From contig NZ_JAMXWN010000001.1 of NCBI RefSeq assembly GCF_024125425.1, positions 62,001 to 126,000 on the forward strand: DNA of 64,000 nucleotides. The letters are read 5' to 3'. The notes beneath the pieces are model-generated. The model did no database searches, had not been told where the DNA came from, and saw only the letters and a list, made by a program, of their open reading frames with translations. Positions 1 through 64,000 of the stretch are shown here, in pieces. The first letter of the stretch is position 1. Each line of letters begins with the position of its first letter. The stretch is from Sporolactobacillus kofuensis. GTDB taxonomy: Bacteria; Bacillota; Bacilli; Bacillales; Sporolactobacillaceae. A program made the translations under genes and the position numbers.

Positions 1-903
1 AATGAGACCGAACGGCGGATGCTGATTAATACAATTGGGCCTTTTTGGGATGCCAATGAAGTATGGATGATTACAGCGGGCGGCGCAATGTTTGCTGCGT
101 TTCCAGACTGGTACGCAACATTATTTAGCGGCTTTTACGTTCCACTCGTCGTTCTCTTACTGTTACTCATTGCACGCGGTACAGCTTTTGAATACAGAGC
201 AAAAGTTGAGCATCCAAAATGGTCGGGCACTTGGGACTGGGCAATCTTCATTGCCAGCCTGCTCTGTCCGTTCTTGTGGGGTGTTGTCTTCTCAACACTA
301 GTTTATGGATTGCCAATCGATAAAAATATGAATATGCACGCAACCTTTACGAGTATCGTTAATCCGTATTCGGTGCTTGGAGGACTATTGATTACCTTGC
401 TTTGTCTCTATCATGGACTTGTTTTCATCTGCTTGAGAACAACGGATGAGCTTAGAGAACGTGCGCGTGCCTTTGCCAAAAAAGTATTTTGGGTTCTGGC
501 AGTGGCAGCACTTGCTTTTGTTGCGGTTACTTATTTCGTAACGGATCTATTTGCAAAGCGTGGAGCATTTCTCTTTCCGATCTACACACTTGACGTGATC
601 ATATTGATTTTATCTGCATTATTCTTAGCGAAAAAACGAGACGGATGGGCATTTGGTATGAACGCAGGAGTGATCTTATTGACAATCAGCTCCTTGTTCA
701 TCGGATTGTTCCCAAGATTAATGATCAGTAATATTAAGCCTGCATTCGATTTAACTGTGTATAATTCTGCCTCGGGTTCCTATTCATTAACTGTGATGAC
801 CATTGTCGCGGTAACGTTGTTGCCTTTTGTGCTCGGGTACTCCATTTGGAGCTATTATGTATTTAGAAAAAGAGTTTCAAAAAAAGAACACTTGGAATAC
901 TGA
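1..903 (+). CDS. cydB: Cytochrome bd quinol oxidase subunit II, 5' end missing
   Basis: Subunit II of the membrane-bound cytochrome bd oxidase, which passes electrons from quinol to oxygen. The frame is open from base 1, so the first roughly 30 to 40 residues lie upstream of the window. The visible start carries the family signature around GPFWDANEVW and GGAMFAAFPDWYATL, followed by about seven hydrophobic membrane segments. It ends in a short basic tail. The cydDC genes follow after 29 bases in the same direction, so this is the end of a cydABCD operon with cydA outside the window. The methionine at 19 is internal to the family's conserved start and is unlikely to be the true start. Confidence 0.95.
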   Translation, partial: NETERRMLINTIGPFWDANEVWMITAGGAMFAAFPDWYATLFSGFYVPLVVLLLLLIARGTAFEYRAKVEHPKWSGTWDWAIFIASLLCPFLWGVVFSTLVYGLPIDKNMNMHATFTSIVNPYSVLGGLLITLLCLYHGLVFICLRTTDELRERARAFAKKVFWVLAVAALAFVAVTYFVTDLFAKRGAFLFPIYTLDVIILILSALFLAKKRDGWAFGMNAGVILLTISSLFIGLFPRLMISNIKPAFDLTVYNSASGSYSLTVMTIVAVTLLPFVLGYSIWSYYVFRKRVSKKEHLEY

Positions 904-932
904 GAGAAGAATGACCGAAAGGAAGTGAGTGC

Positions 933-2705
933 TTGGCCCTCGGAAAATTAGACGGGGTTTCGCCAAGCTTATCAATGGATCGGGAACTATTGTCTTATCG
1001 GGGTGCCAAGCCATTATTTGCCCTAACAGCCCTTTTGACTACGCTTCAAGGGTTATGCCTCATACTGCAAGCGATATTTTTAGGTCGGATGATTTCCGGC
1101 CTTTTTTCTGGGAAACAGATTGCGAGCGTAAGCTCCGATCTGCTCCTTTTTTTCATTGTTATGGTATGTAGATATTTTATGGTGTTTCTAATTAAAAGGG
1201 CTTGTTATAAATTTGCGGATCGCACCAGTGTTGAGCTGAGAAGGGCATTCCTGAAAAAGCTCTTCATCATTGGACCTCAATCAGCAAAGAGGGAAGGCAC
1301 TGGGGCGCTGGTATCACTTGCACTTGAAGGTGTGCTACAGGCACGAAGATATCTGGAATTGTTCATTCCAAAGATGGTTGCAAATGGAATTATTCCTGTA
1401 CTTATTCTGATCTATGTTTTCTGGACGGACCGGATGTCTGGGCTTATTCTTTTAATAACCATGCCGGTGTTAATCATTTTTATGATCTTATTGGGTCTTG
1501 CGGCTCAGAAGAAAATGGATGACCGTTGGGCATCATACCGCGTGTTATCAAATCATTTTATTGATTCTCTAAGGGGCTTGTCGACACTCTACTATTTAGG
1601 CATTAGTAAACTTCATATGCGGACGATTAATCGTGTCAGTGATAAATACCGCAGTATGACAATGGGTACGCTCCGACTCGCTTTTTTGTCTTCATTTGCA
1701 CTGGACTTCTTTACCATGCTTTCCATTGCTTTCGTTGCGGTAGCGCTCGGTATTCGCTTGGTGGACGGACATATTTTGCTAGAACCGGCACTTACTGTGC
1801 TGATCCTTGCACCTGAATACTTTTTACCTGTTCGTGAACTTGGGCAGGATTACCATGCCACGCTTGATGGGAAAGAAGCAACGAAGCAATTGAAGGATTA
1901 TACAAACCTTCCGACTGATTTGGAGAACATGTCAGAAGCTGATCATCAAAAAAGTCTTCGCTGGACTAAACATGCACTGTTGAAAATGCATGACGTTACA
2001 TTTCAGTACACAGATGCCGAGAAGACAACGCTTCGCGAGATAAATATGAACCTTAGAGGCCTTGAAAAAGTCGGGATTATCGGAGCCAGTGGTGCAGGGA
2101 AGTCAACGTTGATTGATTTGATCGGCGGCTTTATCTCAGCAAGTTCAGGAACAGTACAACTGAACGATCAAAACTTCGCGTTTTCAACACAGAGATGGCG
2201 TGAGCAAGTGACCTATATCCCTCAGCATCCCTATCTCTTTAGTGCAACAATCCGTGATAACATTGCCTTTTATAAACCGGATGCAACTGACCAACAAATT
2301 GCTCAAGCGGTCCAGGCGGCAGGGCTGAATGGTTTGATTGACCATTTGCCTGAAGGCATGGATGAACAGATTGGCAGCGGTGGACGGCAACTGAGTGGTG
2401 GACAAGAACAACGTGTGGCGTTAGCTAGAGCTTTTCTCTGTGATCGGCCAATTCTGTTGCTCGATGAACCCACAGCCCATCTGGATATTGAAACAGAGTA
2501 TGAACTGAAACAACCAATGCTTCAGCTCTTTGAGAATAAGCTTGTGATCTTTGCAACCCATCGGTTACATTGGATGGAACAAATGGACAGGATCGTGGTA
2601 CTTCACAATGGGAAAATCGCAGAGAGTGGTACTCAGGATGAATTGATCCGAAAAAAGGGTGCTTATTTCGATATGGTTTGTGCGCAATTGGAGGGACTCC
2701 TATGA
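933..2705 (+). CDS. cydD: Heterodimeric ABC exporter needed for cytochrome bd assembly, first half-transporter
   Basis: Half of the CydDC exporter, which moves thiols or heme-related compounds across the membrane and is needed to assemble cytochrome bd. The 590-residue protein has about six membrane helices in its first 310 residues, then an ATPase domain with Walker A IGASGAGKST, an LSGGQ-type signature and Walker B LLLDEPTAHLD. I chose the TTG start at 933 because AAAGGAAGTGA lies just upstream. The gene overlaps the next by the four bases ATGA, so the two are translationally coupled. In Bacillus this first gene is usually named cydC; the E. coli-style name is used here. Confidence 0.9.
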   Translation: MALGKLDGVSPSLSMDRELLSYRGAKPLFALTALLTTLQGLCLILQAIFLGRMISGLFSGKQIASVSSDLLLFFIVMVCRYFMVFLIKRACYKFADRTSVELRRAFLKKLFIIGPQSAKREGTGALVSLALEGVLQARRYLELFIPKMVANGIIPVLILIYVFWTDRMSGLILLITMPVLIIFMILLGLAAQKKMDDRWASYRVLSNHFIDSLRGLSTLYYLGISKLHMRTINRVSDKYRSMTMGTLRLAFLSSFALDFFTMLSIAFVAVALGIRLVDGHILLEPALTVLILAPEYFLPVRELGQDYHATLDGKEATKQLKDYTNLPTDLENMSEADHQKSLRWTKHALLKMHDVTFQYTDAEKTTLREINMNLRGLEKVGIIGASGAGKSTLIDLIGGFISASSGTVQLNDQNFAFSTQRWREQVTYIPQHPYLFSATIRDNIAFYKPDATDQQIAQAVQAAGLNGLIDHLPEGMDEQIGSGGRQLSGGQEQRVALARAFLCDRPILLLDEPTAHLDIETEYELKQPMLQLFENKLVIFATHRLHWMEQMDRIVVLHNGKIAESGTQDELIRKKGAYFDMVCAQLEGLL

Positions 2706-4468
2706 AGGAATGGCTTGTTCCATCTGTAAAACGACATTGGCGCGGATTGCTCTTGGCTGCGTTTTTAAGCTTAATGGCATTATTATGTGCCTCAGGATTA
2801 TTATTTACATCCGGATTCTTAATCTCAAAAGCTGCACTTCGGCCGGAAAATATCCTTATGATTTATGTTCCTATTGTCGGTGTGCGGACATTCGGGACGT
2901 TTCGAGCTGTATTTAATTACGCAGGGCGACTGGCAAGTCATAATACAATATTGCGGATATTATCAGAAATGCGGGCACACTTGTATGCCAAGCTTGAACC
3001 GTCCGCTCTTTTTATTCGCTCAAAATACAAAACGGGTAATATTTTGAGTGTGCTTTCTGAAGACATTGAGCATCTGCAAGACCTTTTTCTGCGGACAGTG
3101 CTTCCTGGCAGTATCGCCTTGGTTATTTACGGTTTATGGATTGCAGTACTCGGTATCTTTGATCGTTCCTTTGCTTTAATGATGGCACTTTATCTGTTGA
3201 TATTAACGATTATACTTCCCTTATTATCACTGGTTCAAATGAAGAACGATCATCGAAAAATTGCACAAAACCGGCATCAACTGTATGAACAATTGACCGA
3301 TGCAGTCCTTGGTTCTGCTGACTGGATGATGTCCGGAAGACAAGAGCGATTTCTTGATCGCTATGAGAAAATTGAAAAGAAGTCAAGATTAGCTGAGGCT
3401 AAGCTGGATGGATATCGGAAATGGCGCGATTTTATTGCACAGGGATTAATTGGTATTTGTGTGATGATTATGGTAATTTGGTCCGGGCATATGGTACAAA
3501 ACGGAGTGATGGATCACACGTTGATTGCTGCATTTGCTTTAGTTATTTTTTCTATTTCCGAGTCATTTGTTCCGCTTTCTGAAGCCGTTGAGCGTTTGCC
3601 ACAGTATCAACAATCACTGAATCGGCTCGAGCAGCTTGAGGACGTAGAGGATTCAACGCGTGAGCAGATAATAAATGAACAATGGAGAAATCAGGCTAAG
3701 TCAATTACTCTTGATGTGGACCATGTTTCCTTTAAATATTCCGAGACGGATGATTGGGCAGTTCATGATCTCACGTTAACGTTACCGCAAGGTGCTAAAT
3801 TAGCTGTCATTGGACGAAGTGGTGCGGGAAAATCGACGCTAGCACATTTAATCTATGGTGTACTCGAGCCAACCGATGGAACTGTTTCTTTGAATGGAAC
3901 TCCTGCACATCAAATGGGAGCGTATCGCTCCGCACAAATTTCTGTGCTTAGCCAGGATCCCCATTTATTTGATACCTCTGTGTTAAATAATTTAGCATTA
4001 GGCAGTCCTGATGCAACGTTTGATGAGATTGTTGCAGTAACAAAACAAGTGGGTTTGCATCAGTTAATTGAAAAATTACCAGAGGGGTACCACACACAAA
4101 TGCATGAAGCAGGTTCTATTTTTTCCGGTGGGGAACGAGAACGGCTTGCACTTGCACGTATATTGCTACGTGACACGCCCGTTGTTATTCTTGATGAGCC
4201 AACAGTGGGACTGGATCCGTTAACGGAACGTACACTTTTAGCAACTATTTTCACTACCCTGGAAGGAAAGACACTCATTTGGATTACGCATCATTTGATG
4301 GGTACGGAACAAATGGATAAAGTTATTTTTCTTGAGAACGGACGCGTGCATCTTCAAGGAACGCATGATCATCTCCTAATGGCATCGGAACGTTACAAGC
4401 ATTTATATGCTCTTGATGTTCCCCAGCATTTAAGACAGTTAGTACACGAGCAAAAAACCGAGGTTTAA
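2702..4468 (+). CDS. cydC: Heterodimeric ABC exporter needed for cytochrome bd assembly, second half-transporter
   Basis: Partner half-transporter of the preceding gene. The 588-residue protein has a membrane domain followed by an ATPase domain with Walker A IGRSGAGKST, signature FSGGERERLALAR and Walker B VVILDEPTVGLD. The ATG at 2702 is preferred over an in-frame ATG at 2678 because GGAGG precedes it at a proper distance and it forms an ATGA overlap with the upstream stop. A strong terminator follows, so this is the last gene of the cyd operon. Names of the two halves are swapped in Bacillus nomenclature. Confidence 0.9.
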   Translation: MKEWLVPSVKRHWRGLLLAAFLSLMALLCASGLLFTSGFLISKAALRPENILMIYVPIVGVRTFGTFRAVFNYAGRLASHNTILRILSEMRAHLYAKLEPSALFIRSKYKTGNILSVLSEDIEHLQDLFLRTVLPGSIALVIYGLWIAVLGIFDRSFALMMALYLLILTIILPLLSLVQMKNDHRKIAQNRHQLYEQLTDAVLGSADWMMSGRQERFLDRYEKIEKKSRLAEAKLDGYRKWRDFIAQGLIGICVMIMVIWSGHMVQNGVMDHTLIAAFALVIFSISESFVPLSEAVERLPQYQQSLNRLEQLEDVEDSTREQIINEQWRNQAKSITLDVDHVSFKYSETDDWAVHDLTLTLPQGAKLAVIGRSGAGKSTLAHLIYGVLEPTDGTVSLNGTPAHQMGAYRSAQISVLSQDPHLFDTSVLNNLALGSPDATFDEIVAVTKQVGLHQLIEKLPEGYHTQMHEAGSIFSGGERERLALARILLRDTPVVILDEPTVGLDPLTERTLLATIFTTLEGKTLIWITHHLMGTEQMDKVIFLENGRVHLQGTHDHLLMASERYKHLYALDVPQHLRQLVHEQKTEV

Positions 4469-4523
4469 AGGATTTTACGTATTCTTTGTAAATTTAGTCA
4501 GTACTTTTTATTCACGGAACACA

Positions 4524-4564
4524 AACAAAGAGAGAAACGCAATCGTAGCGTTTCTCTCTTTGTT
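4524..4564. terminator. Terminator hairpin between convergent cydC and the CorC-type gene
   Basis: A perfect 17-bp inverted repeat (arms 4524-4540 and 4548-4564, 7-base loop) lies between two convergent genes. The T content after the stem is modest on either strand, so it probably ends both transcripts by virtue of its long stem. Confidence 0.75.
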
Positions 4565-4585
4565 AGTTAAGAAAAAGTCTAGTAT

Positions 4586-5905
4586 TTATGATTCATACAA
4601 TGCTTTCATCTTTGTAATCATAATTTTTCGAATTTGATGTGCTTCCATTTCTGTGACCTCAAAGGTGACATGTTCGTAATTGAGCTTTGACCCTACCTTA
4701 ACATTGGGATCTTCTGCAAGCATCCATCCACCAATCGTATCAATACCTTCTTCTTCGATATCGATCTGAAACTGCTGGTTGACATGTGATATCAGTAATT
4801 TTCCATCGACAAGGGCTTTGTCAGGATCAATCCTTTTAATTAGGGGCTCTTCACCTTCGTCATACTCGTCACGAATCTCACCGACGATTTCTTCTAGAAT
4901 ATCTTCGACAGTGACAAGACCGGAAGTACCACCATATTCATCAGTAAGAATTGCCATGTGAATACTTTCTTTTTGCATCTTCTCAAGAAGTGTTCTGACA
5001 GGTGTCGTTTCAAGTACGGAGAGTATCGGACGTATATAATGTTCCAATGCCTGAAGTTCATCATTCAGTACATCAGTAAACATGTCTTTGATATTAATCA
5101 TACCGATGACATGATCTTTGTCCTCTTCGACGATCGGAAATCGCGTGAATTTCTCGTTATGAAGAGTCTGAAGTGATTCTTCAAACGGATCTTCTTTGTA
5201 GATACAAATAATTTCCGTTCGCGGTACCATAATTTCCCTGGCTGTCCGCTCATCAAAGTCAAAAATACGTGTCATATAACGCAGCTCGCCTTGGCTGATT
5301 TCACCACTTTTAAAACTATCAGTTAAAGTCAGCCTTAGTTCCCCTTCCGTTAGCGCAGTTTCGTGGTTTTCATCAGGTTTCATTCCAATCATGCGAATGA
5401 CCCCATTCGATAACGCATTAAGAAGCCACACGAAAGGAAAAAGTAAGCGATGAACCCATATGAGAGGGAAAGCGATTGCTAAGGTGATCTGTTCTGCTCT
5501 TTGAATGGCGATACCTTTAGGTGCCAATTCACCGAGAACGACACTTGCAAAAGTGATGAGGATAAATCCTGTGATCACAGAAAGTGTGTGAATCATGGCA
5601 CTATTTAATCCGAGCCATTGGAACACAGGATTGAAGAGATGGGCAACAGCAGGTTCGCCGATCCATCCAAGAACGAGCGCTGTTACTGAAATTCCAAGCT
5701 GAGTGGTTGATAAATATGAATTAAGGTCATCAACGATTTTCTTGGAAGCGGCAGCACGTTTATTTCCAAGCTTAATTAGTTCATTCAAACGGGTCGTACG
5801 TATTTTTACAATCGCAAATTCAGCGGCAACAAAAAAGGCCGTTAAAAAGATTAAAAATATGACGATTGCTAAACCAATGGTTTCGTCCAAATGAGTCCTG
5901 AGCAT
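4586..5905 (-). CDS. HlyC/CorC family membrane protein with CBS domains
   Basis: Membrane protein of the CNNM/CorC group (often called hemolysin family, Bacillus YugS/YrkA-like), proposed to act in divalent cation export or homeostasis. Order of domains: an N-terminal CNNM membrane domain of about 200 residues beginning with a helix that contains FFVAAEFAIVK, then two CBS motifs (around MVPRTEI and LTDEYGGTSGLVTVEDILEEIVG), then a C-terminal transporter-associated domain. I start it at ATG 5905, the usual family start. A GGAGGTGAC motif lies upstream but about 18 bases away, which is long, so the start is not certain. The open frame extends upstream to 6073 without family similarity. Confidence 0.85.
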   Translation of the reverse strand: MLRTHLDETIGLAIVIFLIFLTAFFVAAEFAIVKIRTTRLNELIKLGNKRAAASKKIVDDLNSYLSTTQLGISVTALVLGWIGEPAVAHLFNPVFQWLGLNSAMIHTLSVITGFILITFASVVLGELAPKGIAIQRAEQITLAIAFPLIWVHRLLFPFVWLLNALSNGVIRMIGMKPDENHETALTEGELRLTLTDSFKSGEISQGELRYMTRIFDFDERTAREIMVPRTEIICIYKEDPFEESLQTLHNEKFTRFPIVEEDKDHVIGMINIKDMFTDVLNDELQALEHYIRPILSVLETTPVRTLLEKMQKESIHMAILTDEYGGTSGLVTVEDILEEIVGEIRDEYDEGEEPLIKRIDPDKALVDGKLLISHVNQQFQIDIEEEGIDTIGGWMLAEDPNVKVGSKLNYEHVTFEVTEMEAHQIRKIMITKMKALYES

Positions 5906-6041
5906 TGCATCAAATGCCCAGGTGTCACCTCCACATGTGTAATTAAGTAATCTACACTTATTATACACGAATGCCATTGCTTTTTGAAACTGGATGCAGA
6001 AGGATGACAAAACCTGTTCTTTTTCGATTATAGTAAACAAA

Positions 6042-6075
6042 AAATGTCTGGTGGATGTTCTCCAACCAGACATTT
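6042..6075 (-). terminator. Terminator of the yjcZ-type gene
   Basis: On the minus strand an 11-bp stem (AAATGTCTGGT pairing with ACCAGACATTT) is followed by a run of T, directly after the YjcZ-type gene. It isolates that gene from the CorC-type gene downstream. Confidence 0.8.
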
Positions 6076-6090
6076 CATGCTTAATTTACG

Positions 6091-6273
6091 TTATGAGCAA
6101 AAAGCAGCGCCAACAATAATTAATAAGATGAACAAAACAACGATCAGCGCAAATCCAGTACCACAAGAAACGCCGCCTACCGGGTAAGAAGGGTAGCCAC
6201 CGCACCCGCAGCCTTCACTAGCACCGCCATATGGAGCATTGGACGGATATCCGCCTAAACCAAAGTTGCCCAT
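6091..6273 (-). CDS. YjcZ family small sporulation-associated membrane peptide
   Basis: A 60-residue protein: the first 40 residues are rich in Gly, Tyr, Pro, Ser and Cys, and the last 20 form a hydrophobic helix containing GFALIVVLFILLIIVG, the hallmark of the YjcZ family of spore-forming Bacillales. Members are expressed in sporulation and lie in or on the spore; biochemical function is unknown. AAAGGAGTGA precedes the ATG. It is a single-gene unit with its own terminator. The Cys-rich GCGCGG stretch could allow cross-linking in the coat, which is inference. Confidence 0.88.
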   Translation of the reverse strand: MGNFGLGGYPSNAPYGGASEGCGCGGYPSYPVGGVSCGTGFALIVVLFILLIIVGAAFCS

Positions 6274-6318
6274 TCAAGTCACTCCTTTATCACGAGATAT
6301 GATATTCTATGTTGCCTC

Positions 6319-6522
6319 ATGACAATTGGCGATGAATTAAACGCCCAATCATTAATCTCTGCTGTTTCGAGAGAGATCAGAAGAGGTCTGCTAACACGAG
6401 ATGCATTGGATCAGATTCTTGAACGAAATCCAGATGTAACAAATCAACTACTTGACATCAATGCACAATTCCACCACTCTTGGAATAGAGACTACGACTT
6501 GGAGGATGTAATCGATGGGTAA
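6319..6522 (+). CDS. Small protein of unknown function, upstream partner of the Nudix-like gene
   Basis: A 67-residue, largely helical, acidic-ended protein that I do not recognise. There is no Shine-Dalgarno motif before the ATG at 6319. A TATGAT box lies 16 bases upstream, which would give a very short or absent leader, so leaderless translation is possible. It overlaps the Nudix-like gene by 8 bases, and that gene's ribosome site (GGAGG) lies inside this one, which argues that both are real and coupled. It may be a partner or regulator of the downstream protein. No membrane segment or signal peptide is visible. Confidence 0.6.
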   Translation: MTIGDELNAQSLISAVSREIRRGLLTRDALDQILERNPDVTNQLLDINAQFHHSWNRDYDLEDVIDG

Positions 6523-7150
6523 AATGGATGAACAAATTATTGTGGTAAATAGAGCGAGCCTATTTGGTGAAGGTGCAGATGATCTAACCTTTCAGGGCAC
6601 TGAGCAGGAAAAAGAGCATATCGTGAAACTGGAGAAAAGAATAGCAGAGCACTATAAAGTAATGCGACGAGGGGATGCTGAAGAGAATCCTTTGTATAAA
6701 CAGCCCATTCCCTATGCCGTACTTAAGAAGGGCAACCTCTACTTTACATACAGACGTTTGGGCGGAGGAGGAGAGTCACGTCTTTACGGCAAGCTTTCCA
6801 TCGGCGTTGGTGGTCATATGAATGCTGTGACCAACGCGACAAATTTTAAGGAAGTCTTGCAAACGAATCTAAATCGAGAGATAAATGAAGAATTACGCAT
6901 CGAAAATGCTGGGGATCTTGATATTCAAACGATAGGATTAATCAATGATGACGACACAGAGGTGGGCCATGTACATATTGGTGTACTGATCGCTATAAAA
7001 TTACCGGACGATGCTTTTGTTACCGTTCGTGAAGAAGACAAGCTTGAGGGCAGCTGGCGTTCACTAAATGAATTACGTACACCTGATGTGTATTCTCGAA
7101 TGGAAAGCTGGTCGGCATTGGCCATTGATGCACTAAATCGTGACGAATGA
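6515..7150 (+). CDS. Nudix (MutT)-like predicted phosphohydrolase with an enlarged Nudix box
   Basis: A 211-residue protein with a C-terminal Nudix fold. The core GGH (near residue 98) is followed by E-x7-RE-I-x-EE (EVLQTNLNREINEEL), matching the second half of the Nudix box. The spacing between the leading glycine and first glutamate is about 13 residues instead of 5. This fits the group annotated as predicted MutT-family phosphoesterase (COG4112). The substrate cannot be told from sequence. GGAGG lies 9 bases before ATG 6515. The gene overlaps the preceding 67-residue gene by 8 bases. Confidence 0.78.
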   Translation: MGKMDEQIIVVNRASLFGEGADDLTFQGTEQEKEHIVKLEKRIAEHYKVMRRGDAEENPLYKQPIPYAVLKKGNLYFTYRRLGGGGESRLYGKLSIGVGGHMNAVTNATNFKEVLQTNLNREINEELRIENAGDLDIQTIGLINDDDTEVGHVHIGVLIAIKLPDDAFVTVREEDKLEGSWRSLNELRTPDVYSRMESWSALAIDALNRDE

Positions 7151-7248
7151 TCGTCTGGTCTCATGATGTGAAAAGATTTTCATTTTACAACTCAATATAG
7201 GGCGTTAAGCTATACTACTAGTGATCTGTAGATCATGGGACTATGTAA

Positions 7249-8262
7249 ATGATTAAAGCTATGCGCATGGAAAGTTGGCAGAGAATCATGAATGAGAAAA
7301 CACTGCTGGGTATTATCGTCCCTTGTTACAATGAAGAAGCCGTTTTGCCGGAAACCTTCAAAGTATTGACCCATGTACTTGAAAATTTAGTAGATGAACA
7401 AAAGATTGATCAACGAAGTTTTATCCTGTTTGTTGATGACGGAAGTGCAGACACTACTTGGTTACTTATTGAACAAAAAGCTGAGAAAACCGCAAGGATC
7501 AAAGGATTAAAATTAAGCAGAAACTTTGGTCATCAAAATGCGCTCATTGCAGGAATGGAGACGATAAGCCGAAGTACTGATTGTATTATCACCATCGATG
7601 CAGATCTTCAGGATGACGCGAATGTAATTCCAGAGTTTATTGATCGATTTTATGAAGGTTGCGATGTTGTATACGGTGTTAGAAGAAGTCGAGACGAGGA
7701 CACGATTTTCAAGAAACAGAGTGCAATGGCTTTTTATCGGCTCATGGGCAAACTTGGTGTTCAATTGGTACCTAACCATGCGGATTTTCGATTGCTGAGT
7801 CAACGGGCTGTATTGGAGTTAATGAAATATCGAGAAGAAAATTTATTTTTACGTGGCATTATTCCAATGCTTGGCTATCCATCTGCTAAGGTCTACTATG
7901 ACAGGCAGAAACGTTATGCAGGAGAATCCAAATATCCATTAAAGAAAATGCTTGCCTTTGCAGCAGATGGTATCACCTCCTTTAGTATTGTTCCGATCAA
8001 AGTAGTGATGAGTATTGGATTTCTTCTCGTTTTGATCGGTGCTGGTATTGCAGTCTATGCACTTATTGTCTGGCTTTTGGATCATACGATTAGTGGATGG
8101 ACATCACTTATATTGTCGATATGGCTGGTTGGCGGTATGCAATTAATCGCGATTGGTGTAATTGGCGAATACATTGGGAAGATTTTTAATGAAACGAAGA
8201 AAAGGCCACGATACACTATTGAAACAGCTACGTATAAAACGAGGCAGGAAAAGGATTCGTGA
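7249..8262 (+). CDS. Family 2 glycosyltransferase, polyprenyl-phosphate sugar transferase type
   Basis: Membrane-anchored GT2 enzyme of the GtrB/CsbB/YkcC type, which loads a sugar onto undecaprenyl phosphate. The catalytic domain starts at IIVPCYNEE and carries the DDGS motif, DADLQDD (metal-binding DxD) and the later RxxKxxW-like region. Two C-terminal hydrophobic helices anchor it. The GtrA-type gene follows after 4 bases; the pair is the usual loading enzyme and flippase for sugar modification of teichoic acids, in keeping with the tag genes downstream. Start is uncertain: ATG 7249 is given, but ATG 7288 gives the usual family N-terminus. Confidence 0.88.
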   Translation: MIKAMRMESWQRIMNEKTLLGIIVPCYNEEAVLPETFKVLTHVLENLVDEQKIDQRSFILFVDDGSADTTWLLIEQKAEKTARIKGLKLSRNFGHQNALIAGMETISRSTDCIITIDADLQDDANVIPEFIDRFYEGCDVVYGVRRSRDEDTIFKKQSAMAFYRLMGKLGVQLVPNHADFRLLSQRAVLELMKYREENLFLRGIIPMLGYPSAKVYYDRQKRYAGESKYPLKKMLAFAADGITSFSIVPIKVVMSIGFLLVLIGAGIAVYALIVWLLDHTISGWTSLILSIWLVGGMQLIAIGVIGEYIGKIFNETKKRPRYTIETATYKTRQEKDS

Positions 8263-8266
8263 ACTC

Positions 8267-8698
8267 ATGAATGATCAAAGTCAATCGAAAGTAAATAAAA
8301 AGCAACCCATGACAACTGCTGAAATGAAGTGGAACTGGTTAAAACAAGCTGTTCTTTTCGGCTTTGTTGGTGTCAGTAATACGGCTGTAGATTTTGTAGT
8401 TTTTTTTCTACTTACCCATTACATGTTTGTATTTTATGCAGTTGCACAAGTGATCTCTTATGGCGCAGGGATGCTGAATAGCTATCTATGGAATTCGAAA
8501 GTAACTTTTTCCAATTCAGAACATTCATCGTCACGGGTTGTTCGTTTTATTTTGTTAAATGTTGCTGTATTAGGTGTTACTTTAATTGCAATGCATAATA
8601 TGCTATTTTTACCGCTGTATCTGGATAAATTGTTAAGCACAGCAATTGGTCTTATTCTTAATTTTATTTTGAGCAAATTATGGGTATTTAAAGCATAA
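8267..8698 (+). CDS. GtrA family membrane protein, putative polyprenyl-phosphate-sugar flippase
   Basis: A 143-residue protein with four membrane helices typical of the GtrA family (VGVSNTAVDFVVFFLLTH, LNSYLWNSKVTF, C-terminal NFILSKLWVF). GtrA proteins are thought to flip the sugar-loaded lipid made by the adjacent GT2 enzyme to the outer face, for glycosylation of wall polymers. ATG 8267 is chosen because an AAAAGGA motif precedes it and it sits 4 bases after the GT2 stop. Upstream in-frame ATGs lie inside the GT2 gene. Confidence 0.88.
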   Translation: MNDQSQSKVNKKQPMTTAEMKWNWLKQAVLFGFVGVSNTAVDFVVFFLLTHYMFVFYAVAQVISYGAGMLNSYLWNSKVTFSNSEHSSSRVVRFILLNVAVLGVTLIAMHNMLFLPLYLDKLLSTAIGLILNFILSKLWVFKA

Positions 8699-8749
8699 GT
8701 CGCAAATATCAGAATGTACTGACAAGTGTAGTGGAATGCTTATCATTTA

Positions 8750-8778
8750 TTGACAACTGAGGGTGCAAAATGTAGAAT
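8750..8778 (+). promoter_or_regulatory. Sigma-A type promoter for the tag operon
   Basis: TTGACA (8750-8755), 17-base spacer, TAGAAT (8773-8778), about 200 bases before tagD. A second, weaker pair (TTGTGC, 17 bases, TATAAT ending near 8827) lies just downstream. Either would give a long leader of 150 to 190 bases before tagD. Confidence 0.6.
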
Positions 8779-8977
8779 GCTTGTATTCATATGTGCATTT
8801 GTGCTCAATTCTATTTAGAATTATAATAAGCAAGAGTCTGATTGATTAATCGTGCTACACTTTACTAATTGTGAGAGCTGAGTTTGGACAAAATAGAGTA
8901 GACGCCTTGATGAATGAGATCAAAGAAACAGTTCATGCATGGCTTGTATGATGTGAATTAAAGGAGAGAAGATTGAA

Positions 8978-9376
8978 ATGAAAAGAGTTTTAACGTATGG
9001 AACGTTCGACTTGTTACATTATGGACATATTAATTTGTTAAGACGTGCAAAAGAACTGGGTGATTATCTCATTGTTGGCCTTTCAACAGATGAATTTAAC
9101 GCCATTAAGCACAAAGAAGCATACCACAGTTATGAGAATCGCAAATTGATCCTTGAAGCGATTCGTTATGTTGATGAAGTCATTCCTGAAAAGGATTGGA
9201 ATCAAAAAATATCCGATGTGAAAGATAATCACGTGGACACGTTTGTCATGGGTGATGATTGGAAAGGGAAATTCGATTTCCTTAAAGATTATTGTGAAGT
9301 AGTGTATCTCCCGCGGACTGTTGGCATTTCGACAACGAAGATAAAACATGATCTTTTCTCAGTAAAAAATGGTTAA
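8978..9376 (+). CDS. tagD: Glycerol-3-phosphate cytidylyltransferase
   Basis: Makes CDP-glycerol from CTP and sn-glycerol 3-phosphate, the activated monomer for wall teichoic acid. The 132-residue protein is full length for TagD. It has the nucleotidyltransferase signature GTFDLLHYGHINLLRRAK near the start and the C-terminal RTVGISTTKIK motif (RTxGISTT). AAAGGAGAGA precedes the ATG. It overlaps tagB by 8 bases and forms a tagD-tagB-tagF operon that makes the chain from monomer to polymer. Confidence 0.95.
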   Translation: MKRVLTYGTFDLLHYGHINLLRRAKELGDYLIVGLSTDEFNAIKHKEAYHSYENRKLILEAIRYVDEVIPEKDWNQKISDVKDNHVDTFVMGDDWKGKFDFLKDYCEVVYLPRTVGISTTKIKHDLFSVKNG

Positions 9377-10553
9377 AGAAATTCTGATTGATTTTTATCT
9401 TTACGTATTTAAAACGCTTTTCATGTTTTGCAAAATTTTTGCGTTGCGTAATAAAATTGTCTTCGTTTGTTCGTATACGGACAATATTCAATTTGTTTAT
9501 GATGAAATAAATCAGCGGCGTCAATTTGATCAAACAGAGATCATTTTTCTTTGCCGAGGTAAAAGGACGCAGACTTTCTTTTCGGGAACAGGGAGATCTG
9601 TGATCCCGTTTGAGACAGCAAACATTATGGCTATGGTGCGTTCGGCTTTTCACCTGGCAACAGCCAGATTAATTGTGGTTGATAATTATTTTGGTTTTCT
9701 CTCAGTTGCTTCTTTTAAAAAGAATGCACAATGCATCCAACTTTGGCACGCGTGCGGAGCCTTTAAAACTTTTGGATTTAATGACCATTCCGTTGCCTAT
9801 CGGACACAGCGTGCACGAAACAGATTTGCAGCGGTTTACCAAAATTTTCATAAAATTGTTGTCGGATCTGATGCAATGCAGGAGATCTTTAAGCAATCTT
9901 TCGGTTTGGATGATACCCATTTTGTTTCTTTGGGTGTTCCAAGAACCGATCTTTTTTTTGATCGATTAAAGCAAGACGACATAAGTAAGACGTTGCATCA
10001 GCAATCAGGCGGAAAAAAAATCATTTTATACGCACCAACTTTTAGAGATGTACCCATTGATGACGGACGTTTCGGACTGGAACTTAAGGAAATGGAAAAC
10101 GCGTTAAAGGATAATTATGTTCTTATTTTGCGTCTTCATCCAGCGGAAAAAGGACGAATTGATTTTAACCGAGAGAACAATTTTGTGATTGATGGATCAA
10201 AATGGTCAAGTGTGAACGAATTGTTACTTGCGACTGACCTATTAATTACAGATTATTCATCCATTCCTTTTGAATTCTCATTACTGAAACGACCCATGAT
10301 TTTTTTTCCGTATGATTTGAAAGAATATGTAAGAACTCGGGGATTATGGGAAAGTTATAAACAAGAAGTACCCGGCCCAATTGTTTATTCAACAGATGAT
10401 TTGATTAAAGTCATTAAAAAAGAATCGTTTGATCAACAAAAAATCACGAATTTTTCAAAGCGATGGAATCATTATTCAAACGGATATTCAAGTAGGAATG
10501 TGGCGGATTTCTTTGAAGAACTTTTACTCAAGAACACTGATGAAATTAAATGA
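9369..10553 (+). CDS. tagB: CDP-glycerol:N-acetylmannosaminyl lipid glycerophosphotransferase (teichoic acid primase)
   Basis: Peripheral membrane enzyme that adds the first glycerol phosphate to the lipid-linked disaccharide of wall teichoic acid. At 394 residues it has the length of TagB (about 380) and family landmarks: VDNYFG near residue 100, IQLWHACG, KKIILYAPTFRD, LRLHPA with the proposed catalytic His, and ITDYSS with FEFSLLKRP. It begins inside the end of tagD. TagB rather than TagF is favoured by length, by the TagB-like KKNAQCIQLWHACG region, and by the presence of a longer TagF-like gene next door. Confidence 0.85.
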   Translation: MVKEILIDFYLYVFKTLFMFCKIFALRNKIVFVCSYTDNIQFVYDEINQRRQFDQTEIIFLCRGKRTQTFFSGTGRSVIPFETANIMAMVRSAFHLATARLIVVDNYFGFLSVASFKKNAQCIQLWHACGAFKTFGFNDHSVAYRTQRARNRFAAVYQNFHKIVVGSDAMQEIFKQSFGLDDTHFVSLGVPRTDLFFDRLKQDDISKTLHQQSGGKKIILYAPTFRDVPIDDGRFGLELKEMENALKDNYVLILRLHPAEKGRIDFNRENNFVIDGSKWSSVNELLLATDLLITDYSSIPFEFSLLKRPMIFFPYDLKEYVRTRGLWESYKQEVPGPIVYSTDDLIKVIKKESFDQQKITNFSKRWNHYSNGYSSRNVADFFEELLLKNTDEIK

Positions 10554-10588
10554 CATCGATTTCTATTTAGCTAGAAGGAGCGGGAGAA

Positions 10589-12835
10589 ATGATCAGTGAG
10601 CAAGCTGAGAAATATATAAAAAAGATGATTAAACCGCGGATGATTAAATTCGAAGCGGATACTTCAAGTTGGAGTATTCGGATCTGCTTTGATCCCGATT
10701 TAGAGGAACAGTACATAAAAAGCATGAGCCTTTATGTTAGTGACCGATTTGGTGATTCCAGTTTTTCTTTCCCTATTGAAGATGTGCATAAGGATGAGGA
10801 AGATTACTGGATTGGAACTGCGATCATGGAATTGTCTTCTATTAAGCAGAATTGGTTTGATAGAGACTATTGGGACTTTTTTATTGCGGCGCCAGTTGAT
10901 CAATCGCTCATCGATCTCGTTTATTCAGAACTTGATGAACAGGGAGAAAAAGAGACAGGTTCAGCTCCTGCAGTGAATTCTATTGAGACGCCCTTCAATT
11001 TAACTATTCGTTTACGGGGGATTAAGCCCCTTCAATCGCTTGATTTATTTAGCCTCTATGATGAGGAAAAGGACCTCATGATGGTTCCCTTTTATACGAA
11101 AAAAAATGCTTTATCGGTGCGTGTGGAAGATGTGCACGTCATGGCGAGAATAGACCAGGCGTCCATCAGCAGGCATTTTATGCTAACTCTTGAAGGACAT
11201 GTGGTATTCCCAATCGCAGATGTATTATCGAAACCTGACCTACAGAAAAAAATAATACTCGTCAATCGAGATGAGGAAGTCATTGCAGAATGGCGTGCGG
11301 AAAATGTAGCGCGTCCTGATTTAACGGAAGCTGCGCAAGCCACTGGGCGAAACTATGACTGGGCCGGATTCTCGCTCGCAATAGACTTAAAGCCGATTGC
11401 GGCACAGTTTTCAGATGTCGCTGAACCGATGTATTTGTATTTCCGACTTGAATTGACACATAAGAAGAATGGCATGCTCTTTTCAGAGCGTCCGGTAAGA
11501 ATATTAGCTCGTCAAAAAGTCATTACAGGGCGCCATATTATGAAATTCAAGGAAGCGAAGAAGAGTCTGATTATTAAGCGTAATCGTAATCACAGTCTCG
11601 CGTTTCGAATTGCACCGTACACATTAGCTGATGCAGCTAAAGGCAAGGTGAGGCGTGGATGGAATCGCGTGAGGAAGACAAAAGTATTTACTGGGCTTTA
11701 TCATCGCACTTTCCAAATGCTTTCACATTTGCCAATGAAGAAGAATTTGGTCATGTTTGAAAGTTTCTTCGGACGTCAATACAGCTGTAATCCGCGTGCT
11801 ATCTATGAATATATGCGGGAGAATTGTCCGGAGTATCAATTGGTTTGGAGTGCAAATGCCAATTATACTGATTTGTTTGAGCAACATCAAGTCCCTTATG
11901 TCAAGCGCTTTTCATTGAAATGGCTGATGCTGATGACTCGGGCAAATTATTGGGTAACCAATGTACGTTTGCCACTCTGGATGTCAAAACCGAAACATAC
12001 GATCTATCTTCAAACTTGGCATGGAACCCCTCTGAAGCGGCTTGCAATGGATATGGAAGAAGTGCATATGCCAGGAACGAATACTGAGAAATATAAGCGG
12101 AATTTCCTTGCCGAGTCATCAAGATGGGATTATCTTGTCTCACCTAATGCGTACTCAACGGAAATCTTTGCTCGTGCTTTTGGTTTTGAAAATACAATGA
12201 TTGAATCCGGTTATCCGCGTAATGATTTCTTGTATCAGAAAAATAATCAACAGACGATTGACGCAATTAAGGATCGCTGCGGACTTCCAAAAGATAAAAA
12301 GGTGATCTTGTACGCTCCAACATGGCGTGACAATCAATTCTATGGAAAAGGACGTTATCGGTTTGAATTAGATCTTGACCTTAAACGCATGCAAGAAACG
12401 TTAGGAAAAGATTATATTGTGATCATGCGTATGCACTACCTAATTGCCGATCACTTGGATTTGTCTGACTATGAAGGGTTTGCTTATGATTTCTCACACT
12501 ATGAGGATATTAGCGAACTGTATATGATTTCTGATTTGTTAATTACCGATTATTCTTCTGTTTTCTTCGATTTTGCTAATTTAAGACGACCGATGGTGTT
12601 CTTCACTTACGATATTGAGGATTACCGTGATCATCTGCGTGGATTCTATTTTGAATTTGAACAGAAAGCACCTGGGCCGCTGGTAACGACTACGGAGGAT
12701 GTCATTCGATCGATTCGTGAAATTGAGGCTTCCGGATTTGCAGTTTCGGAAAGATTTGATGCGTTTTTCAAGAAATTTTGTTCATTGGAAAGCGGACATT
12801 CATCTGAGAAAGTCGTTAAAACTGTTTTTAAATAA
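10589..12835 (+). CDS. tagF: CDP-glycerol glycerophosphotransferase, poly(glycerol phosphate) polymerase
   Basis: Extends the primed lipid into poly(glycerol phosphate) wall teichoic acid. The 748-residue length is like Bacillus subtilis TagF (746). Residues 1 to about 370 form a beta-rich domain without strong motifs; the C-terminal half is the glycerophosphotransferase domain with LQTWHGTPLKRLA, VILYAPTWRDNQ, RMHYLI and ITDYSSVFFDFA, holding the two conserved histidines. AGAAGGAGCGGGAG precedes ATG 10589. It ends the operon at a strong terminator. The operon has no ribitol-type genes, so the polymer is inferred to be the glycerol type. Confidence 0.92.
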   Translation: MISEQAEKYIKKMIKPRMIKFEADTSSWSIRICFDPDLEEQYIKSMSLYVSDRFGDSSFSFPIEDVHKDEEDYWIGTAIMELSSIKQNWFDRDYWDFFIAAPVDQSLIDLVYSELDEQGEKETGSAPAVNSIETPFNLTIRLRGIKPLQSLDLFSLYDEEKDLMMVPFYTKKNALSVRVEDVHVMARIDQASISRHFMLTLEGHVVFPIADVLSKPDLQKKIILVNRDEEVIAEWRAENVARPDLTEAAQATGRNYDWAGFSLAIDLKPIAAQFSDVAEPMYLYFRLELTHKKNGMLFSERPVRILARQKVITGRHIMKFKEAKKSLIIKRNRNHSLAFRIAPYTLADAAKGKVRRGWNRVRKTKVFTGLYHRTFQMLSHLPMKKNLVMFESFFGRQYSCNPRAIYEYMRENCPEYQLVWSANANYTDLFEQHQVPYVKRFSLKWLMLMTRANYWVTNVRLPLWMSKPKHTIYLQTWHGTPLKRLAMDMEEVHMPGTNTEKYKRNFLAESSRWDYLVSPNAYSTEIFARAFGFENTMIESGYPRNDFLYQKNNQQTIDAIKDRCGLPKDKKVILYAPTWRDNQFYGKGRYRFELDLDLKRMQETLGKDYIVIMRMHYLIADHLDLSDYEGFAYDFSHYEDISELYMISDLLITDYSSVFFDFANLRRPMVFFTYDIEDYRDHLRGFYFEFEQKAPGPLVTTTEDVIRSIREIEASGFAVSERFDAFFKKFCSLESGHSSEKVVKTVFK

Positions 12836-12844
12836 TTAGTTTAC

Positions 12845-12886
12845 AATAACAACGCTCTGTTTCCTTGAAAACGGGGCGTTGTTATT
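12845..12886 (+). terminator. Terminator of the tag operon
   Basis: An extended hairpin begins with AATAACAACGC and closes with GCGTTGTTATT; its inner part also pairs through G-U and G-C pairs around a short loop. It lies 10 bases after the tagF stop. Confidence 0.8.
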
Positions 12887-13054
12887 ATTATGGGGGAACG
12901 GATCCGACCCGTAAAATTTGATAAGGAGCGTAGGAGTCATTAAAGCACCTCATGAACAGGTTGCAATCTAATTTTTCTAAAGGCTGTCCATCACCGAGAA
13001 AATAAAGTTAATAAATTGTCTTAATACGTTCATTATGACTCATTGAAAATACGC

Positions 13055-13083
13055 TTACAAATTCTGAAAATGTGGTATATTAT
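13055..13083 (+). promoter_or_regulatory. Promoter of the universal stress protein gene
   Basis: TTACAA (13055-13060), 17-base spacer and TATTAT (13078-13083) lie about 50 bases before the start codon. The remaining 170 bases upstream, back to the tagF terminator, show nothing I can name. Confidence 0.5.
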
Positions 13084-13134
13084 AAATATAACAAATAGAT
13101 AAGATGATGAATATTGTGAAAGTTGGTGTTGATT

Positions 13135-13572
13135 ATGTATAAGATACTCGTTCCAGTGGATGGTTCCGAACCTGCTTCTCGTGCAGTTCAGGAAGCCGTT
13201 TCTATTGCTTCCGGTAAGGCGGAAGCTGAAATCACATTACTTTATGTGAGTCCTTCTCCAATTTATTTCCCCTATTATTCCATGGTTGGTCCATCTTTGG
13301 ATGCAAACGTTAAGGAAATAGAAGAACAAGAAGGCAATAAAATGCTTGATGATATTATTAAAAAGAATGTACAGGATACAAAGGTTAAATTTCGTAAGAA
13401 GCATCTATACGGAATTGCTGCTCAAGAAATCTGTGATTATGCCACTGACACGAAAAAAGATTTAATTGTAATGGGAAACAGGGGCATGGGTGCATTTGGA
13501 CAGGTTATTCTTGGAAGCGTCAGCAATAAAGTGCTTAACTTGGCTAAATGCCCAGTCATGATTGTGAAATAA
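13135..13572 (+). CDS. Universal stress protein, UspA family
   Basis: A 145-residue single-domain Usp. It starts YKILVPVDGS, the beta strand and Asp that contact ATP, and ends with the ATP-binding signature G-x2-G-x9-GS (GNRGMGAFGQVILGS) and CPVMIVK. Such proteins bind ATP and respond to starvation or stress; the precise role here is unknown. ATG 13135 fits the family start; the TTG 12 bases earlier has no clear ribosome site. The gene stands alone with its own promoter and terminator. Confidence 0.9.
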   Translation: MYKILVPVDGSEPASRAVQEAVSIASGKAEAEITLLYVSPSPIYFPYYSMVGPSLDANVKEIEEQEGNKMLDDIIKKNVQDTKVKFRKKHLYGIAAQEICDYATDTKKDLIVMGNRGMGAFGQVILGSVSNKVLNLAKCPVMIVK

Positions 13573-13585
13573 GGAATTAACGAAG

Positions 13586-13626
13586 AACCTTTGCAAAGCC
13601 CGAAAACTTTGCGAAGGTTTTTTTTA
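13586..13626 (+). terminator. Terminator of the usp gene
   Basis: A 13-bp stem with one mismatch (AACCTTTGCAAAG against CTTTGCGAAGGTT), 8-base loop, followed by nine or more T. Confidence 0.85.
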
Positions 13627-13634
13627 CTTAATAC

Positions 13635-13690
13635 TTGAAAGTCAAATAAGGTCAGACTATAATATAGCCATAAGGTCAAATAAGGTCAGA
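13635..13690 (+). promoter_or_regulatory. clpE promoter with two CtsR operator boxes
   Basis: TTGAAA (13635-13640), 17-base spacer and TATAAT (13658-13663) form a good sigma-A promoter. Box 1 at 13640-13656 (AGTCAAA-TAA-GGTCAGA) fills the spacer. Box 2 at 13674-13690 (GGTCAAA-TAA-GGTCAGA) lies over the expected transcript start. Both match the CtsR heptad direct repeat (A/G)GTCAAA with a 3-base spacer. The heat- and stress-sensing repressor CtsR is known to control clpE in Bacillus. Confidence 0.9.
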
Positions 13691-13739
13691 AAAAAGATCC
13701 TAATCGACACTAAAATCAAACTGAAGGAGGTTTGATCTT

Positions 13740-15944
13740 ATGCTTTGTGATGAATGTAAATTGAACCAAGCAGTAGTGGAAATGAATGTGATGATAAATG
13801 GACAGCAAAAACATCTTCATCTTTGTGAAGAATGTTATTCTCGAATGAAAAATAACTTTAGCATGCCATCCTTTTTTCAAGGCGGTGGATCATCACCATT
13901 TGATGATTTATTCAAGAGTCTGATTCAGCCGTCAATGGCTTCCAGTGAAAATAGAGCACAAGAAAACGGAATGAATTTTGATGGTATGCATGGAAAGAAG
14001 ACATCTGGTGGTGGAAGACAACGGGGAGGATTTCTCGACCAAATAGGTCGCAATCTTACTGAAGCTGCACGCCAAGGAAAAATTGATCCGGTGATTGGGC
14101 GTGAACGTGAAGTTCAGTTGGTTATTGAGACGCTGAACCGAAGAAATAAGAACAACCCTGTATTGATCGGTGAACCAGGTGTCGGAAAAACTGCGATTGC
14201 TGAAGGACTTGCATTAAAGATTGTTGAAGGAAAAGTACCTGCAAAACTCGCAAATAAAGAAATTTATCTGATTGATGTTTCATCTCTGGTTGCAGGAACT
14301 GGAATCAGAGGACAATTTGAACAGCGCATGAAACAATTAATGGCTGAACTGGAAAAGCGAAAGAATTGCATTGTCTTCATTGATGAGGTTCACTTGCTTG
14401 TCGGTGCAGGTTCAGCTGAAGGTGGATCAATGGATGCGGGAAATATTCTTAAGCCGGCTTTGGCACGTGGTGAGTTACAGATTATTGGGGCTACCACGTT
14501 GAATGAATACCGTAAGATCGAAAAGGATGCTGCTCTAGAACGTCGTTTCCAACCGGTTATTGTCAATGAACCGACTCAGGAACAGACCGTTCAGATTCTG
14601 AAGGGTATTCAGTCAAAATATGAGAAATATCACCATGTTCATTATACGGATGAAGCCATTCAAGCATGTGTCGCTTTGTCAGCACGTTATATCCAAGATC
14701 GTTTCTTGCCTGATAAAGCCATTGATTTGATGGACGAATCCGGCTCTAAAGTTAACTTGAATTTAACACCTGTCGATACTGAGAGTGTGAAGAAAAAAAT
14801 TGATGAAATTGTTGCAGCAAAGGCTGAAGCAACAAAAAATGAACAATTCGAAACGGCCGCTCACCTGCGAGATCAGGAACATGCATACCAAAAACAATTG
14901 GAGCAGTTGGAGAAAATTAAAGCGAACGGTTCGGAATTACCGGTTACGGATAAAGATGCCGTTGTTCATGCAGAATTGATTCAACAAATCGTTGAAACAC
15001 GTACGGGTATTCCGGTACGGAAATTGCAGGCTGATGAACAGAATAAAATGCGAAATTTGGCTGAGCGGCTAAATGCTAAAGTGATTGGCCAAGGTGAAGC
15101 TGTTGAAAAAGTTTCACGCGCGATTCGACGTAATCGTACTGGATTTCGCAAGACGACACGACCAATTGGTTCGTTCTTATTTGTTGGTCCAACCGGTGTG
15201 GGAAAAACTGAGTTGGCAAAAACACTTGCCGACGAAATGTTTGGCGATCGTGAAGCGATGATACGGCTGGATATGAGTGAATACATGGAAAAGCACTCAG
15301 TATCTCGTTTGATTGGAGCCCCTCCGGGCTATGTTGGTCATGAAGAAGCGGGGCAATTAACTGAGAAAGTGCGTCGCAAACCATACAGCATTATTTTGCT
15401 GGATGAGATTGAAAAAGCACATCCAGATGTTATGCACATCTTCTTGCAGATCCTTGATGATGGCAGATTAACAGATAGTCAAGGTCGAACGGTAAGCTTC
15501 AAAGATACGGTCATCATTATGACAAGTAATGCAGGAATCAAAAATAAATCTGCATCTGTCGGTTTTGGGGCGACAAACAACCGTGAAGATATGATTAAAC
15601 AGCTCGAAAACTATTTCCAACCTGAATTTTTGAATCGACTGGATTCCATTGTTAAATTTAATGCGCTGAAGCAAGAAGACTTACTCTCTATTGTGGATCT
15701 CATGCTTAGTGATATTCGTCAAGCTGCATCTGAACAAGGAATTGAACTTACGATTACAGATGCTGCTAAAAAGAAATTGGCAGAGCTTGGATATAACCCT
15801 GAATTCGGTGCCAGACCGCTCCGTCGTGTACTTGAAGAAAAGGTGGAAGACCAAATTTCCGATTTGCTTCTTGATCAAAGTGGACATTCAAAAATGGTCG
15901 TGGATGAAGTAAATGGTGAAATTAAGGTTACTGCTGCTGAATAA
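13740..15944 (+). CDS. clpE: ATP-dependent Clp protease ATPase subunit ClpE
   Basis: HSP100 unfoldase that feeds proteins to ClpP under heat and other stress. Domains of the 734-residue protein in order: N-terminal zinc finger with C3, C6, C29 and C32; a Gly/Ser-rich linker; first AAA+ domain with GEPGVGKT and IDEVH; a UVR-like coiled segment ([19 protein letters not shown]); second AAA+ domain with GPTGVGKT and LLDEIEKAH; and the VGFGAT loop that can dock to ClpP. The zinc finger and lack of a ClpC N-domain identify ClpE. GAAGGAGG precedes the ATG. Regulation is by the two CtsR boxes upstream. Confidence 0.96.
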
Positions 15945-15953
15945 GAAAAGATT

Positions 15954-15991
15954 AAAGGTTTGTGGTGGAACGTCGCCACAAACCTTTTTTT
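15954..15991 (+). terminator. Terminator of clpE
   Basis: A perfect 12-bp stem (AAAGGTTTGTGG with CCACAAACCTTT) is followed by seven T, 10 bases after the clpE stop. Confidence 0.9.
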
Positions 15992-16093
15992 CTACACTAA
16001 GCATAAAAAAATCTTAATAGATTTGCAGAAGTTAATCTAAGCATGACGTTAACGCCATCTGCAACAGAGGCTTTGCAAGCCAATTTTTAATAA
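15992..16093 (+). repeat. Post-terminator repeat family R1, copy A
   Basis: About 100 bases beginning TACACTAAG, then AT-rich sequence with ATCTTAA..AGATT, then a part with GCC...GGC and GCAAGCCAATTTTTAA. It resembles copies at about 18266 and 35115 and partial ones near 50655 and 58680. All sit directly behind a terminator. It has no coding potential that I can see. Confidence 0.6.
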
Positions 16094-16224
16094 ACATAAG
16101 GAGGTATCTGATTTCTGGCGATCATTGAACGAAGATACGAGCATTAGCAGGCGGTATTTGCTCAGCTTTACTGATTTGACAGTTGTCTGAAAAAGTGGCA
16201 AAATAACTTTACAATAATATCGAT

Positions 16225-16452
16225 AAAGCGATGACGAGATTAAGTAGCAGTCGAATATGCTTCTTAGAGAGCAGGCGGTTGGTGAAAGCCTTGCAGCAGT
16301 CGATGTAGCGAATTACCTCTCCGAGCATCTTTCGTGAAGGTCAGTAGCGAAGGACGGCTGCAACCGTTAATGTTCAATTAAGTGACTGTTATTTTACAGT
16401 TAATGAGGATGGTACCGTGCGATAAGCGCTCCTTTTTTGGAGCGCTTTTTCT
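16225..16452 (+). ncRNA. T-box riboswitch for tyrosyl-tRNA, upstream of tyrS
   Basis: Leader RNA that reads uncharged tRNA-Tyr and chooses between antiterminator and terminator. Visible parts: stem I start (GATGACGAG near 16240), distal AGAGAGC...GGTTGGTGAAAGCC region, a specifier loop GAATTACCTC with tyrosine codon TAC at 16314-16316, the T-box core TGGTACCGTGCG at 16410-16421 (TGGT can pair with the ACCA end of the tRNA), and an intrinsic terminator (AGCGCTCC and GGAGCGCT around TTTTTT, then T) at 16425-16450. A TTGACA box at 16176-16181 could be its promoter, though the matching -10 is weak. Confidence 0.92.
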
Positions 16453-16528
16453 ATTGGTATAAATCAACCATTGTTATTGCGTGTTTTACATCATGACTAA
16501 ATAAAAAGCCTGGAAGGTGAGTTTACAG

Positions 16529-17779
16529 ATGGATATTCTTGATGATTTGAAATACAGAGGCCTAATTAATCAGGTATCTGATGAAGAAGCGCTCCGTGAA
16601 GCGTTGAAGAAGCCGATGACATTCTATTGTGGATTTGACCCAACCGCAAACAGTCTACACGCAGGAAATTTGCTTGTTATTGTGATCATGATGCGTTTGC
16701 AGAAAGCGGGGCATCATCCTATTGCTGTCGTTGGCGGCGGCACCGGCATGATTGGAGATCCTAGCGGACGTTCAACCGAACGACAATTGAATACCAAGGA
16801 AATCGTCGCTAGCTATGCTGAAAGTTTGAAGAACCAACTGGATCGTTTTCTTCACTTCGATAATGGAAAGGCAACATTTGTGAATAATGCCGAATGGTTG
16901 GATTCACTATCGACCATTGAGTTCCTTCGAGACGTTGGCAAACACTTCACACTGAACTACATGCTATCCAAAGACTCTGTTCAGACCAGGCTTGAAGCAG
17001 GGATCTCGTTCACTGAATTCTCATACATGCTTCTGCAGTCTTTTGATTATCTGAATCTGTACGAAAAGAAAGGGTGCAGGATGCAGGTTGGAGGGAGCGA
17101 CCAATGGGGAAATATCACAGCAGGGTTGGAATTGATTCGCAAGCGTGGTCATGAAGACCAGGCATTTGCAATGACCTTCCCTTTGATTACGAAGAGTGAT
17201 GGAACAAAATTTGGAAAATCTATGGGGGGAGCCATTTGGCTTGATCCCGAACGAACAACGCCTTATGTATGGTACCAGTTTTGGTTCAATGCATCGGACG
17301 ATGATGTTGTAAACTTCCTTAAATATTTCACCTTTTTATCGAAGGATGAAATCGAAGCACTTGCCAAAGACGTTGCAGCGCACCCTGAGGAACGAAAAGC
17401 GCAAAAGGCATTGGCTCGTGAAATGACAATTCTCGTACATGGCGAAGAAGCTTTGAAGCAGGCTGAACATATTTCACAAGCGCTATTCAGTGGAAATGTT
17501 GCTGAACTCAGTGGTGCAGAAATTCGTCAAGGATTTAAAGACGTACCAACTTTTAAAGCACAGACAAAAGATTCAGTGAAATTGCTTGATCTTCTTGTTG
17601 ATGCAGGAGTTGATTCCTCAAAACGGCAAGCTCGGGAAGATATAGCAAATGGTGCGATCTACATTAATGGTGAGCGTCGTACGGATTTGAATGATGTCCT
17701 CACGGAGAAAGATCGAATTGATGATGCGTATATTATTGTTCGACGCGGGAAGAAGAAGTATACTTTAATCCAATTTTAA
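16529..17779 (+). CDS. tyrS: Tyrosyl-tRNA synthetase
   Basis: Charges tRNA-Tyr with tyrosine in the cytoplasm. The 416-residue class I synthetase has the HIGH-equivalent HAGN near residue 45, the tyrosine pocket DQWGN, the KMSKS-equivalent KFGKS, and a C-terminal S4 RNA-binding domain (VDAGVDSSKRQAREDI). ATG 16529 is chosen because GGAAGGTGAG ends 7 bases upstream; the GTG at 16517 lies within that ribosome site. It is controlled by the upstream T-box. Confidence 0.97.
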   Translation: MDILDDLKYRGLINQVSDEEALREALKKPMTFYCGFDPTANSLHAGNLLVIVIMMRLQKAGHHPIAVVGGGTGMIGDPSGRSTERQLNTKEIVASYAESLKNQLDRFLHFDNGKATFVNNAEWLDSLSTIEFLRDVGKHFTLNYMLSKDSVQTRLEAGISFTEFSYMLLQSFDYLNLYEKKGCRMQVGGSDQWGNITAGLELIRKRGHEDQAFAMTFPLITKSDGTKFGKSMGGAIWLDPERTTPYVWYQFWFNASDDDVVNFLKYFTFLSKDEIEALAKDVAAHPEERKAQKALAREMTILVHGEEALKQAEHISQALFSGNVAELSGAEIRQGFKDVPTFKAQTKDSVKLLDLLVDAGVDSSKRQAREDIANGAIYINGERRTDLNDVLTEKDRIDDAYIIVRRGKKKYTLIQF

Positions 17780-17955
17780 TCGCGGTTTACCATATGATGA
17801 ATGAGTTAGAAATCCTTTGTGCAAATTAACATCTGAAAATAAAGCAGTTATGTCATGTCAAGTGGTATACTTAAATTGAGTGATTCAGGATCGTTTTATT
17901 CTGATGACCAAGATTACAATGAGAGATCAGATTATGCCGTTAAGGAGGTTGCTAA

Positions 17956-18195
17956 ATGGGCGCGAAAAATGAAAATTGTTCATGTTCTTGCTCTGGAGTA
18001 AGCACTAAAGAATTGTTTATTGGCGGAATTGTCGGTGGTGTCATTGGTGCATCAATTGCCTTGCTTTTTGCACCGAAAAAAGGCGAAGAAATTCGCAAAG
18101 ATCTTTCTGTTAAAGATATTATGGATAACGGAGTAGAGAAAGTTAAACAGGTAACAACGAATTTATTAAATAAAGATAATGAGCCCTATCGATAA
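17956..18195 (+). CDS. YtxH domain-containing small membrane protein
   Basis: A 79-residue protein with a Cys/Ser-rich start, one hydrophobic glycine-rich helix (GGIVGGVIGASIALLFAPKKGEE) typical of the YtxH family, and a charged helical tail. YtxH proteins are linked to general stress in Bacillus, but their function is unknown. GGAGG precedes the ATG. It is a single-gene unit between tyrS and a terminator. Confidence 0.85.
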   Translation: MGAKNENCSCSCSGVSTKELFIGGIVGGVIGASIALLFAPKKGEEIRKDLSVKDIMDNGVEKVKQVTTNLLNKDNEPYR

Positions 18196-18226
18196 AACTT
18201 TAAAACGATCGTTTATAAAGGAAACA

Positions 18227-18267
18227 GCTCTTCACTCGATTCTTCTTTTCGAGTGAAGAGCTTTTTT
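18227..18267 (+). terminator. Terminator of the ytxH-type gene
   Basis: A perfect 12-bp stem (GCTCTTCACTCG with CGAGTGAAGAGC) followed by TTTTTT. Confidence 0.9.
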
Positions 18268-18372
18268 ATACAGCAGTAAAGTATAAAATCTGAAAAAATT
18301 TACGGAAATTAGTAAGGTAATGTCGCCTTCGCTGTTGCAAAGGCTCGGCGAAACCCGAGTTCTTCTAAAAAG
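18266..18372 (+). repeat. Post-terminator repeat family R1, copy B
   Basis: Starts just after the terminator T-run. AAAGTATAAAATCT and ATTTACGGAA..TTAG match copy C at 35115, followed by CGCC...GGCTCGGCGAAACCCGAG and TTCTTCTAAAA. It lies between convergent genes. Confidence 0.6.
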
Positions 18373-18433
18373 ATACATGACCCGCTGATTGGGGCGGGAC
18401 GCCGCTTGAATGAGAGTCTATTTGCTTGTTCTT

Positions 18434-19126
18434 TCATACAGAATATATTACTTTTGAGGGCAATTCCAAACAATTCAGTTGTCCGCCAAAGACGCAACCA
18501 CCATCTATGCCAATAATGTTATTGGTGCCAAAGTAAACATCATTTGTATCGTGTAAATTCATTGTTGGTGTATGGCCGAAGATCACAGTCTTATCCCCGT
18601 GATAGCCGTCAAAAAATGGCGAACGAATCCATAGAAAAGTCTGGTCATCCGTTTCATTAATCGCTTTTTGAGGATCAACACCCGCATGCACAAAAAAATA
18701 ATGTTCGGTTTCCGCATAGACGTTGAGTTTCTGAATCCATTGCAAATCGTCGAGAAGTTGATCAGGAAGAGATAAAGATCCATCCCGAATGGAATGATAG
18801 ATATCTTCAAACAATAAACCGTAGCTTGCGAGTGTTTGAGTGCCACCATTTGAAGCCCAATGTGAAAGAGCTTGTAAGTTTTCACCGGCAAGTGCCTTTT
18901 CCATCATATCTTCATGATTTCCCTTTAGCGGGATAGCACCTTGTGCCTCTAATTCCCTTGCTTTTTGTATACAGGATCTCGGATTTTGACCGCGATCTAC
19001 ATAATCGCCTAATAAAAAAAGAAGATCTTCTTCCATCTTATACTTCACTTTATCTAAAAGTGCGTTAAACGCATCAATTTGTCCATGTATATCACTCATT
19101 ACAAGCAACCGTTTGACCGTCTGCAA
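18434..19126 (-). CDS. Metallophosphoesterase of the Ser/Thr protein phosphatase type
   Basis: A 230-residue calcineurin-like phosphoesterase. All metal-binding motifs are present: SDIHG, GDYVDRG, GNHE, FVHAGV and FGHTP, in the order and spacing of PPP-type phosphatases such as PrpE or ApaH-like enzymes. The substrate (phosphoprotein or dinucleoside polyphosphate) cannot be decided. The TTG at 19126 is preferred because AGAGAGG lies 8 bases upstream; an ATG at 19162 in the same frame has no ribosome site. It is convergent with the ytxH-type gene and runs the same way as ltaS. Confidence 0.82.
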   Translation of the reverse strand: MQTVKRLLVMSDIHGQIDAFNALLDKVKYKMEEDLLFLLGDYVDRGQNPRSCIQKARELEAQGAIPLKGNHEDMMEKALAGENLQALSHWASNGGTQTLASYGLLFEDIYHSIRDGSLSLPDQLLDDLQWIQKLNVYAETEHYFFVHAGVDPQKAINETDDQTFLWIRSPFFDGYHGDKTVIFGHTPTMNLHDTNDVYFGTNNIIGIDGGCVFGGQLNCLELPSKVIYSV

Positions 19127-19238
19127 ATCAATAACCTCTCTTTCTATCACTATCATAGCCAAGTTGCTTCTGATTATGCAACTGTTGCTAGTAAAATAGG
19201 GATCATTCTTCTAGATACTCCAAAGGAAGATCCCTACA

Positions 19239-19269
19239 AACAAAGAGTCCCCTGAAGGGACTCTTTGTT
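19239..19269 (-). terminator. Terminator of ltaS
   Basis: A 13-bp perfect stem (AACAAAGAGTCCC with GGGACTCTTTGTT, 5-base loop) overlaps the ltaS stop codon. The T-run after it is weak. Confidence 0.7.
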
Positions 19270-21256
19270 ATTTCTTATGATTTTCTTCAGGTTTACCATA
19301 ATTAGAATCGGGTTGGATTTTCTGATCTGTATTGTAATTAATCTTTGAAATATCCGGTGGTACAAAGCCCTTTGGTTGGTAAAAGCGAAGTAAATCGCCC
19401 AAAATGACTTTATCTGAGTAATCGAGCTCTTTCTTTGCAAGACGCTCATAAGGCTTTCCGAGTGATGCAGAAGTCTTATTACCGGTGTTATTATCATAAA
19501 CGACACCACCGACAATTGAGTATTTATTCGTTATCACATCACCATTACGGAATGGAATAATTTGTCTATGCTGCTTCGAGAATAAATCTGTCCCGAATTG
19601 AATGTAATTCTTGGTGTTGATACCGAGTAAGCTCATTAAAGTTGGACGAACATCGACTTCACCGCCGTAAGTTGATACGGTTCCGCCGGCAACCTTTGGT
19701 ATATGAATGAACAACGGTACACGTTGGAGCTGTGCGTTCTCGAAAGGTGTAATTTGATCTTTTCCAAGTACTTTTGCCATCGCATCGTTATGATTTTCGG
19801 ATAATCCGTAATGATCACCGTACATAATAATAATCGTTTTATCAAAGAGGCCTGCTTTTTTCAGATCTGTAAAAAATTGTTCAATGGCTTGATCCATATA
19901 ATTGGCAGATTGAAAATAGTTATTGACAACACTGTCACCAAAATCACCCGGTTGGAAATTGGTATCTTCTTTATCCATTCCAAAAGGAAAATGGTTCGAT
20001 AATAGAATCAACTTGCTGTAAAAGGGTTGCTTTAAGTTGCTTAGATAAGGCATCGTTTCCTTCAGGAATGGCTTATCTTTCATGCCGTAATTCTTCGTGT
20101 TTTTGGCACTCATGTCATAGTACTTAGCATCGAAAAACCGTTCATAGCCAAGTGATTTATACATTTGATCTCGATTCCAGAAGGATTTTACATTGCCATG
20201 AAAAGCAGCTGTCTCATAACCGCGTTGGTTCATAATTGCTGGAGCAGCCTGATATGTGTTAAACCCTTTCATTTGAAAAACAGGACCCTGAGAAAGCGGA
20301 AATAATGAATTTTCCATCATAAATTCAGCATCAGACGTCTTACCCGATCCGGTCTGGTGAAAGAAATTTTTAAAATAAGTCGTATTATCTTTTCCTGTTG
20401 TCAATTTATTTAGAAACGGTGTCACTTCTGTTCCATCAGGCATTTTGTAATTAATAATGAAGCTTTGCAGAGACTCAAGTGAGATATAGATCACATTCAT
20501 CCCTTTGCCCTTTGCATAATAGTTTGAATTCGGCTTAGCAAAATTCGACTTTGTAAAATTTTGAATATCATTAATGTCGCTACTATCAGCCATTGCGCGC
20601 TGAGCATTCGAACGTGCATTTTGGATGGCATCATAGATTGCAAAGTTATATGCACCTAAATATTTGACAATATAGTTTCGGTCAAAGGTCCTGCTTAGTA
20701 ATTCCGGACGATCTGTCTCAGCTAAACTTAAATTAATAATGAAGACCATCACAGCAGAAACAAAGACAGTAAAAATAGTGCGAATGTTCCACCGCTCTGT
20801 TGTAGGCTTGACAACTTTGAAAACAATAAGAGCAGCAATAATGATCGTATCTGTAAAAAACAGAAGATCATAAGGTTTCATAAGTGAAAGTACGCTTCCA
20901 CCCAAATCGCCTGCATTTCCTGTTGACTGAGTCATTGTTGAGAACGTAATAAAATCATTGAAAAATCTGTAGTAAACAATATTTGCATACAACCAAAATG
21001 AAAGGATGAAACTGATTAATACCATTAATGATTGTTGTAATTTTCCTTTAAAGATGATCGCAATCCCAAGAAATAAAAGAGAAGAACTGAGTGGGTTCAT
21101 GAATAGAAGAAATTGTTGCATGTGATCATTTACACCAAGATTAAACTGAGTGAGATAGATCACGTATGTTTTCAGCCAGAACAAAATGACTGTGAGCAAA
21201 AATAACGCATATTTCTTGTTCACAAAGCGATGCCCCACAGTAAAAAGTTGTTTCAA
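19268..21256 (-). CDS. ltaS: Lipoteichoic acid synthase (LtaS family)
   Basis: Membrane sulfatase-fold enzyme that polymerises glycerol phosphate from phosphatidylglycerol into lipoteichoic acid on the outer face. The 662-residue protein has five membrane helices in the first 180 residues, then the extracellular domain with metal-binding E261 (ISLES), catalytic T307 in HQTGSGKTSD, and GDHYG near residue 480. Start is TTG 21256 with GGGAGG 9 bases upstream. A TATAAT box lies about 90 bases upstream on the minus strand. Together with tagDBF this shows both classes of teichoic acid. Confidence 0.93.
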   Translation of the reverse strand: MKQLFTVGHRFVNKKYALFLLTVILFWLKTYVIYLTQFNLGVNDHMQQFLLFMNPLSSSLLFLGIAIIFKGKLQQSLMVLISFILSFWLYANIVYYRFFNDFITFSTMTQSTGNAGDLGGSVLSLMKPYDLLFFTDTIIIAALIVFKVVKPTTERWNIRTIFTVFVSAVMVFIINLSLAETDRPELLSRTFDRNYIVKYLGAYNFAIYDAIQNARSNAQRAMADSSDINDIQNFTKSNFAKPNSNYYAKGKGMNVIYISLESLQSFIINYKMPDGTEVTPFLNKLTTGKDNTTYFKNFFHQTGSGKTSDAEFMMENSLFPLSQGPVFQMKGFNTYQAAPAIMNQRGYETAAFHGNVKSFWNRDQMYKSLGYERFFDAKYYDMSAKNTKNYGMKDKPFLKETMPYLSNLKQPFYSKLILLSNHFPFGMDKEDTNFQPGDFGDSVVNNYFQSANYMDQAIEQFFTDLKKAGLFDKTIIIMYGDHYGLSENHNDAMAKVLGKDQITPFENAQLQRVPLFIHIPKVAGGTVSTYGGEVDVRPTLMSLLGINTKNYIQFGTDLFSKQHRQIIPFRNGDVITNKYSIVGGVVYDNNTGNKTSASLGKPYERLAKKELDYSDKVILGDLLRFYQPKGFVPPDISKINYNTDQKIQPDSNYGKPEENHKK

Positions 21257-21555
21257 TTGTATTAACCTCCCGGAATCAAACGAAAATTGATCGTATAAGG
21301 TTTAGAAAAAATTCAGAAATAGATATCCTTAGAATAAGGCTAAATTATATCATAATCGATATGTTAGCGTCATGTAAAAAGTGTGTAAAAAAAAAGACAT
21401 CAAAACCTTCAATAATTCTAAATCTTTTCCCCTAAAAGTCAAGTTAAGGGCGCTGTACAGTAAGGCTCGTTTTTATTTTTATGGTGTTGATTTTTGTATT
21501 ATATAGGAAAGAAGTTGAATTATTGTTTCAATGGAGAAGAAAATTATTCATTAAA
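21257..21555. other. AT-rich intergenic region upstream of ltaS
   Basis: Holds the likely ltaS promoter (minus-strand TATAAT at about 21338-21343 with a weak -35). The rest is AT-rich with no gene I can support; a plus-strand open frame near 21481 overlaps a real minus-strand gene and has no family features. Confidence 0.4.
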
Positions 21556-21588
21556 TTGAAAAAAACAGCCAAAAAAGAGGCTGTTTTT
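21556..21588 (-). terminator. Terminator of the membrane protein gene at 21611-22114
   Basis: On the minus strand AAAACAGCC and GGCTGTTTT form a stem around TCTTTTTT, followed by further T. Confidence 0.8.
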
Positions 21589-21610
21589 CACGAGATTCTT
21601 CAGAAAGTTT

Positions 21611-22114
21611 TCACCGCATTTGAAGGCGTTTCAACTTCTGTTCATTTTTGCCGACATTCTTCATCAATGAGGGGTAGCGAAAGAGCAGCATACTGTATCT
21701 GCCAAGAAGAAATCCGGCAATGAAAATAAAATAGATTATAAAACTGGAAGCTCCTGTTAATAACGGGGTCATGAATAGATAATGGATGGAAATGAAATTA
21801 AGTGTGTATCGAATAGGTATTGAAAGAGACCAAACGAGCACAGACATCATCGATCCAGCCAAGTACCACGTACTGTCATGGTGGATAAGGGGTGTAAATC
21901 TTCCTTGTAACAGCCCAAGCCCAAACGAGAAACAGAGGGTGGTGATAAGGATGATCCAATCTATCAACGGAAGGGCTGGCATCATGGATAGAGTAAGACC
22001 TGTGAATAATAACAGCGCAAGTGGTTGTCGATAGAGTTTGCCGGTAACAGGTTTTTCTTTTAACTGATTGAAAAGAACAATCAAAAGCAAGAAAGAACCT
22101 AAGACAAGAAACAT
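21611..22114 (-). CDS. Small polytopic membrane protein, possibly CcdC/DUF1453-like
   Basis: A 167-residue hydrophobic protein with about five predicted membrane helices and a basic C-terminus (KNEQKLKRLQMR). The layout, including GLGLLQGRFTP between helices, is reminiscent of CcdC-like (DUF1453) proteins, but I do not recognise it firmly. ATG 22114 is chosen because AGAGGTGATC ends 3 to 5 bases upstream; the GTG at 22123 falls inside that ribosome site. It is a lone gene with its own terminator, divergent from the cell-wall hydrolase. Confidence 0.7.
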   Translation of the reverse strand: MFLVLGSFLLLIVLFNQLKEKPVTGKLYRQPLALLLFTGLTLSMMPALPLIDWIILITTLCFSFGLGLLQGRFTPLIHHDSTWYLAGSMMSVLVWSLSIPIRYTLNFISIHYLFMTPLLTGASSFIIYFIFIAGFLLGRYSMLLFRYPSLMKNVGKNEQKLKRLQMR

Positions 22115-22225
22115 TCGGATCACCTCTGTTGATGTGCTATATCTGTTATTTTATGACTGATCTGAATTGTCCTATTACAAGCTTTTTTAGGCGAAATTAA
22201 GCGATAATCTAAAATATTTATTTAA

Positions 22226-22242
22226 ATTACAAAATGATTACA
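22226..22242 (-). promoter_or_regulatory. WalR (YycF) binding box upstream of the cwlO-type gene
   Basis: ATTACA-N5-ATTACA, which on the minus strand reads TGTAAT-N5-TGTAAT and fits the WalR consensus TGTWAH-N5-TGTWAH exactly. A TATAAT box for the hydrolase gene is at 22341-22346, about 100 bases downstream, and the implied leader is about 95 bases. WalR is known to activate cwlO in Bacillus. Confidence 0.7.
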
Positions 22243-22448
22243 AAAGAAAACAGATAATTTTCATGGAAAGTCGAGCTAATATTACATTTATGTTTCAACA
22301 AGACATATAAGCTTAATATCTGCTATAAAAGGCGCGGTGCTATAATAAAAAAGTCGATAAAGAGAAGAACAACTTAACCTGTATAAAAGTGCAAGAGTGA
22401 ATTTACATAAAAAGAGAATGAATGTTTTGGGGAGGAACTCAGCCAATC

Positions 22449-23690
22449 ATGAAAATGAATAAGAAAAATGCTACTGTGACACTGGCACTCACGTTCGGAC
22501 TTACATACACTTCCATAGCACCTTCAGTTACATATGCATCACCATCATTAAGCAGTATTAATAAACAAACTGCTGCAAAGAAATCACTTCAAGCTCAATT
22601 GTCTCAGCGGCAACAAGCAATTCAAGATGAACTTACTTCGATGAATAAGAAACAATTGCAGTTAACCGGCGAAATTAGTGACGGGCAATCGAAAATTAAC
22701 AAGACGAACGATCAAATTGATGCATTAAAGGCAGAAGTAAAAGAAATTGAAGCAAGAATAGAAAAGCGTAAGGCCTTGCTCAATGACCGTTTGGTATCCA
22801 TCTATAAAAATGGTGGATCAGTTAATTATTTAGATGTTTTGCTTGGTTCTAAAAACTTTGGTGATTTTATAGACCGTACATTAGCGTTGACGACCATTAC
22901 GAATCAAGATCAGAAGATTATTACTGATCAGAAAAACGACCAAATGGCAGTAAATCAAAAGAAAACAAGTGTCGAAAGCAAGCAAGCAGCTAATGTTGCA
23001 CGGCTCGAAAAGTTAAAGAATACATTGAGTGAAGTTGTTGCTCTTCAAGAGAAGAAAAAAATTGCTGCTCAGGCTCTTGATAGTAAGCAAAGCAATATTT
23101 CCGATCAACTAAAAGCTTTGGTAAGTGCATCAAATGATCTCAAACGTGCGTCAATTAAGCAGGTTGCTTTCACTCCAGATAGCAGTACATCGGACAATGG
23201 GGGATCAAGTGACCAAGCATCAAGTAACCAATCTTCAAATGATAATGGATCAAGCTCTTCAAGTGATTCGAACCAATCTCCTGATGTGAACATGTCTGCT
23301 TCAATTTCATCCGGCGGTATCTCAGGTATCCTTAATTACGGTAATAAATTTATTGGCCGTTCAACCTATGTCTTTGGCGCATCCAGTCCGTCTACTGGAC
23401 AGTTTGACTGCTCTGGTTTTGTTCATGCCGCGTTTGCGGCAAACGGAATTGGTGTAGGAAGAAGCACTGGTGCTTTGGTTAGCCAAGGTAGTGCAGTAAG
23501 CTTTAGTTCTGCACGCCCTGGTGACCTTGTGTTCTTTGATACATACAAAACAAATGGACATGTTGGTATCTACCTTGGCGGTGGTCGTTTCATTGGTTCA
23601 CAAAGCAGTACAGGTGTTGCTGTGGTCAGCATGTCTAATCCGTATTGGAAATCACATTTCCGTGGCGTCGTTCGGCGAATCCTTAACTAA
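22449..23690 (+). CDS. cwlO: Secreted peptidoglycan DL-endopeptidase, CwlO/PcsB type with NlpC/P60 domain
   Basis: Exported cell-wall hydrolase that cuts peptide stems during growth. The 413-residue protein has a signal peptide ending near YASP (residue 32), a long coiled-coil domain (residues about 40-235), a Ser/Asn/Asp-rich linker, and a C-terminal NlpC/P60 domain with catalytic C321 (FDCSGF) and H371 (NGHVGIYLG). ATG 22449 follows GGGGAGGAAC; an earlier in-frame ATG at 22422 precedes that motif. The WalR box upstream and the domain order support CwlO-type function. In Bacillus such enzymes act with FtsEX. Confidence 0.88.
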   Translation: MKMNKKNATVTLALTFGLTYTSIAPSVTYASPSLSSINKQTAAKKSLQAQLSQRQQAIQDELTSMNKKQLQLTGEISDGQSKINKTNDQIDALKAEVKEIEARIEKRKALLNDRLVSIYKNGGSVNYLDVLLGSKNFGDFIDRTLALTTITNQDQKIITDQKNDQMAVNQKKTSVESKQAANVARLEKLKNTLSEVVALQEKKKIAAQALDSKQSNISDQLKALVSASNDLKRASIKQVAFTPDSSTSDNGGSSDQASSNQSSNDNGSSSSSDSNQSPDVNMSASISSGGISGILNYGNKFIGRSTYVFGASSPSTGQFDCSGFVHAAFAANGIGVGRSTGALVSQGSAVSFSSARPGDLVFFDTYKTNGHVGIYLGGGRFIGSQSSTGVAVVSMSNPYWKSHFRGVVRRILN

Positions 23691-23715
23691 TTGATTTGAC
23701 TAAATGATCATTTAA

Positions 23716-23742
23716 CACGAGCCTAATTGCTCGTGTTTTTTT
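23716..23742 (+). terminator. Terminator of the cwlO-type gene
   Basis: Stem CACGAGC with GCTCGTG, 6-base loop, then seven T. Confidence 0.88.
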
Positions 23743-23803
23743 GTACAGAAAATCAGGTAGAGCTTGAGATGACATTGAGCTAGTTAATGGTCGCTTTAAA
23801 TAC

Positions 23804-23830
23804 TGACAGTTGTCATCAACAATTGATGAC
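23804..23830. promoter_or_regulatory. Nested inverted repeats upstream of the deletion scar
   Basis: TGACA-GT-TGTCA at 23804-23815 runs into GTCATCAA-CAA-TTGATGAC at 23812-23830, a perfect 8-bp inverted repeat. It lies about 70 bases before the permease remnant. It may be the operator of the lost response regulator; that is inference. Confidence 0.5.
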
Positions 23831-23902
23831 TTCAGTGACTACCCACCCGAACACGCTCAATTTAGAATGAATTCAATAAGTTGAGTTGGGAGAGAGACAT
23901 TT

Positions 23903-24127
23903 ATGAATCTAATACCCCTAATCAAACATTTTATGCGCGTTAAAATGTATTATAAGGTTAACTTTCTTTTTACCCTAGGTGTTCCGATTGCTTCTATACT
24001 CTACTCTATGCGAGGACAATGGTTTCACCATCTGAATACGGTTGAAACAAAGGAGTCAATTTTTTATTGGATTGGCTATATGGTCGTTCTGTATGCTCTA
24101 ACAAGTACATCTTCGCCAAATAAATAA
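23903..24127 (+). pseudogene. ABC-2 type permease remnant (N-terminus only)
   Basis: The first roughly 60 residues look like the start of an ABC-2 type permease: a short amphipathic lead, then helix NFLFTLGVPIASILYSM, then YWIGYMVVLYAL. The frame ends after 74 residues, where a whole permease would have over 200. GGGAGAGAG precedes the ATG, so it may still be translated. The frame stops where sequence belonging to a response regulator begins, which suggests a deletion joined the two. Confidence 0.6.
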
Positions 24128-24374
24128 GGGGGAACGCTACATCAGTCCAGATCTTGCGGTATCATTCTTTTTTAGTGAGGAAAATCCGCCCACTGCAAGT
24201 GAGCAAGAAGTTCTAAGGCAGACACTTTCCGGATTAAGAACCCAGACAATTGCCGAAATGCTCCATCTTTCTCGTGGAACTGTGCGCAATTACCTATCAA
24301 CATCAATTCAAAAGATGGAAGTGAGCACGAGGCAAGAAGCAGCATTGCTTGCGAAAGAAAGAGGCTGGCTATGA
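24102..24374 (+). pseudogene. LuxR-type response regulator remnant (C-terminal HTH only), no start codon
   Basis: In the third forward frame the sequence reads GERYISPDLA, then ASEQEVLRQTLSGL, IAEMLHLSRGTVRNYLS and a final KERGWL before TGA at 24372. This is the linker and LuxR-type helix-turn-helix of DesR/YvfU-like response regulators. The receiver domain is missing and the frame is closed upstream at 24099, so there is no usable start. Together with the permease remnant it marks loss of a permease end, a histidine kinase and a receiver domain. Confidence 0.75.
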
Positions 24375-24824
24375 TCAGGCAAGATTAAGTGGGAAAGACC
24401 AATTCGTTTTCTTCTGCGTACTTTGCAGGTAAACAGATACTTATACTTATGGTGAAATAGTATGAAATGACCAGAAAAAGGAATTACGTATTGATTTTAA
24501 AATACAAGATCCCCATACCCTACACACGGATTCAGTACCGTTATGACAACACTCCTCAATTTCATTAAGTCACCAACACAGGAATCAATATTTTTTTAGA
24601 AATAGCTTCAAACAGATGAGAAATTGCTTGCAATGGAGGATAAATCTCTCCAATGTAGAACATGGACACGCTACCAAATAATTCCTCCTTGTGAGCCCCC
24701 TTCTTGTATACCATATACCCAATGCATCAAGAACAATGGAATGTTTTTGTCGAAAAATGTGCGAATGCTCAACCAATTAGGGAAACGGTCGCATAAGATA
24801 TGGAAAAATAGAGGGGGATGGAGT
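24375..24824. other. Intergenic region without recognisable genes
   Basis: About 450 bases between the deletion scar and a 19-codon peptide gene. Short open frames on both strands lack ribosome sites and family features. I see no convincing hairpin terminator or repeat. Confidence 0.4.
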
Positions 24825-24884
24825 ATGTTTATTCTCATTGTTGTAATGTTTATTCTCCTTGTCATTGTTGGTCTTTTCTACTAG
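24825..24884 (+). CDS. 19-residue hydrophobic YjcZ-like peptide
   Basis: A single hydrophobic helix, MFILIVVMFILLVIVGLFY, preceded by GAGGGGGAT at 24811-24819. It equals the C-terminal helix of YjcZ family peptides without the Gly/Tyr-rich head (compare the gene at 6091). Tiny membrane peptides of this type occur in spore-formers and are often sporulation genes. A terminator-like hairpin follows. The open frame continues upstream to 24624, but the ribosome site points to this short start. Confidence 0.65.
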   Translation: MFILIVVMFILLVIVGLFY

Positions 24885-24912
24885 CAAACGGTAACGATAA
24901 AAAAGGTTTATG

Positions 24913-24949
24913 AACCGGCGTTCAAATGAGATGAAATCCGGTTTTTTTG
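24913..24949 (+). terminator. Terminator after the 19-residue peptide gene
   Basis: AACCGG and CCGGTT arms about 19 bases apart, followed by seven T. Confidence 0.6.
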
Positions 24950-25146
24950 TCATGGAGATGAAGAATCACTTTTATAGGGACAGGCAGTTGTAGAGTTCAT
25001 GATTTGCAAAGAATAAAATGTCAACGAATTTTTTATGTAATGCTTCTTGAAAACTAGTGTTTAGTCGACAAAAAAACCCCATTCAGAATTTGACGGAAAT
25101 GTGTGACAATATAGGTATCTTAATTACACGAAAGGAAGTGCCTTCT

Positions 25147-25416
25147 TTGATACCAAACGTCGTCTCGTTCAAATTTAACCCGACCGAATTGAAACTGAAT
25201 AAATTTGTTGACTTTTATGGATATTGTTCTCAGTGGAATCAGAATATTTATGTATATGGTAAAAATGAGGCTCAAAAGGTTCATCGTCTGTCTGAGCTTC
25301 TATCCTTTATCTTGTTTTCTCATGACGATGAATGTCTTATCGTTATTGAAGGTAGTGGAATAAGTGAAACGAAGGAATATATCTCAAAACATATGAATGG
25401 TGTACAGACTGCGTAA
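25147..25416 (+). CDS. HPr-like domain protein
   Basis: An 89-residue protein whose second half fits the HPr-like fold: FVDFYGYCSQWNQNIYVY (helix and strand), LSELLSFILFSHDDECLIVIEG (helix then strand) and ETKEYISKHM (C-terminal helix). The phosphorylated histidine of true HPr (in a GIHARP context) is absent, so it is probably a regulatory or degenerate family member. I choose TTG 25147 because AAAGGAAGTG lies 7 bases upstream; the frame is open back to 25057 without a ribosome site. The role is unknown. Confidence 0.6.
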   Translation: MIPNVVSFKFNPTELKLNKFVDFYGYCSQWNQNIYVYGKNEAQKVHRLSELLSFILFSHDDECLIVIEGSGISETKEYISKHMNGVQTA

Positions 25417-25528
25417 TTTTACTTTCGAAAGCGATGAAATATCTGAAAATAGATCAAACAAGTGAATTATCTTTTCAATATGGTATAGTAGGAGTATTGT
25501 AAATTCATATTGAAAGGGTAGGAGTTAC

Positions 25529-26659
25529 ATGACAACACTTGAACAGATAAGGACAGCACCGATCAGTCCTGAAAATGATCCATGGGAAGCTTATTTTGAT
25601 ATGGAGCACTATGGACATTTAAAGCTGACGAATGTGGAATTTACCACGACAACGCTCTGCAACATGAGATGTGAGCATTGTGCGGTAGGCTATACCTTGC
25701 AGAAACGTGACCCGGATGCCCTTCCATTAGACTTAATTTTCCAACGTCTTGATGAAGCAAAAGATCTTCATGCCCTAAGTATTACTGGCGGAGAACCGAT
25801 GCTCTCTCTCAAGTCGGTAAAAGAATATGTGGTGCCCATCTTAAAGTATGCGCACGAGCGTGGCTTGAGAACTCAGATTAATTCAAATTTGACACTTGAT
25901 CTAGCTCGATACGAATTGATTATTCCGTATCTTGATGTGCTTCATATTTCCTTTAATTATGGGAGCTTTGAGGATTATTCAACTATTGGCTTTGCGGTCA
26001 TGGATAAGAAGCCGAAAATCGAAGCGCAAAGAATGTTTTTTGATCGTATGATTGAAAATGCAAGGGAATTAACCGCTCGAGGTGTGATCGTTTCAGCAGA
26101 AACAATGATCAACAAACGGACATTGCCTCATCTCGAACGGATTCATGAGCAAGTAGTAGAAATGGGCTGCCAACGTCATGAAGTGCATCCAATGTATCCA
26201 AGTGATTTCGCCAGCAGTCTACAGGTTGCCTCTCTTGATGAGATCCGTTCAGGGATCAATCGTTTGCTCGATTGCCGCGATCAGAATGTTTGGATGTTAT
26301 TTGGAACATTACCATTCTATCCTTGTAATAAAAATGAAGAAGATCTGGCATTGCTTGAACGTTTGTACCATGAGAAAAATGTAACTGTGCGGAATGATCC
26401 AGATGGCCGCTCTCGACTAAATGTTAATATTTTTGATGGAAATATCATTGTCACTGACTTTGGCGATGCCCCAGCATTGGGCAATATCAAAACGACAAAT
26501 CTTGAAGATGCCTATCAACATTGGTTGACAACACCTCTTGCAAAATCACTGAATTGTCACTGCCCTGCAGTTAAGTGTCTTGGTCCTAATGTATTGGTTA
26601 AGAATACGTACTATAAAGATGTTGATTTTATGAAACGGAAAGCATTGATTACGCGTTAA
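25529..26659 (+). CDS. yfkAB: Radical SAM protein YfkAB
   Basis: A 376-residue radical SAM enzyme. The 4Fe-4S/SAM motif CNMRCEHC (C-x3-C-x2-C) begins near residue 44, followed by SITGGEP. Near the C-terminus LNCHCPAVKC gives the C-x-C-x4-C motif that defines YfkAB. Substrate and product are unknown. GAAAGGGTAGGAG precedes the ATG. In B. subtilis 168 the gene was first annotated as two parts, yfkA and yfkB; here it is one intact frame. It is a single-gene unit with a strong terminator. Confidence 0.92.
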   Translation: MTTLEQIRTAPISPENDPWEAYFDMEHYGHLKLTNVEFTTTTLCNMRCEHCAVGYTLQKRDPDALPLDLIFQRLDEAKDLHALSITGGEPMLSLKSVKEYVVPILKYAHERGLRTQINSNLTLDLARYELIIPYLDVLHISFNYGSFEDYSTIGFAVMDKKPKIEAQRMFFDRMIENARELTARGVIVSAETMINKRTLPHLERIHEQVVEMGCQRHEVHPMYPSDFASSLQVASLDEIRSGINRLLDCRDQNVWMLFGTLPFYPCNKNEEDLALLERLYHEKNVTVRNDPDGRSRLNVNIFDGNIIVTDFGDAPALGNIKTTNLEDAYQHWLTTPLAKSLNCHCPAVKCLGPNVLVKNTYYKDVDFMKRKALITR

Positions 26660-26674
26660 GTCATAAGCTAAGAA

Positions 26675-26710
26675 AAAAGGTCCTTTGCTCTCATCAGCAA
26701 AGGACCTTTT
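26675..26710. terminator. Bidirectional terminator between yfkAB and the tetR-type gene
   Basis: A perfect stem of about 14 bp (AAAGGTCCTTTGCT with AGCAAAGGACCTTT) flanked by A-run and T-run, so it can serve both convergent genes. Confidence 0.9.
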
Positions 26711-26713
26711 ACA

Positions 26714-27331
26714 TTATTCAACATTCATTTTATCAATACCTAATGCAGTTTTAAGATATAATTTTAATGAATCAATTTGATTGGACGTATCAATAAGCTG
26801 ATGATTTAGGAGTGAAGCTTCCAATGCGATTCCGTCAGTCACGTTAATAAAAAAACGCGTGATCACTTCCAGAGGCTGGCAGGGAAAAAATTCACCACGG
26901 CGAACGCCTTCCTTGAAAAGCTGAAGAAAAACAGACTGACCGTTGAGATAACGCTTCGCTAAATATGCTTTTCTTTCCTCATTATGCCAACCGGAAACAA
27001 AGTATTCATAAACGGCAATTGAAAAAGGCGTATTTGCTTCCTTGGATACACTATTGAGGTATTCAACAAGCGAATCCCATATTATTCCATTTTTTTGAAT
27101 AAGTGATTGGACATAGTCGCTAAATTCTTTGGTATTTTGTTCAAGAAGCGCGCGCATCATTGCTTCCGTGCTCCCAAAATATTGATAGACGCCGCCACGG
27201 CTCATTCCGGAAATCTTAACGATGTCTTGCATGGTCGCGGGTTCAAATCCCTTTGTTGAAAAGACATCTTGAGCAGCAGCTAGAATTTGTTTTCGCCGTT
27301 CAGCAACGTGCGCCTCGGTTACCTTTGGCAT
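26714..27331 (-). CDS. TetR family transcriptional regulator
   Basis: A 205-residue regulator with an N-terminal TetR helix-turn-helix (ILAAAQDVFSTKGFEPATMQDIVKISGMSRGGVYQYF) and a divergent C-terminal ligand domain. ATG 27331 follows GAGGTGG; the earlier ATG at 27364 has no ribosome site. It follows the MFS gene after 54 bases in the same operon, so it very likely represses that pump, acting at the double palindrome upstream of it. The inducing drug or metabolite is unknown. Confidence 0.9.
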   Translation of the reverse strand: MPKVTEAHVAERRKQILAAAQDVFSTKGFEPATMQDIVKISGMSRGGVYQYFGSTEAMMRALLEQNTKEFSDYVQSLIQKNGIIWDSLVEYLNSVSKEANTPFSIAVYEYFVSGWHNEERKAYLAKRYLNGQSVFLQLFKEGVRRGEFFPCQPLEVITRFFINVTDGIALEASLLNHQLIDTSNQIDSLKLYLKTALGIDKMNVE

Positions 27332-27385
27332 GCTTATCCACCTCGTTTGTCCATAGTATAGCATAGACGAGTGAATTCATATCGC

Positions 27386-28621
27386 TTACTGAATTGTATA
27401 TTGACCACTTCCGAGTTGATTGGTTTCAGGCATTCTTCTCAATGTAGGAACAATAAGCCAATAAAGAGACACAAATACGAAGCTTGCACCGATGCTGATG
27501 AATATCGGAGCAAGACCGGCTGACTGAGCCAATTGTCCACCGATTAAAGAACCGAGCGGCATCGCACAACCTCCTGCACTGATCATGATTGTATAGATTT
27601 GTGCCAAATATTTTTGAGATACTGCCTTTTGAAGTGCAGCAACAAAAAGAATGTTCGTCATTCCTGTCGGGATTAAACTGACTGCATAAAGAATTAATGA
27701 AAGACTGTTTATTGAAGTGAAAAATGAGACAAGCCAGGAGCAACCACCCATCAGAAATCCTAGAATCACTAGATAGCCTAATGGAAATTTTTTTAATGCA
27801 GGTGCGAGAGCTGACCCGATCAGAATACCGATCGTTTCTGCAGATTGATAAAACCCATACCACTGGGGACCGCCACGCCAGGAAGCATATGCTGGCAAAG
27901 TTGCATTCAACATGCCAAATGTAAGATTGGCAACGATTGTAGCGGGAAGAAATTGAACAATAAACGAATGTCGGACGATTTGAAATCCGGATGTTAGATT
28001 ATTCCAATAGCTGCTCAAGTTATTAGTTAAAGAATATGGATGTTCGCTGGGCAGGTTTTGCTGACTTTTGTTTCGATTGATTTGAAAAAAAATTAAAATA
28101 CTGCAAATATTAAAGAAAATAGAGAGCAGGTAAATGGACAAAGGGCTAAGAAAAAGAATTAGTAAACCTGATAAACTGGTGAAAATAATTGTAAATGTCT
28201 GGTAGGTAACATTCATTAATGTATTTGCTGCTGCATAGTGATCTTCATTCACAAATTCGGGAATCAGAGACATTTCAGCAGGATTGCTGAACATTGATAA
28301 GACTGCGACGACAGGTGTAAGCAGCAATAAAGAACCTATTGAGTGCCATAATGTAGTGAATAGTAAGTAGGCCGCAATGACTGATATCACTTGGCCAAGC
28401 TCAGTCATCCATAACAATTTTTTCTTGTCTAAGTGTTCAATAAGTGGTCCAGCTAAAAATTGAAACATCATAGGTGCTAGCACTAAAAAGCTTGCCAAAC
28501 CAGTATAAAAAGTATTTTTCGTTAAATGGTAGATAAACCAAACCAGAGAAACATTGTACAAGCTCATTCCTATTGTGCTGAGTGCACGACCGGAAAGTAG
28601 CTTCCAAAAATTAATAGACAT
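27386..28621 (-). CDS. MFS family efflux transporter
   Basis: A 411-residue major facilitator with about 12 membrane helices. The start helix (WKLLSGRALSTIGMSLYNVSLVWF) and GPLIEHLDKKKLL in the first cytoplasmic loop fit the MFS_3/enterobactin-exporter-like group of macrolide or multidrug pumps. ATG 28621 follows GAGGAGCTG; the earlier ATG at 28651 does not. It is the first gene of a two-gene operon with the TetR regulator. Substrate is not predictable from sequence. Confidence 0.88.
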   Translation of the reverse strand: MSINFWKLLSGRALSTIGMSLYNVSLVWFIYHLTKNTFYTGLASFLVLAPMMFQFLAGPLIEHLDKKKLLWMTELGQVISVIAAYLLFTTLWHSIGSLLLLTPVVAVLSMFSNPAEMSLIPEFVNEDHYAAANTLMNVTYQTFTIIFTSLSGLLILFLSPLSIYLLSIFFNICSILIFFQINRNKSQQNLPSEHPYSLTNNLSSYWNNLTSGFQIVRHSFIVQFLPATIVANLTFGMLNATLPAYASWRGGPQWYGFYQSAETIGILIGSALAPALKKFPLGYLVILGFLMGGCSWLVSFFTSINSLSLILYAVSLIPTGMTNILFVAALQKAVSQKYLAQIYTIMISAGGCAMPLGSLIGGQLAQSAGLAPIFISIGASFVFVSLYWLIVPTLRRMPETNQLGSGQYTIQ

Positions 28622-28642
28622 ATAAATCAGCTCCTCAATATA

Positions 28643-28688
28643 ATGACACAAGTGTCATTATTATAAACGACACTTGTGTCATTTTCAA
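28643..28688 (-). promoter_or_regulatory. Promoter and twin palindromic operators of the MFS-tetR operon
   Basis: Minus-strand promoter: TTGAAA (28688-28683), 17-base spacer, TATAAT (28665-28660). One palindrome, GACAC-TT-GTGTC at 28669-28680, fills the spacer. The other, ATGACAC-AA-GTGTCAT at 28643-28658, lies just downstream of the -10. The two sites share the same half-site, the usual arrangement for TetR autoregulation. Confidence 0.85.
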
Positions 28689-28813
28689 CTGCGGAGATTT
28701 TTACTTGTCTAATCATTTTAAGTTTTTTTAAATGATACATTTACTCAATTTACCTATAGTAGCGAATCATGTCGAAAATTGTGTTAAGCTTTTTTTAACA
28801 TAATGAAAACGGA

Positions 28814-28841
28814 TTGTAAATTTGTCGTGTTCTGTTAAAAT
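28814..28841 (+). promoter_or_regulatory. Promoter of the DUF47-pit unit, with a nearby TTAACA-type motif
   Basis: TTGTAA (28814-28819), 16-base spacer, TAAAAT (28836-28841). Just upstream, TTAAGC-N5-TTAACA (28784-28800) resembles half of a PhoP box, but the same stretch also forms the inverted repeat GTTAA-N7-TTAAC. Repeated CTGAGAT(T)CAGTTT segments occur in the leader. Confidence 0.4.
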
Positions 28842-28949
28842 GAAGTTTGGGCTCTTTTTATTAAAGGGTAGACCTAAGAGAACTGAGATTCAGTTTCTTC
28901 TGGACGAGCTGAGATCAGTTTGTTAATTAATGATGGAGAGGTGGACTTT

Positions 28950-29570
28950 GTGCACTTTTTGTCGAAAAATGACAAGTTTTTGAACATGCTTTCAATAATT
29001 TCTTTGAATCTTGAGGAATCCGCTAAATTTTTTGATGAAAGCAAAATAAAGAATGAAGCAGATTTGCATGAATTTTCACAGAAAATGAAAAGCTTCGAAC
29101 GTAAAGGCGATTCTTATGTTCACGAACTCATCATTGCGCTAAATAAGACTTTCGTTACACCATTGCAACGAGAGGATATTCTTGAATTAGCGATGAAGAT
29201 GGATGATGTACTGGATGGATTTGAAGAATGGTCAATGGGATTGGAGATCTATGGCATATCTCACGCAGACGAATATATGGTTGAATTTGTGGGCTATCTT
29301 TATGAGTCTGCCAAAGAAATTGCACAAGCCATTACATTGATGAGCAAAAAAAATCTATCAGGTATTCGTAACAGTGTCATTAAAATTAACGATTATGAAA
29401 CGGAATGTGATGAACTGCTTGTAAAGTGCATTACTAATCTGTTTAAAAATGAAAAAGATGCAATAAAAATCATTCAATATAAAGAACTCTATGAAATGTT
29501 AGAAAGTGTAGCCGATAGTTGTGAGGATGTAGCCGATACGCTCGAGACGATTATGATGCGAAATGCCTAA
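28950..29570 (+). CDS. DUF47 (PhoU-like) accessory protein of the phosphate transporter
   Basis: A 206-residue all-helical protein of the DUF47/PhoU-like family (Bacillus YkaA), found beside Pit transporters and thought to regulate phosphate uptake. The signature MKMDDVLDGFEEW and the repeated ESVADSCEDVADTLE helix near the end are visible. GTG 28950 is chosen because AGAGGTGG lies 5 bases upstream; the frame is open back to 28920. The pit gene follows after about 150 bases. Confidence 0.88.
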   Translation: MHFLSKNDKFLNMLSIISLNLEESAKFFDESKIKNEADLHEFSQKMKSFERKGDSYVHELIIALNKTFVTPLQREDILELAMKMDDVLDGFEEWSMGLEIYGISHADEYMVEFVGYLYESAKEIAQAITLMSKKNLSGIRNSVIKINDYETECDELLVKCITNLFKNEKDAIKIIQYKELYEMLESVADSCEDVADTLETIMMRNA

Positions 29571-29722
29571 GTAAAGCACAACGAAAAATTTTACTCAATC
29601 AAGCATAAGAGATTTTATGCTGCATGGAATGATGTGCCGCTAAGTCATTGGTAATGAAACAATCGTTTTAAGGTTCTTAGTATTTTACGCACTCATTAAT
29701 TTGCGGAAAGGGTTATAAAATC

Positions 29723-30730
29723 ATGGAAAGTTTATTTGCGTTGACGCTGATGATCGTATTTTTGGCGTTTATGTTCGATTTCATTAATGGTTTTCATGAC
29801 ACCGCAAACACGATTGCCACCTCGGTTTCTACGCGTGCTCTTCGACCGCGTGCAGCGATTATTTTGGCGGGAACGATGAACTTCTTAGGTGCAATTTTGT
29901 TTACGGGTGTTGCTCAAACGATTAGTAAAGGCGTCATTGACCCTTTTTCCATTAAGGATGAAACTACAGGATTAATCATTGTCATGTCGGCACTGATTAG
30001 TGCAATTATATGGAATCTTGCCACTTGGTTCTTGGGCGTGCCGAGCAGCTCTTCCCATGCGATTATCGGATCACTAGCTGGCGCGGGAATCTCAGCACTT
30101 GGATTTGGTGCATTGAACTATAAAGGATTTATCGAAATTTTTGAAGCACTGATTATTTCGCCAATTGCGGCGATTACAGTAGGCTTTATTGTGATGAAAC
30201 TTTTTACGTTGCTTTTTCATAATTTCTCACTTGTAAAAACAAATCGACGGTTTCGATTGCTTCAAATATTCACAGCAGCATTACAATCCTTTGCTCATGG
30301 TACAAATGATGCACAAAAAACAATGGGGATTATTACCATGGCGTTGGTTGCATCACATTATTTAACCCATGTTGAAATTCCTATGTGGGTGCGTGTTGCA
30401 GCCGGATTTGCTATGGCGATGGGGACCTCGCTAGGCGGCTGGCGGATCATTCATACTGTTGGCAGTAAAATTATGAAGATTCAACCCATCAACGGCGCTG
30501 CGGCCGACCTTTCGTCAGCTGCGATTATTTTTGGGTTCACTTCGATTCATTTCCCGGTAAGTACGACACATGTCATTACTTCATCAATATTAGGTGTAGG
30601 ATCTGCTGAACGTGTGAAAGGGGTTAACTGGGGAATGGCCTTGAATATTGTCATTACCTGGGTGATTACATTGCCATGCACGGCACTGATTGCATCAATT
30701 GTTTATCGATTATTGAATTGGGTATTGTGA
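29723..30730 (+). CDS. pit: Low-affinity inorganic phosphate transporter, Pit family
   Basis: Membrane phosphate (probably metal-phosphate/proton) symporter. The 335-residue protein has about ten membrane helices and both copies of the Pit signature: GFHDTANTIATSVSTRAL near the start and HGTNDAQKTMGI in the middle. PSSSSHAIIGSLAG and PVSTTHVITSSI are the paired repeats. AAAGGG precedes the ATG. With the DUF47 gene it forms the common ykaA-pit unit. Confidence 0.93.
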   Translation: MESLFALTLMIVFLAFMFDFINGFHDTANTIATSVSTRALRPRAAIILAGTMNFLGAILFTGVAQTISKGVIDPFSIKDETTGLIIVMSALISAIIWNLATWFLGVPSSSSHAIIGSLAGAGISALGFGALNYKGFIEIFEALIISPIAAITVGFIVMKLFTLLFHNFSLVKTNRRFRLLQIFTAALQSFAHGTNDAQKTMGIITMALVASHYLTHVEIPMWVRVAAGFAMAMGTSLGGWRIIHTVGSKIMKIQPINGAAADLSSAAIIFGFTSIHFPVSTTHVITSSILGVGSAERVKGVNWGMALNIVITWVITLPCTALIASIVYRLLNWVL

Positions 30731-30733
30731 GGG

Positions 30734-30758
30734 GCTCGCATTTGCGAGCTTTTTTTTT
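30734..30758 (+). terminator. Terminator of pit
   Basis: Stem GCTCGCA with TGCGAGC, 2-base gap, then nine T. Confidence 0.9.
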
Positions 30759-30792
30759 GAGCCGATTTTAAATAATTTTAGTTTGGGTGGGT

Positions 30793-30806
30793 AAGAAAAC
30801 GTTTTC
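30793..30806. promoter_or_regulatory. cre-like CcpA site in a convergent intergenic region
   Basis: AGAAAACGTTTTCA matches the catabolite-responsive element consensus (TGNAANCGNTNNCA) at all but the first fixed position, with a perfect GAAAACGTTTTC core. It lies downstream of both pit and the spo0E-like gene, not at a visible promoter. Confidence 0.4.
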
Positions 30807-30858
30807 AATAAAATGTAAAAATGTGCCGGCTGTGAGCCGGATAAAATTTGAGTTAAAC

Positions 30859-31071
30859 TTATAAGGAATGAATTGTTGCACGCATCGGCGAATTTTTTTC
30901 TTGTATATCGATAATCATGAGGTCGAGTTCTTGACTGCATCGCAGCGTTTCTTCGGCAAATATTCCATGTTGCTTCGCAGTAATCAATAATTCCTGTCTC
31001 TTTTGTTCGATATCCTCAGAGTAAATAGAACTACTTTCCTGAGATATACCTACCTGTAGGAAATCAGACAT
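30859..31071 (-). CDS. Spo0E-like aspartyl-phosphate phosphatase
   Basis: A 70-residue helical protein with the Spo0E family core: IEQKRQELLITAKQHGIFAEETLRCSQELD, ending in the diagnostic SQELD motif. Spo0E-type phosphatases remove phosphate from Spo0A and delay sporulation. AAGGAGGGAC precedes ATG 31071. The extended N- and C-termini around the core are not conserved. It stands alone on the minus strand. Confidence 0.85.
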   Translation of the reverse strand: MSDFLQVGISQESSSIYSEDIEQKRQELLITAKQHGIFAEETLRCSQELDLMIIDIQEKNSPMRATIHSL

Positions 31072-31218
31072 GAAGAAAAAGTCCCTCCTTAGCGCAGGAC
31101 AACATTTATTTTAAATACATTATAGCATGTCTCTTTTTTTTGTCTACCAAACGTATACAATTGAGAGAGTTGGTTGCAGATTGAAGGCATGGGTTACTGT
31201 TAAACAGGAGGATCGTGA

Positions 31219-32088
31219 ATGAAACTTTCAGATCTTGAGTTAATCACCGTATTATCTGCCGAAGCCAGTATGAGAAGAGCTTCGGAAAAATTGTTTATAT
31301 CCCAATCAGCGCTTAGTCAAAGATTAATGACGATAGAAAGAGAATGGAATACTCAATTATTTGTTCGTTCAAAACGGGGAGTTACATTGACTGCTGAAGG
31401 CGAAGCAATTGAAAAATTTGCTCAAGACACTCTTGAACGAGCTTCAGAGCTTCGTGCAAAGCTTGAAGCAAATGAATCAGAGATTTATGGATCGTTCCAA
31501 CTTGCGGTTTCATCAGTTAATGGACAATATTGGTTGCCGAATGTATTGAAGGCATTTGTCGAGAGTTATCCATTAGTTAAAATATCATTAACAACCGGTT
31601 GGTCAAGCGGCATTCTTGATCAGTTGTATCACTCTGAATGCCATGCGGCTATTGTTCGGGGTAACCCCAACTGGGCTGGAGGGAAGTTGCACCTATTTTC
31701 GGATCCACTGCAATTTGTTGATTCGAAGATGACAGATTTACGCGACTTGCAAACTGAAGAGCGTCCGTATATACAATTTCGTAGTGATTCCTCCTATGAT
31801 CAAGTAATTCAGAATTGGTGGCGTTCACGAAACCTTAGGCTGCCCAGCCGAACAATAATGGTGGATCAAATTGAGACATGCAAACAAATGGTGACGCATG
31901 GAATTGGTTATGCGGTACTGCCATCGATTAGTCTTACCAACCAAGATCGTGTCCATCGTATTCCATTACTTGATCAACAGGGAGCACCTCTTGTTCGAGA
32001 AAATTGGCTTTTATATGACAAGGAAGCGCTAAAATTGAAACAAGTTCGAGCTTTTATCGACCTTGTGCGTCATAGACTTTTCACATAA
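31219..32088 (+). CDS. ccpC: LysR family regulator, CcpC-like
   Basis: A 289-residue LysR-type regulator: N-terminal HTH ([31 protein letters not shown]) and a substrate-binding domain with the CcpC-like stretch [15 protein letters not shown] and [14 protein letters not shown]. CcpC senses citrate and controls citB and citZ in B. subtilis, where it lies close to dapH-dapL, as here. Assignment rests on similarity recalled from the family and on this gene order. AACAGGAGGAT precedes the ATG. Confidence 0.78.
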
Positions 32089-32135
32089 AATCCTTTAATA
32101 TTACTTATGAAATGAAATTTCAGGAGGGGCTTGTA

Positions 32136-32846
32136 TTGGAACAAATGGATGCGTATGAAATAATTTCTTTTCTGCAAAACAGTGTGAAAAAAACGCCTGT
32201 AAAAGTTTACATAAAAGGTGATTTAGCCGACCTTTCATTTGGCGAAAATGTAAAAACGTTTATTAGTGCGGGCATGGGCACGTTGTTTGGCGACTGGAAA
32301 GATATCGAACCGGTTCTTACGGCAAACAAGGACAAAATTGAAGATTACGTTGTTGAAAACAATGCTTCAAATTCTGCAGTTCCATTACTCGATCTCAAAG
32401 GAATTGAAGCACGTATCGAACCAGGTGCTCTGATTCGTGAGAAGGTTGAAATTGGGAAACAAGCTGTGATCATGATGGGTGCTGTAATCAATATCGGTGC
32501 TGTGATCGGTGAAGGGACAATGATCGACATGAATGCGGTACTTGGCGGTCGTGCAACGGTTGGGAAGAATTGTCATATTGGCGCAGGTGCAGTATTGGCT
32601 GGCGTGGTTGAGCCGCCGTCCGCACAGCCGGTTGTTATTGAAGATGACGTTCTTGTCGGTGCCAATGCAGTTGTTCTTGAAGGCGTACGTATTGGAAAGG
32701 GTTCTGTAGTCGCTGCCGGTGCAATCGTCACAAAAGATGTTCCAGAATACACTGTTGTTGTCGGTGCTCCAGCACGTGTTATCAAGAAAATCGATGAAAA
32801 AACGCGTTCCAAGACTGAAATTATGCAGGAATTGCGTCAGCTTTAA
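32136..32846 (+). CDS. dapH: Tetrahydrodipicolinate N-acetyltransferase
   Basis: Acetylates 2,3,4,5-tetrahydrodipicolinate in the acetylase branch of the diaminopimelate/lysine pathway, feeding peptidoglycan and dipicolinate. The 236 residues equal B. subtilis DapH. The start ([22 protein letters not shown]) is followed by a left-handed beta helix of hexapeptide repeats (residues about 90-215). Start is TTG 32136 with AGGAGG 8 bases upstream; the earlier ATG at 32112 lies before the ribosome site. dapL follows after 41 bases. Confidence 0.94.
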
Positions 32847-32887
32847 TAGAGCGCATTACTACGTGTAGAAACAGGAAGGGACTTATC

Positions 32888-33997
32888 ATGGATTATGTTG
32901 CAGTCAGACGTGCTCTGCACCAAATTCCTGAAATTGGATTTGAAGAAGTAGAGACACAGGCTTTTTTGTTGGATCAAATCGGACGGTTACCTCAAGAGCG
33001 GTTGCAAGTTAAAAAATGGAAAACAGGTTTGCTTGTCCGTGTGGCAGGTACCAACCCCAGTCGATTGATCGGTTATCGCACCGATATCGATGCTTTACCT
33101 GTGAAAGAAAACACAGGCTATCCGTTTCAATCAAAGCATGATGGTAAGATGCACGCTTGTGGTCACGATTTTCATATGACCATTGCACTTGGTGCATTGG
33201 AGAATGTTGTCAGCAATCCGGTAAAGGATGATACACTTTTCATTTTTCAACCTGCTGAAGAAGGTCCTGGAGGGGCACTGCCTCTCATGGAAAGTGACGA
33301 GTTTCAAGCATGGAAGCCCGACCTGATTTTCGGATTACATGTTTCTCCAGATTTTCCTGCAGGTACGGTAGCGACAAAAGAGGGTATTCTCTTTGCAAAT
33401 ACTTCAGAACTTTTTATTGATTTCTTTGGTAAAGGCGGACATGCCGCTTACCCGCATTTAACACACGATACGATTGTTGCCGCTAGTCATTTTGTTGTTG
33501 GTCTTCAAACGATCGTCGCCAGGCGTGTCAATCCGTTGAATGCTGCTGTGCTCACTATTGGAAAAATGAGTGGCGGCACGAAACAGAATATTATTGCTGA
33601 GCATGCACGTGTTGAAGGAACAATCAGAACGCTGAATCAAGAAACCATGGCTTTGATCAAAAATGATATCGAATGCCATGCAAAAGCCATTGAACTTGCT
33701 TATCATTGTGAAAGTAAAATAGATTATGGAGCCAATTACTATCAAGTATATAATCGCAAGGAAGATGTAGATCCGTTCATCAGATTCTGCGCAAGTAATG
33801 GGTTTCCTTATGTTATTTGCGGTGATGCAATGACAGGCGAGGATTTCGGTTATTTTCTTAAAGAATTGCCTGGCTTTATGTTTTGGCTTGGGGTTGGGGA
33901 AACATCAAGCCTACATTCGGCTGATTTTAAACCAGATGAATCAGCATTGGCTCAAGGTGTAAAAGTGGTCAGTACTTATTTAAGAGAAATTCTTTAA
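32888..33997 (+). CDS. dapL: N-acetyldiaminopimelate deacetylase
   Basis: M20 family metallopeptidase that removes the acetyl group from N-acetyl-LL-diaminopimelate, the step after DapH and the aminotransferase. The 369-residue protein has RALHQIPEIGFEE, the metal motif MHACGHDFHM, QPAEEGPGGA and a dimerisation domain (around FGKGGHAAYPH). The pairing with dapH separates it from other M20 amidohydrolases. AGGAAGGGA precedes the ATG. A terminator follows. Confidence 0.93.
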   Translation: MDYVAVRRALHQIPEIGFEEVETQAFLLDQIGRLPQERLQVKKWKTGLLVRVAGTNPSRLIGYRTDIDALPVKENTGYPFQSKHDGKMHACGHDFHMTIALGALENVVSNPVKDDTLFIFQPAEEGPGGALPLMESDEFQAWKPDLIFGLHVSPDFPAGTVATKEGILFANTSELFIDFFGKGGHAAYPHLTHDTIVAASHFVVGLQTIVARRVNPLNAAVLTIGKMSGGTKQNIIAEHARVEGTIRTLNQETMALIKNDIECHAKAIELAYHCESKIDYGANYYQVYNRKEDVDPFIRFCASNGFPYVICGDAMTGEDFGYFLKELPGFMFWLGVGETSSLHSADFKPDESALAQGVKVVSTYLREIL

Positions 33998-34017
33998 TAG
34001 AATGGATGCTTAGGGTT

Positions 34018-34048
34018 GCCGGGACGAGAAAATTCGTTTCGGCTTTTT
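34018..34048 (+). terminator. Terminator of dapHL
   Basis: A 10-bp stem with two G-U pairs (GCCGGGACGA with TCGTTTCGGC) followed by five T. Confidence 0.75.
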
Positions 34049-34210
34049 CAATAGAAAAGACAGATTAAATTTTTTTAACGTAAAAATGCGACCAAGATTC
34101 AAGACGCCCGCGGAGCGTTCCGATTGATCACGAGATAAGAGATCCGCCGCGCAGTTTGGGAAATGTAAACGTCTGATATGGAATGGATTAGGGAAAAATA
34201 AGTGAGGCAA
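34049..34210 (-). repeat. Degenerate GC-rich interspersed repeat R2
   Basis: Contains AAAAGACAG.TTAAA (shared with the copy at 35222) and a GC-rich core, GACGCCCGCGGAGCG ... GATCCGCCGCGC. Such blocks resemble the GC-rich interspersed repeat common in Bacillaceae genomes. Beyond it to 34390 the sequence is very AT-rich with nothing recognisable. Confidence 0.45.
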
Positions 34211-34390
34211 GCGTTTCAATGGGAGAAAAGTGCACAACGTGCTATGATAAAATAAGATAATAATTTGAGGGCTAGAATCAAACACTTGATAATAAACTAT
34301 CTAAATGATAATTTGTGAACTTTAATGCATTGACCAAATAGCATTATTAATCTATGTTTATATTTAATTTACATTAATTATTAATTAATA

Positions 34391-34419
34391 TTGACTTAAA
34401 AATAATCCAATACTATAAT
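34391..34419 (+). promoter_or_regulatory. Promoter of the peroxiredoxin gene
   Basis: TTGACT (34391-34396), 17-base spacer, TATAAT (34414-34419), about 60 bases before the start codon, in a very AT-rich setting. Confidence 0.7.
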
Positions 34420-34479
34420 AATGACATATCCTCATTAGGTGAGGCAATAAGTACATTTTTCAGGAGGTATTATTACAAT

Positions 34480-35028
34480 ATGGTAGAACGTCTTGTTAGT
34501 GCAAAGGCTCCATTGTTCGATCTTGATTGTGTGAATGCAGATGGTTCTTTTAGTAAGGCCAATTTGGAAGAAAATAGTAAGGCTGGAAAGTGGACGGTCT
34601 TTTTCTTCTATCCAATGGACTTCACATTCGTATGTCCTACAGAAATCACTGCGTTCAGCGATCGCTATGATGAATTCGTTGACCTTGGCGCAGATATTAT
34701 CGGATGTTCATGCGACACAATTTATACACACCAAGCATGGATGAAGACCTCTAGAAAAGAAGGCGGCATTGGCAAGATCAATTTCAGACTTGCAGCTGAC
34801 CACACTCAAGAAGTTGCAGAAAAGTATGGTGTATTAATTCCTGAAGAAGGCGTTGCACTTCGTGGCTTATTCATCATCAGCCCAGAAGGAGATCTGCGTT
34901 ATGCTGTTGTGAATGACAACAATATTGGCCGTGACGTCGATGAAACACTTCGTGTGCTTCAGGCACTCCAATCGGGTGGACTTTGCCCTGCAAACTGGCA
35001 CCCAGGCGACGAAACATTACATGTTTGA
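34480..35028 (+). CDS. ykuU: 2-Cys peroxiredoxin (YkuU-like)
   Basis: Thiol peroxidase that reduces hydrogen peroxide and organic peroxides. The 182-residue protein has peroxidatic C52 in FTFVCPTEITAFSD and resolving C169 in GGLCPANWHPG, with the typical 2-Cys GALRG-like ALRGLFII and VVNDNNIGRDVDETLRVLQAL. Close to B. subtilis YkuU, which also lies near dapH-dapL. CAGGAGG precedes ATG 34480. I looked for a PerR box and found only weak matches. Confidence 0.9.
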   Translation: MVERLVSAKAPLFDLDCVNADGSFSKANLEENSKAGKWTVFFFYPMDFTFVCPTEITAFSDRYDEFVDLGADIIGCSCDTIYTHQAWMKTSRKEGGIGKINFRLAADHTQEVAEKYGVLIPEEGVALRGLFIISPEGDLRYAVVNDNNIGRDVDETLRVLQALQSGGLCPANWHPGDETLHV

Positions 35029-35081
35029 TCTTTCAAACTTACTTTAATAGAAGAAAGAAGCGGTTAACAGCTGCTTAAGCA

Positions 35082-35114
35082 GGAGGCGGGACGATCGTTC
35101 GTTCCGTCTCTTTT
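35082..35114 (+). terminator. Terminator of the peroxiredoxin gene
   Basis: A GC-rich stem (GAGGCGGGACGA with TCGTTCCGTCTC, with G-U pairs and a 4-base loop) followed by TTTT. Confidence 0.75.
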
Positions 35115-35221
35115 GTACACTAAGAAAGTATAAAATCTTAAAAAGATTAGCGAAAGTTAGCATAGGTGGACAACGCCTTTACCTTTACATGAGGCGTGGC
35201 GAAGCCAATTTTTTTTAAAAA
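35115..35221 (+). repeat. Post-terminator repeat family R1, copy C
   Basis: The clearest copy: TACACTAAGAAAGTATAAAA, then ATCTTAAAAAGATTAGCGAA, then ACGCC...AGGCGTGGCGAAGCCAATTTTTTTTAAA. Compare copies A (15992) and B (18266). It starts directly after the terminator. Confidence 0.65.
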
Positions 35222-35370
35222 AAAAGACAGCTTAAACCTTTGTTGCGAAATAATGCATTGAAGATGTGAAACGCCGGGGATCAGGAGCCGTGAGATCCCG
35301 CAGACTTTTGTCTGTTCGAGAGGCTCACAGTGCCCCCGCGGCATGTAAGCAATCGATGTCCAATTTTTCT
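35222..35370 (+). repeat. GC-rich interspersed repeat R2
   Basis: Begins AAAAGACAGCTTAAACC and holds CGCCGGGGATCAGGAGCC, GAGATCCCGCAGAC, GAGAGGCTCACAGTGCCC and CCGCGGCATGTAAGCAATCG. This order is that of the well-known GC-rich repeat of Bacillaceae genomes. The R2 copy follows R1 copy C directly. Confidence 0.6.
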
Positions 35371-35414
35371 TAATAGGGACTTTTATAATGCGCGTGCACA
35401 AAATCATTTTTGTT

Positions 35415-35702
35415 TTAATCCAACTTATTCAAGTCCTTTTTATCAATTTGATTTTGCAAGTGATTGATTTGTTCCTGCATCTTTGCAATTTGTTGTTGGA
35501 CTTGCTGATCGGATTGCTGTTTTTGTAATGCTTCTTGTTGTTTATCAATTTGCGTTTGAATAGCATCATTTCTGTCTTTTTCTAACGCCATAATTTGCCC
35601 AACAAGACTGAACGTATCACCTGTTGTCGTTAACCATTGTCCGATTAATTGCAAAAGATCAGCAAAGTTATAGTCATTCTCACCAATATTATTTGAGCCC
35701 AC
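35415..35702 (-). CDS. Small coiled-coil protein of unknown function
   Basis: A 95-residue protein: residues 10-45 form a mostly hydrophobic helix (FADLLQLIGQWLTTTGDTFSLVG), and residues 45-90 are a Gln/Lys-rich coiled coil (KQQEALQKQQSDQQVQQQIAKM). GTG 35702 follows AGGAGAAGGGG, a good ribosome site. No signal peptide. I do not recognise the family. It sits between two repeat blocks, and it is the only minus-strand gene in this stretch. Confidence 0.6.
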   Translation of the reverse strand: MGSNNIGENDYNFADLLQLIGQWLTTTGDTFSLVGQIMALEKDRNDAIQTQIDKQQEALQKQQSDQQVQQQIAKMQEQINHLQNQIDKKDLNKLD

Positions 35703-35849
35703 GGTATCCCCTTCTCCTATTGTTTCTGTGTTATGTTATGCCAAAAAGGCTTGGGGAGCATCAAAGAATTCGATCTGTCCGTTTCTGAGGCACTTAACAA
35801 CTAAACTGAATGATGGCCGTTAGCACTGAACACAATTAGGAAGTGATGG

Positions 35850-36050
35850 TGCAAGACGCGGGAGAACTCCTGTAATCACAAGTCTGTGATGCCCCGCAGA
35901 ATGTATGGGAAAATTAGAAGGGACACCTGCGACAAGCGAGCAATGAACGCCTCAATTGGCTAAGACCCTCTAGAAGAAATAATACTTTGTAGTTAATAAT
36001 GTCCTTCTAAAGAAGGCATTCGGGAGAAGCTTGACACATAGTCAGAAATC
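35850..36050 (+). repeat. GC-rich interspersed repeat R2 with promoter-like tail
   Basis: GACGCGGGAGAACTCC ... GATGCCCCGCAG is followed by CAAGCGAGCAATGAACGCCT at 35933-35952 and by AAGCTTGACACATA at 36027-36040. The last two segments recur at 61959-62003 upstream of ylbF with one mismatch in each of the matched blocks or less. TATAAT at 36082-36087, just downstream, is the likely -10 of the next gene. Confidence 0.55.
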
Positions 36051-36146
36051 ACTTAATTGATGATGATTCTAAGTACTTTGGTATAATAAATAATGGTACT
36101 CTATTTCATCTGTGAATTATGGTTAAAGACTGGGGCGTTGCAAAGA

Positions 36147-37154
36147 ATGGTGCAACAATTGATCTTAATTATTCTTTGGGTTATTATTTATTGCTATATG
36201 ATTGCGGCATCCATTGACTTCGGAACAGCATTTTATCTTTTCTACAGTCAGCAAAGAAATCTTGGTGAGCAAATCATTTCACCATTACTCTATTGGATGT
36301 CACCTCTTTCAGAAATTATGAATATTGGCTTCATTTTGCTCTTTACGGCAGTACTGAGTTTGTCACCGGAGATTATTCTTAACTTCCAAATGCCATTGGT
36401 CTTTTGTGGTGTTCTTGCGCTTACATTAACGGTTTTAAAAGGAACATGTGCGGCTTTAGCAGATTTGCTGCCAAAAGAAAATCGTTTGAAAAAATTGTTC
36501 TTCATGGGGAATGGGATCACCGGGATTTTTGTTCCCATTGTACTCAGCATTGTTCTTGTGATCAGTGAAGGGGGATTTTCAGGTTACGGAACCGGGCATT
36601 TAGGATCATTTGTGGTCCATTTATTATCGAATTTTTATTTTTGGTCTGTAATGATCATTGCCGTTGTGAGCATTTTTTATATAAGTGCAATGTACCTCAT
36701 TCACTTTGGGATGCGCAGCAAAAATGAGTCGCTCGTTGAACATTTTCGTAATATTGCTTTGTTTTGGAGTATGCCGACAGTGCTTGCGAGTGGTCTTGTA
36801 TTTCTTGGACTTGAACGACAGAATCCACAACATTTTACGAGTACACTTGATGTTTCGTGGATGTTTATGCTCTCCCTTATTTCTCTTCTTGGCGCGGTCT
36901 CGCTCGTTTTTATGAGGAGATATAAAGGCTTTTTCATTCTTGTTATGCTGCAATATTTTTTTGCGTTGATTGGTTACACATTGTCTCATTTTCCATTTTT
37001 GATTTATCCGGATATTATGATGGACCATCATTTAGCTTTGTGGGCAAATTCCCGTTGGTTCTTTATCAGTGTCATGATTGTTTCTCTAATTGTTTTATCC
37101 GCGTTTCTGAGATCCAGAAATCGAGTGGCCATCCGGAATGAGGCAAATAAATAG
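36147..37154 (+). CDS. Orphan CydB-like membrane protein (cytochrome d oxidase subunit II family)
   Basis: A 335-residue protein with about nine membrane helices. The first helix ends YMIAASIDFGTAFYLFY, like the FDFG start of CydB/YthB proteins; later parts diverge. It is unlike the true cydB at 1-903, and no cydA-type partner is adjacent. It may pair with a CydA elsewhere or be a regulatory or degenerate paralogue. The frame is open from ATG 36093, but TATAAT at 36082-36087 would put the transcript start at that codon, so ATG 36147 is favoured despite a weak ribosome site. Confidence 0.72.
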   Translation: MVQQLILIILWVIIYCYMIAASIDFGTAFYLFYSQQRNLGEQIISPLLYWMSPLSEIMNIGFILLFTAVLSLSPEIILNFQMPLVFCGVLALTLTVLKGTCAALADLLPKENRLKKLFFMGNGITGIFVPIVLSIVLVISEGGFSGYGTGHLGSFVVHLLSNFYFWSVMIIAVVSIFYISAMYLIHFGMRSKNESLVEHFRNIALFWSMPTVLASGLVFLGLERQNPQHFTSTLDVSWMFMLSLISLLGAVSLVFMRRYKGFFILVMLQYFFALIGYTLSHFPFLIYPDIMMDHHLALWANSRWFFISVMIVSLIVLSAFLRSRNRVAIRNEANK

Positions 37155-37187
37155 TTCCAATAAAGTATTGTTTTGAGAATCAGAAAA

Positions 37188-37237
37188 AAGAAAAGGCACA
37201 GGGAAACAATAATTATTGTCTCCTTGTGCCTTTTCTT
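37188..37237. terminator. Bidirectional terminator between the CydB-like gene and rnjA
   Basis: A long, nearly perfect hairpin (AAGAAAAGGCACA...TGTGCCTTTTCTT with an inner ACAAT/ATTGT stem) lies between convergent genes. Confidence 0.85.
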
Positions 37238-37242
37238 AATGA

Positions 37243-38949
37243 TTAATTGCTGCTTTCAACCTGTTTGTTTGCTTTTTCATCAACTTCCATAATAATCGGA
37301 AGAATCATTGGCCTACGACGTGTCCGTTCATAAAGAAACGGCTGCAATAGATCGGTGACCTCGCTTTTTATCTCAGACCATTGCAACTTTTCTCGTTGAA
37401 TGACTTCCTGAAGCCGAGCTGCAAGGAGATTTTGTGCTTCATTAATTAAATCTCCAGATTCCCGCATGTAGACAAAACCACGAGAAATGATATCGGGACC
37501 GGCTAGAATTTTATGTGCAGAAATATCGGCGCTTACAACGACGATCACTAATCCTTCTTCTGACAAAATTTTACGGTCGCGAAGGACGATATTACCGATA
37601 TCTCCAATGCCGCTCCCATCAATGTATACAGATCCTGATGGTATTTTTCCTGTAACACTTGCAGAATTTTGATCCAGTGCTAAGACATCACCAATATTCA
37701 TGATGAATGAATGATCAAAAGGGATCCCGCAGCCGTGTGCAGTTTCGACGTGTTTTTTGAGCATTCGATATTCACCATGGATAGGCATGAAAAATTTCGG
37801 CTTAAGCAAGCGTAACATCAGCTTTTCTTCTTCTTGACCACCATGTCCCGAGGTATGAATGTTGCTCAATTTTCCGTGGATAACATCGGCACCGGCCCGA
37901 TAGAGCTGATTGATTGTCCGATTAATACTCACTTTATTTCCAGGAATTGGTGAGGAGGAGAAAATGACCGTATCACCAGGTTGTACTTGGATCTGCCTAT
38001 GTGTTCCGTTGGCAATGCGAGAGAGTGCGGCCATTGGTTCACCTTGGCTACCCGTGCAGAGTATTGTAACTTCTTGATCGGGTAGTTGATTTAATTGTGA
38101 ATGGTCAATGAACGTATCCTTTGGCGCTTTGATGTAGCCGAGCTCCTCACCAATGGTGATCGATGCTTCCATGCTCCGACCAAAAACCGCTATTTTTCTG
38201 TTTGTTTCCACTGCAGCATCGACTACTTGCTGTAAACGATGGATATTAGAAGCGAAGGTCGCAAAGATTATCCGGCCATTTACTTTCCGGAATATATCTT
38301 TGATATTTTCGCCAACCTCACGTTCAGTCATGGTGAATCCAGGCACTTCGGCATTGGTGCTGTCCGACATCAGACAAAGCACGCCTTCCTTTCCGATTTC
38401 CGCCATTTTTGTTAAATTGGCAATTTGACCGCCAACCGGTGTGAAATCGAACTTGAAATCACCTGTTTCCACAATATTTCCTTGAGGCGTTTTGACGACA
38501 ATTCCGTACGAGTCAGGAATACTGTGTGTAGTACGGAAAAAACTGACCGAAGTTTTTTGAAACTTGATGACATCATCTTCGGTAACTTCGTGAATAACGG
38601 TTTGCCTTAGAAGATTGTGTTCATCAAGCTTATTACGAATCAAGCCTGCTGCCAGTTTGCCGGCGTAAATGGGAATGTTTACTGCACGCAGTAAATAAGG
38701 AACGCCGCCAATATGATCTTCGTGTCCGTGAGTAATGAACAAGCCCTTAATTTTATCGGCGTTTTTCACCAGGTAGCTGTAATCCGGGATGACGTAATCA
38801 ATTCCCAATAACTCATCTTCCGGAAATTTTATTCCAGCATCAATGACAATAATTTCATCTTGAAACTGAACAGCATAGGTGTTTTTGCCGATTTCGCCTA
38901 GTCCGCCGAGGGAAAATACGGCAGTTTGATGGTTTTTAACAAATTTCAT
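37243..38949 (-). CDS. rnjA: Ribonuclease J1
   Basis: Endo- and 5'-exoribonuclease central to mRNA turnover and 16S rRNA maturation. The 568-residue beta-CASP metallo-beta-lactamase protein has [48 protein letters not shown] and PIHGEYR. It is nearly colinear with B. subtilis RNase J1 from [20 protein letters not shown] on, so ATG 38949 is the start. It lies 4 bases after rpoY in one operon. Confidence 0.96.
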
Positions 38950-38953
38950 AGGG

Positions 38954-39163
38954 TTATATCTTCTCCAGTTTAAATTCGGCAGACTTTTTTTCATAATCGA
39001 GAAATTTTCCGGTTAGGGGTTGAATAAATTCCACATTATAGGGCCTGTCTAAAAGTTTTTTACGTACATCGCGTACATCAGTAGCTTCTAGATAAAGCGT
39101 TTCCGTTTGTTCACGAACCGGAACCTCGTCTTTCGAAGCTTGATACAATACTTTAAAAATCAT
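38954..39163 (-). CDS. rpoY: RNA polymerase epsilon subunit
   Basis: A 69-residue accessory subunit of RNA polymerase found in Firmicutes (formerly YkzG/DUF1447), implicated in phage defence-like protection and complex stability. It starts [20 protein letters not shown] and contains the family's LYLEA and [19 protein letters not shown] 39163 follows GGAGGGAGC. The rpoY-rnjA order is conserved across Bacillales. Confidence 0.94.
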
Positions 39164-39461
39164 AATCCATGCTCCCTCCAAAAAAATTGATTCTAAAGAC
39201 CATTATATATGAAATGCCGAGCTTTTTCACTGTCCGAGTTTTGTTTCCTAAAGAAATCAGCAAATCATCTTGAATGAAGTGGTGATCTGTACATGATATT
39301 GATCGATACCTTTAGCTTTGACAATGCTCAAAAAATCATTCTGTAATAACGAATATAACTGTGTAAACTGCTATAATGAAAAGGTTATGAGCGCTTTTAG
39401 ACGATCAGCTTTGGCACGATGCGTGATCGCTACACAATCTACAGACTGGGGGATTCAGAAA

Positions 39462-40250
39462 TTGGCTAAACCAAAGATTGTTTTTTTTGATATCGATGAT
39501 ACGTTGTACGATCAGAACAAAACAGTACCGGATTCGACGGCAGAAGCGATACATAAGCTTCAGAGCAAAGGTGTGATTACAGCAATTGCTACGGGTCGTG
39601 CCCCATTCATGTTCCGTAAACTGAGACAGCAATTAACTATTCATACCTTTGTAAGCATCAATGGTTCTTTTGTTGTTCATGAAGACGCCCCTGTGTACAC
39701 CAATCCTATCCAGAAACCGTTGCTTAAATTGTTGGTTTCAGGCGCTGAGAAACAAGGCTTTTCACTTGCCTTTGTTAATGAAGAGACAATGAAAATGCAC
39801 AGAACAGCTTCACGTGAGGCGATTATGGGCATTGAAAGCTTAAAGTTGCCTTTGCCTTTTCCTGAAACCGATCCTGACTTTTACAAAGAGCATGATGTTT
39901 ATCAAGGCCTGCTTTTCTATTCAGAGCAAGATAATCGTGAATTCTTAGAACAAACGCCTCTTAACACATTAAGATATGTACGGTGGCATGAATGCGGCGT
40001 GGATGTCATTCCACATAATGGTTCGAAAGCAGAAGGGATCAAACAACTGTTGAAAATATTGAATTTTACTCCTGAGGACGCCTGTGCATTCGGAGATGGA
40101 AATAATGATGTGGAAATGCTCTCCTATGTCGGAACAGGAATTGCAATGGGCAATGCTGTGGAAGCTGCAAAAAAATCAGCAGATCTTGTTACGACATCTG
40201 TTCAAAAAGATGGTATTTATCATGGATTACAACAGATTGGGTTATTGTAA
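39462..40250 (+). CDS. ykrA: HAD superfamily Cof-type phosphatase (YkrA-like)
   Basis: A 262-residue HAD phosphatase: motif I FFDIDDTLYD, motif II SINGS (near residue 65), a C2-type cap domain, and motifs III/IV GDGNNDVEML. Cof-type members act on sugar phosphates and phosphorylated cofactors; the substrate here is unknown. TTG 39462 is chosen because GGGGGA lies 7 bases upstream and it gives the usual length. The frame is open back to 39318 without family similarity. It is divergent from rpoY-rnjA, as in B. subtilis. Confidence 0.88.
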   Translation: MAKPKIVFFDIDDTLYDQNKTVPDSTAEAIHKLQSKGVITAIATGRAPFMFRKLRQQLTIHTFVSINGSFVVHEDAPVYTNPIQKPLLKLLVSGAEKQGFSLAFVNEETMKMHRTASREAIMGIESLKLPLPFPETDPDFYKEHDVYQGLLFYSEQDNREFLEQTPLNTLRYVRWHECGVDVIPHNGSKAEGIKQLLKILNFTPEDACAFGDGNNDVEMLSYVGTGIAMGNAVEAAKKSADLVTTSVQKDGIYHGLQQIGLL

Positions 40251-40283
40251 GAAAAGTATTGATGTTATGGAGCAGTGCATAGA

Positions 40284-40311
40284 AAAAGAGCCACGATTTT
40301 GCGGCTCTTTT
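40284..40311. terminator. Bidirectional terminator between ykrA and def
   Basis: AAAAGAGCC and GGCTCTTTT around a 10-base loop, between convergent genes. Confidence 0.85.
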
Positions 40312-40328
40312 ACATTTATATGGGGTCA

Positions 40329-40886
40329 TCAGTAAAGATCACTTTCAACAATATGATCTGGAATCTTAAATGGATCTTCTTTATTAATATGATCAAAAAA
40401 CAAAATGCCGTCCAAATGGTCAATCTCATGCTGGATCGCAATGGCGGGATAACCTTTAAGCCGTAAAGTTAATGGCGTTCCGTCAATATCAAATGCCTTT
40501 ACTTTAACCCTTGCGTGACGAGGAACATACCCGGGAACTTCTCGATCAACTGAGAGACACCCTTCACCGCCTTCAAGATAAGTGTTTTCAACAGAATGAC
40601 TGATGATTTTCGGATTGAACAGCATGTATTCGTAATGTTTGCCACTTTCATCGTCCAAATATAATGCAATCATTCGCTTGCTGATGGCAATTTGAGGTGC
40701 CGCAATTCCAATGCCTGCACGTAGACCATATTTTTTTGCAACCTCTTCGTTCTGGCTATTTTTGAGAAATTCAAGCATCTTTTTCAATGTATCTTTTTCT
40801 TCTTCTGTAGCGGGCAGCGGCACCTCACGCGCAACTTGTCTAAGTATTGGATTGCCTTCTCGAATTATATCTTCCATCGTAATCAT
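40329..40886 (-). CDS. def: Peptide deformylase
   Basis: Removes the formyl group from the N-terminal methionine of new proteins. The 185-residue type 2 enzyme has the three motifs [14 protein letters not shown] and QHEIDHLDG that bind the catalytic metal. The insertion between motif 1 and 2 (about 35 residues with [11 protein letters not shown]) is typical of the Gram-positive type. ATG 40886 follows GAAGGAGTGG. Gene position next to ykrA and pdhA matches B. subtilis ykrB. Confidence 0.95.
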
Positions 40887-41037
40887 GATTAGAGCCACTC
40901 CTTCTGCCATTCAGTACAACAGTCACACCATGGACTGCTTCTTTTTTCTGCTAATTCTAGTGTATCATTAAACGTACAAAATGTTTACCTCACTGATTCG
41001 TCTTTCGCTGTGCTGATCATGAGCCAAAGCCTTTGGT

Positions 41038-41065
41038 TTGACTTAGTTAAATGAAGTATTATAAA
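41038..41065 (+). promoter_or_regulatory. Promoter of the pdh operon
   Basis: TTGACT (41038-41043), 16-base spacer, TATAAA (41060-41065), about 210 bases before pdhA. A small hairpin (TCCTG with CAGGA) followed by TTTTT lies near the expected transcript start; its stem is short and its role is doubtful. Confidence 0.55.
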
Positions 41066-41190
41066 CTAAAATGGAAAAATCCTGTATATAGTCAGGACTG
41101 TTTTTACCTGTTCCTAAGGGGTTTTTGAGAATAAACGTAACAATAGGTGAAATGATTTTTAACTTTTCAGAAAGTGGCTTGCCGCGAGAT

Positions 41191-41241
41191 GTTTCATTTA
41201 ACTGAAAACGCTTTAGTGAAATAAATCACTTTAGTTGAAAC
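41191..41241. promoter_or_regulatory. cre-like site within nested inverted repeats in the pdh leader
   Basis: TGAAAACGCTTTAG at 41203-41216 resembles a CcpA cre site. It lies between GTTTCA (41191-41196) and TGAAAC (41236-41241), with an inner AGTGA-N6-TCACT (41215-41230). This is about 130 bases downstream of the likely transcript start and 38 bases before pdhA. Confidence 0.4.
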
Positions 41242-41260
41242 ATGGAAACATGAATACTGA

Positions 41261-43344
<2,084 letters not shown>

Positions 43345-43436
43345 GAGAAAAATTTGTTACTTAGTTTTCTGATCCAGTAAAAATCGTGCTTATCAAAATT
43401 GATGGATGTTGATGAAGTGAAGGAGAGTGAACGCCG

Positions 43437-44726
43437 TTGGCCTATTTGTTTAAATTACCGGATATCGGTGAAGGCATTCATGAGGGTGAAATACTTAAAT
43501 GGTTTGTCAAACCAGGAGATACTGTCCGAGAGGACGATACATTAGCGGAAGTTCAAAATGATAAAGCGGTTGTAGAAATACCTTCACCTGTTAATGGCAA
43601 GGTATTAACGCTCGATGCAGAAGAGGGCCAAGTTGTTGAAGTGGGTACAGTGGTCATTACTCTCGAATCAGACGATGGAGAGAATGAAAATGATGGAGAT
43701 GCTGTTCCTGCTCACGAAGATCTTCAATTTGCGGCTGTTCATGAACAAGATCTGAAACAGGAGACAACAGTTCCTGAAAAATCGGAGAAAAATGAGCATC
43801 CGATGATTATTGCTATGCCGTCTGTACGCAAATACGCAAGAGATAAAGGAGTCAATCTTTCCTTAGTTACAGGATCAGGAACGAACGGACGAGTACTAAA
43901 AGAAGATATTGATCTGTTCCTGAATCAACCGACGACCGACGAAAAGCAAAGTGAAACCCCAATAACTGAAGCAGAAGATCCTTCTGAGAAGGTTGTTCAA
44001 AATTCCAATAATGACCATGTTGATGGGATGGAAATTCGTGAGAAATTTAAGGGGATTCGTCGAGCAATCGCTCGCGCAACCGCACAATCCATGCAAACAG
44101 CACCTCATGTAACGCTCATGGATGAAGTTGATGTCACCAAATTGGTCGCACATCGACAATTATTTAAAATAGAAGCACAGAAAAATGGCGTAAAATTAAC
44201 CTATCTTCCATATATTTTAAAGGCACTTATTGCAGCATTAAAAGAATTTCCAATTATTAATGCTTCACTCGATGAAGAGCACCAGGAAATTGTTTACAAA
44301 AAGTACTATAATATCGGCATTGCTGCGAATACGGATGCTGGTTTGGTCGTTCCCGTTGTGAAGCATGCTGAGACAAAGTCAATGTATGCTATAGCTCAAG
44401 AAATCCAAGAACTTGCTGAAAAAGCGAGAACAGGTAAGCTGACTTCAGATGAGATGAGGGGCGGAACCTGCACAATTTCTAACATTGGATCTGAAGGAGG
44501 ACAATGGTTTACTCCTGTTATTAATCAGCCTGAATCAGCCATTCTTGGTGTGGGTAGGATTTCTGAAAAGGCCATTGTTCGAGATGGTCAAATTGTTGCT
44601 GCACCGATTCTCGCTCTGTCCATGAGTTTTGACCATCGTCTGATCGATGGGGCAACCGCTCAAAGAGCAATGAACAAAATAAAAAGATTGTTAGAAGATC
44701 CACAAAGACTTATCTTGGAGGGGTAG
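43437..44726 (+). CDS. pdhC: Dihydrolipoamide acetyltransferase (E2 of pyruvate dehydrogenase)
   Basis: Core of the complex; transfers acetyl to CoA. The 429-residue protein has one lipoyl domain with the modified lysine in [11 protein letters not shown] (near residue 43), a charged linker, the E1/E3-binding domain ([15 protein letters not shown], near 125-160), and the acetyltransferase domain ending with the catalytic [12 protein letters not shown] 43437 follows AAGGAGAG. There is a 92-base gap after pdhB without a visible promoter or terminator. Confidence 0.95.
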
Positions 44727-44728
44727 AG

Positions 44729-46138
44729 ATGGTAGTAGGTGAGTTTACAACGGAAGTGGATACAGTGGTCATTGGCGCTGGACCCGGTGGTTATGTTGCT
44801 GCAATTCGTGCTGCTCAACTTGGTCAGAAGGTAATTGTGATTGAAAAGGAGCATGTCGGCGGAGTCTGCCTGAATGTTGGATGTATTCCTTCAAAAGCAT
44901 TAATTTCTGCAAGCCATCGGTATGAACAAATGAATCATTCTGAAGCTTTTGGTATTACAGCGGAGAATGTGAGTGTTGATTTTCTTAAGGTTCAAGAATG
45001 GAAGAGTCAGGTTGTTGATCGTCTGACGGGCGGCGTTAAAGGACTATTTAAAGCACACGGTATTGAACTCGTCGAAGGCGAAGCTTTATTCGTGGACACT
45101 GATGTTGTACGGGTGAACCACGGCTATGAGTCATCCCGATACAAATTTAACCACTGCATTATTGCTACCGGATCAAGCCCAATTGAGATTCCCGGATTTA
45201 AATGGAGTGATCGTGTACTCTCCTCAACAGGAGCTCTCGCCTTAAAAGAAGTACCAAAAAAACTTGTCGTTATTGGCGGCGGGTATATTGGTATTGAATT
45301 GAGTTCGGCTTTTGCCGGATTTGGTACAGAGGTGATCATTCTCGAAGGTACACCTTCCATTCTCCCTGCATTTGAAAAACGTCTCATTGCCCCAGTAAAG
45401 AAGAAATTAAAGGCAAAAGGCGTTACCATTTATACGAATGCTTTGGCAAAAAGTGTTGAAGAATCCGCAAATGGTGTAGCTGTGACTGCAGAAGTGAAAG
45501 GGAAAGTACAAGTCTTCGATGCGGATTATGTCATGGTTACAGTAGGACGCCGACCGAATACAAAAGATCTTGGCCTGGACTTGGCGGGAGTTGAGGTCAC
45601 GGATCGAGGATTAATCAAGGTCGATAAGCAAGGAAAAACAACGTCTGAAAAAATCTATGCAGTCGGTGATATTGTAGCAGGACTTGCACTTGCGCATAAA
45701 GCCTCTTATGAAGGAAAAGTTGCAGCCGAAGCGATTAACGGAGAGGCAGCGGAAGTGGATTATCATGTCATGCCGGCAGTCGTCTTCTCAGATCCTGAAA
45801 TCGCATCAGTAGGTTTATCTGAAGATGAAGCAATCAAAGAAGGATTTGAAGTGAAAACGGGTCAATTCCCTTTTGCAGCAAATGGACGTGCGCTTTCATT
45901 AGGTGAGACAGATGGATTTCTTAAGATTGTATCACGGGCATCCGATGGATTAGTTCTCGGTGCGCAAATTGTTGGTACAGGCGCTAGTGATATGATCGCT
46001 GAATTCGGCTTAGCTATTGAATCCGGGATGACCGTTGAAGATATTGCTTTGACCATCCATGCCCACCCGACACTTGGGGAAATGGCTATGGAAGCAGCGG
46101 ACGTTGTTCTTGGTAGACCGATTCATATTGCAAAATAA
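44729..46138 (+). CDS. pdhD: Dihydrolipoamide dehydrogenase (E3)
   Basis: FAD enzyme that reoxidises the lipoyl group of E2 and makes NADH. The 469-residue protein has the FAD motif [17 protein letters not shown], the redox disulfide [13 protein letters not shown], the NAD motif GGGYIGIE and the C-terminal active-site [18 protein letters not shown] precedes the ATG, 2 bases after pdhC. It ends the operon before a strong bidirectional terminator. Confidence 0.96.
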
Positions 46139-46189
46139 CGAGTACTAACTTTAAGTAGTTCTACTAAAAATAAATAATTTAGAATAAAA

Positions 46190-46222
46190 AAGGCCTGAGT
46201 AAAATCAATTTACTCAGGCCTT
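46190..46222. terminator. Bidirectional terminator between pdhD and yktB
   Basis: A perfect 14-bp stem (AAGGCCTGAGTAAA with TTTACTCAGGCCTT, 5-base loop) between convergent genes. Confidence 0.88.
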
Positions 46223-46242
46223 AACCTATGTAAGAATTTTTT

Positions 46243-46896
46243 TCAAGAAGAGGATACTGACGTGTGCGCGCAGTGCTTCGCAAGTTGATAAAGGGGAAGA
46301 AGTTTGTTTGCTTGATCCTTTAGGTAGTCTGCTAATTGTTTTCCATTTCTTGCTCGTGGGTCTTCTTTTGAAATGACTACGCCACATAGTAACTCTGCTT
46401 TACGTACTTTACTCAGGCGGTTGAACATTTTTGTTAGCTGATCAGCACTGATCTTTTCGTGAATGACGTACGCGGAATCCGTATGATCCATCGACCAACA
46501 AAAATAACGCGGTGTATTATCCATGATCTCAGGTATTCTCGATAATAATGATTCTCCAAGCTCCTTTCTGTCCGGATAGTCATCAATACATGCGAGCCAG
46601 AAAAACAAATGCGATTGCCAGATACCAAATTGAAAATGCGGATATTTTTTATAACCACGTTTATCCTCCGCTAACGCAAACCAAGTGCTGTCGGGTGGAT
46701 TCACTGTTCGACGTGCATGACGGGCAATATGAGTGTAGAAAAATGCATTGGTCTGTTTATTTAAAAAGGGGACGAGCTGATCTGCCAATCCTTTAAATTT
46801 CGGTTGAATCTGTTCTTTGATGGCATTCATCCGGTTTTCGAGGCCGGGAAGTTCCATCAACTCAAAATCCTTTTTTGTAAAACCGTTCAGAGACAT
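46243..46896 (-). CDS. yktB: DUF1054 family protein (YktB)
   Basis: A 217-residue soluble protein of the YktB/DUF1054 family of Firmicutes; biochemical function unknown. Landmarks: GFTKKDFELMELPGLENRM at the start, HIARHARRTVNPPDSTWFA in the middle, and HFQFGIWQSHLFFWLACI. ATG 46896 follows AAGGAGTGAAC. As in B. subtilis it lies behind the pdh operon, but slp, speA and yktA are absent here. Confidence 0.9.
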   Translation of the reverse strand: MSLNGFTKKDFELMELPGLENRMNAIKEQIQPKFKGLADQLVPFLNKQTNAFFYTHIARHARRTVNPPDSTWFALAEDKRGYKKYPHFQFGIWQSHLFFWLACIDDYPDRKELGESLLSRIPEIMDNTPRYFCWSMDHTDSAYVIHEKISADQLTKMFNRLSKVRKAELLCGVVISKEDPRARNGKQLADYLKDQANKLLPLYQLAKHCAHTSVSSS

Positions 46897-47111
46897 GCTG
46901 TTCACTCCTTATTCAAACATTCCTTGTTTCTCATAGTCTACCACAGCTTCAATGGTGAATTGGGCTGAAAGCTTTTGAAGAATGAGAATTATTATGGAAA
47001 TAAGCGCGGTACGACAGCATAAACTAGAGAAACATAATCAATTACTCGGGTTGAAAATAGTTATGTTCCTTTGCTCATTACAATGACTCCTGAAGGGAAG
47101 TGGCAATTGCC

Positions 47112-47300
47112 ATGAAAGCGTTCAATCAGACACTGAGCAGGAAGGACGCAGAAAAGAGGATCCCTAAAGTACGTGTGGAGATTGACACTGAACTGATGAC
47201 TTTGCATCATGCCCTAATGAAGAAAGACTACAAAACCATTAAGTTGTGCAAACAAAGATTGGAAAAACTGCGAAAAGAAATGCTACTTCTGGAGATATAA
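47112..47300 (+). CDS. Small helical protein, YkzI-like
   Basis: A 62-residue, lysine-rich, fully helical protein: NQTLSRKDAEKRIPKVRVEIDTELMTLHHALMKKD then a coiled helix ending EMLLLEI. Size and position between yktB and suhB match B. subtilis ykzI, of unknown function. ATG 47112 is 9 bases after AAGGGAAGTGG; a GTG at 47100 overlaps that site. A terminator follows. Confidence 0.65.
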   Translation: MKAFNQTLSRKDAEKRIPKVRVEIDTELMTLHHALMKKDYKTIKLCKQRLEKLRKEMLLLEI

Positions 47301-47367
47301 CTATTCTCTAATTCGTACAACATTTTTTAATCTGGATATTCGAAATTTCGCAATTGAAATTAAAAAA

Positions 47368-47400
47368 AAATCGCCACAATCAGCGGCGATTTTTATTTTT
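47368..47400 (+). terminator. Terminator of the ykzI-like gene
   Basis: AAATCGCC and GGCGATTT around a 9-base loop, then TTATTTTT. Confidence 0.85.
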
Positions 47401-47473
47401 ATCTCTAAATGATGTAGTATTAATTTTAAACGAAAGGCGTCTTAGATGAAGACGCAGAACCGGGAGTGAAAAA

Positions 47474-48304
47474 ATGAATCAAACTGAATGGGCAATGCTT
47501 GAGAAGAGAGTAACAGGTTGGATCAAAGAAGCAGCTGCTCGCTTGCGTGCTTCACTTACCAATCCATTAGAAATTAGTGAGAAAAGTGCACATAATGATC
47601 TCGTTACGAACATGGATCGCTCGATTGAACACTTTCTTGTTGGTAAGATCAAGGATCATTATCCAGAGCATCGAATTATCTCCGAAGAAGGATACGGGGA
47701 CGAAGTTACAGATACCAATGGGATATTATGGCTCCTTGATCCGATTGACGGGACACTGAATTATGTGATGCAAAAACGCTTTTTCGCCATTTCGATCGGT
47801 ATTTATGAAAATGGAGAGGGGCGCGCCGCCTTCATCTATGATGTAATGGGCGATGAACTCTTTCATTGTCTTTCAGGAAAGGGTGCTTATAAAAACAATG
47901 CAAAGTTAGAGCCACTCACCAAAATTCATATCGATGACGCGTTGATTGATCTAAGTCCGACATGGCTTAAGCCCAATCGGCGTATCGATGAAGATGTATT
48001 TACTGAAATCATAAAGCGATGCAGTGGTACGCGCGCTTACGGTGCAGCTTCTCTTGAACTGGCGTATGTGGCAGCGGGACTTCTTGATGCCTATTTTACG
48101 ATGCGGCTTTCCCCATGGGATTATGGTGCTGGTCTAATCCTATTGTCTGAGGTCGGCGGATGTCATTCCCGTGCTGATGGTGTACCAATCAATATTCTAT
48201 CAAAAACCTCTGTAATCGCCGCTCGTCCCGGATTATATGAGGATTTGATACAACATATTAAGGAACAAGTAGCGTCTGGCAAACGCCTCAACGAACCACA
48301 ATGA
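47474..48304 (+). CDS. suhB: Inositol monophosphatase family protein
   Basis: A 276-residue lithium-sensitive sugar phosphatase family member (B. subtilis YktC). Metal motifs: EEGYGD (Glu), LDPIDGTLNY, and SPWDYGAGLILLSEVGG. It removes phosphate from inositol 1-phosphate or related phosphates; the in vivo substrate is not clear. CCGGGAGTGA precedes the ATG. It is convergent with the small ylaF gene, with only 15 bases between stops and no hairpin. Confidence 0.93.
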   Translation: MNQTEWAMLEKRVTGWIKEAAARLRASLTNPLEISEKSAHNDLVTNMDRSIEHFLVGKIKDHYPEHRIISEEGYGDEVTDTNGILWLLDPIDGTLNYVMQKRFFAISIGIYENGEGRAAFIYDVMGDELFHCLSGKGAYKNNAKLEPLTKIHIDDALIDLSPTWLKPNRRIDEDVFTEIIKRCSGTRAYGAASLELAYVAAGLLDAYFTMRLSPWDYGAGLILLSEVGGCHSRADGVPINILSKTSVIAARPGLYEDLIQHIKEQVASGKRLNEPQ

Positions 48305-48319
48305 GTGACTATAAAATTT

Positions 48320-48502
48320 TTACATTCGATTTTCTTTCTTCTGTTGCATCGCTTTGATCATGAAGCTGAGCCACATAAACAAGATAACAGCAAAGGCGCA
48401 GAGAAGCATAAAAAGTGGCTGTCCATAAACCATCCCTGCAGCTACACCGATCAAACCTGCTGCAGTCAAAATTAAGAACAGAATGTATAAACTTCGGAAC
48501 AT
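48320..48502 (-). CDS. ylaF: Small membrane protein, DUF5325 (YlaF)
   Basis: A 60-residue protein with two membrane helices (LYILFLILTAAGLIGVAAGMV and LFMLLCAFAVILFMWLSFMI) and a basic tail. Matches YlaF/DUF5325 in size and position next to typA. ATG 48502 follows AGGAGGTG. The open frame runs upstream to 48709, but the ribosome site and family fix this start. Function unknown. Confidence 0.85.
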   Translation of the reverse strand: MFRSLYILFLILTAAGLIGVAAGMVYGQPLFMLLCAFAVILFMWLSFMIKAMQQKKENRM

Positions 48503-48702
48503 AGAAACACCTCCTGGAGATATCATAGGACGCTTTTCCGTAAAGTACAAATGATAAATGGTCGGGAACTTGAGAAAAATAAATTTCGTGATCAACAGAA
48601 AAAATTGACAACATAAGGTTGCTTGTGAGAGAATAATTTGCATGTGTATGTTTCGGCTATCTAATGCGAAGCGACGGATATTATGAGGAGAGTATAGAAT
48701 AA

Positions 48703-50556
48703 ATGACAAAATTAAGGGAAGAATTGCGGAATATCGCGATTATTGCACACGTCGACCATGGGAAAACGACTCTAGTCGATAAACTTTTGATGCAATCAGG
48801 GACATTCCGTAAGAATCAACACATTAATGAACGAGCAATGGATTCCAATGCAATTGAACGTGAACGCGGTATTACTATTTTGGCGAAGAATACAAGTCTT
48901 TCTTACAAAGACCATACAATAAATATTGTGGATACGCCAGGACATGCCGACTTTGGCGGTGAAGTGGAACGAATCATGAAAATGGTTGATGGCGTTCTTC
49001 TACTCGTCGACGCTTACGAAGGATGTATGCCACAGACACGCTTTGTTTTGAAAAAGGCTTTGGAAGAACATCTAAAACCAATTGTTGTCGTAAATAAAAT
49101 CGACAAGCCAATGGCAAGACCAGCTGAAGTCGTTGATGAAGTGATTGACTTATTCATCGACCTAGGTGCTGATGAAGATCAACTCGAATTCCCAGTTGTT
49201 TACACTTCCGCAGTAAATGGTGTTGCTGGTACTGATCCTGAACATGTAGATCAAGATATGAGTGTTGTGCTCGATATGATTCTGAAATATGCGCCGGCAC
49301 CGGTTGATAATCGTGATGAAGGGTTGCAGTTCCAAGTAACAATGCTTGATTACAACGACTATGTTGGCCGTATTGGTATTGGCCGTATTTATCGTGGCAA
49401 AATCAAAGTCGGCGAAGAAGCTGCACTGGTTAAAAATAACGGTGCAAGTGTTGAGAAGTTCCGGATTACCAAACTTTTTGGCTATCATGCGCTGAAACGG
49501 ACAGAAATTGAAGAAGCTTACTCCGGAGATATTATCGCAATTACCGGTGTATCGGATATTGATATTGGCGACACAATTAATGATGTAGATAAAATTGATC
49601 CACTTGCGCCATTGCGTATTGATGAACCAACGCTAAAAATGACATTCTTACCAAATACGAGTCCGTTTGCAGGTCAAGAAGGCGACTATGTAACAAGCCG
49701 TAAAATAGAGGATCGACTCTTCGCTGAAATGGAACGTGATGTCAGCTTGAAGGTAGAATCTGCTTCTGATTCACATGATTCTTGGGTCGTTTCTGGTCGT
49801 GGTGAATTACACCTGTCCATTCTGATCGAAACAATGCGTCGTGAAGGTTATGAATTGTCTGTTTCTAAACCAAGTGTAATCACAAAAGAAGTTGATGGGA
49901 AACTCTGCGAACCTTATGAAGCGGTTCAGATCGACGTTCCTGAAGAATATGTCGGCGCAGTCATTGAATCAATGGGTAAACGCAAAGCTGAACTAAAAGA
50001 TATGAGGCAAGAGCAACCAGGTCAAACGCGTTTGACATTCATGATTCCTTCTCGTGGATTAATTGGTTATAACCGTCAATTTATGGCTGATACACGAGGA
50101 TATGGTATCCTGAACCATACATTTGATCACTTTGCACCGTTCATCAAAGAAGAAATCGGTGGACGTAGAAACGGTGTGCTGGTTTCAATGGATCAAGGAC
50201 AAACAACAGCATACTCACTCGCGGCACTTGAAGATCGTGGGGAGATGTTTGTCGGACCAGGTGTCAATGTGTACGAAGGTATGATTGTCGGCGAACATAA
50301 CCGTGAAAATGATTTGACGGTAAACGTTACTAAGGCTAAGCACGCTTCGAACGTGCGGTCATCAAATAAAGATCAGACGGTTACTTTGAAAGAGGCACGT
50401 AAACTGTCGCTTGAAGATTCTCTGTCTTATTTGAACGATGACGAATATTGCGAAATTACACCAAAGAGTGTGCGTATGCGCAAGAAGATCCTGAATAAGG
50501 GTGAACGTGAACGTTTTGAAAGAAGAGGAAGTAAGATTCCGAAATATAATGGCTGA
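48703..50556 (+). CDS. typA: Ribosome-associated GTPase TypA/BipA
   Basis: Translational GTPase that assists ribosome assembly and growth under cold or stress. The 617-residue protein has the G1 motif [10 protein letters not shown], switch region [19 protein letters not shown] (G3), NKIDKP (G4), EF-Tu-like domain 2, EF-G-like domains and the BipA-specific C-terminal part ([12 protein letters not shown]). GAGGAGAG precedes the ATG. Same position as ylaG in B. subtilis. Confidence 0.96.
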
Positions 50557-50617
50557 TCACCTGCGTTATTCTTTGATTGAGTTCGTTATAAATTCTTCAA
50601 GTGATCGCATTTTTTAA

Positions 50618-50653
50618 AAAACGTCTGTGCTCCATGAGCACAGACGTTTTTTT
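50618..50653 (+). terminator. Terminator of typA
   Basis: A perfect 12-bp stem (AACGTCTGTGCT with AGCACAGACGTT, 5-base loop) followed by T7. A partial R1 repeat (AAGAAAGTA...TAGCGAAGA) begins right behind it. Confidence 0.9.
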
Positions 50654-50714
50654 CTTGGAAAATAAGAAAGTAAAAGTTTTTCACTTGAAAATGTAGCGAA
50701 GAGCACAAGTGATG

Positions 50715-50748
50715 CAAAATAAGGACCGGGCATTTTTTACCCGGTTTC
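50715..50748 (-). terminator. Terminator of ylaI
   Basis: On the minus strand ACCGGG and CCCGGT pair around a 9-base loop and are followed by CCTTATTTT. Confidence 0.6.
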
Positions 50749-50781
50749 TCTTATAAATGATTCGTTCTTAATAATTGGCAT

Positions 50782-50991
50782 TCATAAACGTCGTGATTTT
50801 TTTCCGTCGGCTAGAGGCAAGTGTAGTGAAAAATTACCAGTTGCCCAACGTGCTCTCGTTCGCTCACTGATTCTTTTATTACACGCGTCACAGAGATACG
50901 TGTGAATTGGCCGGTTTCTCAGTCGCTTTGCAGTTGAAGAGTGATCATCCAACTGACAGATCTTTTCACATAATGCACAGTTCACTTGCAT
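50782..50991 (-). CDS. ylaI: Zinc-ribbon protein, DUF2197 (YlaI)
   Basis: A 69-residue protein with two cysteine pairs (CALC near residue 5 and CDAC near residue 34), a small zinc ribbon, and the basic motif RNRPIHTYLCDACNKRI typical of YlaI/DUF2197. ATG 50991 follows AAGGAGG. A much longer open frame upstream on this strand is not coding. Function unknown. Confidence 0.88.
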   Translation of the reverse strand: MQVNCALCEKICQLDDHSSTAKRLRNRPIHTYLCDACNKRISERTRARWATGNFSLHLPLADGKKSRRL

Positions 50992-51164
50992 GAAATAACC
51001 TCCTTGAGAATAGTATAGCAGGTTTTTTAAGAAATCGTGAAGTAGGGGAAATCGGGGGATGAGACAGGATCGTGCATTTCCGTGGTTGTGATTAATCTTG
51101 CTTTTTGACATGACAGAGGGTAAGATAAATTTTAGGAAAGTTATTGAGACAAGGGGGGAGCAAA

Positions 51165-51446
51165 TTGTCAGTCGAAATGAAGATTGGAAAACGAGAGAAA
51201 GCCTATGAATTGTTACAGGCCGATGCTCAGAAGATACTGAAGCTGATCGGGGTGCAAATGGAAAATTTAACGATGCCCCAGTGCCCCCTGTATGAAGAAG
51301 TATTGGATACTCAAATGTTCGGCTTATCCCGTGAGATCGATTTTGCGGTTCGCCTTGGTCTTGTGCGTGCGGATGAGGGGCGAGAACTGCTGAGCTCTCT
51401 TGAGCGGCAAGTTTCTGCGCTCCACGAAGCATCGACACAGAAATAA
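51165..51446 (+). CDS. ylaN: YlaN family protein
   Basis: A 93-residue helical protein of the YlaN family, required for growth in B. subtilis under low iron and reported to affect Fur/iron metabolism. Sequence runs from [22 protein letters not shown] through [29 protein letters not shown], the conserved centre. TTG 51165 follows AAGGGGGGAG. It precedes ftsW as in B. subtilis. Confidence 0.93.
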
Positions 51447-51454
51447 ACCTGGTT

Positions 51455-51498
51455 GCTCAAACTCACAATCCGCAAATGGTTGTGGTTTGGGCTTTTTT
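51455..51498 (+). terminator. Terminator of ylaN
   Basis: A stem of about 15 bp with a few G-U or mismatched pairs (GCTCAAACTCACAATC with GGTTGTGGTTTGGGC), then T6. Confidence 0.8.
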
Positions 51499-51616
51499 GT
51501 CAATTCGGGTATCTAGGAGTTGGCAATTAAGGGGACAAATCAGGCTCTCGTTTATGGATCACTTCCAACAAACGTATCCAGAGACATTTAGATAAGGGCA
51601 CAAATAGGTGGATTTC

Positions 51617-52783
51617 ATGTTGAAAAAGTTGCTACATCATTATGACTATACGCTTCTCGTGACCATGACATTATTGATTGGTTTCGGCTTAATTATGGTT
51701 TATAGTGCCGGATCTGTATGGGCAGGATTAATTTTTGAAAAGCCTCAGCCACCTACCTATTTTTTTATTCATCAGCTTATGTGGTTGATTCTAGCGATTC
51801 CAGTTGGAATTTTTGGCTTAGTCTTTCCTTATCAAGCCTATAAAAAAATTGTAAAACCATTTATTTTTTTATCATTGGGCTTGCTTTTCCTGCTCTTTTT
51901 GATGGGGAATACTGTGAATAATGCACAATCTTGGTTTCATATTGGTGCATTCAATATTCAACCGGCAGAATTAGTGAAAATTTCAGTTATATTATATTTG
52001 GCCTCAGTTTTCTCAAATAAACAGAATTCAATTTCTGATTTTAAGACATCAGTCCTGCCCCCATTAATTGTAGTATTGGTGTTTTTCTGTCTCATTGCGG
52101 CACAGCCAGATTTTGGGACCGCTATGATTCTCATTTTGATCTCAACGATTATGGTTCTTTGTGCAGGACTTAGGACAAAACATCTTTTGTTTCTAGGCGG
52201 ATTCGCTGTACTTTTTGTTCTGCTCTTTTACAACAAATTTTTGAGTAGCAACCAACTCGGCAGATTTACTGCGGCTTACGATCCTTTTTCGGTTGCCGAT
52301 AAGTCAGGACGACAGCTAATTAATTCATATATCGCAATTGCTTCTGGCGGATTTACCGGGAGGGGGCTTGGACAAAGTATTGAAAAAACAGGATTTTTGC
52401 CCGAACCGCAAACGGATTTTATCATCTCGGTGATCGGGGAAGAATTGGGCCTATTGGGCATTTTATTTGTTATACTATGTATAGCCTATCTTGTTTTTAG
52501 AGGCTTTGTAACAGCGATTCGCTGCAAAGATGTATTCGGAAGTTTGTTGGCCATTGGAATCTCGAGTATGCTGGCAATACAAACATTTGTCAATTTGGGA
52601 GCTGCCACTGGTCTACTACCGATAACAGGTGTTACACTGCCTTTTGTCAGTTACGGTGGATCTTCATTGATTACGATGGTCTTTTCAATTTGTGTGTTAA
52701 TGAACATTTCTGCATTCGTAAATATGAAAAGATCGAACAGCCAACGAGAAGGGAAGAGAGAGAATGTTAAAGCGTACTATTAA
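51617..52783 (+). CDS. ftsW: Cell division peptidoglycan glycosyltransferase FtsW
   Basis: SEDS family polymerase that makes septal peptidoglycan with its partner PBP. The 388-residue protein has ten membrane helices, MVYSAGS in helix 1, QPAELVKI, QPDFGTAM with the catalytic Asp region, and PITGVTLPFVSYGGSS near the end. ATG 51617 follows AGGTGG; a GTG at 51608 overlaps the site. The last 20 bases overlap pycA. Confidence 0.93.
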   Translation: MLKKLLHHYDYTLLVTMTLLIGFGLIMVYSAGSVWAGLIFEKPQPPTYFFIHQLMWLILAIPVGIFGLVFPYQAYKKIVKPFIFLSLGLLFLLFLMGNTVNNAQSWFHIGAFNIQPAELVKISVILYLASVFSNKQNSISDFKTSVLPPLIVVLVFFCLIAAQPDFGTAMILILISTIMVLCAGLRTKHLLFLGGFAVLFVLLFYNKFLSSNQLGRFTAAYDPFSVADKSGRQLINSYIAIASGGFTGRGLGQSIEKTGFLPEPQTDFIISVIGEELGLLGILFVILCIAYLVFRGFVTAIRCKDVFGSLLAIGISSMLAIQTFVNLGAATGLLPITGVTLPFVSYGGSSLITMVFSICVLMNISAFVNMKRSNSQREGKRENVKAYY

Positions 52784-55700
52784 ACGATTGCTCATTGCGA
52801 ATCGTGGCGAAATTGCAATCAGAATTTGTCGTGCATGCACGGAACTAGGTATTCGAACTGTAGCTATTTATTCTAAGGAAGACATTAGCTCCTATCATCG
52901 TTACAAAGCGGATGAATCTTATCTAGTTGGCAAAGGAAAGAATCCAATTGAAGCGTACTTGGATATTGAGAGCATTATCGAGGTCGCAAAAGCACATCAT
53001 GTCGACGCCATTCATCCAGGATATGGATTTCTCTCTGAAAATGCAGACTTTGCACGACGATGCGCTGAAGAAGGCATCATTTTTGTCGGACCGAAACCAG
53101 AACATTTGATGACATTTGGGGACAAGGCGGCTGCTCGAGAAGCAGCTGTCAATGCAAATATTCCTGTTATACCCGGATCAGGCGGCCCAGTTGCTTCAGT
53201 AGATGAAGTGAAGGCATTTGGGGCAACACATGGCTATCCGATCATAATAAAAGCAGTACTTGGTGGCGGCGGACGCGGAATGCGTATTGTACGCAGTGCT
53301 CAAGGTGTTGATGAGGCTTATGCACGTGCAACTTCTGAAGCCAAACAGACTTTTGGTAAAGAAGATGTGTATGTTGAAAAGTATTTGGACCATCCGCGCC
53401 ATATTGAAGTACAGATTATGGCCGATGAGTCAGGGGATATCGTTCATCTCTATGAACGGGACTGCTCTGTACAGCGTCGTCATCAGAAGGTTGTTGAGGT
53501 AGCACCGAGCCGAGGACTTGGTGAGAAACTTCGCCATGAGATTTGTGATGCTGCTGTTCGATTGATGAAAAGCGTGCATTACCTAAATGCCGGAACCGTT
53601 GAATTTTTGGTTACGCCGAATGGGGAATTTTATTTTATCGAAGTCAATCCGCGTGTACAGGTTGAACATACAATTACTGAATTGATTACAGGTATCGACA
53701 TCGTATCCTCTCAGATTCTTATCGCTCAGGGTTATGGATTACATGAGGATCCGGTGCTTATTCCAGAACAGAAGGACATTCGTACTTATGGGTATGCGAT
53801 CCAATGCCGTGTGACTACTGAGGATCCAAGTAACTCATTTATGCCGGATACTGGGAAAATTGTTGCCTATCGAAGTGGCGGAGGATTTGGCGTTCGATTG
53901 GATGCCGGTAATGCATTCACAGGATCGGTAATCACTCCGTATTATGATTCGCTATTGGTGAAACTTTCGACTTCAGCGCGTACGTTCAAGAGTGCTGCAG
54001 TAAAGATGTTGCGCAATCTAAAAGAATTCCGAATTAGAGGTATTAAAACAAACATTCCATTTTTGATCAATGTTGTTCAACACCCTGATTTTCTAGAAGG
54101 TAATGTATCAACAACATTCATTGATACAACACCGGAATTGTTTGTCTTTAACAAGATATTAGACCGCGGCACGAAAATGTTGAATTATATCGGTGATATT
54201 ACGATTAATGGCTATCCGGGGATTATGAAGAGTAAGAAACCTATTTTTGACGTCCCACCGATTCCGGATGTCAAACTTTCTGAACCATTCCCAGGTGGCA
54301 CCAAACAGATATTGGAGCAGCATGGTGCAGAAGGCGTTTCTCAATGGATCAAGGCACAGAAACGAGTGCTCTTAACAGATACTACATTTCGTGATGCACA
54401 TCAGAGTTTGCTTGCAACACGCATGCGCACAAAGGATATTGAGAAAATAGCGGGTCAAACAGCTCATTTACTTCCAAATCTTTTCTCTGAAGAAGCGTGG
54501 GGCGGTGCGACATTCGATACAACGTACCGCTTTTTGAGAGAAGATCCATGGGAAAGATTACGTAAGATTCGTGCGAAAATGCCAAATGTATTGCTTCAAA
54601 TGTTATTGCGTGGTTCAAATGCGGTAGGTTATAAAAATTACCCTGATAATTTAATCCATGCATTTGTTAAAGAAGCTGCAAAGCAAGGCGTTGATGTTTT
54701 CCGTGTCTTCGACAGTTTGAACTGGCTTGACGGAATGCGTGTTTCACTTGATGCTGTTATTGAGAGTGGAAAAATTGCTGAAGCGACGATGTGCTATACA
54801 GGCGATATTTTAGATGGGTCACGTACAAAATATAATCTCGAATACTACAAAAAATTGGCAAAAGATATGGAAGCAGCAGGGGCACATATTCTCGGTATTA
54901 AGGATATGGCAGGCCTATTAAAACCTGAAGCTGCCTATCGTTTAGTCTCCGAATTAAAGGAAACCGTTTCTCTGCCGATTCATCTTCATACCCATGATAC
55001 AAGTGGGAATGGTATTTATACCTATATTAAGGCGATTGAAGCTGGGGTAGACATTATTGACGTTGCCATTGAAGCAATGTCAGGCATGACCTCACAACCA
55101 AGTATAAATTCTTTATATTATGCACTCGGCAGCGATGTGCGTCGTCCGGATGTTGATATCGATGCACTTGAATCGCTGAGTCATTATTGGGAGAAAGTTC
55201 GCCAATATTATTATCCATTTGAAAGTGGTATGAAGACGGCAAACGCGGAGATTTATAAACTTGAAATGCCAGGAGGACAATATAGTAACCTTCGTCAACA
55301 GGCAATTGCGGTTGGGCTAGGCGATCGCTTTGAAGAAGTTAAGGATATGTATCGCCGAGTGAATCAACTATTTGGAGATATTGTAAAGGTAACACCATCG
55401 TCTAAAGTTGTTGGTGACATGACACTGTATATGGTACAGAATAACTTGACGGAAGATACAATTTACGAAAAGGGTGCAACACTTGATTTCCCTGATTCGG
55501 TCATCAATTTCTTTATGGGCGAATTGGGTCAGCCATATCAAGGTTTCCCTAAAGAATTGCAAAGTATTGTACTTAAGGGTAAACAGCCATTATTGGATCG
55601 TCCGGGAAAGCATTTAGATCCTATTAATTTTTCTGATATTCAAGCACGATTGGAAGAGAAGTTCGAGCGGAAGTTTAAATTTCATGAAGTCATTTCCGCA

Positions 55701-56207
55701 GCACTCTATCCTAAGGTGTATACGGACTATCTCCGTTTCTGCGAGACGTACGGGCAAACAACAGTGCTCGGTACACCGACTTTCTTCTACGGACTGAGAT
55801 TAGGTGAAGAAGTATCAGTCACAATTGAAGAAGGAAAAATGCTCGTTGTGAAATTGATTTCGATTGGACATCCGCAAAAAGATGGTACACGGACGTTGTA
55901 CTATGAATTAAACGGTCAGCCGCGTGAAGTATCGATTAAAGATATGAATGTTCAAGCATCTGAAGTCGCGCATGCGAAAGCCGAAAAAGATAATGCACAC
56001 CAGATTGGTGCCTCAATGCCAGGTACAGTCGTGAAAATTTTGGTTTCTGCCGGCGAACGTGTGAAAAAAGGTGACCATCTGCTTGTTACTGAAGCAATGA
56101 AAATGGAAACAACGGTTCAAGCTCCAATCGATGGAACCATCAAGAAGATTTATGTCGATGAAAATGATGTGATTGAAACCGGAGACTTAATGATTGAATT
56201 GAATTAA
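52764..56207 (+). CDS. pycA: Pyruvate carboxylase
   Basis: Biotin enzyme that makes oxaloacetate from pyruvate, bicarbonate and ATP. The 1147-residue chain is complete: biotin carboxylase domain (residues 1-450; GGGGRGMRIV, EVNPRVQVEHT), carboxyltransferase domain (about 530-830; LLTDTTFRDAHQSLLATRMRT), the allosteric/PC tetramerisation domain, and the biotinyl domain with K1113 in EAMKMET. It starts within the end of ftsW and ends at a terminator. It replenishes TCA intermediates alongside the pdh complex. Confidence 0.97.
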   Translation: MLKRTIKRLLIANRGEIAIRICRACTELGIRTVAIYSKEDISSYHRYKADESYLVGKGKNPIEAYLDIESIIEVAKAHHVDAIHPGYGFLSENADFARRCAEEGIIFVGPKPEHLMTFGDKAAAREAAVNANIPVIPGSGGPVASVDEVKAFGATHGYPIIIKAVLGGGGRGMRIVRSAQGVDEAYARATSEAKQTFGKEDVYVEKYLDHPRHIEVQIMADESGDIVHLYERDCSVQRRHQKVVEVAPSRGLGEKLRHEICDAAVRLMKSVHYLNAGTVEFLVTPNGEFYFIEVNPRVQVEHTITELITGIDIVSSQILIAQGYGLHEDPVLIPEQKDIRTYGYAIQCRVTTEDPSNSFMPDTGKIVAYRSGGGFGVRLDAGNAFTGSVITPYYDSLLVKLSTSARTFKSAAVKMLRNLKEFRIRGIKTNIPFLINVVQHPDFLEGNVSTTFIDTTPELFVFNKILDRGTKMLNYIGDITINGYPGIMKSKKPIFDVPPIPDVKLSEPFPGGTKQILEQHGAEGVSQWIKAQKRVLLTDTTFRDAHQSLLATRMRTKDIEKIAGQTAHLLPNLFSEEAWGGATFDTTYRFLREDPWERLRKIRAKMPNVLLQMLLRGSNAVGYKNYPDNLIHAFVKEAAKQGVDVFRVFDSLNWLDGMRVSLDAVIESGKIAEATMCYTGDILDGSRTKYNLEYYKKLAKDMEAAGAHILGIKDMAGLLKPEAAYRLVSELKETVSLPIHLHTHDTSGNGIYTYIKAIEAGVDIIDVAIEAMSGMTSQPSINSLYYALGSDVRRPDVDIDALESLSHYWEKVRQYYYPFESGMKTANAEIYKLEMPGGQYSNLRQQAIAVGLGDRFEEVKDMYRRVNQLFGDIVKVTPSSKVVGDMTLYMVQNNLTEDTIYEKGATLDFPDSVINFFMGELGQPYQGFPKELQSIVLKGKQPLLDRPGKHLDPINFSDIQARLEEKFERKFKFHEVISAALYPKVYTDYLRFCETYGQTTVLGTPTFFYGLRLGEEVSVTIEEGKMLVVKLISIGHPQKDGTRTLYYELNGQPREVSIKDMNVQASEVAHAKAEKDNAHQIGASMPGTVVKILVSAGERVKKGDHLLVTEAMKMETTVQAPIDGTIKKIYVDENDVIETGDLMIELN

Positions 56208-56231
56208 TCCGAAGTAGAATGAAGATTAACG

Positions 56232-56270
56232 AAGAACCCAAGTGAGTAAAACTCATTTGGGTTCTTTTTT
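56232..56270 (+). terminator. Terminator of pycA
   Basis: AAGAACCCAA and TTGGGTTCTT, with inner TGAGT/ACTCA pairing, then T6. Confidence 0.9.
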
Positions 56271-56349
56271 CAAAAAATAGAACGTTTGTTACTCAAAAAT
56301 TTCAAGGTTCATGACACTTGTGGCAACTGAGCATTGAAGCACATTATGA

Positions 56350-56386
56350 TAAAAATTAAGAACTGGGCGACTTTGCCCAGTTCTTA
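56350..56386 (-). terminator. Terminator of ctaA
   Basis: On the minus strand a perfect 11-bp stem (AAGAACTGGGC with GCCCAGTTCTT, 6-base loop) is followed by AATTTTTAT. Confidence 0.8.
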
Positions 56387-56457
56387 ATATGTGAAAAGAA
56401 GTTATTGAAATGATTAACAGAAATGGAGCATAAATATGTTGAGTGGTTTACATCCAT

Positions 56458-57366
56458 TCATTTTGCTTGGGGCCGACTGCAAAAGAGAATAAGCACAGTG
56501 AGTAGTCCAAAAAATCCGGTAACGAAAAAGGCGTGTAAGAGCAAGAATAGTAAGTTCATTTTTGTCAAAATAATAAATGCTCCCGAAACAGCTTGAAGTA
56601 AAACGAAAATTAAAGCGAAGAATACAACTGTAAAAAGTTGTGCCTGGCTTTGATAGCGTTTATACACTACGATTAATGTCCAGACTAACCAAAGTAACAG
56701 AACGAGCGCAAGTACACGGTGCAAGTATTGAACGCCTGCTTTACTAATGAGTGGTTCTGGAAAAATATGCCCATTACAAAGCGGGAAATCTCTACATCCC
56801 AAGCTGGACTCAGTATGGCGAACAAAAGCCCCCGAGTAAATGAGAATATAGGAAAAGATACCCATTAAGATAAAATTCCACTTCATGGCCTTGTGTACGG
56901 TAAATTGAAACAGTTTTAAATGCGGTTTACCAAACTCGAGCACAAGACAGGTTAACAGCAGCATACTGGCGAATGACAGCAAAGAGATGCCAAAATGTAA
57001 TGCGAGAACGACTGAGGACTGTCCCCAGACCACTGCCGCCATACCGAGGAACGCTTGCAGAAAAATAAAAAAGACGGAAGCGATAATTAAGAAACGACCA
57101 CTCCATACCTTTTTAAATGGACGCCAGAGCCAAATGGCTTGAATCACGACAAGAATGGATGCTAGTCCTGAGACCACACGGTGGCTAAATTCAATCCATG
57201 TCTGGTGTGCTTGGGCATTTGGAATTACCTGCCCATTGCACAGTGGCCAGTTGTTTCCGCAACCATATGCTGAACCGGTATTTGTGACGAGTGCACCCAT
57301 GATTACAACGATGAGCACGGAAAGCATTCCGGATATGCTGATTATTTTTAACACGCGTTCTTTCAA
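56458..57366 (-). CDS. ctaA: Heme A synthase
   Basis: Membrane enzyme that oxidises the methyl group of heme O to make heme A. The 302-residue protein has eight membrane helices and heme-ligand histidines in IEFSHRVVSG, VLALHFGISL, QYLHRVLAL and LLHAFF, plus the CtaA motif FVRHTESSLGC. The paired cysteines GCGNNWPLCNG and GCRDFPLCNG are present. TTG 57366 follows CAGGTGATC. It is divergent from ctaB. The oxidase genes ctaC-G that usually follow are missing from this locus. Confidence 0.93.
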   Translation of the reverse strand: MKERVLKIISISGMLSVLIVVIMGALVTNTGSAYGCGNNWPLCNGQVIPNAQAHQTWIEFSHRVVSGLASILVVIQAIWLWRPFKKVWSGRFLIIASVFFIFLQAFLGMAAVVWGQSSVVLALHFGISLLSFASMLLLTCLVLEFGKPHLKLFQFTVHKAMKWNFILMGIFSYILIYSGAFVRHTESSLGCRDFPLCNGHIFPEPLISKAGVQYLHRVLALVLLLWLVWTLIVVYKRYQSQAQLFTVVFFALIFVLLQAVSGAFIILTKMNLLFLLLHAFFVTGFFGLLTVLILFCSRPQAK

Positions 57367-57701
57367 ATAGATCACCTGATTTCTAAATATCTTCTGATGT
57401 AAAATCAGACATGTACTCTTATTTTATCAGAAAACCGGCCTATTCAAGACTTTTTCGCTTAAATTCATTTCAGATGAAGCAAATTGACAAACAATTGGTA
57501 CGTGCATGATCCAAAATGTGACAAATAACATTGAGTAAAACAAAAGACAAACGGTTTTTGTTCATATATAATAATAATGTGATATTTTTGTGAACGGATT
57601 TAATAAAAGTTCCTCTTCCAATTAGGAAAAGAAATTTAGGATAAGTTATTACCTTGAGATTCGTTTAATGATCGACTATAGAGAAAGAAGGAAATCATTT
57701 T
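57367..57701. promoter_or_regulatory. Divergent ctaA/ctaB control region with a possible ResD box
   Basis: About 330 AT-rich bases. TTTGTGAAC at 57587-57595 resembles the ResD target TTTGTGAAT, and ResD controls ctaA/ctaB in B. subtilis. TATATAATAATAATG at 57565-57579 could supply a -10. On the ctaA side a TAAAAT box lies near 57420. I could not fix a single promoter. Confidence 0.35.
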
Positions 57702-58628
57702 ATGAAAAGCATTGATTCTGAGCAAGTATTACAAGCGAAAGAGGAAGTTTCGCCTCTGAGCAGTTTAGTTAGAGATGTATTGACGACCGTGAAGATTGGT
57801 ATTGTCAATTCAAATTTAATGACAGCATTTACAGGTGTCTGGCTTGCCGTGTGGATGACTGGATCCAGTTGGTCATCTGTTATTTTCCCTGTACTCTTTG
57901 TGTTAATCGGTACGGCACTCGTGATTGCAGGAGGGTGTTCGCTAAATAATTTTATTGATCGGGATATTGATCCATTGATGGAACGCACCCATGAACGCCC
58001 CTCTGCAACTGGGAAACTTGGCGGGAAAACAGTATTGATTATGGGCCTTTCTCTTTCAATCACTGGTTTGCTCGCTTTGCTGGCGGCATCAACGACTGCT
58101 GCAGCGTTTGGTCTTCTAGGATTACTGGTTTATGTATTAGTGTATACAATGTGGCTGAAACGTAGTTACACCATGAATACAGTTGTTGGGAGCGTAGCAG
58201 GAGCGGTACCGCCAATTATCGGTTGGGCTGCGATTGATCCATTGCTACAATCCCCAATTCCTTGGGTACTGTTTTTGATTCTGTTTATGTGGCAGCCACC
58301 GCATTTTCTCGCTCTCGCAATGAAACGTGTAGAAGAGTACAGACGGGCGGGTGTTCCAATGCTTCCGGTTGTCGCCGGCTTTGAAGTGACGAAACGACAA
58401 ATGATATTCTATGTATCTGTACTCGTTCCGATATCATTGCTCCTTTATCCATTAGGATTGGTCTACATTGTGAGTGCGTCTCTGCTTGACTTAACGTGGC
58501 TTGTACTTGCAGTTTATGGATTAGTAGCAAAGGATACGATTAAGTGGGCAAGAATAATGTTTGTTTATTCATTGAATTACTTAACGTTATTGTTTCTATT
58601 GATGATTGTTTCAACCTTTTTTAACTAA
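57702..58628 (+). CDS. ctaB: Protoheme IX farnesyltransferase (heme O synthase)
   Basis: Membrane prenyltransferase that converts heme B to heme O. The 308-residue protein has about nine helices and the UbiA-type motif NNFIDRDIDPLMERTHERP, the prenyl-diphosphate/Mg site, with the second motif YTMWLKRSYTMNTVVGSVAGAVPP. GAAGGAAAT precedes the ATG. It ends at a terminator where ctaC would begin in most relatives. Confidence 0.95.
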   Translation: MKSIDSEQVLQAKEEVSPLSSLVRDVLTTVKIGIVNSNLMTAFTGVWLAVWMTGSSWSSVIFPVLFVLIGTALVIAGGCSLNNFIDRDIDPLMERTHERPSATGKLGGKTVLIMGLSLSITGLLALLAASTTAAAFGLLGLLVYVLVYTMWLKRSYTMNTVVGSVAGAVPPIIGWAAIDPLLQSPIPWVLFLILFMWQPPHFLALAMKRVEEYRRAGVPMLPVVAGFEVTKRQMIFYVSVLVPISLLLYPLGLVYIVSASLLDLTWLVLAVYGLVAKDTIKWARIMFVYSLNYLTLLFLLMIVSTFFN

Positions 58629-58642
58629 TCTTGTCGAATTGT

Positions 58643-58682
58643 AAAAGTCGGAGAATTTATTTTTCTCCGGCTTTTATTTTTT
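58643..58682 (+). terminator. Terminator of ctaB
   Basis: AAAAGTCGGAGAA with TTCTCCGGCTTTT around a 7-base loop, then T-rich. A short partial R1 repeat (TATACTAAGAAA) follows. Confidence 0.85.
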
Positions 58683-58836
58683 ATACTAAGAAATATTGAT
58701 CCGTGAATTTGATGGCATCATACCTCAAGAAGATGAATAGCTGCACCTTTCATTTGAATACGGACATTTATAACATGAACGTTCATCACGAACCATAAAC
58801 TGAGTGTGACAGGTCTCATGGAGGGAGTGCTTCGGA

Positions 58837-59376
58837 ATGTTTGAAGTAAGAATGGTTCATGAAAGTGATGTACCACGATTTCTTAAGCTTATTGAGAGAC
58901 TTAAGCGAGACAAATGTGCGTTCATTCTTGAGGCAGAGCAAGACATTAAGGGATTAATGAAACAGATCACGCTCACTAAGCAACATATTGCTTATTTCAT
59001 GGCAACACAAAATGATGAAAACATCGGAGCAGCATTGATTGTGGGGCATCTAAATCAGACGATGAACCATGTCGCACATGTAAACATCGCAATTCTTAGT
59101 GAATGGAGAGAAAAGGGCTTTGGGTATGAACTATTAAAAAGCGTAGAGGGTTGGGCATTAGAAAACCATTATCATCGACTTGAAGCGTCAGTTGCTGATG
59201 ATAATCGTCCAGCTTTACTCCTGTTCGGTTCTTGCGGTTATCATGTTGAAGGTATTCGTCAATCAGCATTTCTTTTTCAGAGCAAGCTGCAAAATGCGTT
59301 CTACATGGCGAAATTGTTAAAGAATGAGTTGCCACGGAGCAAACATCATTCCAAAAGCATTCACATTAGTGACTGA
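58837..59376 (+). CDS. GNAT family N-acetyltransferase
   Basis: A 179-residue GNAT protein: N-terminal VRMVHESDVPRFLKLIERL, central NIAILSEWREKGFGYELLKSVEGWA holding the acetyl-CoA motif (R-x-x-G-x-G/Y), then ASVADDNRPALLLFGSCGYHVEGI, and a C-terminal extension of about 40 residues that ends basic and histidine-rich. The target amine is unknown. GGAGGGAG precedes the ATG. It occupies the site where ctaC-G are found in B. subtilis. Confidence 0.88.
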   Translation: MFEVRMVHESDVPRFLKLIERLKRDKCAFILEAEQDIKGLMKQITLTKQHIAYFMATQNDENIGAALIVGHLNQTMNHVAHVNIAILSEWREKGFGYELLKSVEGWALENHYHRLEASVADDNRPALLLFGSCGYHVEGIRQSAFLFQSKLQNAFYMAKLLKNELPRSKHHSKSIHISD

Positions 59377-59433
59377 GGTTTATTACACAGGCATCTTGTT
59401 AAAACTGGGACTGGGTATTCAAGGAGGCCTTCG

Positions 59434-59982
59434 ATGAAACTACCAGTCTCGTTTATTAGACATCATCTTTTACTGGTCACGTTAACATGTGTTCTCTTAA
59501 TCGGAACGGCAGGCAGTGCGGAAGTTTTGCATCATGTGTCGGCGCAAAGTAATCACCAATTCCGTCCTGAACGGCAGCTATCACCAGTGTTTCAGCCTGA
59601 GAGAGCGCTCATGAACATGATGAATTCAGAACGCGAACGCTTACACATGCATCCTTTTGATCCGGAATGGAATTTGTTCCGTTCAGCGCGAATAGCAGCT
59701 CAGAAGCTCGAGAAAGGTCAGGATGAGCGTATTGCAATGCAAGAGGCCGATAACATCATCAATACAGAGGAGAAGAATAATCAACAAACGGTACATCATA
59801 TCATTTTACGCGAGTCAAAAAAGAAGATTCCGGTTCAAGAACTTTGGAGACAATTGAAACAAAGACATGTATTCATTGACCGCACGACCAAACTGCAAAT
59901 TGGCATTGGTTATGCTGCAGGCGATCAAGGGCGCATTTGGGTTATTCTCTTGAAGGAACTTCACCCTAAAAGAGGTCAATAA
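59434..59982 (+). CDS. Secreted, divergent CAP-like protein
   Basis: A 182-residue protein with a signal peptide or anchor (VTLTCVLLIGTAGSAEVL). The part ALMNMMNSERERLHMHPFDPEWNLFRSARIAAQKLEKGQ looks like the first helices of a CAP/SCP domain, and LQIGIGYAAGDQGRIWVILL like its last strands. The typical His and Glu residues of CAP domains are not evident, so it is a degenerate member or a look-alike. AAGGAGG precedes the ATG. It sits just before ylbC, a true CAP protein. Confidence 0.6.
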   Translation: MKLPVSFIRHHLLLVTLTCVLLIGTAGSAEVLHHVSAQSNHQFRPERQLSPVFQPERALMNMMNSERERLHMHPFDPEWNLFRSARIAAQKLEKGQDERIAMQEADNIINTEEKNNQQTVHHIILRESKKKIPVQELWRQLKQRHVFIDRTTKLQIGIGYAAGDQGRIWVILLKELHPKRGQ

Positions 59983-60087
59983 ATTGCGCTTTTAAAGAAG
60001 ATTTTATTCATCCCATCTATCTATCCACATTCTGGGAGTGTTGATATAATAAATGAGTGTATGAAAGCATAAGAAGGGGGAACGACG

Positions 60088-61131
60088 ATGAGAAAAACTA
60101 ATATAATCATCTTTGTTATTGCGGTCATCGTTTTTGCAGGTACATTTATTGTTAGTCTTATCAGTCTTCCCTCAAACAATGAAAAAATGCAATCTGGAAA
60201 AAATCATCAACTGTCAGCGAACTTCCAGACTACGTTTAAAGTGCCGAATACAGGCGTGCATAAATTAATGGGTAAAAGCAAAAAACAGATCGTAAAATTA
60301 TTAGGAACACCCGAGCGTATTGATCCTACAAAATTTGGCTATCGCTGGTTTATTTATGGAAGACAAAGCGAGTCGTACCTTCAAGTGGGAATCGATAATT
60401 CAACGGATCGAGTGACGACGGTGTATGCTTTGGGGAATAAACTTAAAACAAATCCATTCGTTATAGGAGCAGACGCTCAGAACGTTTACGCAAAGGTACC
60501 CATTGCTGATGAATTATCATTATCTTACAAAGGAACAAAAATTGATTTTGAACTCAATGAAGAAGATATGATGGTGCGACCATTAATGAAATTCGGTAAT
60601 TACTGGGTACAATTAAATTTTGACCATCTTTCGGATCGGCTGATTGGTATTCGCTATTTAACAACAAGTGTTCTTGTAAAACAGCATCCCTATTCAATGA
60701 CCTATCAGGGACAGCTACCTGAGTCTCCTGTACTTTCAAATAGTGCGTGGAATGCGATCGATAAAGCGGAGAATCAGGAAATTTTTGATATTAGTAATGT
60801 GCTGCGAATGAGATATGGTAAGAAGACGTTAGACTGGAATGAACAAGCATATAAGGCTGCGTACCAACACAGCAAAGAAATGAAAATAAAGGATTATTTC
60901 TCGCACGACTCAAAATGGTCCGGTGACTTGAGAACACGATTAGAGAAAGAGAATATTACTTTTCAGGTTGCTGGTGAGAATATAGCTGCAAAATATCCGG
61001 ATGCAATTGCAGTCAGCTTGGGTTGGCTGAACAGTGTTGATCATCGGGAGAATTTATTGAATGAAGCGTTCAGTGAGTTAGGTGTTGGTTCTTATCAAAA
61101 TTATTATACTCAGGATTTCGTGAAACCATGA
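60088..61131 (+). CDS. ylbC: CAP domain membrane-anchored protein YlbC
   Basis: A 347-residue protein with an N-terminal membrane anchor (IIIFVIAVIVFAGTFIVSLI), a CAP-associated N domain (GKSKKQIVKLLGTPERIDPTKFGYRW ... YWVQLNFDHLSDRLIGIRYL) and a C-terminal CAP/SCP domain (RMRYGKKTLDWNEQAYKAAYQHSKEM, YFSHDS, AGENIA, WLNSVDHRENLL, ELGVG). CAP domains of this type are extracellular; the substrate is unknown. AGAAGGGGGAACG precedes the ATG. Gene order matches B. subtilis ylbC. Confidence 0.92.
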   Translation: MRKTNIIIFVIAVIVFAGTFIVSLISLPSNNEKMQSGKNHQLSANFQTTFKVPNTGVHKLMGKSKKQIVKLLGTPERIDPTKFGYRWFIYGRQSESYLQVGIDNSTDRVTTVYALGNKLKTNPFVIGADAQNVYAKVPIADELSLSYKGTKIDFELNEEDMMVRPLMKFGNYWVQLNFDHLSDRLIGIRYLTTSVLVKQHPYSMTYQGQLPESPVLSNSAWNAIDKAENQEIFDISNVLRMRYGKKTLDWNEQAYKAAYQHSKEMKIKDYFSHDSKWSGDLRTRLEKENITFQVAGENIAAKYPDAIAVSLGWLNSVDHRENLLNEAFSELGVGSYQNYYTQDFVKP

Positions 61132-61230
61132 ATTCCTTGAGAAGTCGTTCTTAGGTAACTATTTGGGCGCACATCTTTGACGCATATGCTTATGATAAAT
61201 ATAGGTGAATAGATTTGGAAAGGAGTGCTT

Positions 61231-61695
61231 ATGATGGGAGAGGAGAGGACCAATGCTGCCATCAAACGATTTAAAGTATTTTTGCGCAACCATCCACAAA
61301 TTGTCACTTATGTTCATGAGCATGATGTAAAGTGGAATGATGTCTTTGATGACTGGGTTATTTTTGGTGAATCCCATGAGGTTTGGGAAAAATATGGGGT
61401 CAAGAATGAACAGGATGACCCGTCCAAGAGTGAGAGTCAAAAAAAGTCTTCTTTCTCAATTAATAAAGTGCTAAAAGTTGTGGATAACATCGATACAAAA
61501 CAGTGGCAGGAGAGATTGGATACGATCAGTGGAGCACTATCGGGGATCCAAACATTTATTGGACAATTCCGACAAAGCGATGCTGATCCTGGTCAAAAGA
61601 GCACAATAACGCCTAATGAAGCATCAGAGCGATCGACATCATCCATGCCGGAGCAACAACGAAATCAGCGCCCATTCTACTTTCGAAGGGATTGA
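61231..61695 (+). CDS. ylbD: YlbD-like putative spore coat protein
   Basis: A 154-residue protein: FKVFLRNHPQIVTYVHEHDVKWNDVFDDWVIFGESHEVWEKYG at the start is the YlbD signature, and the C-terminal half is Ser/Gln/Pro-rich and probably disordered, ending RPFYFRRD. YlbD is listed as a sporulation or coat-associated protein in Bacillus. ATG 61231 follows AAAGGAG; ATG 61234 is equally possible. ylbE follows after 5 bases. Confidence 0.88.
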   Translation: MMGEERTNAAIKRFKVFLRNHPQIVTYVHEHDVKWNDVFDDWVIFGESHEVWEKYGVKNEQDDPSKSESQKKSSFSINKVLKVVDNIDTKQWQERLDTISGALSGIQTFIGQFRQSDADPGQKSTITPNEASERSTSSMPEQQRNQRPFYFRRD

Positions 61696-61700
61696 TTGAA

Positions 61701-61952
61701 TTGAGACCATCGATACAAGCCTATCTTGACGAACATCCGGATGAAAAGTTATTTATAAGAATGAATCCCGAGTGGTACAGGAGACTAAGCAGATCTCCGT
61801 GGGCGCTGAGAGATCTGAAACCGGCAGCGGATTACTTCTATGGTCGAACATTCAGTCAAAAATTGGATCGGTTTAACCAAAGGGCAGCGATGATGTCAAT
61901 GCTTGTCTCAATGGCGCAGGCAATGACTGAGCAAAAGCAAGAAGAGCATTAA
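61701..61952 (+). CDS. ylbE: YlbE-like protein
   Basis: An 83-residue protein with the YlbE core FIRMNPEWYRRLSRSPWALRDL and FYGRTFSQKLDRFNQ ... MMSMLVSMAQAM. Function unknown; it pairs with ylbD. Start TTG 61701 lies 10 bases from GAAGGG and gives the family start M-R; the TTG at 61692 is too close to that site. Confidence 0.87.
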   Translation: MRPSIQAYLDEHPDEKLFIRMNPEWYRRLSRSPWALRDLKPAADYFYGRTFSQKLDRFNQRAAMMSMLVSMAQAMTEQKQEEH

Positions 61953-61956
61953 TAAG

Positions 61957-62010
61957 GGCAAGCGAGCACTGAACGCCTCATTCCAAGAAAAGCTTGACAC
62001 ATACTGAGAA
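61957..62010 (+). repeat. Partial R2 tail repeat upstream of ylbF
   Basis: CAAGCGAGCACTGAACGCCT at 61959-61978 matches 35933-35952 with one difference, and AAGCTTGACACATA at 61990-62003 matches 36027-36040 exactly. The roughly 70 bases that separate the two blocks in the other copy are cut to 10 here. Confidence 0.65.
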
Positions 62011-62072
62011 ACAAGAATCATGGCACTTTTCGATCATTTGTTGTATATTTTAATAGAACTGGAGGTGGCCAA

Positions 62073-62516
62073 ATGATTGCAACACTTGAGAATGCCTCAT
62101 TATTGGATGAGGCAGATGAACTCGCTTCAATGGTGATTCAGTCTGAGATCTATGCCGAATACATGCTTAGCAAACAAAGGTTTGAACAAGATAAAGAGGC
62201 CCAGCGCTTAGTGGGAATTTTTCTTAAAGTTAGAGAAAAGTATGATGAAGTGCAACGCTTTGGAAGGTATCATCCTGATTATAAACCAGTCATCAAGGAA
62301 ATGATGGAGAGCAAACGCGAACTGGATACTTACCCATTAATTGCTGATTACAAAAAAAGTGAAAAGAGACTGAGTGATTTACTTGGTGAGTTGAGTATGG
62401 TGCTTGCACACTCAGTATCCGAGTCGATAAAAGTACCAACCGGTGACCCATTCTACGATCGCTCCTGTGGTACAGGATGTGGTTCCGGAGGAAAATGCGG
62501 TTGCCACACAAAATAA
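62073..62516 (+). CDS. ricF: RicF (YlbF), regulatory iron-sulfur protein
   Basis: One of the three Ric proteins (YlbF, YmcA, YaaT) that steer RNase Y processing, competence and sporulation in Bacillus. The 147-residue protein has the helical YlbF domain (ELASMVIQSEIYAEYMLSKQRFEQDKEAQRLVG) and a C-terminal cluster C132, C136, C142 and C144 (CGTGCGSGGKCGC) that holds a 4Fe-4S cluster in the family. GGAGGTGG precedes the ATG. Confidence 0.92.
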   Translation: MIATLENASLLDEADELASMVIQSEIYAEYMLSKQRFEQDKEAQRLVGIFLKVREKYDEVQRFGRYHPDYKPVIKEMMESKRELDTYPLIADYKKSEKRLSDLLGELSMVLAHSVSESIKVPTGDPFYDRSCGTGCGSGGKCGCHTK

Positions 62517-62583
62517 TGAAGCCGGTTATTATGCGTCACAAAGAGATAGAATGGCTTTTACAGATATAAGGGGTGGTCTGCCG

Positions 62584-62856
62584 GTGGATATACAACAAAG
62601 AGATGGATTAGTCGTCTGGTTGTATAATACGAAGTATTTACGTGTCCTCAGACGTTATGGATATGTGCATTATGTATCGAAACGGATGAAATATGCGTTA
62701 CTTTATTGCGATCATGATCAAACTGAAGAAACACTGAATCAGCTCGCAAAGCTGAAATTTGTAAAGCAAGTTGATCCGTCACATCTACAAGAAATTCCGA
62801 CGGTTTATGAAAAGGGAAAATCGAAATTCGAAATTAAAGATGAAATCTATAATTAA
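62584..62856 (+). CDS. ylbG: YlbG family protein (DUF2129)
   Basis: A 90-residue cytoplasmic protein with the YlbG core GLVVWLYNTKYLRVLRRYGYVHYVSKRMKYALLYCD. Function unknown; it always lies beside ylbF. GTG 62584 follows AAGGGGTGG with a 7-base spacer and gives the family length. The frame is open far upstream, within ylbF, but that part is not coding. Confidence 0.88.
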   Translation: MDIQQRDGLVVWLYNTKYLRVLRRYGYVHYVSKRMKYALLYCDHDQTEETLNQLAKLKFVKQVDPSHLQEIPTVYEKGKSKFEIKDEIYN

Positions 62857-62962
62857 GCCAAAAGTGGCAGACAGGTAATATATTACATCTTTATCTCCAA
62901 ATTCAAACTTTTTATTGCTCATTTTGGACAAGCACTTAAGTAGTGACAAAATATTTTCATAT

Positions 62963-63125
62963 AAAAAAAACCCGCAGTCAAACTGCGGGCTGTCTTTACG
63001 CATCACATCACAGATGCAAGACAATGGGAGAGGAGAAACCGGCGGATACTTATGGGGAAACGTAAGCATCCGCGGTTGGGCCAACATCGCGAAGGATGTT
63101 GCCAAAGATTATTATTTACAAGTTT
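62963..63125 (+). ncRNA. Structured RNA upstream of rsmD (ylbH-leader type)
   Basis: Four successive strong hairpins: CCCGCAG/CTGCGGG (62971-62989); GTCTT with inner GCATC ... GATGC AAGAC (62992-63023); GCGGATACTTA ... TAAGCATCCGC (about 63042-63073); and TTGG-CCAACATC ... GATGTTG-CCAA (about 63076-63105). Purine-rich GAAA-containing loops suggest the plus strand. A conserved RNA motif named ylbH leader has been reported at this place in low-GC Gram-positives. The first hairpin is preceded by A8, so on the minus strand it forms a strong terminator; the true strand is therefore uncertain. Confidence 0.55.
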
Positions 63126-63271
63126 ATGGAAATCTATACATTAAAAGCTATGTGTTCATCATAATCTTTGATTAAGAATTAGGTGCCTATTTCAGATTGA
63201 CCAGAAGTATAAAAAAATAGGGAAACCTATGAAGATTATAGTGAAGGATAGTTCATGTAGGAGGAAACATC

Positions 63272-64000
<729 letters not shown>

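Follow-up and report, generated by a model that had tools for sequence, protein, structure and literature searches.

A probable deletion pseudogene joining permease and response-regulator remnants behind a DesR-type operator in Sporolactobacillus kofuensis

Units of the YvfRSTU type carry genes for an ATPase and a permease ahead of those for a DesK-like kinase and a DesR-like regulator (PMC2588459 and PMC7157781). Examples are B. subtilis YvfRSTU, S. aureus SA1313/1314, and B. anthracis BA5598/BA5597, and the edsRSAB operon of PMC7157781 is equal in make-up to such units. Our search of PMC, outside of which subscription papers mostly lie, brought up no study of Sporolactobacillus that deals with a DesK-like system. 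Here, we analyzed a 64-kb stretch of the Sporolactobacillus kofuensis genome (GCF_024125425.1, 2.96 Mb; contig C1, NZ_JAMXWN010000001.1, positions 62001-126000), which is called the window and whose own numbering is used below. A cwlO-like gene (22422-23690, plus strand), 63-81% identical in 14 relatives and the same neighbour there, forms the upstream flank. The downstream flank consists of a 119-aa ORF conserved in the genus (25057-25416, plus strand) and a yfkAB-like gene (25529-26659, plus strand). The cwlO-like and yfkAB-like names are labels taken from an earlier note on this DNA. Between these flanks lie a 27-bp palindromic site, a 74-codon ORF, and a start-less LuxR-type helix-turn-helix (HTH) frame, all of them at the positions that the note gives.

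As the earlier note had proposed, the relatives were searched for an intact unit between the cwlO-like gene and yfkAB, and one was present in 7 of the 15 genus genomes, S. kofuensis being counted among the 15. These were S. nakayamae (G003), S. terrae (G004, with the two flanks of the unit on two contigs), S. shoreicorticis (G005), S. shoreae (G009), Sporolactobacillus sp. THM19-2 (G006), Sporolactobacillus sp. STSJ-5 (G011), and S. laevolacticus DSM 442 (G012). Each unit consists of four codirectional genes, all of them open and full-length, in the order permease (P), ATPase (A), kinase (K), and response regulator (R). In G012, they encode a 240-aa permease, a 252-aa ABC ATPase, a 370-aa DesK-like HisKA_3 kinase, and a 200-aa DesR-like protein with a receiver domain and a GerE HTH. 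In the intact units, a DesK-like HisKA_3 kinase adjoins a DesR-like LuxR regulator; the nearest PDB sequences were DesK for K (E 2e-39) and DesR 4ldz for R (E 1.5e-60). P matched none of the Pfam and NCBIfam models. Its AlphaFold2 model (pLDDT 81, pTM 0.82) gave a modest best Foldseek E of 1.1e-3 and, when compared with ABC-2 type membrane domains, was best matched by that of NosY (Z 17.6, 3.5 Å over 225 residues). P is predicted on this model to have an ABC-2/type V membrane-domain fold.

The intact unit resembles YvfRSTU and EdsRSAB in combining an ABC transporter with a DesK/DesR-like pair, but its permease gene comes first and its ATPase gene second. Furthermore, the permeases found in four yvf-like units resemble one another at 34-43%, while P matched none of them significantly (best E 0.25). 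A was only 25-29% identical to the ATPases of these four units, which are from other families, with B. subtilis YvfRS themselves outside the comparison. We then analyzed a midpoint-rooted tree of 25 K/R pairs, which covered 17 outgroup loci (G050 being without K there) and had B. subtilis YvfTU outside it. The genus pairs grouped (UFBoot 80) and joined the DUF418-linked pairs of G032 and G045 (UFBoot 100), and this set stood apart from the yvf-like plus des group (UFBoot 100). The des-linked pairs were grouped with UFBoot 100, while the three yvf-like pairs tested formed a weak group (UFBoot 48). With respect to DesKR-des, the likeness is that K is closest to DesK and R to DesR in the PDB and that the operator is of the same make-up, whereas the difference is that an ABC exporter is linked in the genus and that no desaturase target gene was found; a PF00487 desaturase was matched in 0 of the 15 genus genomes by a search whose control finds that of B. 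subtilis. The earlier note's comparison with yvfRSTU/desKR-like units therefore stands as to the kind of system, but the transporter has no clear kinship to the four yvf-like units, and the K/R pair branches apart from both des-linked and yvf-like pairs. Judged by sequence comparison, the unit is YvfRSTU/DesKR-like in kind, yet not simply either, and in the S. kofuensis window, unlike the YvfRSTU-type units, it is broken. As a side observation, in G032 (L110 2065-3225) and G045 (L111), a desKR-like pair and the same operator lie behind a gene for a DUF418-type membrane protein (Pfam-tested for G032 only), which stands where a desaturase or transporter otherwise would.

The distribution of the transporter was analyzed with a profile of P, which matched 37 of 398 genomes of the class and 11 of 145 genera, our genus included (two of the 37 genomes are genus members). 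The P N-terminus alone matched only seven genus contigs in a search of the contig database and only genus members among 58 relatives; other genera were reached with the full-length profile only. At the ten non-genus loci that were read, about 1.5 kb on each side, A follows P in every case, although in one the match was limited to the first 49 residues of A. These pairs are thus of the same permease family and the same gene order, P then A, but K, R, or a TGACANNTGTCA site was found within about 1.5 kb of none of the ten. A YcaO gene adjoins P-A in at least four of the ten, the neighbours having been searched at four only. This neighbourhood suggests that P-A may be a peptide exporter or an immunity pump. 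The P-A relatives beside YcaO-domain genes in other Bacilli genera (L123, L124, L125, and L126) possibly belong to uncharted azole-peptide clusters.

Next, we compared the S. kofuensis locus with the intact unit of G012. The first 69 residues of the 74-codon ORF (23903-24127, plus strand, from the ORF list) were 64% identical to P (E 1e-24), and the second frame was 74% identical to R (E 3e-37). Homology to P of the relatives covers codons 1-68 (23903-24106, plus strand), and the last of these, AGT, ends at 24106; the ORF then continues for 6 foreign codons to a TAA at 24125-24127. The R remnant (24108-24374, plus strand) begins with codon CAT, reads HLRQINKGERY..., and retains residues 113-200 with the LuxR/GerE HTH (PF00196, E 1.2e-12) and the stop TGA at 24372-24374; the R query of G012 had one codon before the ATG, so that its residues 114-201 are R residues 113-200. 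With respect to the P frame, that of R is shifted by +1. From the start of P to the end of R, S. kofuensis has 469 bp as against 3233-3532 bp in eight relatives (the seven with an intact unit plus G014), and the missing length measured against G012 is 2841 bp. Each remnant matches its own position in the intact unit, and the two join at a single point, 24106-24108, with an ambiguity of 0-2 nt. We read the stretch as a deletion pseudogene in which residues 1-68 of P are joined directly to R from residue 113 onward, with about 2.8 kb gone.

These results agree with the earlier note in that a permease start is fused to a response-regulator end and that the rest of the permease, a histidine kinase, and the receiver domain were lost; both remnants align to the intact unit, and the intact P-A-K-R units hold the parts in question. 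The note had further assumed that an ATPase gene stood first and was lost in addition. In the units, this gene is second, indicating that it was lost in the same deletion. The single junction that the note placed near 24100 was also found, but at the position given above, and the R part begins 21 bases upstream of the GERY from which the note had started. Two findings that would have spoken for a maintained gene pair, according to the note, were not obtained: the short ORF pair was seen in 0 of the 14 genus relatives, and reading of the HTH frame revealed no conventional start. By eye, no ATG, GTG, or TTG precedes the internal ATG at 24258, which lies inside the HTH, and the ORF list contains no plus-strand ORF of at least 40 aa covering the R frame upstream of 24258.

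The remaining genome was then searched for the missing genes. Neither K nor A had an orthologue elsewhere in S. kofuensis (best-scoring matches of 25% and 30% identity, respectively), and a full-length R was absent from the rest of the assembly, which is a draft of 43 contigs with 99.75% completeness. Relocation of the missing genes was rejected, as no A or K orthologue was found in the rest of the genome. A horizontal origin of the fragments was likewise rejected, as the flanks are syntenic and the remnants keep their original order.

The unit was also broken in other members of the genus. In G014, all four genes were recognisable but A and R were frameshifted; this is a single-contig assembly, so a sequencing error may be behind the frameshifts. 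In G002, K and R are open, P is gone, and the operator runs into A at about residue 200, and in G007, P is cut after about 43 residues. G010 shows a further, different break point, where about 30 residues of K remain, followed by bceRSAB. No unit was present at the native place in G001, G008, and G013, and G008 has P-A elsewhere in its genome without an operator site. In a genus tree based on four flank proteins, sister genomes had unlike states: G004 intact and G007 cut (UFBoot 100), G009 intact and G002 broken (UFBoot 99), and G006 intact and G014 frameshifted (UFBoot 100). S. kofuensis itself was joined to G012 by FastTree (0.98), whereas IQ-TREE gave a conflicting split (UFBoot 59). Sister pairs of opposite state, together with the different break points, indicate at least four independent breaks (S. 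kofuensis, G007, G002, and G014), or three if the frameshifts of G014 are errors. As a separate observation, a Bce-type four-gene module (bceRSAB-like: regulator, kinase, ABC ATPase, and large permease) immediately follows R in G012, G003, and G005 and the K stub in G010 (loci L067, L068, L071, and L080). It was absent from the corresponding position in the other genus genomes read, and tblastn found no trace of it in window positions 21000-29000.

We next analyzed the palindromic site, which is located at 23804-23830 on the plus strand, about 100 bp ahead of the permease start. This 27-bp sequence, TGACAGTTGTCAT-N9-ATGAC, follows the motif TGACA-NN-TGTCAY-N9-RTGAY, an inverted repeat with a third half-site nine bases downstream, and is of the DesR type; its layout resembles the description of Pdes-type promoters in PMC7726353. 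Sites were scored as ATGACANNTGTCAT over 12 positions within 300 bp of the first gene. All 10 genus loci that keep P at its native place scored 11-12 of 12, while none of three other genus loci did so (the displaced P-A of G008 and the start of K in each of G002 and G010); G002 has its operator farther upstream of the K start. The earlier note had taken two palindromes for the likely, still intact operator of the lost regulator and had asked whether they also precede intact units. They do, which supports the operator part of the claim, but the two palindromes are one tripartite operator. Outside the genus, 18 of 21 loci were fetched (G042, G043, and G046 were left out), and 14 of the 18 scored 11-12, including all 10 loci of other families in which the operator precedes a PF00487 desaturase gene that in turn precedes desKR. 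The loci below 11 were two of the four ABC-linked ones (G016 with 10/12 and G029 with 8) and two with no linked gene (G035 and G051), G035 having a 12/12 site just beyond 300 bp.

Nine of the 15 genus genomes each contained the full pattern exactly once, in every case ahead of P, and there was no control match; the operator of G005 differs by one base. In the 64-kb window, the extended pattern matched once, against 0 matches in 100 shuffles. Because the pattern was derived from the aligned genus sites, this control tells us no more than that the site does not commonly arise by chance, and the information lies in the uniqueness of the site rather than in its presence. The 27-bp site is the sole exact match in the S. 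kofuensis genome, so the lost regulator may have targeted this one site alone. The shorter core TGACANNTGTCA occurs four times in the same genome. Behind the cwlO-like gene, a terminator-like hairpin (23714-23737, plus strand; consensus match only) suggests that the P-A-K-R unit probably begins its own transcription unit.

Based on these results, we consider it very probable that a single deletion, about 2.8 kb long, in the four-gene operon P-A-K-R left this scar. Judging from the protein families, K in the intact relatives would sense the membrane state and phosphorylate R, and phosphorylated R would bind the tripartite operator ahead of P, thereby inducing the operon. The product would be an ABC-2 type exporter, with P as its membrane domain and A as its ATPase. 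The deletion removed the remainder of P, the whole of A and K, and the receiver domain of R, and joined codon 68 of P out of frame to codon 113 of R. Presumably, this out-of-frame fusion yields no regulator and at most a 74-aa permease stub; the operator and the start site remain as relics.

The age of the deletion was estimated from the remnants. Both frames are free of stops over 68 (P) and 88 (R) codons, by which the deletion looks recent compared with species divergence, or else too young for such a test. We simulated neutral evolution with as many transitions as transversions, and the chance of both frames staying open was 0.19 for 0.1 substitutions per site and 0.04 for 0.2; as indels were ignored, this gives a rough age bound only. 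The pN/pS values against G012 were 0.30 for P and 0.26 for R, within the range of other pairs, with synonymous sites near saturation. Open frames and pN/pS values like those of intact pairs fit a recent deletion, and residual constraint is also compatible with them. Of the positions that are otherwise invariant, S. kofuensis departs at 3 of the 37 in R and at 1 of the 20 in P, compared with 0-3 departures in intact members, with no relaxation of constraint evident.

The scar is known from a single draft assembly. A collapse of an intact operon during sequencing or assembly is nevertheless very unlikely: the junction is internal to a contig of 334 kb, and where the two breaks fall, the sequences of the relatives have no more than 1-2 bases in common, so that no repeat was seen that could collapse. 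Moreover, A, K, and full-length R did not turn up in the remaining assembly, and the P-A-K-R unit is broken in close relatives as well. That the two frames are instead joined by a programmed +1 frameshift, giving a small membrane-anchored DNA-binding protein, would agree with the +1 offset of an R frame that is fully open to its original stop and has kept its HTH. We regard this as extremely improbable, since the ORF pair is confined to S. kofuensis in the genus and no slippery signal was noticed by eye. In addition, the two changes L28P and R31S of R, found only in S. kofuensis, both fall in the LTxRE stretch, which is kept in the eight intact copies compared save for one T to S change.

It is also conceivable, but unlikely, that the scar is still active, with a paralogous LuxR-type regulator binding the operator and the stub or the operator having a minor role. 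The key positions of the operator are kept in S. kofuensis and also in the scars of G007 and G002, although three scars with an intact site are also expected under recent deletions. A candidate paralogue lies on contig C16 of the same genome (L085 191-4000), where a LuxR-type kinase/regulator pair and an ABC ATPase-permease pair are arranged divergently. A related TGACANNTGTCAT site opens this region, with a similar layout in G011 and G012. This site, between the two gene pairs and in front of the kinase/regulator pair, is one of the other copies of the TGACANNTGTCA core; it reads TGACATTTGTCAT, followed eight bases further by GTGAT, one base closer than in the 27-bp site. With this core site and its closer third half-site, cross-binding between the C16 system and the 27-bp site is possible, and the C16 regulator has the GTVRNY stretch of the HTH in common with R. 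However, the C16 regulator is only 30% identical to R, and its binding to the operator is conjecture. Furthermore, a search for sigma-70-type promoters in 23680-24450 gave 0 matches against 2.0 expected in shuffles, so the reading of a live promoter gains no help from it.

The scar of a single deletion is in itself ordinary gene loss with a well-resolved junction, and deletion pseudogenes are common. What makes it of interest is the lost unit, a variant within a known type of system, together with the repeated loss of that unit. The suggested link can be tested: a DesK-like membrane sensor would drive an exporter instead of a desaturase, in a genus where no desaturase was found and each genome has at most one exact operator match. 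Tentatively, and with limited confidence, we suggest that a DesKR-type lineage of the genus's own, the genus having no detectable fatty acid desaturase, has been linked via one DesR-type operator to an unrelated exporter of the ABC-2 type, akin to those beside YcaO peptide-maturation genes elsewhere. Such a unit might act as a membrane-stress-sensing module for peptide export or immunity, dispensable enough that it was broken independently in at least four lineages, and the orphan operator in S. kofuensis may be read by a paralogous regulator. The repeated independent loss offers a natural comparison of species with and without the unit.

Other small features were observed in the interval that separates the lost unit from yfkAB. 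Window positions 24810-24884 encode a hydrophobic peptide of 19 residues, MFILIVVMFILLVIVGLFY, whose ribosome-binding site is GGAG-like; the peptide is conserved at this place in 13 of the 15 genus genomes, S. kofuensis included, the exceptions being G006 and G014; its small ORF falls under the usual ORF cut-offs. In G006 and G014, yfkAB has been cut to three short pieces by internal deletions (L072 7249-7569 and L075 7001-7325). Upstream of the small ORF, at 24744-24759, lies the 16-base sequence TTTTTGTCGAAAAATG, which contains an apparent Spo0A box and has an exact copy at 28956-28971, also seen in relatives.
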